From Ruegeria sp. HKCCA6707 (GTDB lineage Bacteria > Pseudomonadota > Alphaproteobacteria > Rhodobacterales > Rhodobacteraceae), in contig NZ_WQEG01000001.1 in assembly GCF_013033515.1 (NCBI RefSeq), forward strand, positions 310,001 to 374,000: DNA of 64,000 nt, read 5' to 3'. A model generated the notes under the pieces. The model was not told the DNA's origin. It did no database searches and saw only the letters and a list, made by a program, of their open reading frames with translations. Shown here in pieces: positions 1-64,000 of the stretch. Made by a program: the position numbers and the translations under genes. Every line of letters starts with the position of its first letter. Position 1 is the stretch's first letter.

Positions 1-29
1 GATGCAGAAACACCAACAACCAAGGACCG

Positions 30-1337
30 ATGGAACCCACATCCTCTCTGATCGACGGCGCATTCTGGTTTACATCAGGCGCTATCTTGCTTTTGCTTTT
101 TCTGTCCGGCTTTTTCTCGGGATCGGAAACCGCGCTGACAGCTTCATCTCGCGGGAAATTGCGCGCCCAGGCCGACAAAGGTTCGCGCGGGGCAAAGAAA
201 GCGCTGGAAATCACCGACGATAATGAACGTCTGATCGGCTCGGTCCTTCTGGGCAATAACCTCGTGAACATTCTGGCGGCCTCGCTGGCCACGGCCTTAT
301 TCACCCGGTTGTTCGGTGAAAGCGGTGTGGCGCTGGCGACGCTGGTGATGACCCTGCTGGTGCTGATCTTTGCCGAGGTTCTGCCCAAGACCTATGCCAT
401 CACCAATTCGGAAAAAGCCGCCGCAGCTGTGGCCCCGATCATCAGCGTTGTGGTCACTGTCTTTTCGCCCATCGTAGCCGCAGTGCGGCTGTTGGTGCGC
501 GGCGTGCTTCGCCTCTTCGGCGTTCAGATCGACCCCGATAGCAACATTCTGGCCGTGCGCGAAGAAATTGCGGGTGCTCTGCAACTGGGCCATTCCGAAG
601 GCGTTGTCGAAAAGGAAGACCGCGACCGTATCCTGGGTGCTTTGGATCTTGGCGATCGTGCGGTCGAAGAAATCATGCTGCACCGCTCGAATATCGAGAT
701 GATCGATGCCGACGCCGCGCCCGAGGCAATCCTGAAACAGTGTCTGGAAAGCCCACATACACGCCTGCCCGTGTTTCGGGACGAGCCGGAAAACATCGTG
801 GGTGTCGTTCACGCCAAGGACTTGTTCCGCGCCATGTATGCGCAGGTTGGTGGCAGTGACGGCAATACCGATCGTCTCACCGGCTTTGACATCGCCAAGG
901 TCGCCAACGATCCCTATTTCGTACCGGAAACGACCACGCTTGACGATCAGATGCGTGAATTCCTGCGAATGCACAGCCATTTCGCGCTGGTGGTCGACGA
1001 ATATGGCTCGCTACGGGGCCTGATCACGCTTGAGGATATTCTGGAAGAGATCGTGGGTGAGATCGCCGACGAATTCGATATCGACGAAGACCTGCCCATC
1101 ACCCGCACCGAAGACGGGCAGTTTCTGGCCGAGGGCGCCATGACCATTCGGGATATCAACCGCGCGATGGACTGGTCTTTGCCCGACGACGAAGCAAATA
1201 CTTTGGCGGGGCTGGTCATTCACGAAGCTCAGATGATCCCGATCATTGGTCAGGTTTTCTCGTTCCACGGCTTCCGGTTCGAGGTCACCGCGCGCGAGGG
1301 CAACCGGATCACCGGGCTGAAAATCCGTCCTTTGTAA
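30..1337 (+). CDS. HlyC/CorC-type CBS-domain membrane protein (CNNM/CorC family)
   Basis: The 435-residue product has the standard family order: an N-terminal DUF21 region with about four hydrophobic helices (residues 15-190, including the motif SGFFSGSETAL), a CBS pair (about 210-335, with the VVDEYGSLRGLITLEDILEE-type second repeat) and a C-terminal CorC_HlyC domain (about 350-430). The family is linked to Mg2+/Co2+ efflux or homeostasis in the inner membrane; older 'hemolysin' names are misleading. The ATG follows AAGGA by three bases. The gene is complete. The ion carried cannot be told from sequence. Confidence 0.9.
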   Translation: MEPTSSLIDGAFWFTSGAILLLLFLSGFFSGSETALTASSRGKLRAQADKGSRGAKKALEITDDNERLIGSVLLGNNLVNILAASLATALFTRLFGESGVALATLVMTLLVLIFAEVLPKTYAITNSEKAAAAVAPIISVVVTVFSPIVAAVRLLVRGVLRLFGVQIDPDSNILAVREEIAGALQLGHSEGVVEKEDRDRILGALDLGDRAVEEIMLHRSNIEMIDADAAPEAILKQCLESPHTRLPVFRDEPENIVGVVHAKDLFRAMYAQVGGSDGNTDRLTGFDIAKVANDPYFVPETTTLDDQMREFLRMHSHFALVVDEYGSLRGLITLEDILEEIVGEIADEFDIDEDLPITRTEDGQFLAEGAMTIRDINRAMDWSLPDDEANTLAGLVIHEAQMIPIIGQVFSFHGFRFEVTAREGNRITGLKIRPL

Positions 1338-1499
1338 AGTCACGTTGAACTGCGGCAAGCCGTGCGCGGCCCGGAGTTACCTGCCGCGCCGCTCGTGGCC
1401 CCAATTCGTCCACAGCGATCTACGACATGTTTTGTCGTTTTTCGTCTTGCGCTCTGACCGCCGCCGCGCAGACTGACGCCAACAATATCGGAGAGTTGC

Positions 1500-3917
1500 A
1501 TGAAACTTCAAACCCGCGTGGCGGTCATCGGCGGTGGAGTCGTTGGTTGTTCGGTCCTCTATCACCTGACCAAGCTGGGTTGGTCGGATGTTATGCTGCT
1601 GGAACGGTCCGAGTTGACCAGCGGTTCGACCTGGCACGCGGCGGGCGGGTTTCATACGCTCAATGGCGACACCAACATGGCCGCGCTGCAAGGCTATACC
1701 ATTCGTCTCTATAAAGAACTGGAAGAGATCACCGGCATGTCCTGCGGCCTGCACCATGTGGGGGGCGTGACGCTGGCCGACAATCAGGACCGGTTCGACA
1801 TGCTGCTGGCCGAACGGGCCAAGCACCGGTTCATGGGGTTGGAAACCGAGATCGTTGGCCCCGATGAGATCAAGAAAATCGCCCCGATCACCAACACCGA
1901 TGGCATCCTGGGCGCGCTCTATGATCCGCTGGACGGGCATCTGGATCCGTCGGGCACGACGCACGCCTACGCCAAGGCGGCCCGCATGGGTGGTGCCTCA
2001 ATCGAGACCCACTGCATGGTCCACGAAACCAATCAGCGTCCGGATGGCACCTGGGATGTGGTCACCAACAAGGGCACGATCCATGCCGAGCACGTAGTTA
2101 ATGCCGGTGGTCTTTGGGCGCGTGAAGTGGGCGCTATGGCGGGTATCTATTTCCCTCTGCACCCGATGGAACATCAATATCTGGTCACCGACTCGATCCC
2201 CGAGATTGAGGCCATCATCGACGCGGGCGGCGAGCATCCGCATGTGATGGACCCGGCCGGTGAAAGCTATTTGCGGCAGGAAGGACGCGGGCTGTGTATC
2301 GGCTTTTACGAACAGCCCTGCAAACCCTGGGCGGTTGACGGAACCCCGTGGGAGTTTGGACACGAACTGCTGCCCGATGACTATGACAAAATCACCGACA
2401 GTATCGAATTCGCCTATCGCCGCTTTCCTGTACTGGCCGAGGCCGGAGTCAAATCGGTGATTCACGGGCCATTTACCTTTGCACCGGACGGGAACCCTCT
2501 GGTTGGTCCGGTTCCAGGCGTGCGCAACTATTGGTCAGCCTGCGGCGTGATGGCTGGGTTCAGCCAGGGTGGAGGCGTTGGTTTGACGCTGGCGCAGTGG
2601 ATCATCGAAGGCGAACCGGAACGCGATGTCTTTGCCATGGATGTGGCGCGGTTTGGCGATTGGATCAGCCCCGGCTATACGCGCCCCAAAGTGATCGAAA
2701 ACTATCAAAAGCGCTTCAGCGTCGCCTATCCGAACGAAGAACTTCCCGCCGCACGGCCCAACCGCACCACGCCGATGTATGACATTTTCAGCGACATGGG
2801 CGCGGTCTGGGGCCAGCAATACGGGCTGGAGGTGCCCAACTACTTCGCCCAAGGGGATGAGCCGGGATATGAAACACCCTCATTCCGCCGCTCGGATGCC
2901 TTTGATGCCACGGGGCGCGAGGTGCGCGCTGTGCGAGACGGCGTTGGCATCAATGAGGTCCACAATTTCGGAAAATACCGGGTCTCTGGCCCTGCGGCCC
3001 GTGCGTGGCTTGATCACATCATGGCCGGACGCATTCCCAAACCCGGTCGCCTGTCGCTGACACCAATGCTGTCGCATAAGGGCAAGCTTATCGGAGATTT
3101 CACCGTTTCTTGCCTGTCAGAGACCGAGTTTCGGCTGACCGCCTCCTACGGCAGTCAAGCCTTTCACATGCGCTGGTTCCTGCAGAATCTGCGCGAAGGG
3201 GTCGAGATTGAAAACATCAGTGACCGACTGAACGGGTTCCAAATCGCGGGGCCCAAGGCAACTGACGTTCTGGCAGCCTGCACCCGGGATGACCTGAGTG
3301 GCTTCAAGTTTCTGGACCTACGCCGGATGACGGTGGGCATGACCGACTGTATCGTGCAGCGCGTCAGCTACACTGGCGATCTGGGATTTGAGATCTATTG
3401 CGACCCGATGGCGCAACGTCAGCTCTGGTGGACCTTGTGGCAAGCAGGCCAACCTTTTGGCCTCACCCCGTTCGGCATGCGCGCAATGATGAGCTTGCGC
3501 CTGGACAAGTTCTTTGGGTCCTGGATGCGCGAGTTTTCGCCCGATTACACATCCGCTGAAACCGGGTTGGATCGCTTTATCGCCTTCGGCAAAGATGCCC
3601 CCTTCATTGGTCGCGCAGTGGCCGAAGAAGAGCGGGACAACGGAGTGGCCCGCAAGCTGGTCGCGTTTGAGGTCGACGCCGCAGATGCAGATGTGAACGC
3701 ATATGAACCCATCTGGCTGGACGGAGCGGTCGTTGGGTTCTGCACTTCGGGTGGATACTCTCACTATGCCCGCAAGTCGATCGCCATGGGTTTCCTTCCG
3801 ACCGAACGCGCCATGGACGGCACCAAGGTCGAGATCGAGATTTTGGGGCAGATGCGCCCGGCCAAGGTAATCTCAGATCCGTTGTTCGATGCGGATGGCG
3901 CGCGTATGCGGGGATGA
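1500..3917 (+). CDS. FAD-dependent dimethylglycine/sarcosine dehydrogenase-like oxidoreductase with GcvT domain
   Basis: This 805-residue protein has an N-terminal dinucleotide-binding fold (VIGGGVVGCSVLYHL, residues about 9-23) and DAO domain to about 370, a short FAO_M linker, then an aminomethyltransferase GcvT domain (about 430-690) and GcvT C-terminal barrel (about 700-800). Family members oxidise N-methylated glycines such as dimethylglycine or sarcosine and hand the methylene group to tetrahydrofolate. The motif TSGSTWHAAGG near residue 40 fits a covalent-flavin His site of this family. The start has GGAGAG four bases upstream. Roseobacters carry several paralogues, so the exact substrate is open; choline/betaine-derived methylamines are a reasonable guess. 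Confidence 0.85.
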   Translation: MKLQTRVAVIGGGVVGCSVLYHLTKLGWSDVMLLERSELTSGSTWHAAGGFHTLNGDTNMAALQGYTIRLYKELEEITGMSCGLHHVGGVTLADNQDRFDMLLAERAKHRFMGLETEIVGPDEIKKIAPITNTDGILGALYDPLDGHLDPSGTTHAYAKAARMGGASIETHCMVHETNQRPDGTWDVVTNKGTIHAEHVVNAGGLWAREVGAMAGIYFPLHPMEHQYLVTDSIPEIEAIIDAGGEHPHVMDPAGESYLRQEGRGLCIGFYEQPCKPWAVDGTPWEFGHELLPDDYDKITDSIEFAYRRFPVLAEAGVKSVIHGPFTFAPDGNPLVGPVPGVRNYWSACGVMAGFSQGGGVGLTLAQWIIEGEPERDVFAMDVARFGDWISPGYTRPKVIENYQKRFSVAYPNEELPAARPNRTTPMYDIFSDMGAVWGQQYGLEVPNYFAQGDEPGYETPSFRRSDAFDATGREVRAVRDGVGINEVHNFGKYRVSGPAARAWLDHIMAGRIPKPGRLSLTPMLSHKGKLIGDFTVSCLSETEFRLTASYGSQAFHMRWFLQNLREGVEIENISDRLNGFQIAGPKATDVLAACTRDDLSGFKFLDLRRMTVGMTDCIVQRVSYTGDLGFEIYCDPMAQRQLWWTLWQAGQPFGLTPFGMRAMMSLRLDKFFGSWMREFSPDYTSAETGLDRFIAFGKDAPFIGRAVAEEERDNGVARKLVAFEVDAADADVNAYEPIWLDGAVVGFCTSGGYSHYARKSIAMGFLPTERAMDGTKVEIEILGQMRPAKVISDPLFDADGARMRG

Positions 3918-3948
3918 CATCCCGCGCTCTTGGCGGCATGGTCCGGGT

Positions 3949-4548
3949 ATGACCTCAATTCCCATCATCCTTCTGGCGGCAGGGCGTTCCAGCCGCATGC
4001 GTGGTGAGGACAAGCTGATGCAACAGGTCGATGGCATACCTCTGTTGCGTCGAACCGCGCAGCGCGCTTTGACCGTTGGGCCGGTGATCGCCGCCCTACC
4101 CCCGCAACCGAACCCGCGTTACGCCGCGCTGAACGGGCTGGGTGTGCAGATCGTCGAAATCCCCAATGCCGCTGAGGGCATGAATGCCAGCCTTCGCGGC
4201 GCGTTAGAGCATGTAGGTCCTGACGCACCCGCTGTGATGATCCTGCTGGCAGATCTGCCCGATCTGACCGCCACCGATATCCAAAGAATTCGCGACTGCG
4301 TAAAGACCCACCCCGACAAGCTGATCTGGCGCGGCGCAGACCAGCACGGTGCGCCGGGTCATCCGGTTGTTTTCCACCAAGACCTTTTGCCCGAGCTTTT
4401 GACCCTGACGGGTGACACAGGCGCGCGCAGTGTTCTGGAAAACCACAAAGACCGCTTGCACCTTGAACCCCTACCCGGACGGCACGCCACCTTGGATCTG
4501 GATACACCCGAAGACTGGGCCGCTTGGTGGGAGGATAGGCAGGCTTAG
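3949..4548 (+). CDS. MobA-like NTP transferase (MocA-type) family protein
   Basis: The 199-residue protein opens with ILLAAGRSSRMRGEDKLMQ, the nucleotide-binding signature of MobA/MocA-like nucleotidyltransferases, and keeps the metal-binding LLADLPDL segment and a late GHPVVF motif. MocA enzymes add CMP or GMP to molybdopterin for xanthine-oxidase-family enzymes, but relatives act on sugars or other cofactors. An in-frame ATG at 3889 would overlap the preceding gene by 29 bases and add 20 unlikely residues, so I take the ATG at 3949. It lies 31 bases after the FAD oxidoreductase and is probably co-transcribed. No molybdenum hydroxylase is adjacent, so substrate remains uncertain. Confidence 0.75.
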   Translation: MTSIPIILLAAGRSSRMRGEDKLMQQVDGIPLLRRTAQRALTVGPVIAALPPQPNPRYAALNGLGVQIVEIPNAAEGMNASLRGALEHVGPDAPAVMILLADLPDLTATDIQRIRDCVKTHPDKLIWRGADQHGAPGHPVVFHQDLLPELLTLTGDTGARSVLENHKDRLHLEPLPGRHATLDLDTPEDWAAWWEDRQA

Positions 4549-4564
4549 CTCAAAACTAAAACGA

Positions 4565-4584
4565 CCCGGTCAAAACTGACCGGG
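4565..4584 (+). terminator. Short GC-rich hairpin after the MobA-like gene
   Basis: A perfect 8-bp stem (CCCGGTCA / TGACCGGG) with an AAAC loop lies 17 bases beyond the stop codon. It has no following T-run, so it is either a weak or Rho-assisted terminator or an mRNA 3'-end stabiliser. Confidence 0.5.
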
Positions 4585-5300
4585 CCGTCGCCCAAAGCAA
4601 GACTACCACTTTCACCTATTCCAAAAGCGCCGTCAGAAAGCAGCCACGGCTCTCCGAACGAACACTGCCGAACCTAAACAAGACCCCCTCGTTAACAAGC
4701 AGCTCAGCGCCCTGGGTAACTAACAATGCCGTCGACACCCCCTAGTGTCTAAGGCCCCCCTCGATTGGGCATCCCTATCGTCACTGATCCGACCATCGCA
4801 GACAATGCAAAAATGCTCTAAATCGATTTTTTTAAGGACTTCCGGATGGTTTTTGAGCAACAACGGATTTTCGATGATTACCGTTAAAGTTGTGCAGACC
4901 CAAATCAAACGCCACCTGCCCTTGATCAGGCATCAAGATCAGCTCCTTATTTCTTTGGTTGAATTGTGTAATTCGAATTTGACACCGAGAAACACCAAAG
5001 CGAGCACAACCTTGAATTGATTTTTTTTCGAGACGCGCTGAATCGTTGTCTCTTTGTTGCTAGTACCGCACCAAAAGGAAGTTTTTGCCGCATAGACACT
5101 CAAATGATCAACAATTAGGCGATTCGAGCATCGCTTTTCATCGTGATTCTTGTCTGAAGCGCGCTCAAAGCGTCTGCGCGACCTGACAAATTTGGCAAAA
5201 TTAAGATTTCTTAACAATTTTTCCAGAAATCCCCAACAAAGCGATGCCATCTCCTGCTGCAAGTGCGGACCCAACCGCCAAACACGAAACAGGAGTCATT
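4585..5300. other. AT-rich gene-free interval before the DegP-type protease
   Basis: About 700 bases have no convincing gene. From roughly 4740 to 5240 the base composition is clearly poorer in G+C than the neighbours. Two open frames (4745-5020 plus, 4939-5274 minus) overlap each other, lack recognisable domains and lack good ribosome sites. No tRNA, terminal inverted repeat or transposase remnant was recognised. The 3' part presumably holds the promoter of the downstream protease gene; I cannot place it confidently. Confidence 0.6.
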
Positions 5301-6737
5301 ATGAGCATCCGCAAATCCTCTTTGCTTTTCCCGCGCACAACCGGATGGGTAGGCGCCAGTGCGCTCGGTGCCAGTTTGCTGGCCAGCACGGCGATCCCCG
5401 CCCTGGCTGACGAGGCGCTGGCAGATCTGGTCGAGACCGTACAGCCTTCGGTCGTGACCATTCTGGCCGAGCAAAAGACCGCGCCCACCCCGGCGCAAGG
5501 ACAGGAATTCAATTTCGAAGGCCACCCGTTTGGAGAGTTCTTCAAGCGGTTTGGTGGACCCGAAGGGTTCAACATGCCCGACCGCGGTCCGGGTCAAGGC
5601 CTGGGATCTGGCTTCGTGCTGGATCAGGACGGCTATATCGTCACCAATCACCACGTTGTCGACAATGCCAGCACCGTCACTGTGCGCCTGAACGACGACC
5701 GCGAGTTCGAGGCTGAGATCGTGGGTACAGACCCGCTGACCGACATCGCTATCTTGAAAATTGATGCGGGCGAAACTCTGCCTGCAGTCAAGCTGGGCGA
5801 CAGCGATGAGATCCGCGTCGGTGAAGACGTGGTGGCCATTGGCAACCCGTTTGGCCTGAGTTCGACCGTGACCACTGGCATCGTTTCGGCCAAGGGCCGC
5901 AACATTTCCGAAGGGCCCTATGCCGAATTCATTCAGACCGACGCGGCCATTAACAAAGGCAATTCGGGCGGTCCGCTGTTCAACATGGACGGTGAAGTGA
6001 TTGGCGTGAACTCGGCCATCTATTCGCCCAGCGGAGGATCCGTGGGACTTGGCTTTGCGGTGACATCGAACATCGTCGACTATATCGCAGCCGATCTGCG
6101 CGATGATGGCGAGGTCAGCCGCGGATGGCTGGGCGTTTCGATCCAGAATGTCAGCCCGCAACTGGCAGCTGCAATCGGAATCGATACGGCCTCGGGCGCT
6201 TTGGTTTCGGATGTGGTCCCCGGCAGCCCCGCCGATGGTGTTCTGCAGCAAGGTGACGTGATCGTCTCTTTCAACGATGAAACCGTTGGCACCAGCAGCG
6301 ATCTGCCCATCCTGGTGGGGACCACCAAGGTCGGTACCGACAGCACTATTACTGTGTTGCGCAATGGTCAGGAGGAAACGTTGAACCTGACCATCGGCAA
6401 ACACCAATCGGCCGAGGCAGCCCCAAACGCCGTGGCTGAGGACAAACTGGCTGATAGCGCTCTGGGTGTGACTGTGGCGCCGTTGACCGAGGCCGCGCGT
6501 GCCGAGATGGGTGTAGCCGAAACGGTGGATGGAGTGGTGGTAACCAATCTGAAGCCTGACAGCCCGGCTGCAAAAGCTGGCCTGCAACGCGGTGATGTCA
6601 TCGTGCGGATCGGCAATCAGGACACTTTGACGCCGGACGCACTGCAGACGGCTTTGGACAGCGAAAAGACCGACCCGGCCTTGATGCTGATCAATCGGGG
6701 CGGCAATCAGATTTTCGTCGCCGTCGAGATTGCCTGA
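5301..6737 (+). CDS. DegP/Do-type periplasmic serine endoprotease
   Basis: The 478-residue protein is an HtrA/DegQ-like protease-chaperone of the envelope. A signal peptide (about residues 1-37, cut after IPALA) precedes a trypsin-like domain with the triad His118 (TNHHVVD), Asp148 (LTDIAIL) and Ser222 (GNSGGPL), followed by two PDZ domains (about 265-360 and 385-475). Length matches the Do family. The ATG at 5301 has AGGAG five bases upstream; the upstream in-frame ATG at 5244 would spoil the signal peptide. A strong terminator follows and then a two-component system, an arrangement typical of envelope-stress loci (inference). Confidence 0.93.
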   Translation: MSIRKSSLLFPRTTGWVGASALGASLLASTAIPALADEALADLVETVQPSVVTILAEQKTAPTPAQGQEFNFEGHPFGEFFKRFGGPEGFNMPDRGPGQGLGSGFVLDQDGYIVTNHHVVDNASTVTVRLNDDREFEAEIVGTDPLTDIAILKIDAGETLPAVKLGDSDEIRVGEDVVAIGNPFGLSSTVTTGIVSAKGRNISEGPYAEFIQTDAAINKGNSGGPLFNMDGEVIGVNSAIYSPSGGSVGLGFAVTSNIVDYIAADLRDDGEVSRGWLGVSIQNVSPQLAAAIGIDTASGALVSDVVPGSPADGVLQQGDVIVSFNDETVGTSSDLPILVGTTKVGTDSTITVLRNGQEETLNLTIGKHQSAEAAPNAVAEDKLADSALGVTVAPLTEAARAEMGVAETVDGVVVTNLKPDSPAAKAGLQRGDVIVRIGNQDTLTPDALQTALDSEKTDPALMLINRGGNQIFVAVEIA

Positions 6738-6749
6738 CCCACGCCCAGA

Positions 6750-6780
6750 GCGCGCCACGTGATGGGGAGATCTGGCGCGC
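6750..6780. repeat. Inverted repeat between protease gene and two-component genes
   Basis: GCGCGCCA (6750-6757) and TGGCGCGC (6773-6780) form a perfect 8-bp dyad with a 15-base centre, lying between the protease stop and the main terminator. It may add to transcript 3'-end folding or be a protein-binding site. Confidence 0.4.
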
Positions 6781-6820
6781 CTACCCGGGGGCGCACGGAT
6801 TGTCCACGTGTCCCCCGGGG

Positions 6821-6856
6821 CAGCCGGGTGCCGCAGCGGCACCCGGCTGTTTTTTT
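6821..6856 (+). terminator. Strong Rho-independent terminator
   Basis: A perfect 12-bp GC-rich stem (CAGCCGGGTGCC / GGCACCCGGCTG, loop GCAGC) is followed directly by seven T residues. It ends the protease transcript upstream of the response regulator. Confidence 0.92.
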
Positions 6857-6901
6857 CAAAGGATAACTATGTTTATATCACGAGTGAAAGGAACCCCACC
6901 C

Positions 6902-7582
6902 ATGAGCAGACGCCTGTTGATTGTCGAAGATGACGCTGAATCGCGCGACTTCATTGCCAAGGGGTTCAGCGAAGAAGGCTATGCGGTTGAAACCGCCGTT
7001 GATGGCCGCGAGGGGCTGTATCACGCGACCGATGGTGGCTTTGACGCTATTGTATTGGATCGTATGCTACCCGGTTTGGACGGGTTATCCTTGATCAAAT
7101 CCCTACGCGCAGCGGGCTTGAAAACGCCCGTTCTGATGCTGACCGCGATGAGCGCGGTTGAAGAACGGGTCAAGGGTCTGCATTCGGGCGCGGATGATTA
7201 TCTGGTAAAGCCATTCTCATTCCAGGAATTGCACGCCCGGATCGAGGCTCTTTTGCGCAGGCCACAGGAATCCGAGGAAACGGCGGTTCTCACCTGCCGC
7301 GATCTGGAAATGGATCTGCTGACCCGCAAAGTCACGCGCGGGCAGCGTGAGATCACATTGACGCCGCGCGAATTCCAGATCCTGGAATACTTCCTGCGCC
7401 GCAAGAACCGAGTGGTGTCGCGCACCATGCTGCTGGAAGGCGTTTGGGATTATCACTTTGACCCCAATACCAATGTGGTGGACGTCCATATCTCGAAACT
7501 GCGCCGCCAATTGGATGAAGGTGGCGAAGACCCGATCATCGAAACCGTCCGCGGCGCGGGGTATATGGTTTCGGATGACTGA
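6902..7582 (+). CDS. OmpR-family response regulator
   Basis: The 226-residue protein has a receiver domain with acidic pocket (VEDD near residue 9), phospho-acceptor Asp53 (VLDRMLPGLDG), Thr81 and Lys103 (VKPF), then a winged-helix Trans_reg_C domain (about 130-225) with the recognition region RTMLLEGVWDYHFDPNTNVVDVHI. The ATG at 6902 sits nine bases after AAAGGAA; an upstream ATG at 6869 would add only MFISRVKGTPP. Its stop overlaps the kinase start. Placement just after a Do-type protease suggests an envelope-stress regulon like CpxR or QseB-type systems, but the signal is unknown. Confidence 0.92.
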   Translation: MSRRLLIVEDDAESRDFIAKGFSEEGYAVETAVDGREGLYHATDGGFDAIVLDRMLPGLDGLSLIKSLRAAGLKTPVLMLTAMSAVEERVKGLHSGADDYLVKPFSFQELHARIEALLRRPQESEETAVLTCRDLEMDLLTRKVTRGQREITLTPREFQILEYFLRRKNRVVSRTMLLEGVWDYHFDPNTNVVDVHISKLRRQLDEGGEDPIIETVRGAGYMVSDD

Positions 7583-8945
7583 TCTGCGCAGGTCGCTGAG
7601 GAATTCCCGCACAAGGCTGGTACTGGCCAGTATGGTGCTCAGCACCTTGCTGACAGCGACTGTCCTGGCGGTGGCCTATGTGACCGCGAACCGCACCATT
7701 ACCGGCGAAACACGCTCGGTCGTGACGGCAGAATTGACCGGTCTTGCCGACGAATATGAACGCCGTGGCCTTCTTGGGTTGATGGCCGCCATCGAACGAC
7801 GCCTGCCAAGCGCTTCTGAACGCGACGCGGTCTATCTTCTGGCCGACAGAAACGGCAACCGGCTGGCTGGAAACCTGTTTCGCTGGCCCGATACCATATC
7901 GGCCGGCAGCGGCTGGGTTGAGCTGCAACTGCGTAAACTGGATACCGATCAGCTGGTGCCGATATCCGCCGCCTCGGTCCGGTTGACTGGAGGCGAACGG
8001 CTGCTGGTAGGCCGTGACGCCTTGGCGCGGCAACAGTTTGACCGGGTGCTACTGCGCTCGGTGGTTCTTGCCTTGGGGGCGGCCTTGGCGCTGAGCCTGC
8101 TGACCGGGTGGTTGCTGACCCGCTTGGTCTTTTCGCGTCTCAAGGACATCGCCGACACAGCCGAGACCATTGTTTCGGGTGATCTCAGCCAAAGGATGCA
8201 CCTGCGTGGAACCGGGGACGAGTTCGATCAGGTCGCCGGAACGCTGAACACCATGCTGGATCGGATCGAAGAACTGATCAGCAACCTGCGTACAACCTCC
8301 AATTCAATCGCCCATGATTTGCGTTCACCACTGTCGCGCTTGCGGCAACGGATTGCGTCGCTGGGTGAGCCAGGCAAAACAGAAGAAGAGCGCGAGGTTG
8401 ATATCGCCCGTGCCTCGGTCGAGATCGACCATCTTCTGCGGGTCCTTAGCCAGTTGACCGAAATCTCTCGGGCAGAGGCCGGGCTGGGCCGCGAGCAGTT
8501 TGAAGCGGTCAACCTGCTGCAACTGGTTGCGGACGCGGTCGAACTCTATGAACCTGTGGCCGCCGATCAGGGCATCCGGCTGGCGGTCACCGGTACAGCC
8601 GCTCCCATTCAGGGGCACCGCCCGCTGCTGTCGCAGGCGCTGTCGAACCTTCTGGAAAACGCCATGCGTTATTCACCCGCCGGGTCGCAGATCACAATCG
8701 AGATTGCCGAGGATGGCGCCTTTGCCCGCCTCAGCGTACGCGATCAGGGGCCGGGCGTACCCGAACAGGACCTGCCCCGGCTGCATATGCCCTTTGTCAC
8801 TCTGGACCCGGCCCGGACCGAGCGGAACGCGGGACTTGGCTTGGCCCTTGTCTCGGCCATCGCCCGTATGCACGGCGGCAAATTCGTCGCCCGCAACTGT
8901 GACCCCGGCCTGGAAACCACGCTGAAGTTGGCCAAGTCGCCCTAA
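7575..8945 (+). CDS. Sensor histidine kinase (HAMP, HisKA, HATPase_c)
   Basis: The 456-residue inner-membrane kinase has two transmembrane helices (about 15-37 and 160-184) flanking a periplasmic sensor loop of about 120 residues, a HAMP domain (about 183-236), a HisKA dimerisation segment with phospho-His247 (SIAHDLRSPLSRLRQR) and an HATPase_c domain with N-box LSNLLENAMRYS and G-box GLGLALVSAIARMHGG. The ATG at 7575 lies inside the last codons of the response regulator, so translation is probably coupled. The 3' end overlaps the convergent CYTH gene by four bases. Confidence 0.92.
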   Translation: MTDLRRSLRNSRTRLVLASMVLSTLLTATVLAVAYVTANRTITGETRSVVTAELTGLADEYERRGLLGLMAAIERRLPSASERDAVYLLADRNGNRLAGNLFRWPDTISAGSGWVELQLRKLDTDQLVPISAASVRLTGGERLLVGRDALARQQFDRVLLRSVVLALGAALALSLLTGWLLTRLVFSRLKDIADTAETIVSGDLSQRMHLRGTGDEFDQVAGTLNTMLDRIEELISNLRTTSNSIAHDLRSPLSRLRQRIASLGEPGKTEEEREVDIARASVEIDHLLRVLSQLTEISRAEAGLGREQFEAVNLLQLVADAVELYEPVAADQGIRLAVTGTAAPIQGHRPLLSQALSNLLENAMRYSPAGSQITIEIAEDGAFARLSVRDQGPGVPEQDLPRLHMPFVTLDPARTERNAGLGLALVSAIARMHGGKFVARNCDPGLETTLKLAKSP

Positions 8946-9409
8946 CGCGGAAAGCCCTTGCTGGCCAAGGTCTTGTTTCGATAGCGCGGATCTTCCGTCA
9001 CATCGGCGCCAAACCAATCAGGCGGGTTAAAGGCGCGCGCCGCAACTTCTGACGGAAATTCGACCTCGACGAGACGCAGCGGAGACAGGGCGCCCTGAAA
9101 AATATCCAGTTCGAAAAGATGCCCGCTCGGCAGCCTGCCGGTGAACCGGTGCTTTTCAACACGCCGACCTTCGGTTTCTGGCCAGAATACCTCGAACTGT
9201 ACCGCAGTGATTTCCGCCTCACGCTCCACGCGCACCAGACCGCCGTGCCCTTTTAGGGTCAGGTAAAAGCGATCGTTCTTTTGCCGCAAACGCAGTTCAG
9301 CAGAGTCCTCGGGTGCCGTGAGATAACCCTGACGCACAATGGCTTTGCTTGCCTTGGTCAGGTCAGGCAGCGCACGCACAAGAAACTTTCGTTCGATCTC
9401 GGTACTCAT
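8942..9409 (-). CDS. CYTH domain protein (triphosphate tunnel metalloenzyme)
   Basis: The 155-residue protein begins MSTEIERKFLV, containing the ExExK hallmark of CYTH/triphosphate tunnel enzymes, and spans essentially one CYTH barrel. Characterised members hydrolyse inorganic tripolyphosphate, thiamine triphosphate or make cAMP. It lies downstream of the CHAD gene on the same strand, a pairing known in many bacteria and consistent with polyphosphate chemistry. Its 3' end overlaps the histidine kinase by four bases in convergent orientation. Confidence 0.88.
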   Translation of the reverse strand: MSTEIERKFLVRALPDLTKASKAIVRQGYLTAPEDSAELRLRQKNDRFYLTLKGHGGLVRVEREAEITAVQFEVFWPETEGRRVEKHRFTGRLPSGHLFELDIFQGALSPLRLVEVEFPSEVAARAFNPPDWFGADVTEDPRYRNKTLASKGFPR

Positions 9410-9534
9410 TTACCAACACTTTCCACAGTTTCCAGCACCTTGAGTATCTGCCAGCAGGTCGGCAAACCGCGATGCGGCCACTTGGCCCCGTCTGCGTCGA
9501 CCCCATCGCTGTCCACTGCAGCCATAATTCGCCC

Positions 9535-11031
9535 TCAACCCTTTTTGTGATGAAAGAGGGACCGGAAAAGATCGCGGATCTCAGCACTGTCAAAGTGTTG
9601 AAAGTTCGCCATGATGCGGTTGCGTTCGACCTGCTGCTTTTGGTTCAAGACAGTGATCAACCCACCTGCGGCCAAGCTAAGCTGGACGTCATCCTGCTGC
9701 GTAGCAAAGGCCAGCAAACTGACTTGCTGTACCGAGCAGTCATTGAAATCTCCCAGGTTGTCTTGAAGTTTTTTCAAAGGCTTGATGATCGTCTTGAACG
9801 CACTTTTGTGGAAAAGCGGAGCGAAGAACTCCATCAGGTAACGCAGTTTCTTGCAACGAATGCGCAGCTCGTGGATCTGCGCATCCGGGGTTTCGGGCGT
9901 GATCGAGCGCGCCAGTTTGCACAGCTTTCGATAGCGTTTCCAGATCAGCGCGCAAGCATAGTCATAAGCCCCAAGACCCGCATTTGGACCAGGCTCAAGG
10001 TGTGTTGCATCTTCGAACAAATGTTCCAGACGCGCCATCTGGTTCGCGTATCGGGCACCACGGAGCCTGCGTTTAAGCCGTGTAAGCTCTGCCTTGCGTT
10101 CGGCCTGAAACCGGGAAAACATCTCATCAAGTCCTGCATGAAGAGAAATCGGTAGAAGATTGTAAAACAAATCCTTTTCCAACAAGTAGACATCCAAATC
10201 CCGCAACCGACCGGTCGGGGCCATAAGATCAGAAAAACACGTCTTTAGCTCTGTGGTCTGAGCTTCGGAGTAAGCACCTTTGAACAGGCTGATCACAGAA
10301 CGAATGCGCCTTAACGCGACGCGATAATCGTGCAGAAATTCAGTGTCGAGATCAGCGATCACACCAGTTTCGTTGGCGCGGGCGACCTTCAGAAAGGTGC
10401 GGATGATCTCTGTGGCGGCCTGCGCGGCTGGTTCATTGCAAGTCAATTCCACCACGGGTTTCGCCATATATGGCAGCTGTCCGGTCATAAGGGCATCAAA
10501 TAATGCTTCGACACCTGTGGCCGCACCTGCATCCGCGAACAGGGCGTTTCGGGTTTCTGCAAACGCGCGGTGATTTCCTTTGAGCCTTTGCAGATAGAGC
10601 GCCGTAACCTGAAGCTCACCGGTCGACAGCGTCAGAACCTTGCCGCGCAGCCTGGTTTTTTGCAGGTCATCCCGCAACATGAAATCGCTCTGGCGCATTT
10701 GGCCTTCTGTAATCGGTATGAGCGCACGTAACTGTGGAAACCCAACCAAGGCTTGGGCCACTTCACCATCAGGCAAGTCTTGAACGAACCGCCCCTGGCC
10801 TTTTGCATTTTGCGCGCAGGACCGGCCGGTGTTGTCAAAGAAAAGCAGGCGACCTTCGGTTTCGATCAACAACCGACCTGAGCGACGCAAGGACTGATCG
10901 TGGCAATCCAGAAGAACAAATCTGCGCTCGGGCGTCTGGTCAATAAGCTCCAACCCAGTCAGGGTTCCAGAAAGCGCCTGTTCGACCGCTCCGCCGGGCA
11001 GAACAAAGAACGACGGCGCGCCCTTCTTCAT
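9535..11031 (-). CDS. CHAD domain protein with degenerate CYTH-like N-terminus
   Basis: This 498-residue protein has a His/Arg/Lys-rich alpha-helical CHAD domain over about residues 210-498 (for example YRVALRRIRSVISLFKG and ELRIRCKKLRYLMEFFAPL), a fold that binds polyphosphate. Residues 1-200 look like a diverged CYTH barrel but lack an ExExK motif, so catalysis there is doubtful. The start has AAAAAGG seven bases upstream. The CYTH gene starts 125 bases downstream, and the two probably form one transcript. The role is likely polyphosphate granule binding or metabolism (inference). Confidence 0.82.
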   Translation of the reverse strand: MKKGAPSFFVLPGGAVEQALSGTLTGLELIDQTPERRFVLLDCHDQSLRRSGRLLIETEGRLLFFDNTGRSCAQNAKGQGRFVQDLPDGEVAQALVGFPQLRALIPITEGQMRQSDFMLRDDLQKTRLRGKVLTLSTGELQVTALYLQRLKGNHRAFAETRNALFADAGAATGVEALFDALMTGQLPYMAKPVVELTCNEPAAQAATEIIRTFLKVARANETGVIADLDTEFLHDYRVALRRIRSVISLFKGAYSEAQTTELKTCFSDLMAPTGRLRDLDVYLLEKDLFYNLLPISLHAGLDEMFSRFQAERKAELTRLKRRLRGARYANQMARLEHLFEDATHLEPGPNAGLGAYDYACALIWKRYRKLCKLARSITPETPDAQIHELRIRCKKLRYLMEFFAPLFHKSAFKTIIKPLKKLQDNLGDFNDCSVQQVSLLAFATQQDDVQLSLAAGGLITVLNQKQQVERNRIMANFQHFDSAEIRDLFRSLFHHKKG

Positions 11032-11338
11032 GACCAGCCTTTTTTCGATGTTTCGTGCTCATCATGCGCGTAGAATTCGACGTTCCTCTGAACGCAGTTA
11101 CCCTCTCCGAAAGCTCGAATTATCATAATTTTCAGCGCGTTGCCCTTCGTACGTGAGGCAGTTTTTGCTGTCTTTCTTTCCACAACCATTTTGTCACCCA
11201 CACACCCCAGTACTGACAGCTTGAGGTCATCGGAACACTCTTGAGGTCTCGATACAAGCGAAACCTGCTGCCGATCAAGCGCACGCTGAACCAACTTTGC
11301 CGGGTGACAGGGGGTGACTGCATCGCTAAGACAAAGGC
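11032..11338. other. Divergent intergenic region with a direct repeat
   Basis: This 307-base gap separates the divergently transcribed CHAD and TfoX-C genes and presumably contains both promoters. A perfect 9-base direct repeat CTTGAGGTC occurs at 11220-11228 and 11240-11248, two helical turns apart. I see no gene in it. Confidence 0.5.
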
Positions 11339-11686
11339 ATGAGCGAGCCAGTCTCTTCGATCCGCAATCTAGGCCCGGCCTTCGAACAGGCCTGTGCGCG
11401 TGCGGGCATTCACTCGGCCGAGCAATTGCGCGAGATCGGCCCGGACGCGGCTTATGCGCGTCTGCTGCAGGCCGGAACCAAGCCGCATTTCATCGGCTAC
11501 TACGTGCTTGTCATGGGGCTCCAGGGACGTCCGTGGAACGACTGCAAAGGCGAAGAGAAAAAAGCGCTGCGGCAAAGGTTTGATGCAATCAAGGCCAATA
11601 CCAGCCGCGCACCGGAAAGCCAGATGATCGCGGATCTGGATGCTGTCGGCGTGCGCGTTACAGCAGGTGACCTGAAATCGGTTTGA
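11339..11686 (+). CDS. TfoX C-terminal domain protein
   Basis: The 115-residue protein carries the TfoX_C helix-hairpin-helix-like domain: SIRNLGPAFEQACARAGI, then SAEQLREIGPDAAYARL and a GLQGRPWNDC segment. In gammaproteobacteria TfoX/Sxy activates competence genes, but short TfoX_C-only proteins are widespread in alphaproteobacteria with no proven role. It is a single gene with a terminator immediately downstream. Confidence 0.82.
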   Translation: MSEPVSSIRNLGPAFEQACARAGIHSAEQLREIGPDAAYARLLQAGTKPHFIGYYVLVMGLQGRPWNDCKGEEKKALRQRFDAIKANTSRAPESQMIADLDAVGVRVTAGDLKSV

Positions 11687-11691
11687 CCCAC

Positions 11692-11730
11692 AAAAAAGCC
11701 GCGCCTGAGATGAGACGCGGCTTTGAATTT
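11692..11730. terminator. Bidirectional Rho-independent terminator between TfoX-C gene and ndk
   Basis: A perfect 9-bp stem AAAGCCGCG (11695-11703) / CGCGGCTTT (11716-11724) sits between the convergent genes. The A-run at 11692-11697 gives six T residues for the minus-strand transcript, so termination of ndk should be strongest; the plus side ends in TTTGAATTT. Confidence 0.85.
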
Positions 11731-11744
11731 AGTTGAACGGTGGC

Positions 11745-12167
11745 TTAGCCGACCAGTTCGATGCCCGAGAAGAAATAGGCGATCTCAACCGCAGCGGTTT
11801 CAGGTGCGTCCGAACCGTGGACCGAGTTTTCGCCAACCGATTCCGCAAACTCGGCGCGGATGGTGCCGGGGGCCGCGTCTGCAGGGTTGGTTGCGCCCAT
11901 GACTTCGCGGTTCTTGGCAATGGCGCCTTCGCCTTCCAGAACCTGAACCACAACCGGGGCCGAGCACATGAATTCGCACAGTTCGTCATAGAACGGACGC
12001 TCGGCATGTACTTCGTAGAACTTGCCCGCTTGCGCTTTGGTCATGTGGATGCGCTTTTGCGCGACAATGCTCAGGCCAGCTTCTTCGAACTTGGCGTTGA
12101 TCTTGCCGGTCAGGTTGCGGCGGGTTGCATCGGGTTTGATGATCGAGAATGTGCGTTCCAGTGCCAT
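11745..12167 (-). CDS. ndk: Nucleoside-diphosphate kinase
   Basis: The 140-residue protein matches Ndk over its full length. It transfers the gamma phosphate from NTPs to NDPs through a phospho-histidine, here His117 in [12 protein letters not shown]. The N-terminal [11 protein letters not shown] and the late [10 protein letters not shown] motifs are intact. GGAGAGG precedes the start by five bases. It is monocistronic as far as the sequence shows. Confidence 0.97.
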
Positions 12168-12270
12168 GTCGGCCTCTCCTTACAATGTGGCGCGCCACCC
12201 GCGCCGAAATCCATCGCGCGCCGCCTAACATGGTCTGTGCGTCAAGAAAAGTAGAATGATGCCTTTGCAC

Positions 12271-13473
12271 TCAGATCGCGTCAAGCAACGGGTCCACACG
12301 GTCGACATGACGCACATAAAGCACCGCCAGAAGGCCAGCAAAACTGCAGCCGCACATCATGCCAAGCACCAAGTATGGGCCGTTTTCAGGGCTGACAAAA
12401 GCCCCCGTCACCGAGGTCAGGATCGCCCCCAATGCCACAACCATCGCACCCGAAAGACCGGCGGCGCTGCCTGCGAGTTTTGGGCGCACTGACATCACCC
12501 CGGCCGAGGCATTGGCATTGGTCAGCCCGTTGCCGAAACCGACGCATATGGCGGACCCAAAGAACACCCAGACCGAGCCCATCCCAGCCAGGAACAGAAG
12601 CAAGCCGCAAAGCGGCCCGATCGAGGCGACGATCCGCCCGATCAGGATCATCGTGGTCAGGCGGGTGCGTGCGGCAATTTTGCCAGTGACAAAGTTGCCC
12701 ACCATGAACCCACCGGTGATGATGCCGATGCCAAGGCCCAACATCGCCGGGCTCAGATCGAACCAGGCCGCCGCAACCAATGGCGCGCCGGTGATAAAGC
12801 TGAAGAACCCGCCAATCGAAAACGCAGCGCACAGGGCATAGCCCCAAAACCGTCTGGCGCGAAACAAGTGTGGGTATTCTCGCGTCTGCGCGGAAAAGGT
12901 CAATGCACGGTTGATATTTGTCTCACCCATGTCGAGCCAAAGCAGGGTCAGCACCCCTGCCCCCAGCAGCGCATAGAGAACGAACCCCGCGCGCCATCCG
13001 AACAGCATGTCCAGTGCGCCGCCCAACATTGGCCCCAACATCGGGGCCAGCGCCATGGCCATCGCGATATAGCCCAGCTTGCTGGCGGCTTCGTTTGGTG
13101 GAAAGCGATCGCGGATCGACGCGCTGGACAGGACCGACCCGGCCACGACAACCGCTTGCACCAAACGGAACCCGAGAAACAGCCAGATCGACTCGGCCAG
13201 CACACAGCCAACGGATGCGATCACAAAAATCGTCATGCAGATCAGCAAGACAGGCCTGCGACCGAACCGGTCCGACAGTGGCCCCAATATCAATTGCAAT
13301 ACAGCCGAGACCGCCAGATACCCGGCAACGGCCAGGTTCACCAAACCATAGTCCACCGCGAAATCTTGGCTCATATGCGCAAGTGACGGCAGGAACATGT
13401 TCAGCGTCAGAACGGAAAGCCCTGTGGCAAAGATAAGCGTGATCAAATGTGGGGGCGTCTTGGCCGCGCGCAT
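12271..13473 (-). CDS. Bcr/CflA-type MFS drug exporter
   Basis: The 400-residue protein has about twelve hydrophobic helices and the drug:H+ antiporter signature LGPLSDRFGRRPVLL between helices 2 and 3, with N-terminal FLPSLAHMSQDF typical of Bcr/CflA transporters. An in-frame ATG at 13560 exists, but the 29 added residues are not hydrophobic or family-like, so the ATG at 13473 is preferred. Substrates such as bicyclomycin or chloramphenicol are known for relatives only. Confidence 0.87.
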   Translation of the reverse strand: MRAAKTPPHLITLIFATGLSVLTLNMFLPSLAHMSQDFAVDYGLVNLAVAGYLAVSAVLQLILGPLSDRFGRRPVLLICMTIFVIASVGCVLAESIWLFLGFRLVQAVVVAGSVLSSASIRDRFPPNEAASKLGYIAMAMALAPMLGPMLGGALDMLFGWRAGFVLYALLGAGVLTLLWLDMGETNINRALTFSAQTREYPHLFRARRFWGYALCAAFSIGGFFSFITGAPLVAAAWFDLSPAMLGLGIGIITGGFMVGNFVTGKIAARTRLTTMILIGRIVASIGPLCGLLLFLAGMGSVWVFFGSAICVGFGNGLTNANASAGVMSVRPKLAGSAAGLSGAMVVALGAILTSVTGAFVSPENGPYLVLGMMCGCSFAGLLAVLYVRHVDRVDPLLDAI

Positions 13474-13580
13474 GTCTTTACCGTCTTTGAAATGCAAACG
13501 ACACCGCGCTAGCACATTGCCTGGGCAAGGGCCATGCCAAGCCGCTGGCGGCGGCATCACGGCTCTGCTATGAGCGCCTC

Positions 13581-15431
13581 ATGTTACGGATCGAAAACAT
13601 CACCTATGCGGTTGAAGGCCGCCCGCTTTTTGAAGCTGCCAGTGCAACCATCCCAGATGGGCACAAGGTGGGTCTAGTGGGCCGCAACGGCACCGGGAAA
13701 ACTACCCTGTTCCGGCTGATCCGGGGTGAGCTGGCGCTGGAATCGGGCTCGATCTCGATCCCCAGACGCGCGCGGATTGGTGGCGTCGCGCAAGAGGTGC
13801 CCTCGTCTGAGGTCTCGCTGATCAATACCGTTCTGGCCGCCGATACCGAGCGCAGCGCGCTGATGGCCGAGGCCGAGACCGCCGAAGACCCCGACCGCAT
13901 AGCCGAGATCCAGACCCGTCTGGCCGATATCGACGCTTGGTCAGCGGAGGCGCGCGCGGCCTCGATCCTCAAAGGGCTGGGCTTTGACGATGCCGATCAA
14001 CTACGCCCCTGTTCCGATTTCTCGGGCGGGTGGCGGATGCGGGTTGCGCTGGCGGCGGTGCTGTTTTCTCAGCCCGATCTGCTGCTGCTGGACGAACCGA
14101 CCAACTATCTGGACCTTGAAGGCGCGTTATGGCTAGAGAGTTATCTGGCCAAATATCCCCACACGGTTATCATCATCAGCCACGACCGCGGGCTGTTGAA
14201 CCGGGCTGTCGGCTCGATCCTGCATCTGGAAGACCGAAAACTGAGCTATTACGCGGTGCCCTATGACAAATTCGCCGAACGCCGCGCCGAACGTCTGGCG
14301 CAGGCGGAATCGGAAAACGCCAAGGCCAAGGCCCGCATCGCGCATCTGCAAAGCTTTGTGGACCGCTTCCGGTTTAAGGCGTCAAAGGCTGTGCAGGCCC
14401 AATCGCGCCTGAAGATGATTGAACGCATCCAACTGGTTTCAACCCCGCAAGAGGCCGCCTTGCGTGCCTTTTCCTTCCCCGAGCCCGAGGAACTGTCGCC
14501 GCCCATCATCCAGATCGAAGGTGGCGTAACAGGCTATGGCGAGACCGAGGTGCTGCGCCGCCTGAATCTGCGCATTGATCAGGATGACCGGATCGCGCTT
14601 TTGGGTAAAAACGGTCAGGGCAAATCGACCCTGTCCAAGCTGCTCTCGGACCGCCTGCCCTTGATGGCGGGCAAGATGAACCGGTCGAACAAGCTGCGCA
14701 TCGGTTATTTCGCGCAGCATCAGGTGGATGAGCTTTATGTGGACGAAACGCCCCTGGACCACCTGCGCCGGTTGCGACCGGACGAGGCGCCGGGCAAATG
14801 GCGGTCGCGTCTGGCCGGTTTCGGGCTGAATGCGGATCAGGCCGAGACCGAGGTCGGGCGGCTGTCTGGTGGGCAAAAGGCACGTCTGTCACTGCTGCTG
14901 GCCACCATTGACGCGCCGCATATGCTGATCTTGGACGAACCGACGAACCACCTCGACATCGAAAGCCGCGAGGCGCTGGTCGAAGCGCTGACGGCCTATT
15001 CCGGTGCAGTGGTTCTGGTAAGTCACGACATGCATCTGCTGTCGCTCGTGGCAGACCGGCTGTGGCTGGTCTCGGATGGAACGGTGAAGCCGTTTGAACA
15101 GGATCTGGAGGCCTATCGCGCTCTGTTATTGGCGCGGGACAAACCCGTTAAAACTAAACCGCAGGCAACCAAACCCAAGCGCCCGTCGCGTGATGCGGTT
15201 CTGGCCCTGCGCGCTGATTTGCGCAAATGCGAGGACCGGATCGAAAAGCTGACCGATATGCATGACAAACTGTCGGCCAAACTGGCAGACCCGGCCTTGT
15301 ACGCAGACGACCGGATCAATGATCTGGAGACCTGGAACCGCAAATTCGCCGAGGTTGTCGAAGCCATGCAAAAAGCAGAAGCGCTGTGGGTCGCCGCAGC
15401 CGAGCGCCTGGAGGCGGCCGAAACCGCATGA
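13581..15431 (+). CDS. ABC-F family ATPase (YheS/Uup-like)
   Basis: The 616-residue soluble protein has two ABC domains: Walker A GRNGTGKTT with signature SGGWRMRVAL in the first half, and GKNGQGKST with SGGQKARLSL in the second, both with LDEPTN Walker B motifs. A charged linker separates them and a C-terminal coiled coil (about 545-615) follows. ABC-F proteins bind the ribosomal E site and relieve stalling. Coiled-coil tail and length suggest the YheS or Uup branch. It overlaps the next gene by four bases and heads a three-gene operon. Confidence 0.92.
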   Translation: MLRIENITYAVEGRPLFEAASATIPDGHKVGLVGRNGTGKTTLFRLIRGELALESGSISIPRRARIGGVAQEVPSSEVSLINTVLAADTERSALMAEAETAEDPDRIAEIQTRLADIDAWSAEARAASILKGLGFDDADQLRPCSDFSGGWRMRVALAAVLFSQPDLLLLDEPTNYLDLEGALWLESYLAKYPHTVIIISHDRGLLNRAVGSILHLEDRKLSYYAVPYDKFAERRAERLAQAESENAKAKARIAHLQSFVDRFRFKASKAVQAQSRLKMIERIQLVSTPQEAALRAFSFPEPEELSPPIIQIEGGVTGYGETEVLRRLNLRIDQDDRIALLGKNGQGKSTLSKLLSDRLPLMAGKMNRSNKLRIGYFAQHQVDELYVDETPLDHLRRLRPDEAPGKWRSRLAGFGLNADQAETEVGRLSGGQKARLSLLLATIDAPHMLILDEPTNHLDIESREALVEALTAYSGAVVLVSHDMHLLSLVADRLWLVSDGTVKPFEQDLEAYRALLLARDKPVKTKPQATKPKRPSRDAVLALRADLRKCEDRIEKLTDMHDKLSAKLADPALYADDRINDLETWNRKFAEVVEAMQKAEALWVAAAERLEAAETA

Positions 15432-15820
15432 GCCAACCGGTCAAAGACACAAGCGCCATGATCACCGGCATGCGCCCCGCCCTTCAACCTGACAGGTTTG
15501 CCTTTGTCCGATGGCCCGACGGGACACCCTGGCCGGACGGCACTCGGGCCAGCTGTGTTGAGGAGGAAGGCCTGTCGCTGATTGTTCCGATCAGCGCCGC
15601 GCCGGAAGACGCCGTTGCCATGCGATGCATCACCTTGCAGGTTCATTCCTCGCTGGAAGGTGTCGGGCTGACCGCAGCCGTTTCGAACGCTCTGGCACAG
15701 GCGAATATCCCTGCCAACATGGTCGCCGGGTTTCACCATGATCACGTATACGTCCCCGCGGATCAGGCAGAGGACGCTCTACGCGTCCTTGTCCAGTTGC
15801 AACGCAGTGCCGCGCCATGA
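15428..15820 (+). CDS. ACT-like domain protein (DUF2241 type)
   Basis: The 130-residue protein carries two tandem ACT-like modules, with CVEEEGLSLIVPI in the first and the regulatory-type LEGVGLTAAVSNALAQANI segment in the second. Such stand-alone ACT proteins probably bind small metabolites, perhaps amino acids; function is not established. The ATG at 15428 overlaps the ABC-F stop (ATGA), and its own stop overlaps the MarC start in the same manner, so the three genes are translationally coupled. Confidence 0.8.
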   Translation: MSQPVKDTSAMITGMRPALQPDRFAFVRWPDGTPWPDGTRASCVEEEGLSLIVPISAAPEDAVAMRCITLQVHSSLEGVGLTAAVSNALAQANIPANMVAGFHHDHVYVPADQAEDALRVLVQLQRSAAP

Positions 15821-16437
15821 TTGATGCCGCCTTTTTCATAACCGCCTTTACCACTATGTTCGTGGTGATCGACCCGTTTGGAACAACGCCGATCTTTGTT
15901 GCGCTGACCCAGGATCTGGACGCGGCGACCCGGCGTAAAATCGCGATCCGCAGCTGTCTGACCGCCGCCTGCATCCTGATCGCCTTTGCGGCCTTTGGTG
16001 AGGCAGTGCTGGGTTTTGTCGGCATCTCGATGCCTGCTTTCCGCGTGGCGGGGGGTGCATTGCTGTTCCTGACCGCGCTCGACATGCTGTTTGAACGCCG
16101 CACCAAGCGACGCGAAAACCGGGCCGAGGAAGAGGACCACCCTGATCCGTCTGTTTTCCCGCTGGCCATCCCGCTGATTGCAGGCCCCGGCTCGATTGCT
16201 ACGATCATTCTGCTGGCCGGGCAAAACCCCGGGATACAGGGCATAGCCGCTGCCTGCGCCGTAATGCTGGCGGTGATGACAGTGGTCTTGATGTTCTTTC
16301 TTATGGGAGGGCTGATCGGTCGACTGCTGGGCAAAACCGGTCTGAATGTGCTGACCCGGCTTCTGGGCATGTTGCTGGCCGCGCTTTCGGTGCAATTCAT
16401 CCTGGATGGCCTCAAGGCCTTTGGATTTGCATCGTAA
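15817..16437 (+). CDS. MarC family integral membrane protein
   Basis: The 206-residue protein has six predicted helices and the family hallmarks FVVIDPFGTTPIFVALT near the N-terminus and LAIPLIAGPGSIATII in the middle. MarC/YchE/YhgN proteins are inner-membrane proteins of unknown transport role; the old link to multiple antibiotic resistance has been withdrawn in the literature. The start overlaps the ACT gene. Confidence 0.9.
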   Translation: MIDAAFFITAFTTMFVVIDPFGTTPIFVALTQDLDAATRRKIAIRSCLTAACILIAFAAFGEAVLGFVGISMPAFRVAGGALLFLTALDMLFERRTKRRENRAEEEDHPDPSVFPLAIPLIAGPGSIATIILLAGQNPGIQGIAAACAVMLAVMTVVLMFFLMGGLIGRLLGKTGLNVLTRLLGMLLAALSVQFILDGLKAFGFAS

Positions 16438-16478
16438 ATCCCCATATTGGGTTTGGTAGACAAGGTTCAGGTGACGAC

Positions 16479-17060
16479 ATGGATGGCGACAGTATTGCAC
16501 GTTTGGCCTATTTGGGATTGCTGGGTGCTGCAATCGTGGCCTGGTTCATCTCTCAAAACCGTCAGCCGTTGAACAAGACCATGCAACAGGCGATGGCCTG
16601 GGTGTTTATCTTTATTGGCGTTGTCGCCGTCTATGGGCTGTGGGAGGACATCCAGAACACCGTCGGCCCTGCGCCTCAGATGGCCGTCACAGACAATTCG
16701 ATCGAGGTTCCGCGCGCGCGAGACGGGCATTACTATCTACCCATCGTGGTCAATGGTGAGCCGATCACCTTCATGGTAGACACCGGTGCCAGCCAGATCG
16801 TACTGAGCGCCGAAGACGCAGTCCGCGTTGGCATCGACCCCGATCAGCAGAACTATTTTGGCCGGGCGTCGACCGCAAACGGAGTGGTGCGCACTGCACC
16901 CGTGCGGCTGGACAGCCTGGTGCTGGGCCCGATCACCGATACCAATGTTTCGGCCTGGATCAACGAAGGGCAGATGGATCAATCCCTGCTGGGCATGGAA
17001 TACCTGCAACGGTTCTCGAACATCCAATTCTCGGACGGGCGCCTGACCTTGTCGCGCTAG
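16479..17060 (+). CDS. Membrane-anchored retropepsin-like aspartic protease (TIGR02281 type)
   Basis: The 193-residue protein has two N-terminal helices (about 6-24 and 38-56) and then a clan AA aspartic protease domain with the single catalytic motif MVDTGASQIVLS near residue 103 and a downstream SLLGMEYLQRF flap-side motif. As a half-size protease it must dimerise. Proteins of this group sit in the periplasm on the inner membrane; natural substrates are unknown. Confidence 0.85.
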   Translation: MDGDSIARLAYLGLLGAAIVAWFISQNRQPLNKTMQQAMAWVFIFIGVVAVYGLWEDIQNTVGPAPQMAVTDNSIEVPRARDGHYYLPIVVNGEPITFMVDTGASQIVLSAEDAVRVGIDPDQQNYFGRASTANGVVRTAPVRLDSLVLGPITDTNVSAWINEGQMDQSLLGMEYLQRFSNIQFSDGRLTLSR

Positions 17061-17083
17061 GCCGCATTTGTGCATCAGCACAA

Positions 17084-17112
17084 TTGAGAACAAATAAAGA
17101 ACATGTTAGTAT
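17084..17112 (+). promoter_or_regulatory. LexA box within a sigma70-like promoter of the ImuA-like gene
   Basis: GAACAAATAAAGAAC (17088-17102) is a perfect alphaproteobacterial SOS box, GAAC-N7-GAAC. It lies inside a candidate promoter TTGAGA (17084-17089), 17-base spacer, TAGTAT (17107-17112), so LexA would block RNA polymerase. The expected transcription start falls at or next to the ATG at 17119. Confidence 0.8.
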
Positions 17113-17118
17113 CACAGC

Positions 17119-17739
17119 ATGTCGACACAGCTTTTGGGCCGCAAACCCGCGCGTGCTGCGCCGGGGCTCAACCTTCATCCGCAAATCACCCTGCAACTGG
17201 GCCGCGTACACGAAGCCTGCGGCCCGGCCCGGCGCAGTTTTGCCCTATGGCTGGCTGGTCAGGCGCAGGGGCCGGTGCTGTGGATATCCCCAGCCTGGGA
17301 GGTCAGCCGCCTGAACCCTATCGGGATGATGCCTTTTGCCGATCCTGCACGGTTTCTACTGGTCCGCCCCACCCGCTCCGAGGATCTACTGTGGTGTATG
17401 GAAGAGGCCTTGCGCAGTGGGGCCGCCCCCGTGGTCATCGCCGATCTACCCGGTGCGCCGGGCCTCACCCCGATCCGGCGGCTGCATCTGGCCGCGGAAC
17501 AGGCGGGCACAATGACACGCCCCCCTTTGGGGCTTGTGCTGACCCCCGAAGAGGGCGGCGCGCAAGGGGTTGAGACACGCTGGCATATGGCCCCGACCTA
17601 TCAGGATAAAGCCCCAAGCTGGATCCTGAGCCGACGCCGCGCCCGCGCCCTGCCGCCGGTCAGTTGGCAGGCCACCCAGACCGAGGCGCGCGCCGAGTTG
17701 ACCCTGCAAAAAGTCAACACCAAAGACACAACCGAGTGA
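17119..17739 (+). CDS. ImuA-like protein, probable SOS-induced
   Basis: The 206-residue protein resembles ImuA, the RecA-like accessory factor of the ImuA-ImuB-DnaE2 mutasome, especially in RSEDLLWCMEEALRSGAAPVVI and LTPIRRLHLAAEQAG. No Walker A is evident. The upstream LexA box supports DNA-damage control. There is no Shine-Dalgarno sequence near the ATG, so the mRNA may be leaderless. Unlike the usual imuA-imuB-dnaE2 cassette, the next gene encodes a YceI protein 225 bases away, so this copy is an orphan here. Confidence 0.72.
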   Translation: MSTQLLGRKPARAAPGLNLHPQITLQLGRVHEACGPARRSFALWLAGQAQGPVLWISPAWEVSRLNPIGMMPFADPARFLLVRPTRSEDLLWCMEEALRSGAAPVVIADLPGAPGLTPIRRLHLAAEQAGTMTRPPLGLVLTPEEGGAQGVETRWHMAPTYQDKAPSWILSRRRARALPPVSWQATQTEARAELTLQKVNTKDTTE

Positions 17740-17964
17740 TAAAATCCGCATCACATCACTTGTGATTGGTCTGCAATCACACAGCGCCTTACGCTTCCCT
17801 GATCGCAGAATTGCCACCTGGTCGGAATGATCGGTGAATAGAAACACGCCATCGCGTGTTAACCGAACATTACGCCCTTTGCGCTTACAAAGGCCGTGCG
17901 GATCAGGGCAAAACACGGCCTTGACCACGCGCCCAAAGGGACAGCCTTGGCAGAAGGAATGGAT

Positions 17965-18561
17965 ATGACGGCATTCACCCGACGCAGTCTGATTGCAGCA
18001 TTCGCCGCCTGGCCCGTGGTTGGCCTGGCGCAAACCGCGTTGATTCCCTATGTGCTGTCGCCCAAAGGAACATCGGTGGGCTTCACCTTTGATCTGTCTG
18101 GCGTGGCGCAATCCGGCACCATGCCCATACAATCGGCTCTTATCCATCTGGACACCAAGCGCCTGCAAAACAGCGTGGTGGATGTTGTTCTGAACGTCGC
18201 AGATGCCCGCACCAAGCTGCCCTTTGCGCGCGCCCCGATGCTTGGTGAAAGCGTGTTGAATGCGGGCAATCATCCCACCATCCGTTTTAGATCGACCAAA
18301 ATTCAGCTGGGGCCCAACGGACGGATCTCGGAAGGAGCAAAGATCACCGGCGACCTGACCGTGCGTGGTGTTACCATGCCCGTGACCCTGGATGCGGCGC
18401 TCTATCGTCGCCCCGGAAGCGCACCGGATGATCTGGACAATCTCTCTATTCGCCTGAGAGGCGCACTGGATCGTCATAGATATGGTGCGTCGGGCTATCC
18501 TGATCTGGTGGACGACATTGTTGGCCTCGACATTCGCGCACAGATCATTCGCGACAAATGA
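17965..18561 (+). CDS. YceI family periplasmic protein
   Basis: The 198-residue protein has an N-terminal signal with twin arginines (FTRRSLIAAFAAWPVVGLAQ), then a YceI lipocalin-like barrel: STKIQLGPNG, ITGDLTVRGVTMPVTLD and a C-terminal DIVGLDIRAQII. YceI proteins bind polyisoprenoid or amphiphilic ligands in the periplasm. AGAAGGA is placed six bases before the ATG at 17965; the upstream ATGs at 17896 and 17959 are less likely. A role in stress or respiratory quinone handling is only a family-level possibility. Confidence 0.87.
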   Translation: MTAFTRRSLIAAFAAWPVVGLAQTALIPYVLSPKGTSVGFTFDLSGVAQSGTMPIQSALIHLDTKRLQNSVVDVVLNVADARTKLPFARAPMLGESVLNAGNHPTIRFRSTKIQLGPNGRISEGAKITGDLTVRGVTMPVTLDAALYRRPGSAPDDLDNLSIRLRGALDRHRYGASGYPDLVDDIVGLDIRAQIIRDK

Positions 18562-18640
18562 TACAGAAAGACAAAAAACGACGCTCAGGCGTCGAATAGT
18601 CGCGCGCATAACCTGACGATTGGATCAATCTGGGCCCGTT

Positions 18641-19861
18641 ATGCGCCTAATCATTTCCCTTGCCGCCCTCTTTCTTTCTGTCATTCTCTTGCAGCTTTCG
18701 ACCGGCGGCGTTGGTCCGCTGGATGCGATCTCGGGGCTGACGCTGGATTTCACCACCGAGCAGATCGGGCTGTTGGGGTCAGCGCATTTCATCGGCTTTT
18801 TCATCGGTTGCTGGTGGGCCCCGCGCCTGATGGGCAGCGTCGGCCATTCCCGTGCCTTTGCTGTTTGCACAGCACTTGGCGCCATGGGCCTGCTGGGCCA
18901 TACGCTGACCGAGAACCCGACCATCTGGGCCTTCCTTCGGATCGCCTCCGGCACCTGTGTGGCGGGATGCTATACAGTGATCGAGGCATGGCTGAATGCA
19001 AAGGTCACAAACGCGTCGCGCGGGCGTGTGATGGGCAGCTATCGCATCGCCGATCTTGGCGCGTCCCTTTGCGCGCAGTTGATCATCGCCGTGCTGCCAC
19101 CCGCCTCTTATGTGTCCTATAACCTGCTGGCGATCCTGTGCTGCGCCTCTTTGTTGCCGCTGACCCTGACAAAAGCCAGCCAGCCCCAAACCCCTGATGC
19201 CCCGCGCCTGCGTCCCAAACTGGCCTGGCGCAGTTCGCCGCTTGCCGTGGCAGGTGTGATCGTCGCCGCGCTCAGCTCGGCCTCATTCCGTATGGTCGGC
19301 CCGGTTTACGGGCAAGAGGTCGGATTGGGCGTCGATCAAATCGCCTTTTTCCTGGCCGCTTTCGTACTGGGCGGCGCGCTGGCGCAATATCCAGTTGGAT
19401 GGCTGGCCGACAAATATGATCGCCGATGGGTGCTGATCTGGCTCTCGGCGGCTGCGGTGCTCAGCTGCGCGATCACCATGGGGGCAAGCGGTACCGGAAC
19501 CCTTGGGGTCATGCTGGCAGCGGGGTTTTTTGGCCTGACCACATTTCCGATCTTCTCGGTTTCCTCCGCGCATGCCAATGATTTTGCCACCACCGAAGAA
19601 CGGGTCGAACTGTCTGCTGCGCTGATGTTCTGGTTCGCGTTGGGCGCTATCGCCTCCCCCTATATCTCATCGACGCTGATCCAGCAGTTCGGTCCGGGCG
19701 CGCTGTTTGCCTTTGTCGCTTTGGGCCATCTGGTGTTGATCGTATTTGGTCTGGCCCGGATGCGCTCCCGCCCAACGCCCGAGGCGCGCACGAATTATGT
19801 CTATGCCCCGCGCACATCCTTCACCATCGGGCGTTTGCTTAAACGCGCGCGTGAGAAATAA
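18641..19861 (+). CDS. MFS transporter (YcaD-like)
   Basis: The 406-residue protein has twelve hydrophobic segments, with the loop GCWWAPRLMGSVGHSRAF between helices 2 and 3 and YPVGWLADKYDRRWVL in the second half. It resembles the YcaD-type MFS group, whose substrates are unknown. An in-frame TTG at 18620 gives seven extra residues; the ATG at 18641 is preferred because the hydrophobic N-terminus begins there. A terminator directly abuts the stop. Confidence 0.83.
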   Translation: MRLIISLAALFLSVILLQLSTGGVGPLDAISGLTLDFTTEQIGLLGSAHFIGFFIGCWWAPRLMGSVGHSRAFAVCTALGAMGLLGHTLTENPTIWAFLRIASGTCVAGCYTVIEAWLNAKVTNASRGRVMGSYRIADLGASLCAQLIIAVLPPASYVSYNLLAILCCASLLPLTLTKASQPQTPDAPRLRPKLAWRSSPLAVAGVIVAALSSASFRMVGPVYGQEVGLGVDQIAFFLAAFVLGGALAQYPVGWLADKYDRRWVLIWLSAAAVLSCAITMGASGTGTLGVMLAAGFFGLTTFPIFSVSSAHANDFATTEERVELSAALMFWFALGAIASPYISSTLIQQFGPGALFAFVALGHLVLIVFGLARMRSRPTPEARTNYVYAPRTSFTIGRLLKRAREK

Positions 19862-19889
19862 AAAGGCCGGGAAAGTCCCGGCCCTTTTT
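19861..19889. terminator. Bidirectional terminator between MFS gene and flotillin gene
   Basis: GGCCGGGA (19865-19872) pairs with TCCCGGCC (19876-19883) around an AAG loop. It is flanked by AAAA on the left and TTTTT on the right, fitting termination in both directions for the two convergent genes. Confidence 0.9.
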
Positions 19890-19893
19890 GGTG

Positions 19894-21564
19894 TTACTGC
19901 TGTGTCGGAGCGGCGTCGTCCTCGATGACCTCTGCATCAGCCGGATCGGGCGTTGCCTCCAACGCGCCGTTCACAACCCCGGCGACACCGTTTTCCATCG
20001 ACAGGCCCAGCTCATCCCCCAGCTTCTTGAGCGCGGGCATCTGCACCGCCATGCCCATGATCGAGTCGAGCGCCTGATTGACCACCGGCTTGTCTCCACC
20101 GGCCGTGCCTCCGCCAGTCGCACCGCCGATACCACCCACCTGGTGGATCTTGATCGAGTCGATCTTTTCTGCCGGCTTGACCATTTCCGAGATGATCGAC
20201 GGCATCGTTTCGATCCGCGCCATATCGACCTTCATGCGGATCTGGGCCGCGGACAGCGCGTTGTCGGCCTCGACAATCGCACGCTTACCTTCCGCCTCGG
20301 CCAGCATGTCGTTCTTTTTGGCCTCGGCGCGAATGTTCAACGCATCCGCTTCGGCCTGCGCTTCTTCGCGACGGGCTTCGGCGCGGTCGGCTGCGGCCTC
20401 TTTCTCGGCCTGTGCAGACAGGCGGATCGCGGTAGCCTGACGTTCGGCCTCACGGGTGGCTTCGATCAAAACGATCTGCTTCTGACGCTCGGCCTCGGCC
20501 ACCTCACGGGCGGTTGCCACAGCCTCGGATGCCTTGGTTGCTTCAGCACGGGCCAGATCAGCTGACGCACGCGCGCGGCTTTCCTCTTCGGATTTCTGCG
20601 CGATGATGATCTGACGCTCTTGTTCGGCGACTTCGATCTCACGCTCTTTGGCGATCTCGGCGTCGCGGATCTTGCGCTCGCGTTCGATCTCGGCGGCGCG
20701 GATGGCTTCTTCGCGTGCGATCCGAGCGCGCTCGGTTTCCCGCACCGAATCCTCGGTCCGGGCGGCAATCTCGGCCTCTTGCGCCACGCGCAGGGTCTCG
20801 ACCTTCTGGGTCTGCTCGATCCGCGCCTGCGCCTCGTCCTGCTCGATCAGCAGCTTCTGACGTTCCGCTTCCATCGCAGCACGGCGCACCTCAACCTCGG
20901 CCTCGGCATCAATCTGCGCGCGTTCCTTTTTCGACACCGCAATCACCTCGGCCAGCTTGCGCATACCAACGGCGTTAAAGGCGTTGTTCTCATCCAGCGC
21001 CTCAAACGGGGTCTGGTCAAGCGCGGTCAGTGAGACGGATTCCAGCGACAGACCGTTCTTCAACAGGTCCTCGGACACGGCGTTCTGCACCTCTTGCACA
21101 AAGTCGGCGCGGTTTTCGTGCAGCCCGTCCATGGTCATCTGAGCGGCCACAGCACGCAAACCATCGATCAGTTTACCTTCGATCATCTCACGCAGTTGTT
21201 CGACGTCAAAGGTCCGATCGCCCAGAGTCTGGGCAGCGCGAGCGATGCCTTCTTCTGTGGCCATGACCGAGACATAGAACTCGACGCCCACATCTACGCG
21301 CATCCGGTCTTTGGTGATCAGGGCGGCCTCACCGCTGCGCTGTACCTCGAGTCGCAGGGTTTTCATGTTGACCGGGCTGACCTCGTGCATCAACGGCACG
21401 ATGACAACACCACCATCCATGATGACCTTTTTGCCCCCCGCGCCAGTTTTCACCAAGCTGATCTCGCGGGTTGCGCGTTTGTAGAGACGGCCCAGTACAA
21501 GGCCAATGAACAGTAGAACGGCCAGAATCGTGACGACCGAAATGATCAGGAAAGTACCTTCCAT
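19894..21564 (-). CDS. Flotillin family membrane scaffold protein (SPFH/Band 7)
   Basis: The 556-residue protein has one N-terminal membrane helix (about 3-25), an SPFH domain (about 30-220) and a very long Ala/Glu/Arg-rich coiled-coil (about 230-440), with a Gly-rich segment near residues 500-515. This is the FloT/YqiK layout, a scaffold for ordered membrane patches. GGAGG lies before the start. The upstream gene, 30 bases away, encodes the usual NfeD/YqiJ-like partner, so the two form an operon. Confidence 0.92.
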   Translation of the reverse strand: MEGTFLIISVVTILAVLLFIGLVLGRLYKRATREISLVKTGAGGKKVIMDGGVVIVPLMHEVSPVNMKTLRLEVQRSGEAALITKDRMRVDVGVEFYVSVMATEEGIARAAQTLGDRTFDVEQLREMIEGKLIDGLRAVAAQMTMDGLHENRADFVQEVQNAVSEDLLKNGLSLESVSLTALDQTPFEALDENNAFNAVGMRKLAEVIAVSKKERAQIDAEAEVEVRRAAMEAERQKLLIEQDEAQARIEQTQKVETLRVAQEAEIAARTEDSVRETERARIAREEAIRAAEIERERKIRDAEIAKEREIEVAEQERQIIIAQKSEEESRARASADLARAEATKASEAVATAREVAEAERQKQIVLIEATREAERQATAIRLSAQAEKEAAADRAEARREEAQAEADALNIRAEAKKNDMLAEAEGKRAIVEADNALSAAQIRMKVDMARIETMPSIISEMVKPAEKIDSIKIHQVGGIGGATGGGTAGGDKPVVNQALDSIMGMAVQMPALKKLGDELGLSMENGVAGVVNGALEATPDPADAEVIEDDAAPTQQ

Positions 21565-21594
21565 GCAAAATCCTCCAAGTTGGGGTTAAATTGG

Positions 21595-22311
21595 TTAGTC
21601 TGACAAACCGACCAGAACGAACCGGTCACGCCGTCGGTCGCGCAGCACCAGCACTTCGGTGCCGCGTTCGAGCACGTCTTTTTCCTGCAAAGGCTCGGCG
21701 CGCAGGTGGTGCGTATTGCCAAACCGATCCATCACGCGCACTTCAGCCGGGCGACCACGGGACGCAGTGCCTTGCGTAATCACCCCGCGGCGGCGGGCCA
21801 GCATCCGTTCGGACATCGCCTCGGTCTCGGTCTTGGGCAACAGCCGCGCGAAGACCGTACCAAAGCCGCGTGCACACCACAGGCCAAACGCACCAGCCGG
21901 GATCGCGGCCATCCAACTGGGCAGGTCAAAGCCCAGCAGATCGCGCAGCACAAGTTGCAAGCCCATGCCCGAAAGGCCAAACCCGGCCAGCAAGACCACC
22001 AGCCAGATCATGAACGGCACCTTGCCAAGACCCAGCCACGCCATCGGTCCAGCGGTCGACATCTCCGGTGCCTCTGACTCGATCTCGGCCAGCTCGAAAT
22101 CGCCCAGATCGATATCTGCATCGATGTCCAGATCGAAATCCGCGACATCCAGATCAGGGGCATCTACCACGTCCAGATCAACTTCCCCCTCGCCCGCTAG
22201 CAGGCTTCCACCCAGCAACAATGCGATCAGCTCCAGGCCCAACAGGCCAAACAGCAGCGCCAGCGCCATGGTGAAAGGCGCAAATGCGCCGTCGAGAAGA
22301 AAGTCAAACAT
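21595..22311 (-). CDS. YqiJ-like membrane protein with OB-fold (NfeD-related), flotillin partner
   Basis: The 238-residue protein has an N-terminal helix pair (about 5-38), an unusual acidic segment rich in Asp (about 45-80, repeated VDLDVVD / FDLDIDADIDLGD), two further helices (about 100-150) and a C-terminal OB-fold-like domain (about 180-235). YqiJ and NfeD proteins pair with flotillins. The in-frame ATG at 22350 overlaps a likely operator, so the ATG at 22311 (GAGGG ten bases upstream) is chosen. Confidence 0.82.
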   Translation of the reverse strand: MFDFLLDGAFAPFTMALALLFGLLGLELIALLLGGSLLAGEGEVDLDVVDAPDLDVADFDLDIDADIDLGDFELAEIESEAPEMSTAGPMAWLGLGKVPFMIWLVVLLAGFGLSGMGLQLVLRDLLGFDLPSWMAAIPAGAFGLWCARGFGTVFARLLPKTETEAMSERMLARRRGVITQGTASRGRPAEVRVMDRFGNTHHLRAEPLQEKDVLERGTEVLVLRDRRRDRFVLVGLSD

Positions 22312-22331
22312 CAGCAAAATACCCTCGTTTT

Positions 22332-22349
22332 TGTATACTTTGGTATACA
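22332..22349. promoter_or_regulatory. Perfect palindrome upstream of the flotillin operon, probable operator
   Basis: TGTATAC (22332-22338), TTTG, GTATACA (22343-22349) form a perfect dyad, and each half contains the self-complementary GTATAC. It lies 21 bases from the start of the YqiJ-like gene and overlaps where a promoter -10 element would fall on the minus strand. Its regulator is unknown; half-sites of this kind occur in GntR-type operators. Confidence 0.6.
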
Positions 22350-22567
22350 CTTAAAATGGGTAGTCATAACGAAATTACAAGAGGTTGTGATTCCAGATTT
22401 CAACCTATGGGTATTGTGACGCCCTATTCGGACAGGAACTGCAATCCCTCGAAAGGTTGTTTTTGAGCCCGATGTTCGGTTTTCTGCACAGCCGCGCGAA
22501 ACCCACCCTTTTGCTAACCGGTAACATAAGGTAGACGGGCGCGCAGACAGAAACGTGGACACGCAAA

Positions 22568-24286
22568 ATGGCTCGGATTCTCATCACCTCGGCGATCCCC
22601 TACATCAACGGGATCAAACATCTCGGCAATCTGATCGGTTCGCAATTACCCGCCGATCTTTACGCGCGCTATCAGCGTGGCCGAGGGAATGAGGTCATGT
22701 TCCTATGCGCCACCGATGAACACGGCACCCCGGCGGAACTGGCAGCGGCCAAAGCGGGTAAACCCGTGGCCGAATATTGCGCGAAAATGCATGGGGTTCA
22801 GGCCGACATCGCCAAGCGCTTTGGCCTGAGCTTTGATCACTTTGGCCGCTCGTCCAGCGATCAGAACAAAGCACTGACCCAGCATTTTGCGGGCAAATTG
22901 GATGCGGCTGGACTGATCCGTGAAGTCAGCGAGAAACAGGTTTATTCCAACGCGGATGGCCGGTTTCTGCCAGACCGCTATATCGAGGGCACCTGCCCCA
23001 ACTGTGGTTATGACCGTGCCCGTGGCGATCAGTGTGAAAATTGCACCAAACAACTGGACCCAACCGACCTGATTGATCCGCGCTCAGCCATTTCTGGCTC
23101 GACCGATCTTGAGGTGCGCGAGACCAAGCACTTGTACCTCCGCCAATCGGCGATGAAGGATCAGTTGGATGCCTGGATCGACAGCAAGACCGATTGGCCG
23201 ATTCTAACCACGTCGATTGCCAAAAAGTGGTTGCATGACGGTGATGGTCTGCAAGACCGCGGCATTACCCGCGATCTGGATTGGGGCGTGCCGGTCAAGA
23301 AAGGTGATCAGGATTGGCCGGGCATGGAGGGTAAGGTCTTTTATGTCTGGTTCGATGCGCCCATCGAATATATCGCCTGCGCCAAGGAATGGGCCGATGC
23401 CAGCGGCAAACCGGATGCCGAGTGGGAACGCTGGTGGCGCACCGACAAGGGCGCCGATGACGTGCGTTACGTGCAGTTCATGGGCAAGGATAATGTGCCT
23501 TTCCACACGCTTTCGTTCCCGGCCACCATTCTGGGATCGGGTGAGCCGTGGAAGATGGTCGACCACCTAAAATCCTTCAACTACCTGAACTATGATGGCG
23601 GCCAGTTCTCGACCAGCCAGGGGCGTGGCGTGTTCATGGATCAGGCGCTTGAGATCCTGCCGGCAGACTATTGGCGCTGGTGGCTGCTGAGCCATGCTCC
23701 CGAAAGCAGCGACAGCGAGTTTACCTGGGAGAATTTCCAGCAATCGGTCAACAAGGATCTGGCCGATGTGCTGGGCAATTTTGTCAGCCGGATCACCAAA
23801 TTCTGCCGCTCGAAATTCGGTGAGGCCGTGCCCGAAGGGGGTGCCTTTGGTGAGCGTGAACAGGCGCTGATTGCTGAGTTGACCAAACGCGTACGTGCCT
23901 ATGAAGGGTTCATGGAGGCCATGGAGGTTCGCAAATCGGCGCAGGAATTGCGGGCGATTTGGGTTGCCGGAAACGAATACCTGCAATCGGCGGCCCCCTG
24001 GTCGACCTTCAAGGAAGATCCAGAACAGGCAGCAGCTCAGGTCCGTTTGGGGCTGAACCTGATCCGTCTCTATGCCGTTCTCAGCGCGCCGTTCATTCCC
24101 GACACCTCAGCCCGGATGCTGAGTGCGATGAACACGCTGGATACAAGCTGGCCCGATGACGTCGAAGCCGCGCTTGGTGCGCTGCCTGCGGGGCATGAGT
24201 TCACTGTGCCCGAGGTTCTATTTGCCAAAATCGCCGATGAGCAGCGCGAGGGTTGGCAGGAAAAATTCGCCGGAACACGCAGCTGA
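22568..24286 (+). CDS. metG: Methionyl-tRNA synthetase
   Basis: The 572-residue class I synthetase charges tRNA(Met). It has the HIGH-type motif HLGN ([14 protein letters not shown]), a zinc knuckle [17 protein letters not shown] in the connective peptide (about residues 139-155) and the anticodon-binding alpha-helical C-terminal domain (about 400-560). The KMSKS loop reads QFSTSQGRG, lacking both lysines of the consensus; this is discussed as a finding. No C-terminal dimerisation domain is present. The gene is followed by a terminator. Confidence 0.95.
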
Positions 24287-24307
24287 ACAAACAAAAATTG
24301 CACGTTC

Positions 24308-24335
24308 AAACAGGGGGCCGCTGGTCCCCTGTTTT
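24308..24335 (+). terminator. Rho-independent terminator after metG
   Basis: AAACAGGGGGCC pairs with GGTCCCCTGTTT (one G-T pair, loop GCT), ending in TTTT. It lies 21 bases beyond the metG stop. Confidence 0.88.
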
Positions 24336-24533
24336 CGATTTGGCGCGAGCGTGACCGTCATCTAAACCGGCCTATCTGCTGCAACTTTTTGTGCTGACCG
24401 CCAAAAGTCGATGACTCATCGCGCTTGAGAATTAGTCCCAAAGAAGTCATCCTGAGACCAAGCTTTACCGACTCGGCCCGACAGAATGCGCGGGCCGGGC
24501 GACATTTGTTCCAAATCGATCGAGGCGTTTGCC

Positions 24534-25691
24534 ATGTCCCCTTCCTCCCCCCTGTCCTTTTGCACTTACAGGTCTTTGGTCTCAGCCTTGATGCTGGTGC
24601 CTTTGGGGCTGGCGCATCCGGTCGCCGCGCAAGATCAAGCCGCCGCGCCGAAAGTGTCGATCGCAGCCGCCTATACCGAAGAAATCACGGATGAGGCCAC
24701 GTTTATCGGGCGGGCCGAAGCGATCAACAATGTCGATATCGTCGCCCGCGTGAACGGCTTTCTGAACAGTCGCGAGGTCGAAGACGGTGCCACGGTGAAG
24801 GACGGTGACTTGTTGTTCACCATTGAGCCCGACCTCTACGAAGCAACTTTGCAGGCACGCAAGGCGGATCTGGACCGGGCCGAAGCCAATCTGGAACTGG
24901 CCAAGGTCGACCTCGCCCGTAAGGAAGAGCTGTATAAGCGCGACGCCACCCCGGAATCGGAACGTGACATTGCGCGCGCGAATGAGTTGGTTGCCGAGGC
25001 AGAGGTCAAAGCCGCCAACGCAGCCATCCAACAGGCCGAGCTGGACCTCAGCTACACCCAAATCCACGCCCCGTTTGACGGGCGGATCGGGTCAGTCACC
25101 ACCAGTGTCGGAGATGTCGTAGGACCCAGCAATCCGCCGTTGGTCAATATAGTGTCGGAAACACCGATCTATGTGAACTTTTCGATCAACGAAAAAATGT
25201 TCACCTCGGTGTTGCAATCCTTTGGTGAAAACGCGGCCTCGCTCGCGGACAGTCCGCAAAGCCCCAATGTGCACGTGGTATTGCCAAACGGAGAGGAGTT
25301 GGATGAAACCGGCACGATTGTCTTCATTGACAACCGCATCGACCCTTTGACCGGTGCCATCACTCTGCGCGCGCAGTTCGAAAACACCGACCGCCTGATC
25401 CTGGACGGCGCGTTTGTCAATGTTCAGATCGAAGCTCTGGAACCCACTCTGCAAGTCCTTGTTCCACAGGCAGCCCTGCAACGGGACCAACGCGGTGAGT
25501 TTGTTCTGGTGGTCAATGACAAGCAGATGGTCGAACAGCGCTATATCACCACCGGTGACACGGTCGGGACAGCGATCATCGTGCTGGACGGGTTGCGCGA
25601 AGGGGAAAGCGTAATTGTCGAGGGCCTGCAGCGCGTGCGCCCGGGTGTGGCCGTGGACGCGGTTGTCGCATCTGAACAGCCGGGAGAATAA
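24534..25691 (+). CDS. RND efflux periplasmic adaptor (membrane fusion protein)
   Basis: The 385-residue protein has a signal peptide ending at HPVAAQ, a lipoyl half-motif (INNVDIVARVNGFLNSREVEDGATVKDGDLLFTIEP), a coiled-coil hairpin (about 110-175), the second lipoyl half with YTQIHAPFDGRIG, then beta-barrel and membrane-proximal domains. This is the AcrA/MexA layout. It bridges the inner-membrane pump to an outer-membrane channel. GAGG is placed eight bases before the ATG at 24534. The pump gene starts three bases after its stop, so they are co-transcribed. Confidence 0.92.
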   Translation: MSPSSPLSFCTYRSLVSALMLVPLGLAHPVAAQDQAAAPKVSIAAAYTEEITDEATFIGRAEAINNVDIVARVNGFLNSREVEDGATVKDGDLLFTIEPDLYEATLQARKADLDRAEANLELAKVDLARKEELYKRDATPESERDIARANELVAEAEVKAANAAIQQAELDLSYTQIHAPFDGRIGSVTTSVGDVVGPSNPPLVNIVSETPIYVNFSINEKMFTSVLQSFGENAASLADSPQSPNVHVVLPNGEELDETGTIVFIDNRIDPLTGAITLRAQFENTDRLILDGAFVNVQIEALEPTLQVLVPQAALQRDQRGEFVLVVNDKQMVEQRYITTGDTVGTAIIVLDGLREGESVIVEGLQRVRPGVAVDAVVASEQPGE

Positions 25692-25694
25692 TTG

Positions 25695-28600
25695 ATGTTC
25701 TCTGCCCTGTTCATCAGCCGGCCCAAGCTGGCGCTTGTCATCTCGCTGGTGCTGACCATCATGGGCGGTATTGGCTATATGGTGCTGCCGGTGGCGCAGT
25801 TCCCTGACATCACGCCGCCCGTGGTCAGCGTGACCACCACCTATACCGGCGCCAATGCCGAGACGGTCGAAAACACCGTGGCCGCTCCGATTGAGGCGCA
25901 GGTCAATGGTGTGGACGATATGATCTATATGACGTCCACATCATCGGACAACGGGTCCTATTCCCTGAACGTCACGTTCGAGGTCGGCACAGACCCGGAT
26001 ATCGCCTCGGTCAATGTGCAGAACCGCGTTGCGCAGGCAATGTCATCACTGCCCACCGAGGTCACCTCGTCCGGCGTGGTGACGCAGAAATCTTCGACCA
26101 ACATGCTGATGCTGGTCACTTTGACCTCTCCCAATGGCACCTATGACAGCGTGTTCCTGTCAAACTATGCCTCGATCAACCTGCGCGACGCGCTGGCGCG
26201 CGTGCAAGGCGTGGGCAAGGCGGATGTTCTGACCAATCTGGAATATGCCATGCGGATCTGGATGGATCCGGACAAGATGGCGGCCTTGTCGATCACTCCG
26301 GGTGATGTGATCAATGCGATCCGGGAACAGAATATCGAGGTTTCTGCAGGCTCGATTGGTTCACCTCCAGTGCCCGAGGGCCAGACCTTTCAGTATACGA
26401 TCAAGTCCAAGGGTCGACTTACATCCGCCGAAGAGTTTGGCGATATCGTCATCCGCACAGGCGATGCAGGCGCGATTGTCCGCGTGCGCGACATCGCGCG
26501 GGTCGAGCTGGGGGCCGCCTTCTATTCTGCCTCAGGCTATTTCCAGGCGGTTCCGGCAACCGTGATTGGGATCTATCAGGCGCCAGGTGCGAACGCGTTG
26601 GCCGTATCTGATCGCGTGCAGGCAGAGCTTGAACGCCTGTCCCGCGCCTTCCCGACAGATGTGGAATATGAAGTTCCCTTCAACACCACCGACTTTGTCG
26701 AAGCGTCCCTGAACGATGTGGTCTCGACCCTGATCCTGACATTTATCCTCGTGATCTCGGTGGTGTTTGTATTCCTGGGCAGTTGGCGGGCAACGATCAT
26801 TCCGGCGGTGGCCATTCCGGTCTCGCTGATCGGCACGTTTGCCTTTCTGCTGGCCTTTGGAATGTCGCTGAACACGATCTCATTGTTTGCGCTTGTGCTG
26901 GCCATTGGGATCGTGGTGGACGACGCGATTGTTGTTGTTGAAAACGTCGAACGGATCATTGCGGATGAGGGCTTGCCACCGGCAGAGGCCACCCGCAAAG
27001 CCATGGGGCAAATCACAGGCCCGGTCATCGCAACCACGCTTGTTCTGCTGGCCGTGTTTGTGCCGGTAACCTTTATGCCGGGCATCTCAGGTAGGCTCTA
27101 TTCGCAATTTGCCGTGACCATTTCAACCGCTGTTGTGATCTCGTCGATCAATGCGCTGACGCTTTCGCCCGCTTTGTGCGGCTTGGTCCTGCGCGCCCGG
27201 TCTGGCCCCCCAAAGGGGCTGCTGGCCATGTTCGAAAGCTTTATCGGCACTGTCCGCAATGGCTATGTCGCGATTGTCCGCAAGCTGTTGGTCTTCCCGG
27301 CCATAGCCCTGGCCATCGTGGCAGGCTTGGGTCTGGGCACCGGGACGATCATGTCCAACACCTCAGCCGGCTTTATTCCGCTCGAAGACAACGGTTACCT
27401 GTTTGTCGACATCCAACTGCCCGACGCCGCGACGTTGGAGAGGACCGAAACTGTCACCGCGCGTGTCGATGAAAAGATCCGCCAAATTCCGGGCGTCTCC
27501 AGCACGGTTCTGGTCAACGGGTTTTCCCTGTTGAACGGCACCACCACCAATGGCGCTGCGATCTTTGTCAATCTGGAAAACTGGGCCGACAGGCAGGAGG
27601 ACGACCTGAGCGCCAATGCGATCCTTGGCAAGGTTCTGGCCATTGCCAATGGCGAATTTGCGGCGTCCATCGTGGCCTTCAACCCGCCACCCATTCAGGG
27701 CCTGGGCATGTCTGCCGGGGTCGAGATGGAGGTGCAGCAGACCGGAGGCGGCACGCCGCAGGATCTGGCCTCGGCTGTGGGATCGTTTGTTTATGCGGCG
27801 AACCAGAGGCCCGAGATCGGTCAGGCCTATACGACTTTCCGTGCCAATGTTCCGCAGTTGTTTGTCGATCTGGATCGGGAAAAGGCCAAGACGCTGGATG
27901 TGTCGGTCGCTGAGATTTTCCAGACCATGCAAGCGCAATTGGGTTCGTATTACGTCAATGACTTCAACCTTTTTGGCCGCGTCTATCGCGTGATGATCCA
28001 GGCCGATGGCAGCTATCGCGACACTGTTGACGATATCGCAAACCTCTATGTCCGTTCGCAACAGGGTGAGATGGTACCGCTGGGTACGCTGATCGATGTC
28101 GAAAACGTGTTGGGACCGGTTCTGCTGAAACGGCACAACCTGTTCCGGTCGGCCACTGTTACGGCGGTGCCGGCACCGGGTCTGTCCTCGGGCGATGCGA
28201 TCACTGTGATGACCGAGGAATCCGCCACCGCACTGCCCCCCGGCTATGCCTTTGAATGGACAGGCACCGCGCAGCAACAGCTGGCCTCGAGCGGGCTCGT
28301 GATCGTGATCCTGGGGCTCGCGATCCTGTTCGGCTATTTGTTCCTGGTGGGGCAATACGAAAGCTGGTCGATGCCCGTGTCGATCCTTTTGTCCGTCGTC
28401 GTGGCCCTGTTCGGAGCGGTCGCGGCTGTGGCAATCGTGGGCAGTGACATCAACCTCTATACGCAGATTGGGATGATCATGCTGGTGGGGCTGGCCTCAA
28501 AGAACGGCATTCTGATCGTCGAGTTTGCGATGGAACAACGCGCCAAAGGCCTGTCGATCACAGAGGCCGCAGCCGAGGCCGCATATCAACGTTTCCGCGC

Positions 28601-28832
28601 GGTGATGATGACCGCCCTGTCCTTCCTGCTGGGCGTGGTTCCGCTGCTGGCCGCAAGCGGCGCGGGTGCGGCCAGCCAAAAGGCCATCGGTGTTGCAGTC
28701 TTCGGCGGGATGCTCGCCGCAACACTGGTGGGCGTGATCGTGGTGCCGGTGCTCTATGCCTTGATGCAAAGCCTGCGCGAGTGGCTGAAAGGCAGCAAAA
28801 GCAAACCTGACGCAACCGCTGAAACCTCGTAA
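25695..28832 (+). CDS. RND efflux pump, HAE1-type inner-membrane permease
   Basis: The 1045-residue protein shows the duplicated RND plan: twelve membrane helices and two large periplasmic loops. Proton-relay acidic residues are visible in [16 protein letters not shown] (helix 4), and helix 10 region has the expected [12 protein letters not shown] motif. It matches AcrB/MexB-like HAE1 pumps that expel hydrophobic or amphiphilic compounds. The ATG at 25695 has GGGAG eight bases upstream; a TTG directly before it would add one residue. Substrates cannot be deduced. Confidence 0.94.
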
Positions 28833-28843
28833 CACAACAGACA

Positions 28844-28876
28844 GACGCCCCACCCAACATGCGGGGCGTCTTACTT
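28844..28876 (+). terminator. Hairpin after the RND pump gene
   Basis: GACGCCCC (28844-28851) pairs perfectly with GGGGCGTC (28863-28870) and is followed by TTACTTT. It probably ends or attenuates the RND transcript before the DUF3302 gene. A candidate -35 (TTGACT, 28900-28905) follows, with only a poor -10. Confidence 0.7.
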
Positions 28877-28959
28877 TGCAAAGATTCACCATAAAGTAAT
28901 TGACTGACAGGTTGTGCCCGTTTGAGGATAGAGCAACCTTACAAATCTGAGAGGCGGGC

Positions 28960-29337
28960 ATGGGACTTTTGGGGCAGCCCCTGGGCTACTATGACTACCT
29001 GACATTTGTGGCATTGATCCTGTTGCTTGCGGCGGTGATGGGGGTGTTCCTGTTCATTATGGGTTTGCCCGGTCGCATCGCCATCAAGCGTAATCACCCC
29101 CATGCCGAAGCCGTCAAAATCATGGGATGGATGGGATTTCTGGCCATTATCCCCTGGGTCCACGCCTTTATTTGGGCCTTCCATGATGGCGTCACCGTCG
29201 ATATGCGCCGTGGTCCGGACGAAGAGAAAAAAGCCATCCGGGATGAGATCACGCGACTGGGTGGCGACATCAAGCCGGAATACCAAGAGCAAACCGACTC
29301 GGATATGCCGACCGCAGACGGCACACAGAAAAGCTAA
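28960..29337 (+). CDS. DUF3302 inner-membrane protein (YiaW-like)
   Basis: The 125-residue protein has a long N-terminal helix (about 12-36), a second one (about 50-70) and a charged cytoplasmic tail. It matches the DUF3302/YiaW family. In Escherichia coli yiaW lies beside yiaV, which encodes an HlyD-type protein; here an HlyD protein also follows 21 bases downstream. That conserved pairing suggests a shared complex, but no function is known. GAGAGG precedes the ATG. Confidence 0.82.
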   Translation: MGLLGQPLGYYDYLTFVALILLLAAVMGVFLFIMGLPGRIAIKRNHPHAEAVKIMGWMGFLAIIPWVHAFIWAFHDGVTVDMRRGPDEEKKAIRDEITRLGGDIKPEYQEQTDSDMPTADGTQKS

Positions 29338-29358
29338 GGCCGAAGGAATTCTGAAACC

Positions 29359-30504
29359 ATGCTTGTCGCCCTCGGCATCACATTATTTTACATCATTTTC
29401 GTCTGGTTTGTTTTCTTCAAGGCGCAATGGCTGAAGTTCAACGTGGCCTGGGGCATCGTTTCGTTCTGGGTCGGTGCGCATCTTCTGTTGATCTTTCTGG
29501 TCGCGTTGCGCTTCTTTCAGCCCTTCTCGGCCGACAGCCATGTGGTGCGTTCGACCATCCAGATCCTGCCCAAGCTGACCCAGCCGACGCTTTTGACCGA
29601 GGTCTTGGTGGAACCCAACACCATCGTCACCAAAGGCGAGCCGCTCTATCGCTTTGACGACACCGTCTATGCGCTGGCCGTCAAGAAGGCCCAGGCGCAA
29701 CTGGTGGGGGCTCAGCAAAACGCCAAGATCCTGGAACAAGACGTGATCGCAGCCGCCGAGGCGGTGGAACGGGCGCAGGCGCAACTGGCTTATGCCCAGA
29801 CCCAGCAAGCGCGGTATGAAAACCTTGTGCCCGCAGGCGGTGCGCGGCAGGACGAGCTGGATCGCTGGAACGAGCAGGTCACCGAAGATGAGGCGCTGAT
29901 CAAAGAGGCGGTGGCCAATCTGGAAAAAGCCAATTTGGCGCTGGATTCCCAGATCGACGGGGTGAATACCGGCATCATTCAGGCACAGGCCGAGCTGGAT
30001 CAGGCCCAGTATTTTCTCGACAACACCACCATCTATGCGCCTGAAAACGGCATGATCGTCTCGCAACAGGCGCGGCCCGGGCTGGTTGTCGGTGACATCC
30101 GCCTTGGTGCAATCGCCAGTTTTGTGACCGAAGATAATCCCTATATCCTGGCCACTTTCCGACAGCAGAACCTGAAGTTCGTTGAGGTTGGTCAGCCGGT
30201 TGAAGTGGCGCTGGACCTCTATCCCGGTGAGATCCTGACCGGCAAGGTCGAGGCGATCTGGTGGGCCACCCGTCAGGGGCAATACCTGCCCTCGGGCCGC
30301 CTGCCCGGCTTTGAGCTGCCCGAACTTCCGGGTCGGATTGCGGTGCAGATCACCGTGGATGTGCCCGAAGACCGTATCTTCCCGGCCGGTGGTCATGCGG
30401 CGGTTGCGATCTATACCGGACAGGGCAAGAGTTTCGAATTCCTGAGGCGCATCAACATCCGCCTCTATTCCTTCGCCAACTTCATCCGACCGCTGGATAT
30501 CTGA
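29359..30504 (+). CDS. HlyD family periplasmic adaptor (YiaV-like)
   Basis: The 381-residue protein has one or two N-terminal membrane helices (about 3-22 and 30-52), a first lipoyl half (LTEVLVEPNTIVTKGEPLYRFDD), a coiled-coil hairpin (about 115-205), a second half with DNTTIYAPENGMIVSQQARPG, and a beta-barrel end. It resembles YiaV/EmrA-type adaptors with a membrane anchor rather than a cleaved signal. It overlaps the start of the outer-membrane channel gene by one base (TGATG), so translation is coupled. Confidence 0.86.
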   Translation: MLVALGITLFYIIFVWFVFFKAQWLKFNVAWGIVSFWVGAHLLLIFLVALRFFQPFSADSHVVRSTIQILPKLTQPTLLTEVLVEPNTIVTKGEPLYRFDDTVYALAVKKAQAQLVGAQQNAKILEQDVIAAAEAVERAQAQLAYAQTQQARYENLVPAGGARQDELDRWNEQVTEDEALIKEAVANLEKANLALDSQIDGVNTGIIQAQAELDQAQYFLDNTTIYAPENGMIVSQQARPGLVVGDIRLGAIASFVTEDNPYILATFRQQNLKFVEVGQPVEVALDLYPGEILTGKVEAIWWATRQGQYLPSGRLPGFELPELPGRIAVQITVDVPEDRIFPAGGHAAVAIYTGQGKSFEFLRRINIRLYSFANFIRPLDI

Positions 30505-32066
30505 TGGGACGCGCCATGACACTCCGCCAGCTGCTGGGCACCGCGCTTTGTGCCGCGACCCTTGTCGCCTGCACGCCGGTCGGGCCTGATTTCGTGCGCC
30601 CGAATTCTCCGGTGGTGAAACAGTGGATCGAAGTGAACAGCCCTGACGCCAGCGCCAATGGTCTCACATCGCGCAGCGCGCCGGTGGTGCGGTGGTGGCA
30701 AACGTTCAATGATCCGACGCTCAACAAGCTGATCAACCAGGCTTATGCCCAGAACCTGAGCCTGCAAGTGGCCGGAGCGCGCGTTTTGCAAGCCCGGGCG
30801 CAGCTGGGCATCGCCTTTGGTGAGCTTTATCCGCAGTCACAAGTGTTGGGGGCTTCGGCAGAACGGCGTCAGATCAGTGACAATCTGGGGCCAATTTCTG
30901 ATATCCGACAGATCGTCCCTCTGGATACGGAATTCTCGACTTCGCAAGTGGGGTTTGACGCGCAATGGGAGCTGGACGTCTGGGGGGCTCAGCGGCGCGG
31001 CGTGCAGGCGGCGCGGTCGAACCTGGCGCTGCAGGTTGCCAATTACGATGACGCCTTGGTGACGCTGACGGGCGACGTAGCAGCGCTTTATATCAACATA
31101 AGGTCCCTGCAAGAAGGTCTGGGCGTCGCCCGAGAGAATATCGCGCTGCAGCAGCAATCGGCGGATTTGACCCAGCTGCGATTCAACAACGGGGTGACGA
31201 CCGAGTTGGACGTGCAGGAATCCACAGCCCTTTTGAACAACACCAAGGCCATCGTTCCGCAGCTGGAAACCGAATTGCAGCAGGCCAAAAATGCGCTGGC
31301 GGTGCTGCTGGGCACAACCCCGTCGCGGATGACCAGCCTGTTGGGCAATTCGGGCCGCATCCCCAGCGCCAGAGCCAATGTTGCAGTCGGCGTTCCAGCT
31401 GAGCTGTTGCGCCGCAGACCGGATGTACGCGCGGCGGAACTGGCCGCAGCAACCCAATCGGCGCAAGTGGGCATCGCGTTGGCGGATCTATACCCGCAGT
31501 TCATTCTGTCGGGCGCGGTCGGGCTGCAAGCCTCGGGTGGTCAGAACCTGTTCAGCTCGAACAGCTCCACCGGGCTGGCCAGTGCCGGCGTGGTCTGGAA
31601 CGTGCTGAACTATGGGCGCATCAAGAACAATGTCCGCGCGCAGGACGCGGCCTATCAAGCGCTGATCGCCAATTATCAGAACACGGTCCTGTCGGCTTAT
31701 TCCGAGGTGGAAAGCGCGATGGTCGCCTATTCTGAGGCGCGCAAGCAGGTCACGTTCTATCAGCGCAGCGTCGAAGCCTCGCGCCGCGCCTCTCAGATCG
31801 CAGTCGACCAGTATCGCGACGGGATTGCCAGCTATTCTCGTGTTCTGAATACCCAAACCGCCCTGCTGCAATCTGAGTCCAACTTGATCGAGGCGCGACA
31901 GCAGGTGTCGTCCAACCTGGTGGCTATTTACAAAGGTCTGGGCGGTGGGTGGCAAATTCGTCAAAGCCAGGAATTCCTGCCCGAGACGGTTCTGGCCGAA
32001 ATGGCCTATCGCACCGATTGGGGAGATCTGTTGGAGCAGGATCCGACCCGCGCCAGTCTGAACTGA
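30504..32066 (+). CDS. NodT-type outer-membrane efflux channel lipoprotein
   Basis: The 520-residue protein has a lipoprotein signal with lipobox LVAC (Cys near residue 22) and the duplicated OEP domains of TolC/OprM-type channels, including AELLRRRPDVRAAELAAAT and a coiled-coil barrel. NodT-family channels dock onto tripartite pumps. Being coupled to the HlyD gene, it could serve the YiaWV-like pair, the upstream RND pump, or both. An internal ATG at 30516 is a possible alternative start. The stop lies three bases from the convergent mprF stop. Confidence 0.9.
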   Translation: MGRAMTLRQLLGTALCAATLVACTPVGPDFVRPNSPVVKQWIEVNSPDASANGLTSRSAPVVRWWQTFNDPTLNKLINQAYAQNLSLQVAGARVLQARAQLGIAFGELYPQSQVLGASAERRQISDNLGPISDIRQIVPLDTEFSTSQVGFDAQWELDVWGAQRRGVQAARSNLALQVANYDDALVTLTGDVAALYINIRSLQEGLGVARENIALQQQSADLTQLRFNNGVTTELDVQESTALLNNTKAIVPQLETELQQAKNALAVLLGTTPSRMTSLLGNSGRIPSARANVAVGVPAELLRRRPDVRAAELAAATQSAQVGIALADLYPQFILSGAVGLQASGGQNLFSSNSSTGLASAGVVWNVLNYGRIKNNVRAQDAAYQALIANYQNTVLSAYSEVESAMVAYSEARKQVTFYQRSVEASRRASQIAVDQYRDGIASYSRVLNTQTALLQSESNLIEARQQVSSNLVAIYKGLGGGWQIRQSQEFLPETVLAEMAYRTDWGDLLEQDPTRASLN

Positions 32067-32069
32067 TCG

Positions 32070-34676
32070 CTATTTCGTCAGGCCCCGCAACCCTCCTGAA
32101 ATGAGGATGTTCACCTCATAAAGGATGCGCGGCGCCGCCAGACCACCGGGGCTGGCCAGATAGTTCGGGCTCCATTCCGGGTCGAACTTCTGCTTGAAAC
32201 TGCGCAGGCCTTCGAAGTGATAGAACTGCTCGCCATGCTCATACACAAACCCGCCGATCCGGTTCCACAGTGAGGCCAGTTGCCGGTTCTCGATCCCCGA
32301 AAACGGCGCAGCCCCCAATGAGAACCAGTGGAACCCTTGCTCGGCCCCCCATGTCATCATTTCGGCAAACAGAGCGTCCATGACAAAGCTGGGGCTGTCG
32401 GGCTGGTACCGCATCAGATCCAGTGACAATTCCGATTTGTTGCCACCTTGAAACAGGTTGGCAAAGGCCATGATCTTACCTGTCTCGTCCCGCAACACCG
32501 CGTGGTCGAAGTAAGACAGATAAGCGTCATCAAACCCGCCGAGGGCAAAGCCTTTCTCTTCCCCGGCTTTCTTCGCCAGCCAATGATCGGAAATGGCGCG
32601 TAGTTTCGGCAAGATCGGTGCCAGCTCCTCTTTCGGGATGATCTCGAACGTGTACCCTTCTCGCTCGGCCCGGTTCTTGGCTTGGCGGAAGCGTTTACGC
32701 GACTTGCCATCCAATGAGAAATCGGTCAGCGGCACCCGGGCAACTTCCCCGATCTTGAGGATCGACAGCCCAAGATCCAGGAAGGTTGGCAGGTATTTGG
32801 TCGACACGCTGTAGAAAGCACAAAGCTTGCCTTCGCGATCCGCCATTTCGCGCAGTTGCCAGATCAGTTGCTGGCCTGCTTTCTCATCGCCAACCGGTTC
32901 TCCCTTGGTGATCAGCGCATTGCCCGTATCGGCGTAGGCCAGAAACGCAGTCTCATCGTCCGAGATCAGGAACTGTTTGTCGCCGGTCAACGATATCTGG
33001 GCTTCGGTGTCCTCACTCTCCATCACCAGCCGTTCAACCACGGGTGGGATCTCGGTGCGCTTGGGCGCTGGGATTTCACGACCGAACAGAGAGTTCACCG
33101 CCACGACGCCAAGGATCACCGCCACCACAAGGCTCGATCGCAAGAACCGCGAGGCATCCGCGTTCCAGGCGAAATCCCACCACAAGGCATTCTGATACTG
33201 GACATGAGAATAGGCAAAGAGCCCAATCCAGAAGATCACCGCCAACAGGGCCACGACACTGACCAACCAGGGGATGTTGAGCCGAAAGATCGACGCTCCG
33301 CTGACACGGTAAAAGGCGTCACGAAACATCGCCAGCAAGCCGATTGTAACCAGCATTGATATGGCTTCGTGCGTGTCCAACCCCTTGGCGAGCGAAGCAC
33401 AGAACCCTGCAACCATCAACAGCATCGCCACCACCCAGGCGCGATAGAGCTTTCGGAACAAGCCGCGAGAGACCAGCAGCAGCAACACGCCAATCGCGCT
33501 TCCGGCCAGATGCGACGCCTCGACGAATGACAAGGGCAGGACGTCGCGCAACACGCCAAGTTTTTGGGAATCTGCGGGCAACGCACCTGAAACCAACAGG
33601 ATCACCCCAGCCACCGCTGCCACGCCTGCGGCCACCATCGGTACGATGGGCCGGATCGCGCGATAGACCCATGTTGCTGCGCCACCGATCCTTTGCCTAT
33701 GGGTCAAAGCCGATGCCAGTGCGATGCCCAGAGTTGCGACGGCAAACGGTAAGAACGTATAGACCAGCCGGTAAAGCAACAGCGCTGCAACCACGTCTGA
33801 TCGTCCAGACGCACCAAGACCCGCAATAAGTGTCGCTTCGAAAACGCCGATACCGCCGGGCGCATGGCTGACGATACCCACGGCAATTGCGGCCACGTAG
33901 ATGGCGAAGAAATACGGGAAACCAACGCCCAGATCATCGGGCATCAACACATAAAGCACCATCGACGCGCCAAAGACGTCGCCCACTGCCGCGACTGTCA
34001 ACATCCCGGCCAGCTTGCCGCCGGGAAGGTTGAATCCGAACCCAGCAACACCCAACCGTCGCCCGCCTTTGGATAGCCAGACGAAAAGGCACAGAAGCGC
34101 AGCAAGCAAAGCCAGCCCGATCACAGTCTCAGCCGTTTCACTGATCGGTAACACTTTGGAAATCCCGTCGGGATGCAGGGTCAGCAATATGCCCATGATC
34201 AGGGTCAGCCCCATCCAGAACGCCACCCACGAGGTGGCGATCACACCCGCGACCCGCCCCAGATCAAGACCCAGCGACGCATAGATCCGATACCGGATGG
34301 CCGTTCCGGTGATGTAGGAAAACCCTAGGCAGTTGGACACGGCATAACCGCTTGCCCCCGCCAAACCGGCGACAGGTGCAGGCACCGTTCCCTTGGCCAC
34401 ACTTCTTACTGCGAAGACATCGTAAAACGAGAGCGAGAAAAAGCTGAAAGCCGTCCAGAACACGGCAAAGGCCATGACCGTCCAAGGCTTGGCCCGAATA
34501 TCTGCCGTCACATCCGACCATTTCACATGCGCCGAAAGGTCGTGCAATACCGCCAGGGCTATGCCAGTGACAAGAACCGGTATGACGATACGGACCCAGG
34601 GTTTTTCCAAAAGCCCTGTCACCCGTTCGATCCAGAGCGCGATTGTCGCGTTCTGCTTGCCGGTTTCCTCAGCCAT
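32070..34676 (-). CDS. mprF: Bifunctional aminoacyl-phosphatidylglycerol synthase/flippase MprF
   Basis: The 868-residue protein has the MprF layout: an N-terminal flippase part with about 8 helices (UPF0104/LPG flippase, with SHAPGGIGVFEATLIAGLG), further helices to about 540, and a soluble C-terminal DUF2156 GNAT-fold synthase (about 560-860) with SRKRFRQAKNRAEREGY and SLGAAPFSGI. MprF moves lysine or alanine from tRNA to phosphatidylglycerol and flips the product, lowering the negative membrane charge. In Rhizobium the orthologue LpiA is acid-induced. The amino acid used here cannot be deduced. Confidence 0.92.
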   Translation of the reverse strand: MAEETGKQNATIALWIERVTGLLEKPWVRIVIPVLVTGIALAVLHDLSAHVKWSDVTADIRAKPWTVMAFAVFWTAFSFFSLSFYDVFAVRSVAKGTVPAPVAGLAGASGYAVSNCLGFSYITGTAIRYRIYASLGLDLGRVAGVIATSWVAFWMGLTLIMGILLTLHPDGISKVLPISETAETVIGLALLAALLCLFVWLSKGGRRLGVAGFGFNLPGGKLAGMLTVAAVGDVFGASMVLYVLMPDDLGVGFPYFFAIYVAAIAVGIVSHAPGGIGVFEATLIAGLGASGRSDVVAALLLYRLVYTFLPFAVATLGIALASALTHRQRIGGAATWVYRAIRPIVPMVAAGVAAVAGVILLVSGALPADSQKLGVLRDVLPLSFVEASHLAGSAIGVLLLLVSRGLFRKLYRAWVVAMLLMVAGFCASLAKGLDTHEAISMLVTIGLLAMFRDAFYRVSGASIFRLNIPWLVSVVALLAVIFWIGLFAYSHVQYQNALWWDFAWNADASRFLRSSLVVAVILGVVAVNSLFGREIPAPKRTEIPPVVERLVMESEDTEAQISLTGDKQFLISDDETAFLAYADTGNALITKGEPVGDEKAGQQLIWQLREMADREGKLCAFYSVSTKYLPTFLDLGLSILKIGEVARVPLTDFSLDGKSRKRFRQAKNRAEREGYTFEIIPKEELAPILPKLRAISDHWLAKKAGEEKGFALGGFDDAYLSYFDHAVLRDETGKIMAFANLFQGGNKSELSLDLMRYQPDSPSFVMDALFAEMMTWGAEQGFHWFSLGAAPFSGIENRQLASLWNRIGGFVYEHGEQFYHFEGLRSFKQKFDPEWSPNYLASPGGLAAPRILYEVNILISGGLRGLTK

Positions 34677-34799
34677 TGCCCCTGCCCTTTATTGTCAAAC
34701 GATCTTGCCAATCCAACACTGACAAACCGCTGTTTTGCCGGTTCCTCTGGGGCAGATTGGCACAGTTCCTATGCAGATCAAAGGCCTGTGCCCAGTCGA

Positions 34800-35228
34800 T
34801 CATGACCGTCCAGTCCGCGTTGACAGCAACAGGTTGGTCTCCGATCGCGTCACGCCTTCCATGCGCCGAATTTGAAACAGAACCTTGTCCAGTTCGGCCA
34901 AAGTCTCGGTTCCGATCTCGGCAATCAGATCCCAACTGCCGTTGGTTGAATGCACGGCCCGTACTTCTTGCATCGCAGCGATGCGAGACATGATCCTTTC
35001 CGTGCCGCGCCCTTCGATCCCCAGCATCATCAGTCCGCGCACGGGGCTCTCCGTAACGCCTTGACGGGTCAGGACCGTAAAGCCCACAATCTCACCCGAC
35101 TGTTTCAAGCGCTGCAACCGGCTGCGTATGGTGGTGCGCGTTACCCCCAATGACTGGGCCAGTTCTGACAGCGACGCCCGAGCATCCCGTTGCAAAGCCG
35201 CCAGCAGCCTGTTGTCCAATTCGTCCAC
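34800..35228 (-). CDS. Lrp/AsnC family transcriptional regulator
   Basis: The 142-residue protein has an N-terminal winged HTH (ELDNRLLAALQRDARASLSELAQSLGVTRTTIRSRLQRLK) and a C-terminal RAM/AsnC ligand domain. I choose the GTG at 35228, seven bases after GGGA, since residues before it are not family-like; an upstream ATG at 35288 would add 20 residues. It is divergent from arginase, a typical position for a regulator of amino-acid catabolism, and may sense arginine or a product of it (inference). Confidence 0.87.
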   Translation of the reverse strand: MDELDNRLLAALQRDARASLSELAQSLGVTRTTIRSRLQRLKQSGEIVGFTVLTRQGVTESPVRGLMMLGIEGRGTERIMSRIAAMQEVRAVHSTNGSWDLIAEIGTETLAELDKVLFQIRRMEGVTRSETNLLLSTRTGRS

Positions 35229-35241
35229 TCTGTATTCCCAA

Positions 35242-35267
35242 AATGATAAGCTGAGTTTCTTATTGTT
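35242..35267. promoter_or_regulatory. Candidate Lrp/AsnC operator between regulator and arginase genes
   Basis: In the 86-base divergent gap, GATAAG (35245-35250) and CTTAT (35259-35263) form a dyad around an 8-base centre, inside AT-rich flanks. The imperfect symmetry and the site between divergent genes fit an Lrp/AsnC-type site. Confidence 0.4.
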
Positions 35268-35314
35268 CACTTTGCCCCCTTTTGGCAATCCGGCCTGTGC
35301 GGCTAAAAGGACGT

Positions 35315-36235
35315 ATGGACAAGCAGAACATCATTCTGGTCGGCGCACCGATGGATGCCGGGAAACGCCGTCAGGGGTGCCGCATGGGGCCCGACGCGTA
35401 TCGCGTGGCAGGCCTGGCTGAGGCCCTCGCTGATCTTGGGCACAACGTCACGGATCTGGGGGACACGCAGCCAGACCAAGTGGACGTGGAAGAAAGCGAT
35501 CATCTGTTCGCTTTGCCGGAATGCGTTGGCTGGACCCAGGCGCTCTGCCGCACGGCCTGTGACGCGGCGCAACAGGGCGTACCCATATTTCTGGGGGGCG
35601 ATCATGCCCTTTCTATGGGAACGGTGTCCGGCATGGCGCAGCACGCCGACAGGATTGGGCGCCCCCTGTTTGTATTGTGGCTCGACGCGCATAGCGATTT
35701 CCACACGCCCTCCAGCTCTGGCAGCGGCAATTTGCACGGGACACCAGTGGCCTATGTGACCGGCCAAGACGGGTTTGATGCTTTCCCGTCCCTAGCAAGC
35801 CCGGTTCCAACAAGCCGCGTGGGAATGATCGGCTTGCGCTCTGTCGACCCCGAAGAACGCGCAGCACTTGAGAAAAATCACGCGATGCTGGCCGATATGC
35901 GCAGCATTGACGAACATGGCATCAAGGCACCTTTGCTGGCATTCCTCGAAAAGGTTCGCGCTGCAAATGGGGTTTTGCACGTGTCCTTGGATGTGGATTT
36001 TCTGGATCCTTCCATCGCGCCCGCGGTTGGTACAACGGTGCCCGGAGGCGCAACCGAGCGCGAGGCACATCTGGTGATGGAATTGCTGCACGAAAGCAGG
36101 CTCGTCTGCTCTTTGGATCTGGTCGAGTTGAACCCGTTCCTCGATGAACGCGGGCGCACCGCGAAACTGATGGTCGACTTGGCAGCGTCTCTTATGGGGC
36201 GGCGGATCTTTGACCGGCCGACGCGAAGCTTCTAA
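35315..36235 (+). CDS. Arginase
   Basis: The 306-residue protein hydrolyses arginine to ornithine and urea. The binuclear manganese site motifs are all visible: GGDHALSMGT (about 100), LDAHSDFHTP (about 122) and SLDVDFLDPSIAP (about 225). AAAAGGA lies four bases before the ATG at 35315; the upstream ATG at 35282 would remove that spacing. Divergent transcription from the Lrp/AsnC gene suggests substrate-responsive control. Confidence 0.94.
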   Translation: MDKQNIILVGAPMDAGKRRQGCRMGPDAYRVAGLAEALADLGHNVTDLGDTQPDQVDVEESDHLFALPECVGWTQALCRTACDAAQQGVPIFLGGDHALSMGTVSGMAQHADRIGRPLFVLWLDAHSDFHTPSSSGSGNLHGTPVAYVTGQDGFDAFPSLASPVPTSRVGMIGLRSVDPEERAALEKNHAMLADMRSIDEHGIKAPLLAFLEKVRAANGVLHVSLDVDFLDPSIAPAVGTTVPGGATEREAHLVMELLHESRLVCSLDLVELNPFLDERGRTAKLMVDLAASLMGRRIFDRPTRSF

Positions 36236-36732
36236 ACCAACTTGCACCGAATACTGTGCTGGTATGTGCTCCCTGCTAGGGACCAGCGAAGAAAAACCGT
36301 TGATCTAGAGAAGCCCTGCCGCAGCCGAAGCAAGCCGCGACTCCCCCAAGGTTATTTTGTACCGAAGAAGAGCGGAATCCGCATTCCCGCCAATCCTCTC
36401 ATGTGGTCGGGCACGCAGATCGCGTCAGGGAATGAAACCCGGCCAAACACGATAGCGATCACAGTTTTTTGGCGCGCTGGCTTTCGACCCCGGACGAATT
36501 ACAGTTTATTAATTGTTTGATAACGATATTTTTATGTCGCGCTGAGCTTTGTTTACAAAATCCAGTGAAATCTAAAAACTTCTTTACAAACAAATCCAAG
36601 CTTTACAGCAATTTATTCCATAATTTTCCATCCCGGCTATGATGCAAAGTGGGAGGAACGGGATCGACATTGCCAGATCGGCAGGCATTATCGGTCCGAC
36701 ATAGTCCAATCCGAGAGGGAGGAGCCTCAACA
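36236..36732 (+). promoter_or_regulatory. acs upstream region with repeated TTTACAAA motifs
   Basis: This gap of nearly 500 bases has no credible gene. From about 36500 to 36630 it is AT-rich and contains TTTACAAA at 36552-36559 and again at 36583-36590, 31 bases apart, each followed by ATCCA, and TTTACA at 36602. Their spacing by about three helical turns and their place upstream of acs suggest regulator binding sites. The long 5' region fits a heavily controlled acetate-use gene. Confidence 0.5.
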
Positions 36733-38697
36733 ATGACTACCGCTGCCCCGGCAGATGCCAAGACCTATCCGCCATCTGCAGAAACCGTCGCGCGTGCGCA
36801 TGTGGATGCGGACAAATATGCCGATATGTATGCGGCGTCGATCAGTGATCCTGATACATTCTGGGCCGAGCAGGCCAAGCGGATCGACTGGATCAAGCCG
36901 TTCAGCCAGGTCAAGGACGTCAACTATGATTTCGGCTCGGTCAAGATCAACTGGTATGCGGACGGCACGCTGAACGTTTCGGCCAATTGCCTGGACCGCC
37001 ATCTTGAGACGCGCGGCGATCAGACAGCGATCATCTGGGAGCCGGATGATCCAGCGGATGCCGCACAGCACATTACCTATGCCGAGCTTCACCGCCGCAC
37101 CTGCCGCATGGCCAACATTCTGGAATCCATGGGTGTGCGCAAAGGCGATCGTGTTGTCATTTACCTGCCAATGATCCCCGAGGCCGCCTATGCAATGCTG
37201 GCCTGTGCACGGATCGGTGCAATCCATTCCATTGTCTTCGCCGGTTTCTCGCCAGACGCTCTGGCAGCGCGGGTCAATGGCTGTGATGCCAAGGTTGTCA
37301 TTACGGCGGATGAGGCACCGCGCGGGGGTCGCAAGACCCCGTTGAAGTCAAACGCCGACGCCGCCCTGCTGCATTGCCCCGACACAGTAAAATGTCTTGT
37401 GGTCAAGCGTACCGGGGGTCAGACCACTTGGATCGACGGGCGCGACTTTGACTATAACGAAATGGCGCTGGAAGCTGATGATTATTGCGCCCCAGCCGAG
37501 ATGAACGCTGAGGACCCGCTGTTCATCCTTTATACCTCGGGATCGACCGGGCAGCCGAAGGGCGTGGTGCATACCACCGGTGGCTATATCGTCTATGCCG
37601 CCATGACCCATGAGATCACCTTTGATTACCATGATGGCGACATCTACTGGTGTACAGCTGATGTCGGTTGGGTGACCGGGCACAGCTATATCGTCTATGG
37701 CCCGCTGGCCAATGGCGCGACCACGCTGATGTTCGAAGGTGTCCCAACCTATCCCGATGCGGGCCGGTTCTGGGAGGTTTGCGCCAAGCACAAGGTCAAC
37801 CAATTCTACACTGCCCCAACCGCAATCCGCGCCCTTATGGGCCAGGGCAGCGAGTGGGTTGAAAAGCACGACCTAAGCGATCTGCGGACCCTGGGTACCG
37901 TGGGTGAACCGATCAATCCCGAAGCCTGGAACTGGTACAACGAGGTTGTCGGCAAGGGCAAATGCCCCATCGTCGACACCTGGTGGCAGACCGAAACCGG
38001 CGGTCACCTGATGACCCCTCTGCCCGGTGCCCATGCGATGAAACCGGGATCTGCGATGAAACCGTTCTTTGGGATCGAACCGGTGGTTCTGGACCCTCAG
38101 TCCGGTGTCGAAATTGAGGGCAACGGGGTTGAAGGCGTTTTGTGCATCAGGGACAGCTGGCCCGGGCAGATGCGCACCGTCTGGGGCGATCACGAGCGGT
38201 TCGAGAAGACCTATTTCTCGGATTACAAAGGCTATTACTTTACCGGCGACGGTTGCCGCCGTGACGAAGATGGCGATTACTGGATCACCGGCCGCGTCGA
38301 TGACGTGATCAACGTCTCGGGCCACCGTATGGGCACCGCCGAGGTCGAAAGTGCGCTGGTCGCCCATGCCGCCGTCGCCGAAGCCGCAGTTGTTGGATAT
38401 CCGCATGAAATCAAAGGCCAAGGCATCTATTGTTATGTCACTTTGATGAATGACCGTGACCCCTCGGATGAGTTGCTGAAAGAACTGCGCACCTGGGTGC
38501 GGACCGAGATTGGACCGATTGCCAGCCCGGATGTGATCCAGTGGGCGCCTGGTCTGCCCAAAACACGCTCGGGCAAGATCATGCGTCGTATCCTGCGCAA
38601 GATTGCGGAAAACGATTTCGGCTCTTTGGGCGATACATCCACCCTGGCGGATCCGTCCGTTGTCGAAGACCTGATCGCAAACCGGGCAAATTCGTGA
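36733..38697 (+). CDS. acsA: Acetyl-CoA synthetase (AMP-forming)
   Basis: The 654-residue enzyme makes acetyl-CoA from acetate, ATP and CoA, releasing AMP and pyrophosphate. It has the adenylate-forming motif [11 protein letters not shown] (about 267-277), the acetate-pocket region WWQTETGGH and the C-terminal [11 protein letters not shown] with the lysine that is acetylated in relatives to switch the enzyme off. Length is normal. The ATG at 36733 follows GAGGGAGGAG; an upstream ATG at 36649 is in the leader. The adenylate kinase gene starts four bases after the stop. Confidence 0.96.
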
Positions 38698-38701
38698 GGG
38701 T

Positions 38702-39388
38702 ATGATGGACGCAGAAACACTCACCCGCCCCGCTGTTTTGATCCTTCTCGGCCCTCCGGGCGCCGGGAAGGGAACGCAGGCCCGTATGCTGGAAGACAAG
38801 TTTGGTCTGGTGCAATTGAGCACCGGAGATCTTTTGCGCGCCGCAGTTGCTACGGGGACCGAAGCCGGTCTGGCAGCCAAGGCCGTGATGGAGGCAGGCG
38901 AACTGGTCAGCGACGAGATAGTGATCGCGATCTTACGTGACCGGATGGCAGAACCGGATTGCACAAAGGGAGTGATCCTGGACGGATTTCCACGCACGAC
39001 GGTTCAGGCCAAGGCTCTGGATGACCTGTTGGCCACATCGGGACAGAAGGTCAGCACGGCAATCAGTCTTGAGGTTGAAGACGCGGAAATGGTGAGCCGC
39101 ATTTCGGGTCGCTATACATGCGCGATGTGCGGCGAAGGATATCACGACACGTTCAAGATCCCCGCAGTTGAGGGCAAATGCGACAATTGTGGAGGAACCG
39201 AGTTCAAACGCCGGGCCGATGACAACGCGGAAACCGTTGCCGCGCGCCTGGTGGCCTATCATGAGCAAACCGCACCACTGATCACATATTACGACGCCCA
39301 AAGCGTGCTGAAACGCACAGACGCTATGGGCCAGATCGACGACATCGCCCGCGATCTTGAAGAGATCGTGGGCGCTGCGATGAGTTAA
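38702..39388 (+). CDS. Adenylate kinase with four-cysteine lid, linked to acetyl-CoA synthetase
   Basis: The 228-residue protein has P-loop GPPGAGKGTQ, NMP-binding region LSTGDLLRAAV, LDGFPRT and a long-type LID with Cys140, Cys143, Cys160 and Cys163, which should hold a structural zinc. It converts AMP plus ATP to two ADP. Most alphaproteobacteria keep their housekeeping adk in the ribosomal-protein cluster, so this is probably a second copy dedicated to AMP from acetate activation (inference). Two adjacent ATGs (38702, 38705) are possible starts. Confidence 0.9.
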   Translation: MMDAETLTRPAVLILLGPPGAGKGTQARMLEDKFGLVQLSTGDLLRAAVATGTEAGLAAKAVMEAGELVSDEIVIAILRDRMAEPDCTKGVILDGFPRTTVQAKALDDLLATSGQKVSTAISLEVEDAEMVSRISGRYTCAMCGEGYHDTFKIPAVEGKCDNCGGTEFKRRADDNAETVAARLVAYHEQTAPLITYYDAQSVLKRTDAMGQIDDIARDLEEIVGAAMS

Positions 39389-39569
39389 GGGGGAGGAGAC
39401 AAGCCGCAAGGCTTTGATCCTGAACAGAATACTTCAACGGAACCGCCTTGTCGGACCAGAGGAGTTTTGCCTGACGTCACGGGGCGTTTGGTACATTCGA
39501 GAAGCGGTCCAGCGCGCTGGAGGAGTTGCGCAAAGGGCCGCCAACGAGGAAGTGAAGGAGGAAACCGCA

Positions 39570-39854
39570 ATGGCGGATCAGTCTACAAACTCCGCGCAGA
39601 CTGCCGAGGCCGATAAGGGCTATTGGCAGGCCAACCTGCGCCTCATCTACATCAGCCTCGCGATCTGGGCGCTGGTGTCTTTCGGATTCGGCATTCTGCT
39701 GCGTCCGCTTTTGTCCGGCATCTCTGTTGGCGGCACAGATCTGGGCTTTTGGTTTGCTCAGCAAGGATCGATCCTGGTCTTTCTGGTGCTGATCTTCAAC
39801 TACGCCTGGCGCATGAACAAGCTGGACGCTGAATACGGCGTGGACGAGGAGTAA
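39570..39854 (+). CDS. DUF4212 small membrane subunit of sodium:solute symporter
   Basis: The 94-residue protein has two membrane helices (about 28-50 and 60-82), with YWQANLRLIYISLAIWALVSFG and YAWRMNKLDAEYG as family hallmarks. DUF4212 genes almost always precede a VC_2705-type symporter, as here seven bases upstream of it, and the protein is taken to be a small subunit. GGAGGAAACCGCA precedes the ATG at 39570. The in-frame upstream part from 39414 is leader. Confidence 0.88.
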   Translation: MADQSTNSAQTAEADKGYWQANLRLIYISLAIWALVSFGFGILLRPLLSGISVGGTDLGFWFAQQGSILVFLVLIFNYAWRMNKLDAEYGVDEE

Positions 39855-39861
39855 GCGAGCC

Positions 39862-41646
39862 ATGGATCAGTTTACCATCAACCTGCTGTTTGTTGGCGCA
39901 TCCTTCGCGCTTTACATCGGCATCGCGATTTGGGCCCGCGCGGGTTCCACATCGGAATTCTACGCCGCTGGTCGCGGCGTTCACCCGGTCACTAACGGTA
40001 TGGCGACAGCGGCAGACTGGATGTCTGCGGCCTCGTTCATCTCGATGGCGGGCCTGATTGCCTTTACCGGCTATGACAACTCGACCTTCCTGATGGGTTG
40101 GACCGGCGGTTATGTTCTGCTGGCTCTGCTGCTTGCGCCTTACCTGCGTAAGTTCGGCAAGTTCACCGTCTCGGAATTCATCGGCGACCGCTTTTACAGC
40201 CAGACCGCACGTATCGTTGCGGTGATCTGTCTGATCGTGGCCTCGGTTACTTATGTGATCGGTCAGATGACCGGCGTGGGCGTGGCCTTTGGCCGCTTCC
40301 TTGAGGTCAGCAACACCACAGGTCTGCTGATTGGCGCCGGCGTCGTGTTTGCCTACGCGGTGTTTGGTGGGATGAAGGGTGTGACCTACACTCAGGTCGC
40401 TCAGTACTGCGTGCTGATCACCGCCTATACCATCCCGGCAATCTTCATCTCGCTGCAGCTGACCGGCACGCCAGTTCCGGCGCTGGGTCTGTTCGGGGAT
40501 ACCGCCAGCGGTGAGCCTCTGCTGACCAAGCTGGATGCCATCGTGACCGAGTTGGGGTTCAATGAATATACGACCCACCACTCGAACACGTTGAACATGG
40601 TGCTGTTCACGCTGTCGCTGATGATCGGTACAGCCGGTCTGCCGCACGTGATCATGCGCTTCTTCACCGTGCCGAAAGTGTCCGACGCACGTTGGTCTGC
40701 TGGCTGGGCGCTGGTTTTCATCGCGCTGCTGTACCTGACCGCCCCTGCGGTTGGCGCAATGGCTCGTCTGAACATCAGTGAAATGATGTGGCCCAATGGC
40801 GGCATCGATGGTGGCGCCGTGTCTGTTGAGGAAATCGACAATGATCCGCGCTATGACTGGATGGCCACATGGCAGAAAACCGGTTTGCTGGATTGGGAAG
40901 ACAAGAACGGCGACGGCAAGATTCAGTACTACAATGACAAGTCTGAATCGATGCAGGCGCTTGCGGAAGAAAAAGGCTGGGTTGGCAACGAGCTGACCAA
41001 GTTCAACCGCGACATCCTGGTTCTGGCCAATCCCGAGATTGCCAACCTGCCCGGTTGGGTGATCGGTCTGGTCGCTGCCGGTGGTCTGGCTGCCGCACTG
41101 TCCACAGCTGCGGGCTTGCTTCTGGCGATCTCATCGGCTGTGTCCCACGACCTTATCAAGGGCGCTATCAACCCGCAGATCTCGGAAAAAGGTGAACTTC
41201 TGTCAGCACGGATCGCGATGGCCGTAGCCATTGTGGTGGCAACCTGGCTGGGCCTGAACCCACCCGGATTTGCGGCGCAAACCGTGGCCTTGGCCTTCGG
41301 TCTGGCGGCGGCCTCGATCTTCCCGGCGCTGATGATGGGGATCTTCTCGACCCGCATCAACAACACCGGCGCGGTCGCTGGTATGCTGGCTGGTCTGGTC
41401 GTCACACTGGTCTATATCTTCCTGCACAAGGGCTGGCTGTTCATCCCGGGCACCAACTCTTTCACAGATGCAGACCCGCTGCTGGGTCCGATCAAGTCGA
41501 CCTCGTTCGGTGCGATCGGTGCCATGGTCAACTTCGGTGTCGCCTACGTGGTGGCCGGCATGACCAAGGAAACTCCGCAGGAGATCAAAGATCTGGTCGA
41601 AAGCGTGCGCATTCCCCGTGGTGCGGGCGTGGCTCAGGATCACTGA
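39862..41646 (+). CDS. Sodium:solute symporter, VC_2705 subfamily (probable acetate/monocarboxylate uptake)
   Basis: The 594-residue SSS-family transporter has about 13 helices, the N-terminal GRGVHPVTNGMATAADWMSAASFI motif of ActP-like acetate permeases, and a hydrophilic loop (about 310-385) carrying an EF-hand-like DKNGDGKIQYYN. Together with DUF4212 and acs the context favours acetate or another short carboxylate as substrate. The protein is larger than the usual 500-550 residues because of the loop. A terminator follows. Confidence 0.88.
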   Translation: MDQFTINLLFVGASFALYIGIAIWARAGSTSEFYAAGRGVHPVTNGMATAADWMSAASFISMAGLIAFTGYDNSTFLMGWTGGYVLLALLLAPYLRKFGKFTVSEFIGDRFYSQTARIVAVICLIVASVTYVIGQMTGVGVAFGRFLEVSNTTGLLIGAGVVFAYAVFGGMKGVTYTQVAQYCVLITAYTIPAIFISLQLTGTPVPALGLFGDTASGEPLLTKLDAIVTELGFNEYTTHHSNTLNMVLFTLSLMIGTAGLPHVIMRFFTVPKVSDARWSAGWALVFIALLYLTAPAVGAMARLNISEMMWPNGGIDGGAVSVEEIDNDPRYDWMATWQKTGLLDWEDKNGDGKIQYYNDKSESMQALAEEKGWVGNELTKFNRDILVLANPEIANLPGWVIGLVAAGGLAAALSTAAGLLLAISSAVSHDLIKGAINPQISEKGELLSARIAMAVAIVVATWLGLNPPGFAAQTVALAFGLAAASIFPALMMGIFSTRINNTGAVAGMLAGLVVTLVYIFLHKGWLFIPGTNSFTDADPLLGPIKSTSFGAIGAMVNFGVAYVVAGMTKETPQEIKDLVESVRIPRGAGVAQDH

Positions 41647-41698
41647 GTGTGTTGCGGTCGGCGGCTCTTGTCTTCGACCGCATCTTTCGACTTACTGT

Positions 41699-41732
41699 TC
41701 CCGCCTGGCACACCACCGGGCGGGACTTTTTT
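41699..41732 (+). terminator. Rho-independent terminator after the symporter gene
   Basis: TCCCGCCTGG pairs with CCA...GGCGGGA (7-bp outer stem, 3-bp inner stem) and is followed by TTTTTT at 41727-41732. It splits the acetate island into two transcripts or attenuates the distal genes. Confidence 0.85.
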
Positions 41733-41754
41733 CACCAAGCATCAGAGAACGTAA

Positions 41755-43578
41755 ATGCCTCTGTCTCATGACGAAATCGCGCGGTTTCTGAAATCCGTCC
41801 ACCCCTATGACTCGCTGCCCCCCGAGGCGTTGGAAAAGCTGGCGAGCCAAATTGAGGTCTGGGAGGTCGAGGAAGACGGCAAGGTTTACGAATTGGGTCA
41901 TTCCCTGCCCGGTGTCTTTGTCATCTATGACGGACAGGTGGACATAACCGATCAGAACGGCTCGGTCGTGTCGCAGTTGGGACTGCGCAATTCGTTTGGT
42001 GAACGCGGTCTGCTGAAAGATGGCAAGGCTGCAACCCATGCGACGGCCACAACCCCGTCGGTTCTGATCGTTCTGCCCCCTGACCTGGTGCGTGAGTTGA
42101 TTGAGGGCCATGATGTCGTGGCCAATTTCTTCAACCGCACACGCACCGAGCGCAGCACCCCGCAAAGCCTAGCCACAAGCCTGATAGATGTCTTGATGGC
42201 GCGCGACCCCGCAACCTGTTCGCCTGAAACGTCTGTTCAACAGGCCGCTCAGATGATGCGCGACAAGCATATCTCTTCGCTTTGCGTCACCCAAGATGAG
42301 GCGCTTTTGGGGATTGTCACGCTGCGCGATGTGTCGGGCAAATTCGTGGCTGAAGCTTTGCCCAAGACGACAACAGTCTCGGATATCATGACCGCCGATC
42401 CGATCACCCTGTCCCCGACCGATATCGGGTCGGATGTACTGCACGTGATGATGGAGCGTGGCATCGGTCATATCCCCATTGCTCAAGGCAACAAGCTGGT
42501 CGGGATCGTCACGCAAACTGATCTGACCCATTACCAGGCTGTCAATTCCGCCGAACTGGTACGCCGCATCGCTCAGGCGCACACGGCAGAGCAGATGGCA
42601 GCGGTCACCGCCGAGATCCCGCAATTGCTGGTTCAACTGGTCGCAGGTGGCAATCGGCACGAGATTGTTACCCGGTTGATCACGGATATCGCCGATACGG
42701 CCACGCGCCGCTTGTTGGTTCTGGCTGAACAAAAGCTGGGGCCGCCACCTGTTCCCTACCTGTGGCTAGCCTGTGGCTCTCAGGGACGGCAGGAGCAGAC
42801 GGGCGTATCAGATCAGGACAATTGCCTGATGCTGGATGACAACGTCACCGAAGGCGACATGGCCTATTTCGCGGATCTGGCCAAATTCGTGTCCGACGGG
42901 CTGGATACTTGCGGATATTTCTACTGTCCGGGCGACATGATGGCGACCAATCCGCGCTGGTGTCAGCCCCTGAATGTGTGGCGGTCCTATTTCGAGAACT
43001 GGATCTCCAAACCCAACCCCGAAGCCCAAATGCTCGCCTCAGTGATGTTCGATCTGCGCCCCATTGGCGGCGCGTTCGAGCTGTTTACCGACCTTCAGGC
43101 CGAGACGCTGGCGGCGGCCAATACCAACTCGATCTTTGTCGCCCATATGGTGGCAAACTCGTTGAAGCATACGCCCCCCTTGGGGTTGTTGCGCGGCTTT
43201 GCCACCATCCGGTCCGGTGAGCACCGCAACACGCTGGATATGAAGCACAACGGCGTCGTCCCAATTGTCGATCTGGGTCGCATCTATGCGCTGCAAGGAC
43301 AATTGACGGGGGTCAACACGCGGGCTCGGTTGAAGGCGGCAGAGGCTGCGGGTGTGCTAAGCCCGTCGGGTGCGCGGGACCTTTTGGATGCCTATGACCT
43401 GATTGCCGAAACCCGGCTAGAACATCAGGTACGACAGGCCAAGGCCGGACAGAAACCGGACAACTACTTGCCGCCATCTGTTTTGTCTGACTTTGAGCGA
43501 AGTCATCTGCGTAACGCCTTTGTCGTGGTAAAAACCATGCAATCGGCGATTGGGCACGGCAAGGGCATGTTGGGATAG
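41755..43578 (+). CDS. cNMP-binding, CBS-pair and DUF294 putative nucleotidyltransferase
   Basis: The 607-residue cytoplasmic protein has, in order, a cyclic-nucleotide-binding-type jelly roll (about 10-125), two CBS domains (about 145-260), a DUF294 nucleotidyltransferase-like domain (about 295-440) with WLACGSQGRQEQTGVSDQDN, the GlnD/KNTase-like catalytic signature with paired Asp residues, and a DUF294 C-terminal helical domain (about 460-600). It should transfer a nucleotide to a protein or small molecule under adenine-nucleotide control. Such proteins accompany acetate symporters in many proteobacteria. The target is unknown. Confidence 0.88.
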   Translation: MPLSHDEIARFLKSVHPYDSLPPEALEKLASQIEVWEVEEDGKVYELGHSLPGVFVIYDGQVDITDQNGSVVSQLGLRNSFGERGLLKDGKAATHATATTPSVLIVLPPDLVRELIEGHDVVANFFNRTRTERSTPQSLATSLIDVLMARDPATCSPETSVQQAAQMMRDKHISSLCVTQDEALLGIVTLRDVSGKFVAEALPKTTTVSDIMTADPITLSPTDIGSDVLHVMMERGIGHIPIAQGNKLVGIVTQTDLTHYQAVNSAELVRRIAQAHTAEQMAAVTAEIPQLLVQLVAGGNRHEIVTRLITDIADTATRRLLVLAEQKLGPPPVPYLWLACGSQGRQEQTGVSDQDNCLMLDDNVTEGDMAYFADLAKFVSDGLDTCGYFYCPGDMMATNPRWCQPLNVWRSYFENWISKPNPEAQMLASVMFDLRPIGGAFELFTDLQAETLAAANTNSIFVAHMVANSLKHTPPLGLLRGFATIRSGEHRNTLDMKHNGVVPIVDLGRIYALQGQLTGVNTRARLKAAEAAGVLSPSGARDLLDAYDLIAETRLEHQVRQAKAGQKPDNYLPPSVLSDFERSHLRNAFVVVKTMQSAIGHGKGMLG

Positions 43579-43671
43579 CGATGCGCGGGCCCAAAGGGCA
43601 GGATCACCTTCGGCGACCGTATTTGGAACGAGAAGAAGGGGCGGGTCGCGCCCGATAGGAGGGGAAAAGAC

Positions 43672-44190
43672 ATGTTTCTGGAGCTGATCGGGACGGTATT
43701 TGCAGGCCTGGCTTTTGCCGGTGTTGTCATGCTGCTGAACAAGCTGACAGGTGGTCGCCTTCCACGATGGGCGGCTCCGGTTGCGGCGGGTGTGGGCATG
43801 ATCGCAATGACGATCACCAGCGAGTACTCCTGGTACAACCGCACCAAGGATCAACTGCCAGACGCGCTGATTGTGGTGCAAGAGGTCGAAAGCCGGGCAT
43901 TCTATCGCCCCTGGACCTATGCGGTTCCTTTTGTGGATCGGTTTGCAGCCATCGACACGGTCTCGGTCCGCACCAATGAAAGCGTTCCGGATCAACGTCT
44001 TGTTGACCTGTACTTCTTTGGCCGCTGGGCGCCTGTCTCGATGGTGCCCGTAGCGGTGAATTGTGCCGAAAACAGCCGGGCCAATCTGGCGGACGGGGCC
44101 GAGTTCTCTGCCGATGGAGAGCTGCTGAATGCCCAATGGTTCAAAGCCACAGGCAGCGATCCTGTCATCAAGGCCACGTGCGAGGTCTGA
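43672..44190 (+). CDS. Conserved small membrane protein, function unknown
   Basis: The 172-residue protein has two N-terminal helices (about 4-24 and 33-50) and a soluble domain of about 115 residues with EYSWYNRTKDQLPDALIVVQ and three cysteine-poor beta-rich segments. I recognise no named domain. It lies between the DUF294 gene and the membrane exonuclease gene and starts after a good AGGAGGGG. The exonuclease GTG starts four bases after its stop, so the two are coupled. Confidence 0.75.
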   Translation: MFLELIGTVFAGLAFAGVVMLLNKLTGGRLPRWAAPVAAGVGMIAMTITSEYSWYNRTKDQLPDALIVVQEVESRAFYRPWTYAVPFVDRFAAIDTVSVRTNESVPDQRLVDLYFFGRWAPVSMVPVAVNCAENSRANLADGAEFSADGELLNAQWFKATGSDPVIKATCEV

Positions 44191-44194
44191 ACCT

Positions 44195-45607
44195 GTGCTG
44201 AACCGACTAAGCCTGCGCCTGCGGATATTTCTGTTCTTCTGCCTATTGGCACTGGGCGGGCTTGTCGTCAGCGCGCTGGCCTTGTGGATCAGCTATGAAC
44301 GGGTCGATGATCCCGGATTGTTGAATGCCTTCGTCTTTGCTCAAATCCTGATCGCTTTTGGCCTGTTGGCGTTGGTCGTCGGGGTCTGGCTGTTGTTTGA
44401 CGATAATATCGCAAAGCCGATTGAACGCCTGTCAGCCCAATTACGCGCCCGCGCGCATGCCGGTGTCAGCTCGGACCTTGATCTCAAGGCCGCGCGTTAT
44501 CTTGGGGATCTGGCCCCAGCAGCCGCCGGTCTGGCGGATCAACTGTCTGACACCGCAATGAGCACGGCCGAGGCTGTCGCTGCAGAAACCGCGCATTTGG
44601 CAAGTGAAAAGCAGCGTCTGACCGCTTTGCTGACCGAGATCCCGGTGGCCATGCTGTTGGCCGGGCCCAAACACCAGATCGTACTTTACGACGCGCAGGC
44701 CGCCGAAGTTCTGGCTCAAATCGCGCATCCCAGACTGAACGCCTCGTTGTTTGACTATCTCGAAAGCACCGGATTGACGGATTCGTATAAAGAGATGGTG
44801 CGCACTGGGCTTGAAGTCGAATGCTCTTTGACCAGTGTCGATGGGCGGCAGAGCTATTCTGCTCGGATGAAACCGCTGGGCGGCGCACCGGGTTATATGC
44901 TGATCTTTGACGACAGCGCCGCTCAGATCGCCCCCGACGACGCGCGCCCACTGGTCTATGACTTCGACCTGCTGGAAACAGATGCGGATGAAGGCTTTGA
45001 GAACCGGCACCTGGTCGATTTGACTTTTGTCGTTTTTGACACCGAAACCACAGGGCTTTTACCCCACAAAGATGAGATCGTTCAGATCGGTGCCGTGCGT
45101 GTGGTCAAGGGCCGAATTGTCGAAGGCGAAAAGATCGACACGCTGGTCAACCCGGGCATTCCAATCCCTGCCGCATCGACACGCGTGCACCGCGTCAGCG
45201 ATCGCATGGTCCAGGGCGCGCCGGATATCGTCGAGGCCGGGCGCAGTTTTCATCACTTTGCGCGCGATGCCATCATTGTCGCGCATAATGCCCCGTTCGA
45301 CATGGCGTTTTTGCACCGGCATTCCGGCAGAATGGGGGTCGAGTGGTCCCATCCGATTCTGGATACAGTGCTGCTGTCGGCGGTGCTTTTTGGTGCCAGC
45401 GAGACGCACACACTGGACGCGGTTTGTGCGCGGCTGGACATCACCATCCCCGAAGCGCTGCGTCACACCGCGCTGGGCGACGCTGTGGCGACGGCAGAGG
45501 TTCTGGTCAAGATGCTGCCCATGTTGCAGGCACGCGGCTTGACAACGTTTGGAAAAGTCGTCGTCGAAACGCGTAAACATGGGCGTTTGCTGGAAGATCT
45601 GAACTGA
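44195..45607 (+). CDS. Membrane-anchored DEDDh 3'-5' exonuclease with PAS-like domain
   Basis: The 470-residue protein has two membrane helices (about 10-31 and 48-68), a short HAMP-like/coiled segment (about 70-140), a PAS-like sensory domain (about 145-240) and a C-terminal DnaQ-type exonuclease. The catalytic set is complete: Asp282 and Glu284 (FDTETTG), Asp369 (HNAPFD), His424 and Asp429 (HTALGDA). The GTG at 44195 with GAGG nine bases upstream is chosen; an ATG at 44129 would overlap the previous gene. Signal-receptor architecture on a nuclease is unusual. Confidence 0.87.
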   Translation: MLNRLSLRLRIFLFFCLLALGGLVVSALALWISYERVDDPGLLNAFVFAQILIAFGLLALVVGVWLLFDDNIAKPIERLSAQLRARAHAGVSSDLDLKAARYLGDLAPAAAGLADQLSDTAMSTAEAVAAETAHLASEKQRLTALLTEIPVAMLLAGPKHQIVLYDAQAAEVLAQIAHPRLNASLFDYLESTGLTDSYKEMVRTGLEVECSLTSVDGRQSYSARMKPLGGAPGYMLIFDDSAAQIAPDDARPLVYDFDLLETDADEGFENRHLVDLTFVVFDTETTGLLPHKDEIVQIGAVRVVKGRIVEGEKIDTLVNPGIPIPAASTRVHRVSDRMVQGAPDIVEAGRSFHHFARDAIIVAHNAPFDMAFLHRHSGRMGVEWSHPILDTVLLSAVLFGASETHTLDAVCARLDITIPEALRHTALGDAVATAEVLVKMLPMLQARGLTTFGKVVVETRKHGRLLEDLN

Positions 45608-45686
45608 TCTGGCCGCCCCGCCTAGTTTTGATGGACAAACCCGCCTGCGCGTGGCACGTCATCCGAGCCCGAGGTAAGAGCACGAG

Positions 45687-46187
45687 ATGACCGATAAAAC
45701 CTTTATCCCGACACCGGATCAAAGCAGCGCCTTTCGCGAGGCGCTGGGGTGTTTTGGGACCGGGGTCACAGTGGTCACCGCGTCGGCGCCCGATGGGCCG
45801 CGGGCGATCACGGTCAACTCTTTTGCATCCGTGTCACTGGACCCGCCTTTGGTGCTGTGGTGCCTGGCCAAGGACTCCAACCGTTTTGAAACCTTCAGCA
45901 CCTGCTCGCACTATGCGATCCATGTGATGGCGCAGGATCAACAGGAACAGGCCTTGAATTTTGCGCGCGACGGGCTTGATTTCTCACATGCTGAATGGTC
46001 AGCGGATGAGGCCGGGCGACCTGTATTGGCCGACTGTCTGGCACGGTTCGACTGCCGCCTGTTTGACCGCCACGACGCCGGAGATCACCTGATCCTGGTC
46101 GGTCATGTTGAAAAGGTCCTGCACCGTAAAGGTCAGGGTTTGATCTTTAAACGCGGGCAATTCGGCGGGTTTACCGACCTGTTCTAA
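45687..46187 (+). CDS. Flavin reductase family protein
   Basis: The 166-residue protein has the flavin reductase-like split barrel: CFGTGVTVVTASAPDGPRAITVNSFASVSLDPPLVLWCLAKDS and a C-terminal GHVEKVLHRKGQ. Such enzymes reduce FMN or FAD with NAD(P)H and feed two-component monooxygenases; no oxygenase partner is nearby. It is convergent with the DUF6505 gene, with only three bases between the stops. Confidence 0.9.
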   Translation: MTDKTFIPTPDQSSAFREALGCFGTGVTVVTASAPDGPRAITVNSFASVSLDPPLVLWCLAKDSNRFETFSTCSHYAIHVMAQDQQEQALNFARDGLDFSHAEWSADEAGRPVLADCLARFDCRLFDRHDAGDHLILVGHVEKVLHRKGQGLIFKRGQFGGFTDLF

Positions 46188-46190
46188 ACT

Positions 46191-46670
46191 TCAGTCGTCC
46201 AGCGATCCGTGAACGGCCAAAGCCTCTAGCTGTGCGTCTTGCGGGGTGATGATGCGATAGGTCTCGTGCACCCCGGCACTGCCCAATTCGCGCGCGACGG
46301 TCAGCAGCGTGTTGGGCGCGTGTTCGTCGCAAAGTTCGGCCATCTGGGCAATCTCATCCCGCGCCACGTCAAGGGCCTGATCGACCGACGGGGCGCCATA
46401 GAAGCGCACAAAGTGATCCGCCAGGTTCTGCGCGATCTGCTCAACCTCAGCCGGTTCCATCTGCGTGACAGCCACAAAGGTCACCCGCCCAAAGGTTTCC
46501 AGCCCGAGCCAGCCATTGGCAAAAGCCTGACGGGCCTTGCCTTCCAGATCGCCCTCGCCCCAGTTCGAAAATTCAAACCCGCCCGAAATGCACCATTCAC
46601 CAGTTCTGGCGGGTGAGTGGAACACGTTCATGTCGCTTTCATCGAAATGGATCGCGCGGGCCAGTTTCAT
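46191..46670 (-). CDS. DUF6505 family protein
   Basis: The 159-residue protein appears to be soluble and acidic, with the N-terminal LARAIHFDESDMNVFHSPA and the central SNWGEGDLEGKARQAFANGW stretches that mark this Rhodobacterales-centred family. No function is known. Its start overlaps the ligase-like gene stop by four bases, so it is the last gene of a coupled three-gene operon headed by the Mrp/ApbC gene. Confidence 0.75.
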   Translation of the reverse strand: MKLARAIHFDESDMNVFHSPARTGEWCISGGFEFSNWGEGDLEGKARQAFANGWLGLETFGRVTFVAVTQMEPAEVEQIAQNLADHFVRFYGAPSVDQALDVARDEIAQMAELCDEHAPNTLLTVARELGSAGVHETYRIITPQDAQLEALAVHGSLDD

Positions 46671-47365
46671 TGCGTATTCTCCAACAGTTCGGTCAGGGCG
46701 CGCAGTTGCGTGTCGGCCCCGTCTCGGATCAGCATGCCAAAGCGTTCGTCGGTGCCCAGAAAGACGCCACCGTCAGCCGAGGGTTCACCGACGCCACGCA
46801 GGAGGCCCATCCATTCGGCATGGAGCGGCGCGTTGCCATCCTCTTGCCAGCGATTGAGCCAGGTCAGCATGTGGCGCGACCAGCTTTCGACCAGTTGAGT
46901 TGCAGAGACATCGGCACAGCCTTCGTCGTAGAGCGCGGTCACGTCAGGCGTTTCCCCCGGTGCGTCACTGGTTTGCAGCAGCGTCAGCTCCCATCCAACG
47001 ATCAGCCAATCGGGCTCTGCTTCGGGTTCGCCCGTCGCGGCGGCAACCCTGAACCGACCACAGCGCGCGCCGTTTACGTGGATCTCGCCTGACCAGCCCA
47101 GATGCACGGCAACCTCGGGCGGAGCCAGCGCCCCCAGCGCGTTCTGAAAACCAACCGCGCAAAGCGGCAGCATCGCTATGGCGTCCTGCAAGCCAACTTC
47201 GGGGGCAAACACAATCGCCACCCGAAGGTAATTGGCCTGTATGTTGTAAACGACGGTGCCCGCATCACAGCCAAGTGCGGCCATGGCTTGCGCCCGCTCA
47301 AACGGGTCTTCCCCACCCTGAACCGGGTGGCCCGAGAGCAAGGGGTGAAAGACCGGTTCGCTCAT
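46667..47365 (-). CDS. Biotin/lipoate-protein-ligase-like protein without lysine
   Basis: The 232-residue protein has the overall order of a biotin/lipoate A/B ligase fold: an early AIVFAPEVGLQDAIAMLPLCAVGFQNAL helix and the LGWSGEIHVNGARCGRF segment where active ligases have a WPND...K motif. The catalytic lysine is replaced, and I find no lysine anywhere in the protein. It may bind a cofactor, lipoyl group or partner rather than catalyse ligation. Coupled by ATGA-type overlaps to Mrp/ApbC upstream and DUF6505 downstream. Confidence 0.7.
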   Translation of the reverse strand: MSEPVFHPLLSGHPVQGGEDPFERAQAMAALGCDAGTVVYNIQANYLRVAIVFAPEVGLQDAIAMLPLCAVGFQNALGALAPPEVAVHLGWSGEIHVNGARCGRFRVAAATGEPEAEPDWLIVGWELTLLQTSDAPGETPDVTALYDEGCADVSATQLVESWSRHMLTWLNRWQEDGNAPLHAEWMGLLRGVGEPSADGGVFLGTDERFGMLIRDGADTQLRALTELLENTQ

Positions 47366-48423
47366 GCGTTGCCTTGGGCGATCAGGTCGCGAGCGATCTT
47401 GCGGAACGCCTCGGCCTGCGCGCTTTCGGGTTTCGTCACCACAATCGGCGCACCGCCATCGGCGGCCAGACGGATGTCCAGATGCAGCGGGATTTCCCCC
47501 AGAAGCGGCACGCCCAAGGCCTGCGCCTCAGACGCGACGCCGCCATGGCCAAAGATATGTTCCTCATGCCCGCAATTGCTGCAAATATGGGTGGACATAT
47601 TCTCGATCATGCCAAGGATCGGTGTCTTGAGCTGGTTGAACATGTCGATCCCCTTGCGGGCATCGATCAGGGCCACATCCTGCGGTGTCGAGACAACTAT
47701 CGCGCCATCCACCTGGAACTTCTGGCTCAGCGTCAGTTGCACGTCTCCGGTTCCGGGCGGCAGGTCGACGATCAGAACGTCCAGAGCGCCCCATTGCACC
47801 TGCCCCATCATCTGTTGAAGTGCGCCCATCAGCATCGGGCCGCGCCAGACCACCGCCTGACCCTCGTTGGTCATCAGCCCCATCGACATCATGGTGACGC
47901 CGTGGTTGCGCAGCGGCAGGATCGTCTTGCCATCCGGGCTGGCCGGTCGGCCCGAGACGCCCAGCATCCGGGGTTGCGACGGCCCATAGACATCCGCATC
48001 CAGAAGGCCCACGCGGCGGCCTTCGGCTGCCAGCGCACATGCCAGGTTTGCCGACACGGTGGATTTGCCCACCCCGCCCTTGCCCGAGGCGACAGCGATA
48101 ATCCGGTCCACACCCGGCACCGCCTGGGGTCCGGTCTGCGACGGTTTGGGTTTGGGCTTGAGATCCGGCGGCGCTTTGTCGGAATGCGCGGTCAACATGG
48201 CCGAGACCTTGGAAACGCCGTCAACCATCTGCGCGGCCTGTTCAGCCGTGGCCCGCACCGGTTCCATCTTTTCGGCGTGTTTGGGATCAATCTCGAGCAC
48301 AAATCGCACCGTGTCACCATCCACGTTCAGCGCACGCACGACACCGGCGCTGACAATGTCCTGACCCGAGACCGGATCGGTGATCTTTTTGAGGTTCGCC
48401 AGAACCGCGTCACGGATGCTCAT
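47362..48423 (-). CDS. apbC: Mrp/NBP35 family P-loop Fe-S carrier (ApbC-like)
   Basis: The 353-residue protein has an N-terminal MIP18-like domain (about 1-85), a variable linker and an Mrp ATPase domain with deviant Walker A SGKGGVGKSTVSANLA, GPSQPRMLG and the paired cysteines of HICSNCGHEEHIFG that bridge a [4Fe-4S] cluster in the dimer. It delivers Fe-S clusters to target enzymes. Being beside a formate dehydrogenase region with more than six Fe-S sites, it may serve those proteins (inference). Confidence 0.9.
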   Translation of the reverse strand: MSIRDAVLANLKKITDPVSGQDIVSAGVVRALNVDGDTVRFVLEIDPKHAEKMEPVRATAEQAAQMVDGVSKVSAMLTAHSDKAPPDLKPKPKPSQTGPQAVPGVDRIIAVASGKGGVGKSTVSANLACALAAEGRRVGLLDADVYGPSQPRMLGVSGRPASPDGKTILPLRNHGVTMMSMGLMTNEGQAVVWRGPMLMGALQQMMGQVQWGALDVLIVDLPPGTGDVQLTLSQKFQVDGAIVVSTPQDVALIDARKGIDMFNQLKTPILGMIENMSTHICSNCGHEEHIFGHGGVASEAQALGVPLLGEIPLHLDIRLAADGGAPIVVTKPESAQAEAFRKIARDLIAQGNA

Positions 48424-48562
48424 GCGCCCTTCCCCTTGATCTGCCCCGTCTGGGGGGCTTTGCGTATCGACATAAACCCGTCGCCGCTCATTGCATGTCT
48501 CTCCGTCTTCTTCATTTTTCAGTTCATTTGACGCCTTGGCCCGCTGCCCGCTAGGCTAGACC

Positions 48563-49291
48563 ATGCGCTTTGTTCTCTTGTGCCTGAGCCTGACGCTCAC
48601 CGCCAGCCCTTCCTTGGGCCAGCAGGCGCTTGGGCTTGCCGCCCCAGAGGCGTTGGCAAACTCGGGCCTTTTGCAACATATCCTTCCGCGCTTCTCTCTC
48701 AAGACCGGGATCCGCGTTATTGCGGATGAGGCCGGAGAAATGTCGTTGAGCGCCGGGCCTAAGGGTGAACCCGTCTTTGCCCGCGACGGTGTGGTCTTCT
48801 ACCTCAGCATCACCGAGGATCCCAGGCAGGAACGGTTTCGCGACTGGCTGAGATCGGATATCGGCAAACGCACGGTCGAAAGCTTTACCCCCGATCAGGG
48901 AGCCCCCTTCAGTGCCAGTTTCGAAGTGGCGCAGGATCAGATCGAATTGGTGATCGATGGCAATGTGATTCTGGGCGAAGAGTTGTCGATGACGCATTGC
49001 GGACGCTGCCATGTGATCGGCCCCAAGAACCGGATGAACGGGTTGGGCTCGACCCCGTCTTTTGCGGTGCTGCGCGCGATGCCCAACTGGTCGGAACGGT
49101 TCGAGGCGTTCTTTGCCCTGAACCCGCACCCGTCTTTCACCCAGATCGAGGATGTCACGCCGCCTTTCGCCGCCGACCGCCCCTCGCCCATTCACCCGGT
49201 AGAGATGACGCTCGATGATCTCGAGGCGATCATCGCTTTTGTCTCGGTCATGGATGCGGCCGACCTTGGGGCCCCGCTGCAACTTCAGTGA
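48563..49291 (+). CDS. Periplasmic cytochrome c fused to a shrunken TupA-like binding domain
   Basis: The 242-residue protein has a signal peptide (about 1-19), a segment of about 90 residues resembling the two ends of a tungstate-binding protein (ANSGLLQHILPRFSLKTGI, then GEPVFARDGVVFYLS...RFRDWLRSDIGKRTVESF), and a C-terminal mono-haem domain with Cys146-Gly-Arg-Cys149-His150. The middle of the binding protein is missing. It probably carries electrons near the formate dehydrogenase. No ribosome site is evident before the ATG. It converges on the polyferredoxin gene with a 7-base overlap. Confidence 0.78.
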   Translation: MRFVLLCLSLTLTASPSLGQQALGLAAPEALANSGLLQHILPRFSLKTGIRVIADEAGEMSLSAGPKGEPVFARDGVVFYLSITEDPRQERFRDWLRSDIGKRTVESFTPDQGAPFSASFEVAQDQIELVIDGNVILGEELSMTHCGRCHVIGPKNRMNGLGSTPSFAVLRAMPNWSERFEAFFALNPHPSFTQIEDVTPPFAADRPSPIHPVEMTLDDLEAIIAFVSVMDAADLGAPLQLQ

Positions 49292-51240
49292 TCCTTGCGC
49301 TTTGAGAAATAGTCATCCGTCGTCACCACTTTGGGACGTGGCTTTGAGGCAAACGGATTGTCCTGACTGTGGAACTGCGCGTTCACGCGGCAATTGTCGC
49401 ACATCTGGATCATGCGCGCCTGATCCGAGCTGGCGAACATCGGATGCGAACCCGCCAGCTTGTCAATGATGCGTTCAACTGTGGATTTGACCCCAAACAA
49501 GGCCCCGCATTCAACGCAGGCATAGGGCTCTTCTTCATTGAGCACCCGTTGCGACAATGCGCCGTCGCTCAGGTCCAATTCGGGCACCAGGGTGATAGCC
49601 GTTTCCGGGCAAATGGTGCTGCACAGCCCGCATTGCAGGCAGGCATCCTGCTGGAAATTCAGCTGAGGTTTGTCGGGATTATCGATCAATGCTCCCGATG
49701 GGCAAAGCGATACGCAGCTGAGGCACAGGGTACAACTGTCAGTATCGACTGCAATCGCCCCATAGGGCGCGCCTTGCGGCAAGGGCAAAGGCGCCTCTGC
49801 CCCTGGGTTCAGCGCCTGTGCCGCCAGACGAGCGATTTGGCGTCGGTTGCCCAGAGGCAGCACCGGCTCTGCCAGCGGTTCGGGCACGTCTTGAGCATAA
49901 AGTGCATCCGACATCGCATCCGGGTCCTGAATGTCGATCAGACCCAGCTCGTCCGGCCCGGCGATGGCCTGCGCCAGCTCAAGCTCGCGATCCAGTGCAG
50001 CGCGCTCGGTTTTCGGCGAGACCAGAATATCGACACGTGCAAAGCCATGCGCCAGACCGGCCAACATCTCTGCGTGGCCAAAGCCCGAGACCACGCTTAG
50101 TTCGAAGGGAATGACATCGGCAGGCAGGCCCCGACCGAACCGGGCGGCAAGCCGCATCATCTCGGCCCCATGACCGTCATGGACCAAAAGGCGTGGCGCA
50201 TGTCCCCCGGCCTTGCGGTAGGCCCGCGCCAAGACACCCATACGTGACAGTACAGCCGCGACGGGCGGATCCTCATAAGTGATGGCGGTCGAGGGGCAGA
50301 GCGCAGCGCAGGACCCACACCCGGCGCAGGTCATCGGGTCGATCTGAACATGCTCACCCGCCGGGGTGATCGCCCCGGTTGGGCAGATATCCAAACAGTT
50401 GGAACACCCAGTCTGCTCGGCCCGTGAATGGGCACAAAGCGCTTCGTCCAGCCTGACATAAAGCGGTTTTTCGAACGTGCCGACCAGTTGCATGGCCTCC
50501 AGCGCAAGCCGGGTCACGGCTATCGGGTCTTTGGGATCTGCCCGCAAATACCCTTCGCGCTTTTCGGGGGCCGCAACCAAAGCGGTGCCGCCGGTAAGAT
50601 CGACTACGATGTCACATCGCGACACGGCCCCGTCCCGCGCTGGGCTCCAGCCAAAGGCGCCGCGACCGCCCGGTTCTAGCTGCTGCAGCTGGTCCAGCCG
50701 CAAGCTAAATCCACCCAACGCCCCACTGACGCTGCGCAGCTGACCGCGCACGACGTCATAGGCTCGGCTGAGCGGGTCCTCATCATCGGTGACCACCACA
50801 GTCACCGCCAGGGTATCTGAAAGCAAAGCCGCCAGATCATAGGCAGCGGCTCCGGGGCCTATGATGCAGCAAGTGCCCTCGCTGATCACATCCACACTTG
50901 GGATCACGGGTTGAGACACCAACGCCTCGGCCGCAAGCGCCGCCATCTTGGGCCCCGCATCGCCTCCCTGCTCGGACCAGCCGGCCCGGTCGCGCAGATC
51001 GACGAAACCGGGCTGTTCAACCCCAAGATCCTCGGCCAAATCGCGGAACACCTCTGTTTCCTGACCGCATGCGACAACCACCTGGCCTTCAGATTGCATC
51101 ATTTGAGCCGCCGCTTCCAATTGGCGGGTACAGAGCGCGGTGTAGACTTTGGAACAAGCTGCATCGCAGGCCCCGGAAATACTGTCAGCCTTAACGGCCT
51201 GCGTCCCTCCGCAATCACACAGAAGTATCTTGGCGGTCAT
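49285..51240 (-). CDS. Polyferredoxin, formate-dehydrogenase-associated 4Fe-4S protein
   Basis: The 651-residue soluble protein has four ferredoxin-like clusters: CSNCLDICP and CAGCGSCAALCP (about 280-315), and CTLCLSCVSLCP and CLQCGLCSTICP (about 505-550). The first lacks one cysteine spacing of the standard motif. A C-terminal CVEC...CDNC pair (about 590-630) may bind a metal. Between them is a Rossmann-like part. Homologues lie beside DUF3305/DUF3306/TorD/fdh genes in many proteobacteria and may supply electrons or assist FdhA maturation; the role is unproven. It is divergent from the fdh operon. Confidence 0.85.
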   Translation of the reverse strand: MTAKILLCDCGGTQAVKADSISGACDAACSKVYTALCTRQLEAAAQMMQSEGQVVVACGQETEVFRDLAEDLGVEQPGFVDLRDRAGWSEQGGDAGPKMAALAAEALVSQPVIPSVDVISEGTCCIIGPGAAAYDLAALLSDTLAVTVVVTDDEDPLSRAYDVVRGQLRSVSGALGGFSLRLDQLQQLEPGGRGAFGWSPARDGAVSRCDIVVDLTGGTALVAAPEKREGYLRADPKDPIAVTRLALEAMQLVGTFEKPLYVRLDEALCAHSRAEQTGCSNCLDICPTGAITPAGEHVQIDPMTCAGCGSCAALCPSTAITYEDPPVAAVLSRMGVLARAYRKAGGHAPRLLVHDGHGAEMMRLAARFGRGLPADVIPFELSVVSGFGHAEMLAGLAHGFARVDILVSPKTERAALDRELELAQAIAGPDELGLIDIQDPDAMSDALYAQDVPEPLAEPVLPLGNRRQIARLAAQALNPGAEAPLPLPQGAPYGAIAVDTDSCTLCLSCVSLCPSGALIDNPDKPQLNFQQDACLQCGLCSTICPETAITLVPELDLSDGALSQRVLNEEEPYACVECGALFGVKSTVERIIDKLAGSHPMFASSDQARMIQMCDNCRVNAQFHSQDNPFASKPRPKVVTTDDYFSKRKDH

Positions 51241-51452
51241 CCATTCCTCCCCGACTGAACCCCGGCTTTGCTACCTTAGACGTAATCCAGAGGCTGGCAA
51301 TGCAAAGCAGTTCGCAGCGGATAAAATGCGGATCGATACGCGCGGATCTGGTTCGATGAATTTGAGATGAGACTTTTTCGACAACGCCGCGGTCAGATGC
51401 GCAAAGTTTTCTTGGCAGAACGCTACTTTATGTATCATAGTGGGAGACAGAG

Positions 51453-52040
51453 GTGGCAGGGGAGAGCCGTCTCGGGGAGGAATTGTTGGCTAGGGCCGCA
51501 AACCAGATTGAAATGCCAGTTGGCGTCGTCGTGCGCAAAACACCCGGAGTTACACGCTGGGCGAAGTGGAACTGGCGGGCTGTCGCTGCTTTACCCGGCG
51601 CGGGACCCGCAGATTGGGTCGAGATGCGCCGTGAAGGTGACGCGGTTGAATACCACGCGGCCACGTTGACGCTGACCCTTTGGGCGGACGAGACCGAGGC
51701 CTACCGTGTTAATCTGTCCGATAGCCAACCCTCGCTCTATCTGGTGTTGCGAGACGAGTTGAAGGGCGACACACCGCTAAATACCGTTCTGATCACAGCC
51801 TCGCCCTATGAGGGTCAGGACTATGCCGATACCGGTGAAGAGATCGTTGAGAAGATCCCGATGACCGAAGGATTGATTGCCTGGCTGCGGGATTTCACGC
51901 TCGAACATCACCGCGACGAGGTATTTGTCAAACGCCGCCGCGACAAGAAACGTGTTGATCTTGTGGAAGACGGCAAAGGCGACGCGCGGATCCGCCAGGC
52001 CTCGGATGTGTATCGCGCACCGCGCAGGGTGATGCAATGA
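51453..52040 (+). CDS. DUF3305 domain protein of the formate dehydrogenase cluster
   Basis: The 195-residue protein contains DUF3305 (about 20-160): MPVGVVVRKTPGVTRWAKWNW near the N-terminus and LVLRDE...VLITASPYEGQDY. It is a conserved companion of fdh operons with no biochemical role assigned; accessory or maturation function is likely. The start is uncertain: I take the GTG at 51453 with GGGAG six bases upstream, but the ATG at 51513 fits the domain edge. It overlaps DUF3306 by four bases. Confidence 0.78.
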   Translation: MAGESRLGEELLARAANQIEMPVGVVVRKTPGVTRWAKWNWRAVAALPGAGPADWVEMRREGDAVEYHAATLTLTLWADETEAYRVNLSDSQPSLYLVLRDELKGDTPLNTVLITASPYEGQDYADTGEEIVEKIPMTEGLIAWLRDFTLEHHRDEVFVKRRRDKKRVDLVEDGKGDARIRQASDVYRAPRRVMQ

Positions 52041-52630
52041 GCAGGCCTGGCGATTTCTGGTCTCGCCGCAAGGCTGCCGTTGAGGCCGAAGCCAAAGCCG
52101 AAGCGCTGGTCGCGGAACATCAGATTGTCGCTGAACAGCATGCCGAGTTGGAGGACAAAACCGACGCCGAGATATTGGCCGAGTTCGACCTGCCTGACCC
52201 GGATGCGCTTCAACCGGGCGATGATGTGTCGGGCTTCATGGCCAAAGCTGTACCTGACCGCCTGCGTCGCCGTGCGCTGCGCAGGTTGTGGCGGCTCAAT
52301 CCCGTATTGGCCAATGTGGATGGGCTGATTGATTACGGCGAGGACTATACCGATGCGGCCTGTGTGATCGAAAACCTGCAGACCGCCTATCAGGTTGGCA
52401 AAGGCATGATGGCCCATGTCGAGGCCTTGGCGGCGCAAGCCGAAGCGGATGCAGAAGCAACGGAAGAACCGGAAGAGGCCGCGCCAGAGCCCGAAGCCGA
52501 CCCCCTTTCCGAACCTGTTGTGATGGCTGATACCGGAGAGCCTGAGATCGAAGAGCCCGAGGCTGACCTGCCCCCTGCCCCGCGCCGCATGACGTTTGAA
52601 TTTGAAGGACAACCGCATGACCGCACCTGA
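52037..52630 (+). CDS. DUF3306 domain protein of the formate dehydrogenase cluster
   Basis: The 197-residue protein has a DUF3306 part (about 1-120), with FWSRRKAAVEAEAKAEAL at the start and RRRALRRLWRLNPVLANVDGLIDYGEDYTDAA in the middle, then a Glu/Pro/Ala-rich low-complexity tail (about 140-190). The family always travels with DUF3305 and fdh genes; role unknown. Its start overlaps DUF3305 (ATGA) and its end overlaps the TorD gene by 14 bases. Confidence 0.8.
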   Translation: MSRPGDFWSRRKAAVEAEAKAEALVAEHQIVAEQHAELEDKTDAEILAEFDLPDPDALQPGDDVSGFMAKAVPDRLRRRALRRLWRLNPVLANVDGLIDYGEDYTDAACVIENLQTAYQVGKGMMAHVEALAAQAEADAEATEEPEEAAPEPEADPLSEPVVMADTGEPEIEEPEADLPPAPRRMTFEFEGQPHDRT

Positions 52631-53228
52631 CGCGCATATTCTGGACGTCTCACCCGAGGATCGCCTGCGCGCGGATTTCTATAACTTTTTGGGCTTGCTG
52701 CTGGCGGGACCACCAGACCAGCTGTTGCTGGATCAGATGGCAGGGCTCAGCGGTGACGACTCGGATCTGGGTCAGGCCATTCAGGCCATGGCGCGGGTGG
52801 CCAAGGTGACAAAACCCGCTGCTGCCGAACGTGAGTTCAACGCATTGTTCATCGGTCTGGGACGGGGCGAGTTGCTGCCATATGCTAGTTTCTATCTCAC
52901 TGGTTTTCTGAATGAAAAACCGCTGGCGCAGCTGCGCAATGACATGGCCGCGCGCGGGATTACCCGTGCGCCCAATGTGTATGAACCCGAAGACAATATC
53001 GCCTCGATGATGGAGATGATGGCCGGCATGATCGTCGGGCGCTTCGGCAAACCGGCATCGCTTGAGGATCAAAAGACGTTCTGGAGCAAACATATCGGCC
53101 CTTGGGCCGCGCATTTCTATTCGGATTTGGAAGGTGCCGAGAACTCGGTCCTCTATGCCTCGGTCGGGACTGCTGGCCGTGTGTTCATGGAGATCGAACG
53201 GGAAGCGTTCCGAATGACGGCGGCCTAG
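52617..53228 (+). CDS. TorD/DmsD family molecular chaperone for formate dehydrogenase
   Basis: The 203-residue all-helical protein fits TorD_DmsD_NarJ: ADFYNFLGLLLAGPPDQLL early, ANEF-like EREFNALFIGLGRGELLPYASFYLTGF, and PNVYEPEDNIASMMEMM with the E-P-x-D-x-x motif of the family. These chaperones bind the Tat signal of a molybdo-enzyme until its cofactor is inserted. FdhA with its Tat signal is encoded just downstream. The start lies inside the end of DUF3306. Confidence 0.88.
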   Translation: MTAPDAHILDVSPEDRLRADFYNFLGLLLAGPPDQLLLDQMAGLSGDDSDLGQAIQAMARVAKVTKPAAAEREFNALFIGLGRGELLPYASFYLTGFLNEKPLAQLRNDMAARGITRAPNVYEPEDNIASMMEMMAGMIVGRFGKPASLEDQKTFWSKHIGPWAAHFYSDLEGAENSVLYASVGTAGRVFMEIEREAFRMTAA

Positions 53229-53241
53229 CCCGCCATTCGCC

Positions 53242-53259
53242 GGTGCCCAGGTGGGCACC
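53242..53259 (+). other. Hairpin between TorD gene and Tat-peptide gene
   Basis: GGTGCCC (53242-53248) pairs with GGGCACC (53253-53259) around loop AGGT. There is no T-run, so it more likely stabilises or sets processing of the polycistronic mRNA than ends it. Confidence 0.45.
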
Positions 53260-53286
53260 AAATCGCAATTGGGACAGGAGGAGCCC

Positions 53287-53475
53287 ATGAGCAAGAAAAA
53301 GGAAGAAGGCGCCACGCGCCGCGACTTCCTGAAACTGGCCGGAACCGCAGCACCTGCTGCTGTTGCTGCCGCCAGCCTGACCGGTGAAGCCGAGGCAGCC
53401 GAGCTGCCGGTGGATGACACACGGATGCAGGATACAGCGCATACCCGCGCCTACATCGAAAGCACCCGGTTCTAG
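53287..53475 (+). CDS. Short Tat-signal protein of the formate dehydrogenase operon
   Basis: The 62-residue protein is nearly all signal: KEEGATRRDFLKLAGTAAPA contains the full Tat consensus RRDFLK, followed by an Ala-rich stretch and a tail of about 20 residues after EAEA. It belongs to a small family found just before fdhA in many genomes. A tiny folded passenger is improbable; it may help cofactor loading, act as a Tat companion or a subunit. AGGAGGAG precedes the ATG. Confidence 0.85.
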   Translation: MSKKKEEGATRRDFLKLAGTAAPAAVAAASLTGEAEAAELPVDDTRMQDTAHTRAYIESTRF

Positions 53476-53579
53476 GATCGGACGTTTTCACCCCGACGGA
53501 CGGTTGCGATTGGCCCTGATGTCGGCACCAGAAGTACCAAGCCAGCCGTGGCTGACACGGCGCGCAAGGGAGGAAACCA

Positions 53580-56474
53580 ATGCTTAGGAAAAAGACCAAC
53601 GGGGTTGCGAGACGCCCCCAGCGGACAAGTATCCTGTCCCAGATCGGCGAGAAAACCGTCGATCGCCGCGCATTTCTGCGTGGCTCGGGCCTGACGATCG
53701 GCGGCCTGGCCGCGATCAGCGCCACGGGTGGAACCGTGACGCAAGCCAGCGCCCAGACAGCGGCCAACGCCGCGGTCGAAAACATCAAATCCGTATGCAC
53801 CCACTGTTCCGTCGGCTGTACCGTTGTGGCCGAAGTGCAAAACGGCGTCTGGGTCGGGCAGGAACCCGGCTGGGACAGCCCGTTCAACCTGGGTGCACAT
53901 TGCGCCAAGGGGGCCTCGGTCCGCGAGCACGCCCATGGCGAACGCCGCCTGAAATACCCAATGAAAAAGGAAGGCGGAGAGTGGAAACGCATCAGCTGGG
54001 AACAGGCGATCGACGAGATCGGCGACGGCATGATGAATATCCGCGCCGAATCCGGGCCGGACAGCGTTTATTGGCTGGGCTCGGCCAAGCACAATAACGA
54101 ACAGGCCTATCTGTTCCGCAAATTCGCCGCCTATTGGGGCACGAACAATGTGGACCATCAGGCCCGTATCTGCCACTCGACCACGGTTGCGGGTGTTGCG
54201 AATACATGGGGCTACGGCGCCATGACCAATTCGTATAACGACATCCATAACTCTCGGGCCATCTTCATCATCGGCGGCAACCCGGCCGAGGCGCATCCCG
54301 TCTCGCTGCTGCACGTTCTGCGCGCGAAAGAGCAGAACAATGCCCCCCTGATCGTCTGCGATCCGCGCTTTACGCGCACCGCGGCCCATGCGGACGAATA
54401 CGTGCGGTTCCGTCCCGGTACCGATGTCGCGCTGATCTGGGGTATCCTGTGGCACATTTTCGACAACGGCTGGGAGGACAAAGAGTTCATCCGCACCCGT
54501 GTCTGGGGTATGGATCAGATCCGCACCGAAGTCGCCAACTGGAACCCCGAAGAGACCGAGCGCGTAACCGGTGTTCCCGGCTCACAGCTCAAGCGCGTTG
54601 CCCGGACAATGGTAAACAACCGTCCCGGCACCGTGATCTGGTGTATGGGAGGAACCCAGCACACCAACGGCAACAACAACACCCGCGCCTACTGCGTGCT
54701 TCAGCTTGCGCTTGGCAACATGGGCACCTCGGGTGGTGGCACCAACATCTTCCGTGGCCATGACAACGTGCAGGGCGCGACGGACCTGGGTGTTCTGTCC
54801 CATACGCTGCCCGGCTATTACGGCCTGTCCGCAGGTGCCTGGGGCCATTGGAGCCGTGTCTGGGGTGAAGATCTGGATTGGCTGAAAGGTCAGTTCGCGA
54901 CGATCAAGGACAAGGAAGGGAAAGACAAACCTCTGATGAACGAGCGCGGCATTCCGGTGTCCCGCTGGATCGACGGGGTCCTGGAAGACCCGGCCAACAT
55001 GGATCAGGACAACAACGTCCGGGCCATGGTTCTTTGGGGCCACGCACCCAATTCGCAGACCCGGATGACGGAAATGAAGACGGCGATGGAGAAGCTGGAC
55101 ATGCTGGTCGTGATCGACCCGTATCCCACCGTCTCAGCTGTACTGCATGACCGCACTGACGGCGTCTACCTGTTGCCCGCTTGTACGCAGTTCGAAACCC
55201 GTGGCTCGGTCACGGCATCGAACCGGTCGCTGCAATGGCGCGACAAGGTAGTAGATCCGCTGTTCGAAAGCCTGCCGGATGAGGTCATCATGGCCAAGTT
55301 CGCAAACAAGTTTGGCTGGGCAGATCGGCTTTTCCGCAATATCGAGATGGAGGACGCTGAAACCCCGAATGTCGAAAGCATCACGCGTGAGTTCAACTCG
55401 GGGCTCTGGACGATCGGCTATACCGGCCAGTCGCCGGAACGGCTGAAAAGCCATATGGCCAACCAGCACACGTTCGACAGGACAACGCTGCAAGCCATCG
55501 GAGGCCCGAACGACGGTGAATATTACGGACTGCCCTGGCCTTGCTGGGGAACGCCGGAGATGGGTCATACAGGGACTCCAAACCTCTATGACATGTCCAA
55601 ACCGGTGGCCGAAGGCGGCCTGACCTTCCGTGCCCGTTTCGGGGTGGAACGCGATGGCGACAACCTGTTGGCCGACGGGGTCTATAGTGTCGGTTCGGAA
55701 ATTCAGGATGGATATCCTGAGTTTACGATGCAGATGCTGATGGATCTTGGCTGGGACGGTGATCTGACGGCCGAGGAACGCGCTGCAATCGACGCGGTTG
55801 CAGGGCCGGAAACCAACTGGAAGACCGACCTTTCGGGCGGCATCCAGAGGGTTGCGATCGCGCATGGCTGCGCACCGTTCGGAAATGCCAAAGCCCGCGC
55901 GGTTGTCTGGACCTTCCCGGATCCAATCCCGCTGCATCGCGAGCCGCTGTACACCAACCGGCGTGATTTGGTTGAGGATTACCCAACCTATGAAGACCGG
56001 CACGCCTATCGTCTTCCCACGCTCTATGCGTCGATCCAAAAGAACGACTTTTCAAAGGATTATCCGATAATCCTCACGTCAGGTCGTTTGGTCGAGTATG
56101 AGGGTGGCGGCGACGAGACACGGTCGAACCCGTGGCTGGCCGAGTTGCAGCAGGACATGTTCGTCGAGATCAATCCCCGTGATGCCAACAACCTTGGCAT
56201 TCGCGACGGATCACAGGTCTGGGTCGAAGGTCCCGAAGGTGGCAAGGTTAAGGTAATGGCGATGCTGACCAACAGGGTTGGTGCGGGCGTGGCCTTCATG
56301 CCCTTCCACTTTGGTGGCCATTTCCAGGGCGAGGACCAGCGGCACAAATATCCCGCCGGTGCTGACCCTTACGTTCTGGGTGAAAGTACCAACACCGCCC
56401 AGACCTATGGCTATGATTCAGTGACCCAGATGCAAGAGACCAAAGCGACTCTTTGCAAGATCTGGGCAGCGTAA
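53580..56474 (+). CDS. fdhA: Formate dehydrogenase catalytic subunit FdhA (Mo/W-bis-MGD, Cys type)
   Basis: The 964-residue protein has a Tat signal (Arg29-Arg30, DRRAFLRG, and AISATGGTVTQASA), a [4Fe-4S] site Cys73/Cys76/Cys80/Cys108, and molybdopterin oxidoreductase domains with a C-terminal dinucleotide-binding domain (about 840-960). The metal ligand is Cys198 with neighbouring His199 (ARICHS) rather than selenocysteine, and no in-frame TGA occurs. It oxidises formate to CO2 in the periplasm, passing electrons to FdhB. GGAGG lies before the ATG. The nearby Tup transporter raises the possibility of tungsten. Confidence 0.93.
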   Translation: MLRKKTNGVARRPQRTSILSQIGEKTVDRRAFLRGSGLTIGGLAAISATGGTVTQASAQTAANAAVENIKSVCTHCSVGCTVVAEVQNGVWVGQEPGWDSPFNLGAHCAKGASVREHAHGERRLKYPMKKEGGEWKRISWEQAIDEIGDGMMNIRAESGPDSVYWLGSAKHNNEQAYLFRKFAAYWGTNNVDHQARICHSTTVAGVANTWGYGAMTNSYNDIHNSRAIFIIGGNPAEAHPVSLLHVLRAKEQNNAPLIVCDPRFTRTAAHADEYVRFRPGTDVALIWGILWHIFDNGWEDKEFIRTRVWGMDQIRTEVANWNPEETERVTGVPGSQLKRVARTMVNNRPGTVIWCMGGTQHTNGNNNTRAYCVLQLALGNMGTSGGGTNIFRGHDNVQGATDLGVLSHTLPGYYGLSAGAWGHWSRVWGEDLDWLKGQFATIKDKEGKDKPLMNERGIPVSRWIDGVLEDPANMDQDNNVRAMVLWGHAPNSQTRMTEMKTAMEKLDMLVVIDPYPTVSAVLHDRTDGVYLLPACTQFETRGSVTASNRSLQWRDKVVDPLFESLPDEVIMAKFANKFGWADRLFRNIEMEDAETPNVESITREFNSGLWTIGYTGQSPERLKSHMANQHTFDRTTLQAIGGPNDGEYYGLPWPCWGTPEMGHTGTPNLYDMSKPVAEGGLTFRARFGVERDGDNLLADGVYSVGSEIQDGYPEFTMQMLMDLGWDGDLTAEERAAIDAVAGPETNWKTDLSGGIQRVAIAHGCAPFGNAKARAVVWTFPDPIPLHREPLYTNRRDLVEDYPTYEDRHAYRLPTLYASIQKNDFSKDYPIILTSGRLVEYEGGGDETRSNPWLAELQQDMFVEINPRDANNLGIRDGSQVWVEGPEGGKVKVMAMLTNRVGAGVAFMPFHFGGHFQGEDQRHKYPAGADPYVLGESTNTAQTYGYDSVTQMQETKATLCKIWAA

Positions 56475-56489
56475 GGAGGAGAAGAGATA

Positions 56490-57086
56490 ATGGCAGCAAG
56501 AGCAAAATTTCTCTGCGACGCCGAACGCTGCATCGAGTGCAATGCCTGCGTCACCGCGTGCAAGAACGAGCACGAGGTGCCGTGGGGCGTGAATCGCCGC
56601 AGGGTGGTGACGATCAATGACGGTGACCCGGGCGAACGCTCGATCTCGGTCGCCTGCATGCATTGTTCAGACGCGCCCTGCATGGCGGTGTGCCCGGTCG
56701 ACTGCTTCTATCAGAACGAAGAAGGGGTTGTCCTGCACTCCAAGGACCTGTGCATTGGCTGTGGTTATTGCTTTTACGCGTGCCCCTTTGGCGCGCCGCA
56801 ATACCCGCAGGCGGGCAACTTCGGATCACGCGGCAAGATGGACAAATGCACCTTCTGCGCCGGTGGCCCCGAAGAAACGCACTCGACCGCAGAGTTCGCC
56901 AAATACGGGCGCAACCGGATCGCCGAGGGCAAACTGCCCATCTGCGCCGAGATGTGTTCCACCAAGGCCCTGCTAGCCGGTGACGGCGATGTGGTGTCAG
57001 CCGTCTATCGCGAGCGCGTCGTGGCGCGCGGCTTCGGTTCGGGCGCCTGGGGCTGGGGTACAGCCTACGACCAGAAAGACGGCTGA
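56490..57086 (+). CDS. fdhB: Formate dehydrogenase iron-sulfur subunit FdhB
   Basis: The 198-residue electron-transfer subunit has several ferredoxin-type sites: [51 protein letters not shown] and CTFC...[14 protein letters not shown], giving about four [4Fe-4S] clusters. It lacks a signal or membrane anchor and should be exported with FdhA. AGGAGGAGAAGAGATA lies upstream; the gene follows fdhA by 15 bases. Confidence 0.95.
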
Positions 57087-57110
57087 GCCCGTCCTATAAA
57101 GCAAAACGGA

Positions 57111-57133
57111 TGACCCGCAGCCCTTGCGGGTCA
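57111..57133 (+). other. Perfect hairpin between fdhB and fdhC
   Basis: TGACCCGCA (57111-57119) pairs perfectly with TGCGGGTCA (57125-57133), loop GCCCT. There is no T-run. It may protect the fdhAB part of the transcript and set unequal amounts of the catalytic and membrane subunits. Confidence 0.6.
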
Positions 57134-57162
57134 TCTGATCTTGGATTTTGACCGAGGTTCAG

Positions 57163-58362
57163 ATGCTGCGCTTTCTCACTGCAATCCTGTTCACCCTTGG
57201 ACTGACTCTTTCGGCTGCGGCCCAAACCACAGGGGATACAGCCGAACCCGATCGCGCACAGACTGGCGGCGCCACCACGCTTGAGGATATTCTGGCCCGA
57301 CAGCGCGGCGAGAAGGTCAATAGCAGCTATCGGTCCGAAAATACCGGACAGGGCAATGTCGAAGGTTTGCTGGGGCAGTTTGGCCCAAGCGGAGTAGCCT
57401 CGGACAGCGATGTCTATCGGCAACTGCGTTATGGATCGGCGGATGTGACCGTATCCTCTAATGGGCCGGCTGACAGTGTGCTGATTCAGGACGGTGGCAT
57501 GTGGTGGTGGGCGTTCCGAACCGGGCCTCTGCGCGAATATGGCACCTATATACTGGGCGGGATGCTGGCGATCATCATCCTGTTCTTTCTCCTGCGCGGG
57601 CGTATTCGCATTGATGGCGACAAAACCGGTCGCACGGTTACGCGGTTCAACAGTTTCGAACGATTTGGCCATTGGCTGTTTGCCGGATCGTTCCTGATCC
57701 TTGGCATCACCGGGCTGCTGACGCTCTATGGCCGCGACTTCCTGATCCCGCTTTTCGGCAAGGAAGGCTTCGCAACCATCGCGCAGGCCTGTAAATGGCT
57801 TCACAACAACCTGGCTTGGGCCTTCATGCTGGGCCTGATCATCGTAACCCTCAACTGGATCGCCCATAACATTCCCAACCGGACCGACCTGAAATGGCTG
57901 GCCGCTGGCGGCGGGCTATTCACCAAGGGCAGCCACCCGCCCGCCAGAAAGTTCAATGCCGGACAAAAGATTATCTTCTGGTCCTGCATCCTGTTGGGTA
58001 TCTCAATCAGCTTGTCGGGCCTTTCGCTGCTGTTTCCGTTCGAACTGCCGATGTTTGCCAAGACCTTTGCAATCGCCAATTCCACCGGGATCCCGCAGAT
58101 GTTCGGCCAGAACCTGCCGGTGCAGATGTCACCGCAAGAAGAGATGCAATACGCGCAGGTCTGGCACGTGATGGTGGCCTATGTGTTCATCGCCATCATC
58201 ATCGCCCATATCTATCTCGGCTCGGTCGGAATGGAAGGCGCGTTCGACGCCATGGGAACCGGCGAGGTCGAGGAACAATGGGCCCGCGAACACCATTCAT
58301 TGTGGCTGGAAGAGGTTCAGGAAAAAGAGGCTGGCAAAGCCGCCACCTCTCCCGCTGAATAA
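57163..58362 (+). CDS. fdhC: Formate dehydrogenase cytochrome b556 subunit FdhC
   Basis: The 399-residue protein has a cleavable signal (about 1-20), a 90-residue periplasmic N-terminal extension, and then about five membrane helices with haem-ligand histidines (ERFGHWLFAGSF, WLHNNLAWAF, WHVMVAYVFIAIIIAHIY). It receives electrons from FdhB and reduces quinone. The N-terminal extension is characteristic of the longer gamma subunits of this fdh type. I start at ATG 57163; an ATG at 57148 would shift the signal. The next gene begins at the base after its stop. Confidence 0.93.
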   Translation: MLRFLTAILFTLGLTLSAAAQTTGDTAEPDRAQTGGATTLEDILARQRGEKVNSSYRSENTGQGNVEGLLGQFGPSGVASDSDVYRQLRYGSADVTVSSNGPADSVLIQDGGMWWWAFRTGPLREYGTYILGGMLAIIILFFLLRGRIRIDGDKTGRTVTRFNSFERFGHWLFAGSFLILGITGLLTLYGRDFLIPLFGKEGFATIAQACKWLHNNLAWAFMLGLIIVTLNWIAHNIPNRTDLKWLAAGGGLFTKGSHPPARKFNAGQKIIFWSCILLGISISLSGLSLLFPFELPMFAKTFAIANSTGIPQMFGQNLPVQMSPQEEMQYAQVWHVMVAYVFIAIIIAHIYLGSVGMEGAFDAMGTGEVEEQWAREHHSLWLEEVQEKEAGKAATSPAE

Positions 58363-59622
58363 ATGCGCGGGCTGGTTCTGGCCTTTGCGCTGATCCCCCT
58401 GCCCGCCCTTGCAGAGTTCTTTACGCTCAAAGGCCATGGCGGGCCGATCATGGGCATCGCCACCGCACCTGATGGGCGCATCGCCACCGCCAGTTTCGAC
58501 AATTCCGTTGCCATCTGGACCGATCAGGCACCCGAGTGGCTAGAGGGGCATGAAGCGGCGGTCAACGTCGTCGCTTTCAACGGTACAGCCCTCTATTCCG
58601 CAGGTGATGACTTCACCCTGCGCCAATGGCCCGGCGGCAAAGTTCTGGGGCAGCACAAAGGCAAGATCGTGGGGCTTGCTGCTTCGAAAACCCATGTGGC
58701 AACGGCCAGTTGGGACGGCTCGATTGGGCTTTGGCCCATCGACGGTTCAAGCCCGACAGTCTTGGGGCCCACAGGAGGCGGCGTGAACGCGGTGGTGTTC
58801 TCACCCGACGGAGACCTGCTTTATTCGGCCGGCATGGACGGGTCATTGCGCATCTGGGATGTGGCATCCGGGTCCGAGCGCCAGCGCCTTTTGGAACACG
58901 GCTTTGGGATCAATGAATTGGTCCTGAATGCACAAGACAACTGGATCGCCTATGGCGCGGTCGATGGCGTCACCCGTATCCTTGACCTTTCCACCGGCGC
59001 AGAGCGCGACTTTACCCTGGACCGCCGCCCGATCCTGGCCCTGGCCCTCAGCCCGGACCGTCAAACATTGGCGGTGGGCGACGGCGAGGGATATATCATG
59101 CTGATCGACACGGTCGACTGGCGCATCACTCAGGATTTCCGCGCTACCCTGCGCGGCCCAGTCTGGGCTTTGGCCTTTTCGCCGGACGGGCAGAACATCC
59201 ACGCGGGCGGCATCGACGAGGCGATGTATAGCTGGCCCATCGCCACTTTGGGCGACCAGGACCAGATGGCTGCGGCAGAGCCCAGTTTCCTCAAAGACCC
59301 GAACGCCATGAGCAATGGCGAGCGGCAGTTTGCCCGCAAATGCTCGATCTGTCACAGCCTGACCCCCGACAACCAGCGCCGCGCGGGCCCGACTTTGCAC
59401 GGGATCTTCGGGCGCAGGGCTGGGGCACTGCCGGGATATTTCTACTCGGATATCCTGCAAGACTCTGATATCATTTGGGATGAGATAACAATCGACGCCC
59501 TGTTCGACGAAGGGCCGGACCACTATATCCCCGGCTCGAAGATGCCCATGCAACGCATCACCGAAGCACAAGACCGCGTTGATCTGATCGAGTTCCTGCG
59601 CCAAGCCACAGGCGCGCCATAG
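58363..59622 (+). CDS. Periplasmic WD40 beta-propeller fused to cytochrome c
   Basis: The 419-residue protein has a signal peptide (cut after LPALA, residue 17), a WD40-type propeller of about seven blades (about 20-295; for example VFSPDGDLLYSAGMDGSLRIWD) and a class I cytochrome c domain (about 315-419) with Cys327-Ser-Ile-Cys330-His331 and probable distal Met394 (PGSKMPM). It could be a soluble redox partner or assembly scaffold for FdhABC. The ATG directly follows the fdhC stop without its own ribosome site, so translation is coupled. Confidence 0.87.
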   Translation: MRGLVLAFALIPLPALAEFFTLKGHGGPIMGIATAPDGRIATASFDNSVAIWTDQAPEWLEGHEAAVNVVAFNGTALYSAGDDFTLRQWPGGKVLGQHKGKIVGLAASKTHVATASWDGSIGLWPIDGSSPTVLGPTGGGVNAVVFSPDGDLLYSAGMDGSLRIWDVASGSERQRLLEHGFGINELVLNAQDNWIAYGAVDGVTRILDLSTGAERDFTLDRRPILALALSPDRQTLAVGDGEGYIMLIDTVDWRITQDFRATLRGPVWALAFSPDGQNIHAGGIDEAMYSWPIATLGDQDQMAAAEPSFLKDPNAMSNGERQFARKCSICHSLTPDNQRRAGPTLHGIFGRRAGALPGYFYSDILQDSDIIWDEITIDALFDEGPDHYIPGSKMPMQRITEAQDRVDLIEFLRQATGAP

Positions 59623-59639
59623 AAGACCAGAGGAGATCC

Positions 59640-59765
59640 ATGAAAGCCTTTCTTGCCGCCGCTGCTGCAATGGTCGTGATCGCCTTCGCCGCGCCCGCCG
59701 TGCTGAACCAGATCGGCTTTAGCGCCGCCGACACAACATCCGGTCCTGCGGTGCGCCTGGACTGA
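59640..59765 (+). CDS. 41-residue single-helix protein in the fdh operon
   Basis: A short open frame reads MKAFLAAAAAMVVIAFAAPAVLNQIG... and ends FSAADTTSGPAVRLD. It has one hydrophobic helix (about 3-22) and a short polar tail, so it is either a small membrane protein or a short secreted peptide. A clear AGGAG lies upstream and the stop is followed at once by the next ATG (TGAATG), which together with codon use supports a real gene. Role unknown. Confidence 0.75.
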   Translation: MKAFLAAAAAMVVIAFAAPAVLNQIGFSAADTTSGPAVRLD

Positions 59766-60638
59766 ATGTCACAATACCTGACCACCCGCGAACTGGCCGA
59801 ATTGCTGCGCATTGGCGAGCGCAAAGCCTATGATCTGGCCTCGTCCGGCGAAGTGCCATGCGTCCGGGCCATGGGCAAACTGCTGTTCCCAAGGGCCGAG
59901 ATCATCGCCTGGCTCAACGCCTCACGGTCTGGCCCGCAGGTGGCCGAACCACCGCTGCCACCGATTGTGGCGGGCAGCCATGATCCACTGTTGGATTGGG
60001 CGCTGCGGGAAAGCGGGTCCGGTCTGGCGACCTATTACGATGGCTCCTTTGACGGACTGACCCGGCTGAAAGAGCGCAGCGCGCAGGCCGCGGCCCTGCA
60101 TATCCACGAAGAGGATGGGTTCAACACACAAGCCCTGCGCGACACGCTGGGCGAAGCGCCTGTGGTGCTGGTCGAACTTGCCCAACGCCAACGGGGGTTT
60201 CTGCTGGCCGCAGGCCAAGACGCACCATCCGGGTTTCACGACCTCAAATCCCGCCGCATCATCCTTCGTCAGAACAGCGCCGCCAGCCAGCGCCTTTTCG
60301 AGAAACAGCTCACGGCCCATGGGCTGTCGCTCGATGATCTCAACACCCTGCCCGGTTGCGCCCGCACCGAAGAAGACCTGGCCGCGACCCTGCGCGATGG
60401 GAAGGCTGATATCGGTTTTGGTCTGGGGGCGTTGGCGCAATCTTACGGGCTGGAATTCACCCCCACCCATACCGAGCGGCTGGACCTTGCCATCTGGCGC
60501 CGCGCCTATTTCGACCCTCCGATGCAGCAGCTTCTCAGCTTTTTGCGCAGCGACAGGTTTCACGCACGCGCTGCTGAAATGGGCGGCTATGACCTGCGCG
60601 GTTTGGGCCAGGTTCACTTCAATGGAGCCAACGGATAA
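59766..60638 (+). CDS. Excisionase-type HTH and PBP-like oxyanion domain regulator
   Basis: The 290-residue protein begins with an excisionase/MerR-like DNA-binding domain (residues 1-55: LTTRELAELLRIGERKAYDLASSGEVPCVRAMGKLLFPRAEIIAWL) and continues with a PBP-like domain (about 65-285) of the type linked to molybdate-binding proteins (DLKSRRIILRQNSAASQRLFE and GKADIGFGLGALAQ). It lacks a signal peptide, so it is cytoplasmic. It probably senses molybdate or tungstate and controls fdh and/or tup. Start abuts the preceding stop. Confidence 0.85.
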   Translation: MSQYLTTRELAELLRIGERKAYDLASSGEVPCVRAMGKLLFPRAEIIAWLNASRSGPQVAEPPLPPIVAGSHDPLLDWALRESGSGLATYYDGSFDGLTRLKERSAQAAALHIHEEDGFNTQALRDTLGEAPVVLVELAQRQRGFLLAAGQDAPSGFHDLKSRRIILRQNSAASQRLFEKQLTAHGLSLDDLNTLPGCARTEEDLAATLRDGKADIGFGLGALAQSYGLEFTPTHTERLDLAIWRRAYFDPPMQQLLSFLRSDRFHARAAEMGGYDLRGLGQVHFNGANG

Positions 60639-60677
60639 GGCTTCATCTTTTCAAGAATACGCGCGCCACAGGCCAAT

Positions 60678-61493
60678 TCACTTTGCGTTCGGAAAGAAGA
60701 GCTGTTGGCCATCCAGCTGATAGGCTTCGATCGCGCTCTGCCCGTCCGGGCCGGTCAACCAGTCAATAAACCGCTGCCCCGCTGCGGCGCGCACGCCTGA
60801 GTGCTTTTCGGGATTCACAAGGATCACGCCATATTGATTGAACAAGGCCGGGTCGCCTTCGACAAGTATGTCCAAGTCCCCGCGATTGCCAAAGCTCAGC
60901 CACGTGGCCCGGTCTGTCAGCGCATAGGCTCCCATACCGCTTGCAATGTTCAATGTGGCCCCCATGCCCGACCCGGTTTCGCGATACCACGTCCCGGACG
61001 CATCCGTCGGGTCGATGCCCGTGCGCGCCCAGTGACCAAGTTCGGCCTTATGGGTGCCGCTGTCATCCCCGCGCGAGGCAAAGGGCGCTTGAGCCTCTGC
61101 CACGGCTGTTAGGGCAGCGACGATGTCATCACCACCTTTTACCTGCGCCGGATCCGATTTCGGACCGACCAACACAAAGTCGTTATACATAACATCAAAC
61201 CGTTCGACCCCCCAACCGTCGGCGACAAAAGCCTCTTCTGCGGGTTTCGAGTGCACAAGCAGCACATCCCCGTCGCCATTTCTTGCATTGCGGATCGCCT
61301 GCCCGGTGCCCACGGCTACCACCCGCACATCGATGCCGGTTTCAGCCTCGAACCCCGGCAGAATGAAATCGAGCAGCCCCGAATTCTGCGTTGAGGTGGT
61401 GGATTGCACGATGATGAACGGCGACTCGGCCCGGCTCTCGCCCGCTGTCACGGCAATAGCCACAAGGGCCGCTTTGATCATTGCGCGGATCAT
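60678..61493 (-). CDS. tupA: Tungstate/molybdate ABC transporter substrate-binding protein (TupA-like)
   Basis: The 271-residue protein has a signal peptide (about 1-22) and the TupA signature VQSTTSTQNSGLLDFILPGFE followed by GTGQAIRNARNGDGDVLLVHS, with ESRDDSGTHKAE-type SRGDDSGTHKAEL later. TupA proteins bind tungstate very tightly and with preference over molybdate. The gene is the last of the minus-strand tup operon and is convergent with the HTH-PBP regulator. Length is normal for the family. Confidence 0.88.
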   Translation of the reverse strand: MIRAMIKAALVAIAVTAGESRAESPFIIVQSTTSTQNSGLLDFILPGFEAETGIDVRVVAVGTGQAIRNARNGDGDVLLVHSKPAEEAFVADGWGVERFDVMYNDFVLVGPKSDPAQVKGGDDIVAALTAVAEAQAPFASRGDDSGTHKAELGHWARTGIDPTDASGTWYRETGSGMGATLNIASGMGAYALTDRATWLSFGNRGDLDILVEGDPALFNQYGVILVNPEKHSGVRAAAGQRFIDWLTGPDGQSAIEAYQLDGQQLFFPNAK

Positions 61494-61513
61494 GTCATCT
61501 CCAAATGATTGAA

Positions 61514-62248
61514 TTAGGTTACCAGCCCACCCGCCAAATAACGGCGCGCAGCTTGCGTTATCGGTGCGTCCAACACCTGTTTGGCCGCACCTTGTTCGAC
61601 CACGCGACCGCCCTGCATCATCACGATATCCGCCGCCAGACGCCGGGCCTGCCCGATATCATGCGTGACCATGACAATGCGCACCCCGCGCGCCGAGGCG
61701 CGCCGGATCATCTGTTCGATCACCTGCGTGGCGCTTGGGTCCAATGCACTGGTCGGTTCGTCCAGAAACAGCGTTTCGGGATCCGTGGCCAGCGCGCGCA
61801 GAATGGCCAGCCGCTGCGCCTCACCCCCTGAAAGAGAACGCGCGGATTGACGGGCCTTGTCTTGCAAACCGCCTTCGGCCAAAAGTGCCGAGATCCGAGC
61901 CTTGCGGATCTCACGGCTCAATCCCTGACGTTTTAGCACAAAGTCCAGATTCGCCGCGACCGAGCGGCGCAAGAGCACCGGTTGCTGAAACACCATCGCT
62001 TGGCGCGCCATGTGCTCTGCGGTCAGGACACCACCCCGATACAGCACCTGCCCCTGATCGGCTGAGATCAACCCGTGCAGGCACCGCAGAAGCAGGCTTT
62101 TGCCCGCCCCATTGGGGCCAAGGATCAGGGTTGGCCCGGGACCGTCCAACCGAAGCTCTGCCACGTCCAGCAGAACCGAGCCTTTGCGTGCAAGCCTCAG
62201 CCCGCGTACCTTCAGGCCAGCGCCGGTTTCAGGTGCCAAGTCACGCAT
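61514..62248 (-). CDS. tupC: Tungstate ABC transporter ATP-binding protein (TupC-like)
   Basis: The 244-residue ATPase has Walker A GPNGAGKSLLLRCLHGL, Q-loop MVFQQPVLLRRS, signature LSGGEAQRLAILRAL, Walker B LFLDEPTSALD and H-loop MVTHDIGQARRLA. No regulatory TOBE domain follows, as expected for TupC. It overlaps the permease gene by eight bases and lies 20 bases upstream of tupA. Confidence 0.9.
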   Translation of the reverse strand: MRDLAPETGAGLKVRGLRLARKGSVLLDVAELRLDGPGPTLILGPNGAGKSLLLRCLHGLISADQGQVLYRGGVLTAEHMARQAMVFQQPVLLRRSVAANLDFVLKRQGLSREIRKARISALLAEGGLQDKARQSARSLSGGEAQRLAILRALATDPETLFLDEPTSALDPSATQVIEQMIRRASARGVRIVMVTHDIGQARRLAADIVMMQGGRVVEQGAAKQVLDAPITQAARRYLAGGLVT

Positions 62249-62954
62249 GACGCAACCCCTCCTGCTCGGCCCGTAGGGTCAAAGCGCTGACCATCGCGTT
62301 TACGGCCACGGCGATGCCAATCAGAATGGCACCAAGCGCCAAGGCCAGCGCCAAATTGCCCTTTGAGGTCTCAAGCGCGATGGTGGTGGTCATCACCCGC
62401 GTTACATGGTTGATGTTGCCACCCACGATGATCACCGCCCCGACCTCGGCAATCGCGCGGCCAAATCCTGCCAGCAAAGCCGTCACCAGCGCCAGGCGGG
62501 CGTCCCACAACAGCACCGGCACCGAAGACAAGCGCGACACGCCCAGCGATCGCAGTTGTTCCGCGTATTCCTCGGCCAGCATCTCGACCACTTGCCGGGT
62601 CAAGGCGGCAATGATCGGTGTGACCAGAACCACCTGCGCGATGATCATCGCTATGGGCGTATAAAGAAGTTCCAGCACGCCAAGCGGGCCCGACCGCGAC
62701 AGCATCAGATAGACCAACAGGCCCACGACCACGGGCGGCAAGCCCATCAGCGCGTTCATCAGGATGATCAAAGCACGACGTCCGGGAAAGCGTGCAACTG
62801 CAAGCGCCGCGCCAATCGGCATCCCGATCAGCGCGGAAATCAGCACCGCCAGGACCGACACCCGAAGAGACAGCATCACAATGGCCCACAGCTCTGCATC
62901 CCCTTGAAGGATCAGAGACACCGCCATTCTGAATTCTTCTGCAAACCCCTGCAT
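62241..62954 (-). CDS. tupB: Tungstate ABC transporter permease (TupB-like)
   Basis: The 237-residue protein has five to six helices and the permease EAA loop (LAEEYAEQLRSLGVSRLSSVPVLLWDARLALVTALLAGFGRAIAEVGAVIIVGGN). It is the first gene of the tup operon. The hydrophobic core begins after about 17 residues, so the ATG at 62954 is acceptable. Tungstate rather than molybdate is favoured by the TupA signature. Confidence 0.88.
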   Translation of the reverse strand: MQGFAEEFRMAVSLILQGDAELWAIVMLSLRVSVLAVLISALIGMPIGAALAVARFPGRRALIILMNALMGLPPVVVGLLVYLMLSRSGPLGVLELLYTPIAMIIAQVVLVTPIIAALTRQVVEMLAEEYAEQLRSLGVSRLSSVPVLLWDARLALVTALLAGFGRAIAEVGAVIIVGGNINHVTRVMTTTIALETSKGNLALALALGAILIGIAVAVNAMVSALTLRAEQEGLRHA

Positions 62955-62983
62955 GCTCTACCGAAACTAATTTATCTCGCAGT

Positions 62984-62996
62984 AAATGCGTCATTT
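62984..62996. promoter_or_regulatory. Small palindrome upstream of the tup operon
   Basis: AAATG (62984-62988), CGT, CATTT (62992-62996) is a perfect dyad about 30 bases from the tupB start, in the expected promoter region. A binding site for the neighbouring HTH-PBP regulator is possible but not shown. Confidence 0.35.
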
Positions 62997-63043
62997 GACA
63001 GTAGAGTACGCCGTCTCAATACGGTCAAGAGTCGGCTGAACAC

Positions 63044-63074
63044 AAAAAACGCGGCCCCAAACGGGACCGCGTTT
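63044..63074 (-). terminator. Rho-independent terminator of the minus-strand SBP gene
   Basis: AAACGCGG (63047-63054) pairs with CCGCGTTT (63067-63074) with further G-C pairs inside, and the plus-strand A-run gives six T residues downstream on the minus strand. It ends the operon containing the NMT1-type binding protein. Confidence 0.88.
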
Positions 63075-63094
63075 CATTCTTGGAAAAACAGCGT

Positions 63095-64000
63095 TTAGTT
63101 CAGCGCTGCATCCGTCACTTTATGGGTCCAGGCGCCTTCGGGCTTGGCAGTGATCACCGGATCAGAACCGCCCGCCAAAAGCGTATCAACGGTCCGTTCG
63201 AAATCCGCCGGATCAAGCGTTCCGTTCGAACCAGCAGTCAGCTTGGCGATCTCACCCATCATGCGTTTCTGGTGGGTTTCGGTCTGTGCGCCGGTTTCGT
63301 CATTGTCCAGAACGATCAGAGCAGCCTCGTCCGGGTTCTCTTCGGCGTATTTCCAGCCTTTCATCGAGGCCCGCACAAAACGCTCCATCTTGTCGACAAA
63401 AGCAGGATCGTCCAGGTTTTCTTCCAGCACATAAAGACCGTCTTCCAGCGTGGCCACGCCTTGATCTTCGTATTTGAAGGTCACCAGCTCGTCAGGATTC
63501 ACACCCGCATCGATCACCTGCCAGTATTCGTTATACGTCATGGTGCTGATGCAATCGGCCTGGCGCTGAAGCAACGGATCGACGTTAAAGCCCTGTTTCA
63601 GAACTTCGACGCCGCTTTCGCTTTTGCCACCAGTGTCGATACCCAACTGGCTCATCCAGCTCATGAACGGGAATTCATTGCCAAAGAACCAAACACCCAG
63701 AGTACGGTTCTTGAGGTCTTCGGGCGAAGAAATGCCAGCGTCCTTCCAGCAGGTCAGCATCATGCCAGAGCTTTTGAAAGGCTGCGCAATGTTGACCAAA
63801 GGCAGGCCCTTTTCGCGCGCGGCCAGTGCCGCGGGCATCCATTCCACGGTCACGTCGGCCCCACCACCGGCGATCACCTGAGTGGGCGCAATGTCGGGTC
63901 CGCCGGGCAGGATCGTCACGTCCAGCCCTTCTTCTTCGTAGAAACCTTTGTCCGCAGCGACATAATAGCCCGCAAACTGGGCCTGCGTGACCCATTTCAA
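63095..64000 (-). CDS. NMT1/THI5-like ABC transporter substrate-binding protein, 5'-truncated by window edge
   Basis: The visible 301 residues run to the true stop but lack the N-terminus, which lies beyond base 64000; the first residues seen (KWVTQAQFAGYYVAADKGFYEEEGLDVTILPGG) are the start of the mature NMT1 fold. The protein carries two periplasmic-binding lobes. Members bind thiamine precursors, aliphatic sulfonates, nitrile-like or urea-derived compounds. The ligand cannot be called; a thiamine pyrimidine precursor is one common option. A terminator follows. Confidence 0.85.
   Translation of the reverse strand: MKWVTQAQFAGYYVAADKGFYEEEGLDVTILPGGPDIAPTQVIAGGGADVTVEWMPAALAAREKGLPLVNIAQPFKSSGMMLTCWKDAGISSPEDLKNRTLGVWFFGNEFPFMSWMSQLGIDTGGKSESGVEVLKQGFNVDPLLQRQADCISTMTYNEYWQVIDAGVNPDELVTFKYEDQGVATLEDGLYVLEENLDDPAFVDKMERFVRASMKGWKYAEENPDEAALIVLDNDETGAQTETHQKRMMGEIAKLTAGSNGTLDPADFERTVDTLLAGGSDPVITAKPEGAWTHKVTDAALN

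Follow-up and report, generated by a model that had tools for sequence, protein, structure and literature searches.

The open reading frame at 48563..49291 (+) of the stretch analysed here encodes a 242-amino acid fusion of a predicted TupA lobe-A domain with a c-type cytochrome, which is probably a secreted single-haem cytochrome c that carries the lobe for docking and serves the adjacent periplasmic formate dehydrogenase. The stretch, hereafter the window, comprises 64,000 nucleotides of Ruegeria sp. HKCCA6707 (NZ_WQEG01000001.1, positions 310,001 to 374,000, forward strand). The first-pass annotation had placed the fusion at exactly these positions and on this strand, and made no mention of the conserved family to which it belongs, members of which are encoded by 74 of the 198 genomes sampled from the window's bacterial family. 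The presence of the fusion in these 74 genomes and in 80 named loci, drawn from Ruegeria and other Rhodobacterales, rules out an assembly error that joined two genes. Five plasmid records (Sagittula, Tateyamaria, and Sulfitobacter) also contain the gene, where its product is annotated as a hypothetical protein in four and as a c-type cytochrome in one. A scan of positions 48400 to 48620 for promoters and terminators found nothing.

The fusion protein begins with a putative Sec-type signal peptide (residues 1-19, 48563..48619, +), identified by eye and containing a helix at residues 2-13 in the structural model. This is followed by the TupA lobe-A domain (residues 20-120, 48620..48922, +), assigned from profiles and predicted fold, that includes the motif PRFSLK (residues 42-47, 48686..48703, +) and a segment with a profile-profile match to the C-terminal end of TupA (residues 86-122, 48818..48928, +). 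A variable linker leads into the c-type cytochrome domain (residues 133-242, 48959..49288, +), identified by Pfam and structural matches. The CxxCH haem domain that had been noted after the TupA-like part is present, with the haem-binding motif CGRCH at residues 146-150 (48998..49012, +), and His189 (49127..49129, +) is a candidate sixth haem ligand.

The relationship of the N-terminal domain to TupA had been proposed by eye from short strings shared with the TupA relative encoded in the same window (60678..61493, -), in which SGLLQHILPRFSLKTGI (fusion residues 34-50) lies opposite TupA residues 38-54 and RFRDWLRSDIGKRTVESF (fusion residues 91-108) lies opposite TupA residues 241-258. Pairwise BLAST of the fusion against this TupA only is not significant (E 0.05), and NCBIfam has no model that the window fusion protein matches at E 10; support for the by-eye match therefore had to come from families of sequences. 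A profile of 41 fusion family members was compared with a profile of 12 TupAs; the N-domain (residues 20-122) aligns with TupA residues 24-271 over 102 columns with one large central gap, at a probability of 97.9%, an E-value of 6.2e-13, and a score of 79.6. The highest score among 200 column-shuffled versions was 19.5, and each end of the domain matches separately, with residues 20-57 matching TupA 24-62 (E 1.4e-8) and residues 86-122 matching TupA 236-271 (E 3.6e-11); together these results rule out a chance likeness of short strings and bear out the proposed alignment with both the start and the end of TupA. The alignment jumps from about TupA residue 62 to about 203-206, such that lobe B is missing, in agreement with the claim that the central lobe is absent. 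The pairing of GEPVFARDGVVF holds inside the longer alignment, however it fails on its own, as the stretch of residues 58-85 alone gives no match to the TupA profile (E 0.43). When the six members with a long middle are left out, the best alignment covers the C-terminal part only (59 columns, E 3.3e-9). The haem domain searched against the TupA profile gives a probability of 0.3%.

The NCBIfam scan points to TupA rather than to binding proteins in general. The NCBIfam TupA model (NF041772) matches 23 of the 41 members, with a best E-value of 1.8e-6, while the only other binding-protein model in NCBIfam to be matched is found with a single member, arguing against a generic binding-protein match; the window fusion, without a match at E 10, does not reach the 400-bit cut-off of NF041772. 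Counting against TupA specificity, the Pfam family PBP_like_2, which is matched by the window TupA, has no match among the 41 members at E 1, and SBP_bac_1, SBP_bac_6, and SBP_bac_11 match two, one, and one of them, respectively. The 41-member profile searched against the PDB matches 3muq (E 3e-5), 5my5 (E 7e-4), and 3cvg (E 1e-3), and weakly 3lr1 (E 0.04) and 3kn3 (E 0.1). By their titles, 5my5 and 3lr1 are tungstate-binding proteins and 3cvg is a putative metal-binding protein only, while 3muq and 3kn3 are argued to be TupAs as well in the paper describing 5my5 (PMC5517513). Two of the long-middle members, L037 and L045, align to TupA residues 1-105 nearly without gaps. When L037 is used as the query, its residues 11-113 match the TupA of genome G140, and roughly the same range matches seven other open reading frames of 261-321 amino acids that have no haem-domain match.

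Structure prediction is consistent with this ancestry. An AlphaFold2 model was built on 47 sequences, consisting of the window protein and those of 46 named loci, and its pLDDT in ten-residue blocks is 89-95 over residues 21-120 and 53-82 over residues 121-240, where the haem is missing from the model. The predicted N-terminal domain resembles periplasmic binding proteins, with TupA 5my5 as its best match by VIA-align (Z 13.6, rmsd 2.0 Å over 101 residues, 21% identity), in which model residues 20..120 are superposed on residues 2..250 of the 5my5 chain. The next ranks are taken by 3cvg (Z 11.7), 3muq (Z 11.5), and 3kn3 (Z 10.9), with 3lr1 seventh; TupAs thus rank first, third, fourth, and seventh, with ModA/molybdate- and phosphate-binding proteins interspersed at Z 10-11, level with the lower TupAs. 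Beyond the clear lead of 5my5, the predicted fold alone would not single out TupA. Foldseek also places TupAs at ranks one to three, yet with E-values of 0.02-0.17. In Desulfovibrio alaskensis TupA (5my5), lobe A is described as residues 2-76 and 201-251 and lobe B as residues 91-200 (PMC5517513). Because the match to 5my5 retains the lobe A ranges, the N-domain of the fusion can be read as lobe A with lobe B deleted. Profiles and model together indicate that the N-domain represents lobe A of a tungstate-binding protein of the TupA type from which lobe B and the ligand residues have been lost, and the profile-profile and structure-prediction checks both returned the TupA family.

The C-terminal domain is assigned to the c-type cytochromes. 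The Pfam family Cytochrom_C scores below threshold with the window fusion (16.9 bits against a cut-off of 21.3) and is matched by 40 of the 41 family members at E <= 1. Residues C146, C149, and H150 are present in all 55 aligned haem domains, as are the residues of a PSF and a PH motif, with stand-alone cytochromes included in this set. When modelled alone, with modest confidence and without haem, the domain gives a best structural Z of 7.5, a level that the tool describes as common, and the best 50 structural matches listed are all, by title, c-type cytochromes or complexes containing one, weakly supporting a class I cytochrome c fold. Since His189 is found in 55/55 of the aligned haem domains and no Met column exceeds 31/55, His/His ligation of the haem by His150 and His189 is the simplest guess. 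The presence of His189 would further hint at a low-potential haem suited to accepting electrons from formate dehydrogenase. The PsbV cytochrome c-550 was considered as a bis-His relative and rejected, as it is a weak PDB match (E about 0.6) whose alignment places no His on His189.

The fusion gene is located within a formate dehydrogenase gene cluster. On one side lies a gene for an Mrp/NBP35-type Fe-S carrier ATPase (47362..48423, -), a neighbour in 80 of the 80 named loci, and on the other a gene for a 651-amino acid 4Fe-4S protein (49285..51240, -), a neighbour in 79 of the 80, that shares 7 bases with the end of the fusion gene. These are followed by genes encoding a DUF3305 protein (51453..52040, +), a DUF3306 protein (52037..52630, +), a TorD-family chaperone (52596..53228, +), the formate dehydrogenase alpha subunit FdhA with a Tat-type N-terminus by eye (53580..56474, +), and the cytochrome b gamma subunit FdhC (57148..58362, +). 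Across the 80 named fusion loci, DUF3305, DUF3306, TorD, and a small Tat protein are each found in 78 and FdhA in 77, and contig ends truncate the three loci without FdhA (L109, L110, and L114); the linkage to formate dehydrogenase that had been noted in the window is borne out by these loci. DUF3305, DUF3306, and a Tat-signal protein have been reported to accompany fdh operons, and the sole cytochrome named there, in the accessible portion of that account, is TorC (PMC4464133).

Further genes of the region include one directly 3′ of fdhC (58363 to 59622, +), encoding a WD40 beta-propeller fused to a cytochrome c domain, that is found in 68 of the 80 named fusion loci and represents a second cytochrome fusion in the fdh cluster. 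Between this gene and tupA lies a gene (59766 to 60638, +) for a protein with HTH_17 and PBP_like (PF12727) domains, perhaps a tungstate- or molybdate-responsive regulator. The TupA relative at 60678..61493 (-) is of the full-length two-lobed type and scores 216 bits with the NCBIfam TupA model, under its cut-off of 400, and its tungstate specificity is assigned by homology only; the ABC ATPase beside it (61514..62248, -) is taken as TupC on the basis of this position. In the two of the five plasmid records that were read, the fusion sits in the fdh cluster on plasmids of Sagittula stellata (L217) and Sulfitobacter sp. (L218). On the Sulfitobacter sp. plasmid the cluster adjoins genes for an ABC transporter, among them one for a substrate-binding protein, and is near bacteriochlorophyll genes. 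Both plasmids have a small DUF6494 gene between mrp and the fusion (L217:11753-11944 and L218:11685-11876), for which the gap of about 140 bases at this place in the window leaves no room.

When searched at E <= 1e-3, 81 of the 198 family genomes have a match, sorted by hand from the query ranges into 74 fusions, two cytochromes only, and five TupAs only. FdhA at >= 75% identity is encoded by 71 of the 74 fusion genomes and by 92 of the 198 family genomes overall, and a TupA-type protein by all 74 fusion genomes, all 92 FdhA genomes, and 138 of the 198 overall. The occurrence of TupA in 92/92 FdhA genomes suggests that this FdhA is a tungsten enzyme. The first-pass annotation had asked whether the fusion always occurs near fdh and tup genes. 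It is almost always near fdh; as for tup, tupA lies within about 20 kb of the fusion in 43 of the 74 genomes (within 5 kb in 25), on another contig in 28, and far off on the same contig in three. The fusion is lacking from 21 of the 92 FdhA genomes, among which some loci are cut by contig ends and two genomes encode only the cytochrome, on a different contig. The loci of 20 of these 21 genomes were read; in ten, the Mrp and Fe-S genes are adjacent and 58-393 bases apart, and the remainder are cut by contig ends or differently arranged. A motif search of the ten contiguous fdh clusters lacking the fusion found no remnants of the fusion gene, and a CxxCH in L147 was dismissed as spurious, as it spans a stop codon. 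The absence of the fusion gene from these ten contiguous clusters means that it is not essential and that formate dehydrogenase can do without it. In one fusion-less fdh cluster (L148:9775-11726) the 4Fe-4S gene matches in two overlapping pieces, representing either a broken gene or a sequencing error.

A class-wide profile search at an E-value of 1e-8 identified matches in 17 of 385 genomes, consisting of seven full fusions (five in the window's family and two in family f80) and ten cytochromes without the lobe in other alphaproteobacterial families. In the stretches read around these ten stand-alone cytochromes, FdhA is present with six, the Fe-S gene with one more, and no gene of the cluster with three; in L167, the stand-alone cytochrome occupies the same slot that the fusion has elsewhere. 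In a tree of the 55 haem domains, nine of the ten stand-alone cytochromes fall outside the fusions, five of these nine with FdhA, while L167, L048, and L049 branch from within the fusions, the latter two being the cytochrome-only members from the window's family. The bootstrap support of this tree is unsettled and some of its end branches are long; the reading that fits it best is a single gain of the lobe by a stand-alone cytochrome followed by three losses, four changes in all. The distance from the PRF motif to Trp95 also varies among members, being 52-57 residues in 31 of the 41, 58-63 in four, and 70-86 in six, compared to 199 in the window TupA, and these graded middle lengths suggest how a two-lobed binder was cut down. 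Five of the six members with the longest middle (L033, L037, L042, L045, and L050) are on deep fusion branches, however the sixth, L038, sits among short forms, so the trimming was not strictly one-way.

The residues by which TupA binds its ligand are gone from the fusion. In TupA, the oxyanion site is described as drawing on T9-T11/S12 and H59 from lobe A together with R118, T124, and D170 from lobe B (PMC5517513). Thr or Ser is found in none of the 41 fusion members at the columns of T32 and T33 of the window TupA, which belong to its TTTS motif, and across the four columns of this motif a Thr or Ser occurs at most once per member. The H59 region is deleted or changed and the lobe B ligand residues are deleted, leaving a protein without the two-lobed architecture and central ligand cleft of TupA. 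Other positions have become fixed: P42, R43, F44, and K47 are invariant in 41/41 members, and the TupA columns opposite R43 and K47 are variable. Median dN/dS values are 0.18 over residues 20-112 and 0.075 over residues 33-53, with 0.105 in the haem domain and 0.48 in the linker (residues 113-132); these were calculated from 48 sequences of Ruegeria and near relatives and are rough values, as median dS is 1.2-1.3 for most parts and near saturation. These ratios indicate that the lobe is kept under purifying selection and is not decaying, ruling out a neutral relic. The term remnant, used for the lobe in the first-pass annotation, is therefore misleading for a domain that is under selection and predicted to fold with high confidence.

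The preferred reading, judged somewhat better than even, is that the fusion protein is secreted and that its single haem carries electrons for the formate dehydrogenase encoded next door. The lobe would no longer bind tungstate and would instead dock on another protein, keeping the haem beside a partner in formate oxidation, perhaps FdhAB, the cytochrome b subunit FdhC, or the carrier that follows. The invariant Arg43 and Lys47 on helix 1 would be the likeliest contact residues, and a low-potential haem ligated by His150 and His189 may take electrons from formate dehydrogenase. Such a docking role is plausible and fits a lobe that is predicted to be folded and is constrained in sequence. The absence of the gene from ten contiguous fdh clusters and the loss of the lobe at least three times in the tree, while the cytochrome was kept, count against a docked carrier. 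The first-pass annotation had also offered an oxyanion-gated carrier, in which the lobe would still bind tungstate, molybdate, or formate and control electron flow. The descent of lobe A from a tungstate binder and the TupA-type protein in each of the 74 fusion genomes would favour such a sensor or gate, however the deletion of lobe B with its three ligand residues, the absence of the motif Thr pair in 41/41 members, and the deleted or changed H59 region leave it unsupported, and one lobe cannot close around a ligand. Because the tungstate-binding residues are gone, oxyanion gating is extremely improbable. Contact of the lobe with the TupBC tungstate permease or with TupA itself, an ancestral contact that would tie tungstate import to formate oxidation, draws on the proximity of tupA in 43/74 fusion genomes (within 5 kb in 25) and on the TupA-type protein in every FdhA genome. 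The gene is on another contig (28) or far off (3) in the remaining 31 fusion genomes, however, and the invariant new residues sit where helix 1 ends; in type II binding proteins this part points away from the side of the cleft that contacts the permease, such that docking on the Tup system appears very improbable. In a broader proposal, half of a periplasmic binding protein would have turned into an independent interaction domain that physically ties a haem carrier to the metal-enzyme system of its origin, with the lobe retaining contact with a Tup or Fdh partner and one physical link joining tungsten supply to the electron flow from formate; this is considered quite unlikely.

Two further roles would place less weight on docking. 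As a maturation or activation factor, the lobe would aid the assembly or activation of the exported formate dehydrogenase, with the haem serving in redox control, and the constant neighbours of the gene are indeed of the assembly type (Mrp, the 4Fe-4S protein, TorD, and DUF3305/DUF3306). Cofactor insertion in Tat-exported molybdoenzymes takes place in the cytoplasm, and is expected there for FdhA because of its Tat-type N-terminus by eye and the TorD-type chaperone, whereas the signal peptide of the fusion is, also by eye, of the Sec type; a maturation factor is accordingly placed among the unlikely readings. In a general periplasmic electron carrier, the lobe would do no more than stabilise the haem domain or set its spacing, and the closeness of the gene to fdh would be due to co-inheritance. 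The loss of the lobe in at least three lineages would agree with this, as would the three of ten stand-alone cytochromes outside the two fusion-bearing families that have no cluster gene in the stretch read. The very strong linkage to fdh in 80 named loci and on plasmids argues against a general carrier, as does the dN/dS of lobe residues 33-53, which is below that of the whole haem domain in a comparison of a peak with an average, and this reading is regarded as decidedly unlikely.

The fusion shows one lobe of a type II binding protein persisting as an independent domain, and it names a candidate electron carrier for a formate dehydrogenase found in 92 of the 198 family genomes sampled. No description of a TupA-lobe/cytochrome fusion was found in the literature titles or abstract openings searched, a coverage that takes in few subscription journals, and a search of the same coverage for single-lobe binding proteins found no paper; the word "cytochrome" does not occur in the main text of PMC13197769 in the form available. 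The fusion resembles TupA of the TupABC system (5my5; NF041772) in the sequence and predicted fold of lobe A, with both ends in order, and differs in having no lobe B and no ligand residues and in adding a haem domain, while a full TupA-type protein is also encoded in each fusion genome. With class I cytochromes c it shares the CxxCH motif, the Cytochrom_C match in 40/41 members, and c-type cytochromes among the best 50 structural matches listed, however it has the invariant His189 and no conserved Met, the typical though not universal sixth ligand, and its best Z is 7.5. The stand-alone cytochromes of other alphaproteobacterial families have the same haem domain, six of ten with FdhA, preceded by a short signal-peptide-like N-terminal stretch instead of a TupA lobe.

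For a docked carrier, the nearest precedent would appear to come from methanol oxidation. Cytochrome cGJ is a fusion of XoxG and XoxJ. It is described as an electron acceptor of the XoxF methanol dehydrogenase (PMC7082304, PMC10205796), and MxaJ, a bilobate protein resembling periplasmic binding proteins, has been proposed as an adapter between methanol dehydrogenase (MDH) and cytochrome cL in sea water, its role in methanol oxidation being described as unsettled (PMC9728263). The present fusion can be likened to MxaJ/XoxJ and cGJ by its architecture and fdh linkage, as each has a part derived from a binding protein that is joined to, or acts with, the cytochrome c of a periplasmic dehydrogenase. 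The natural covalent union of a binding-protein part and a cytochrome makes the adapter idea directly testable. Unlike these proteins, the fusion has one lobe, derived from TupA, and is found with a formate instead of a methanol dehydrogenase. A binding-protein part that accompanies a dehydrogenase cytochrome is of a known kind; in the present fusion the part is only half of such a protein, comes from another family, and goes with another dehydrogenase.
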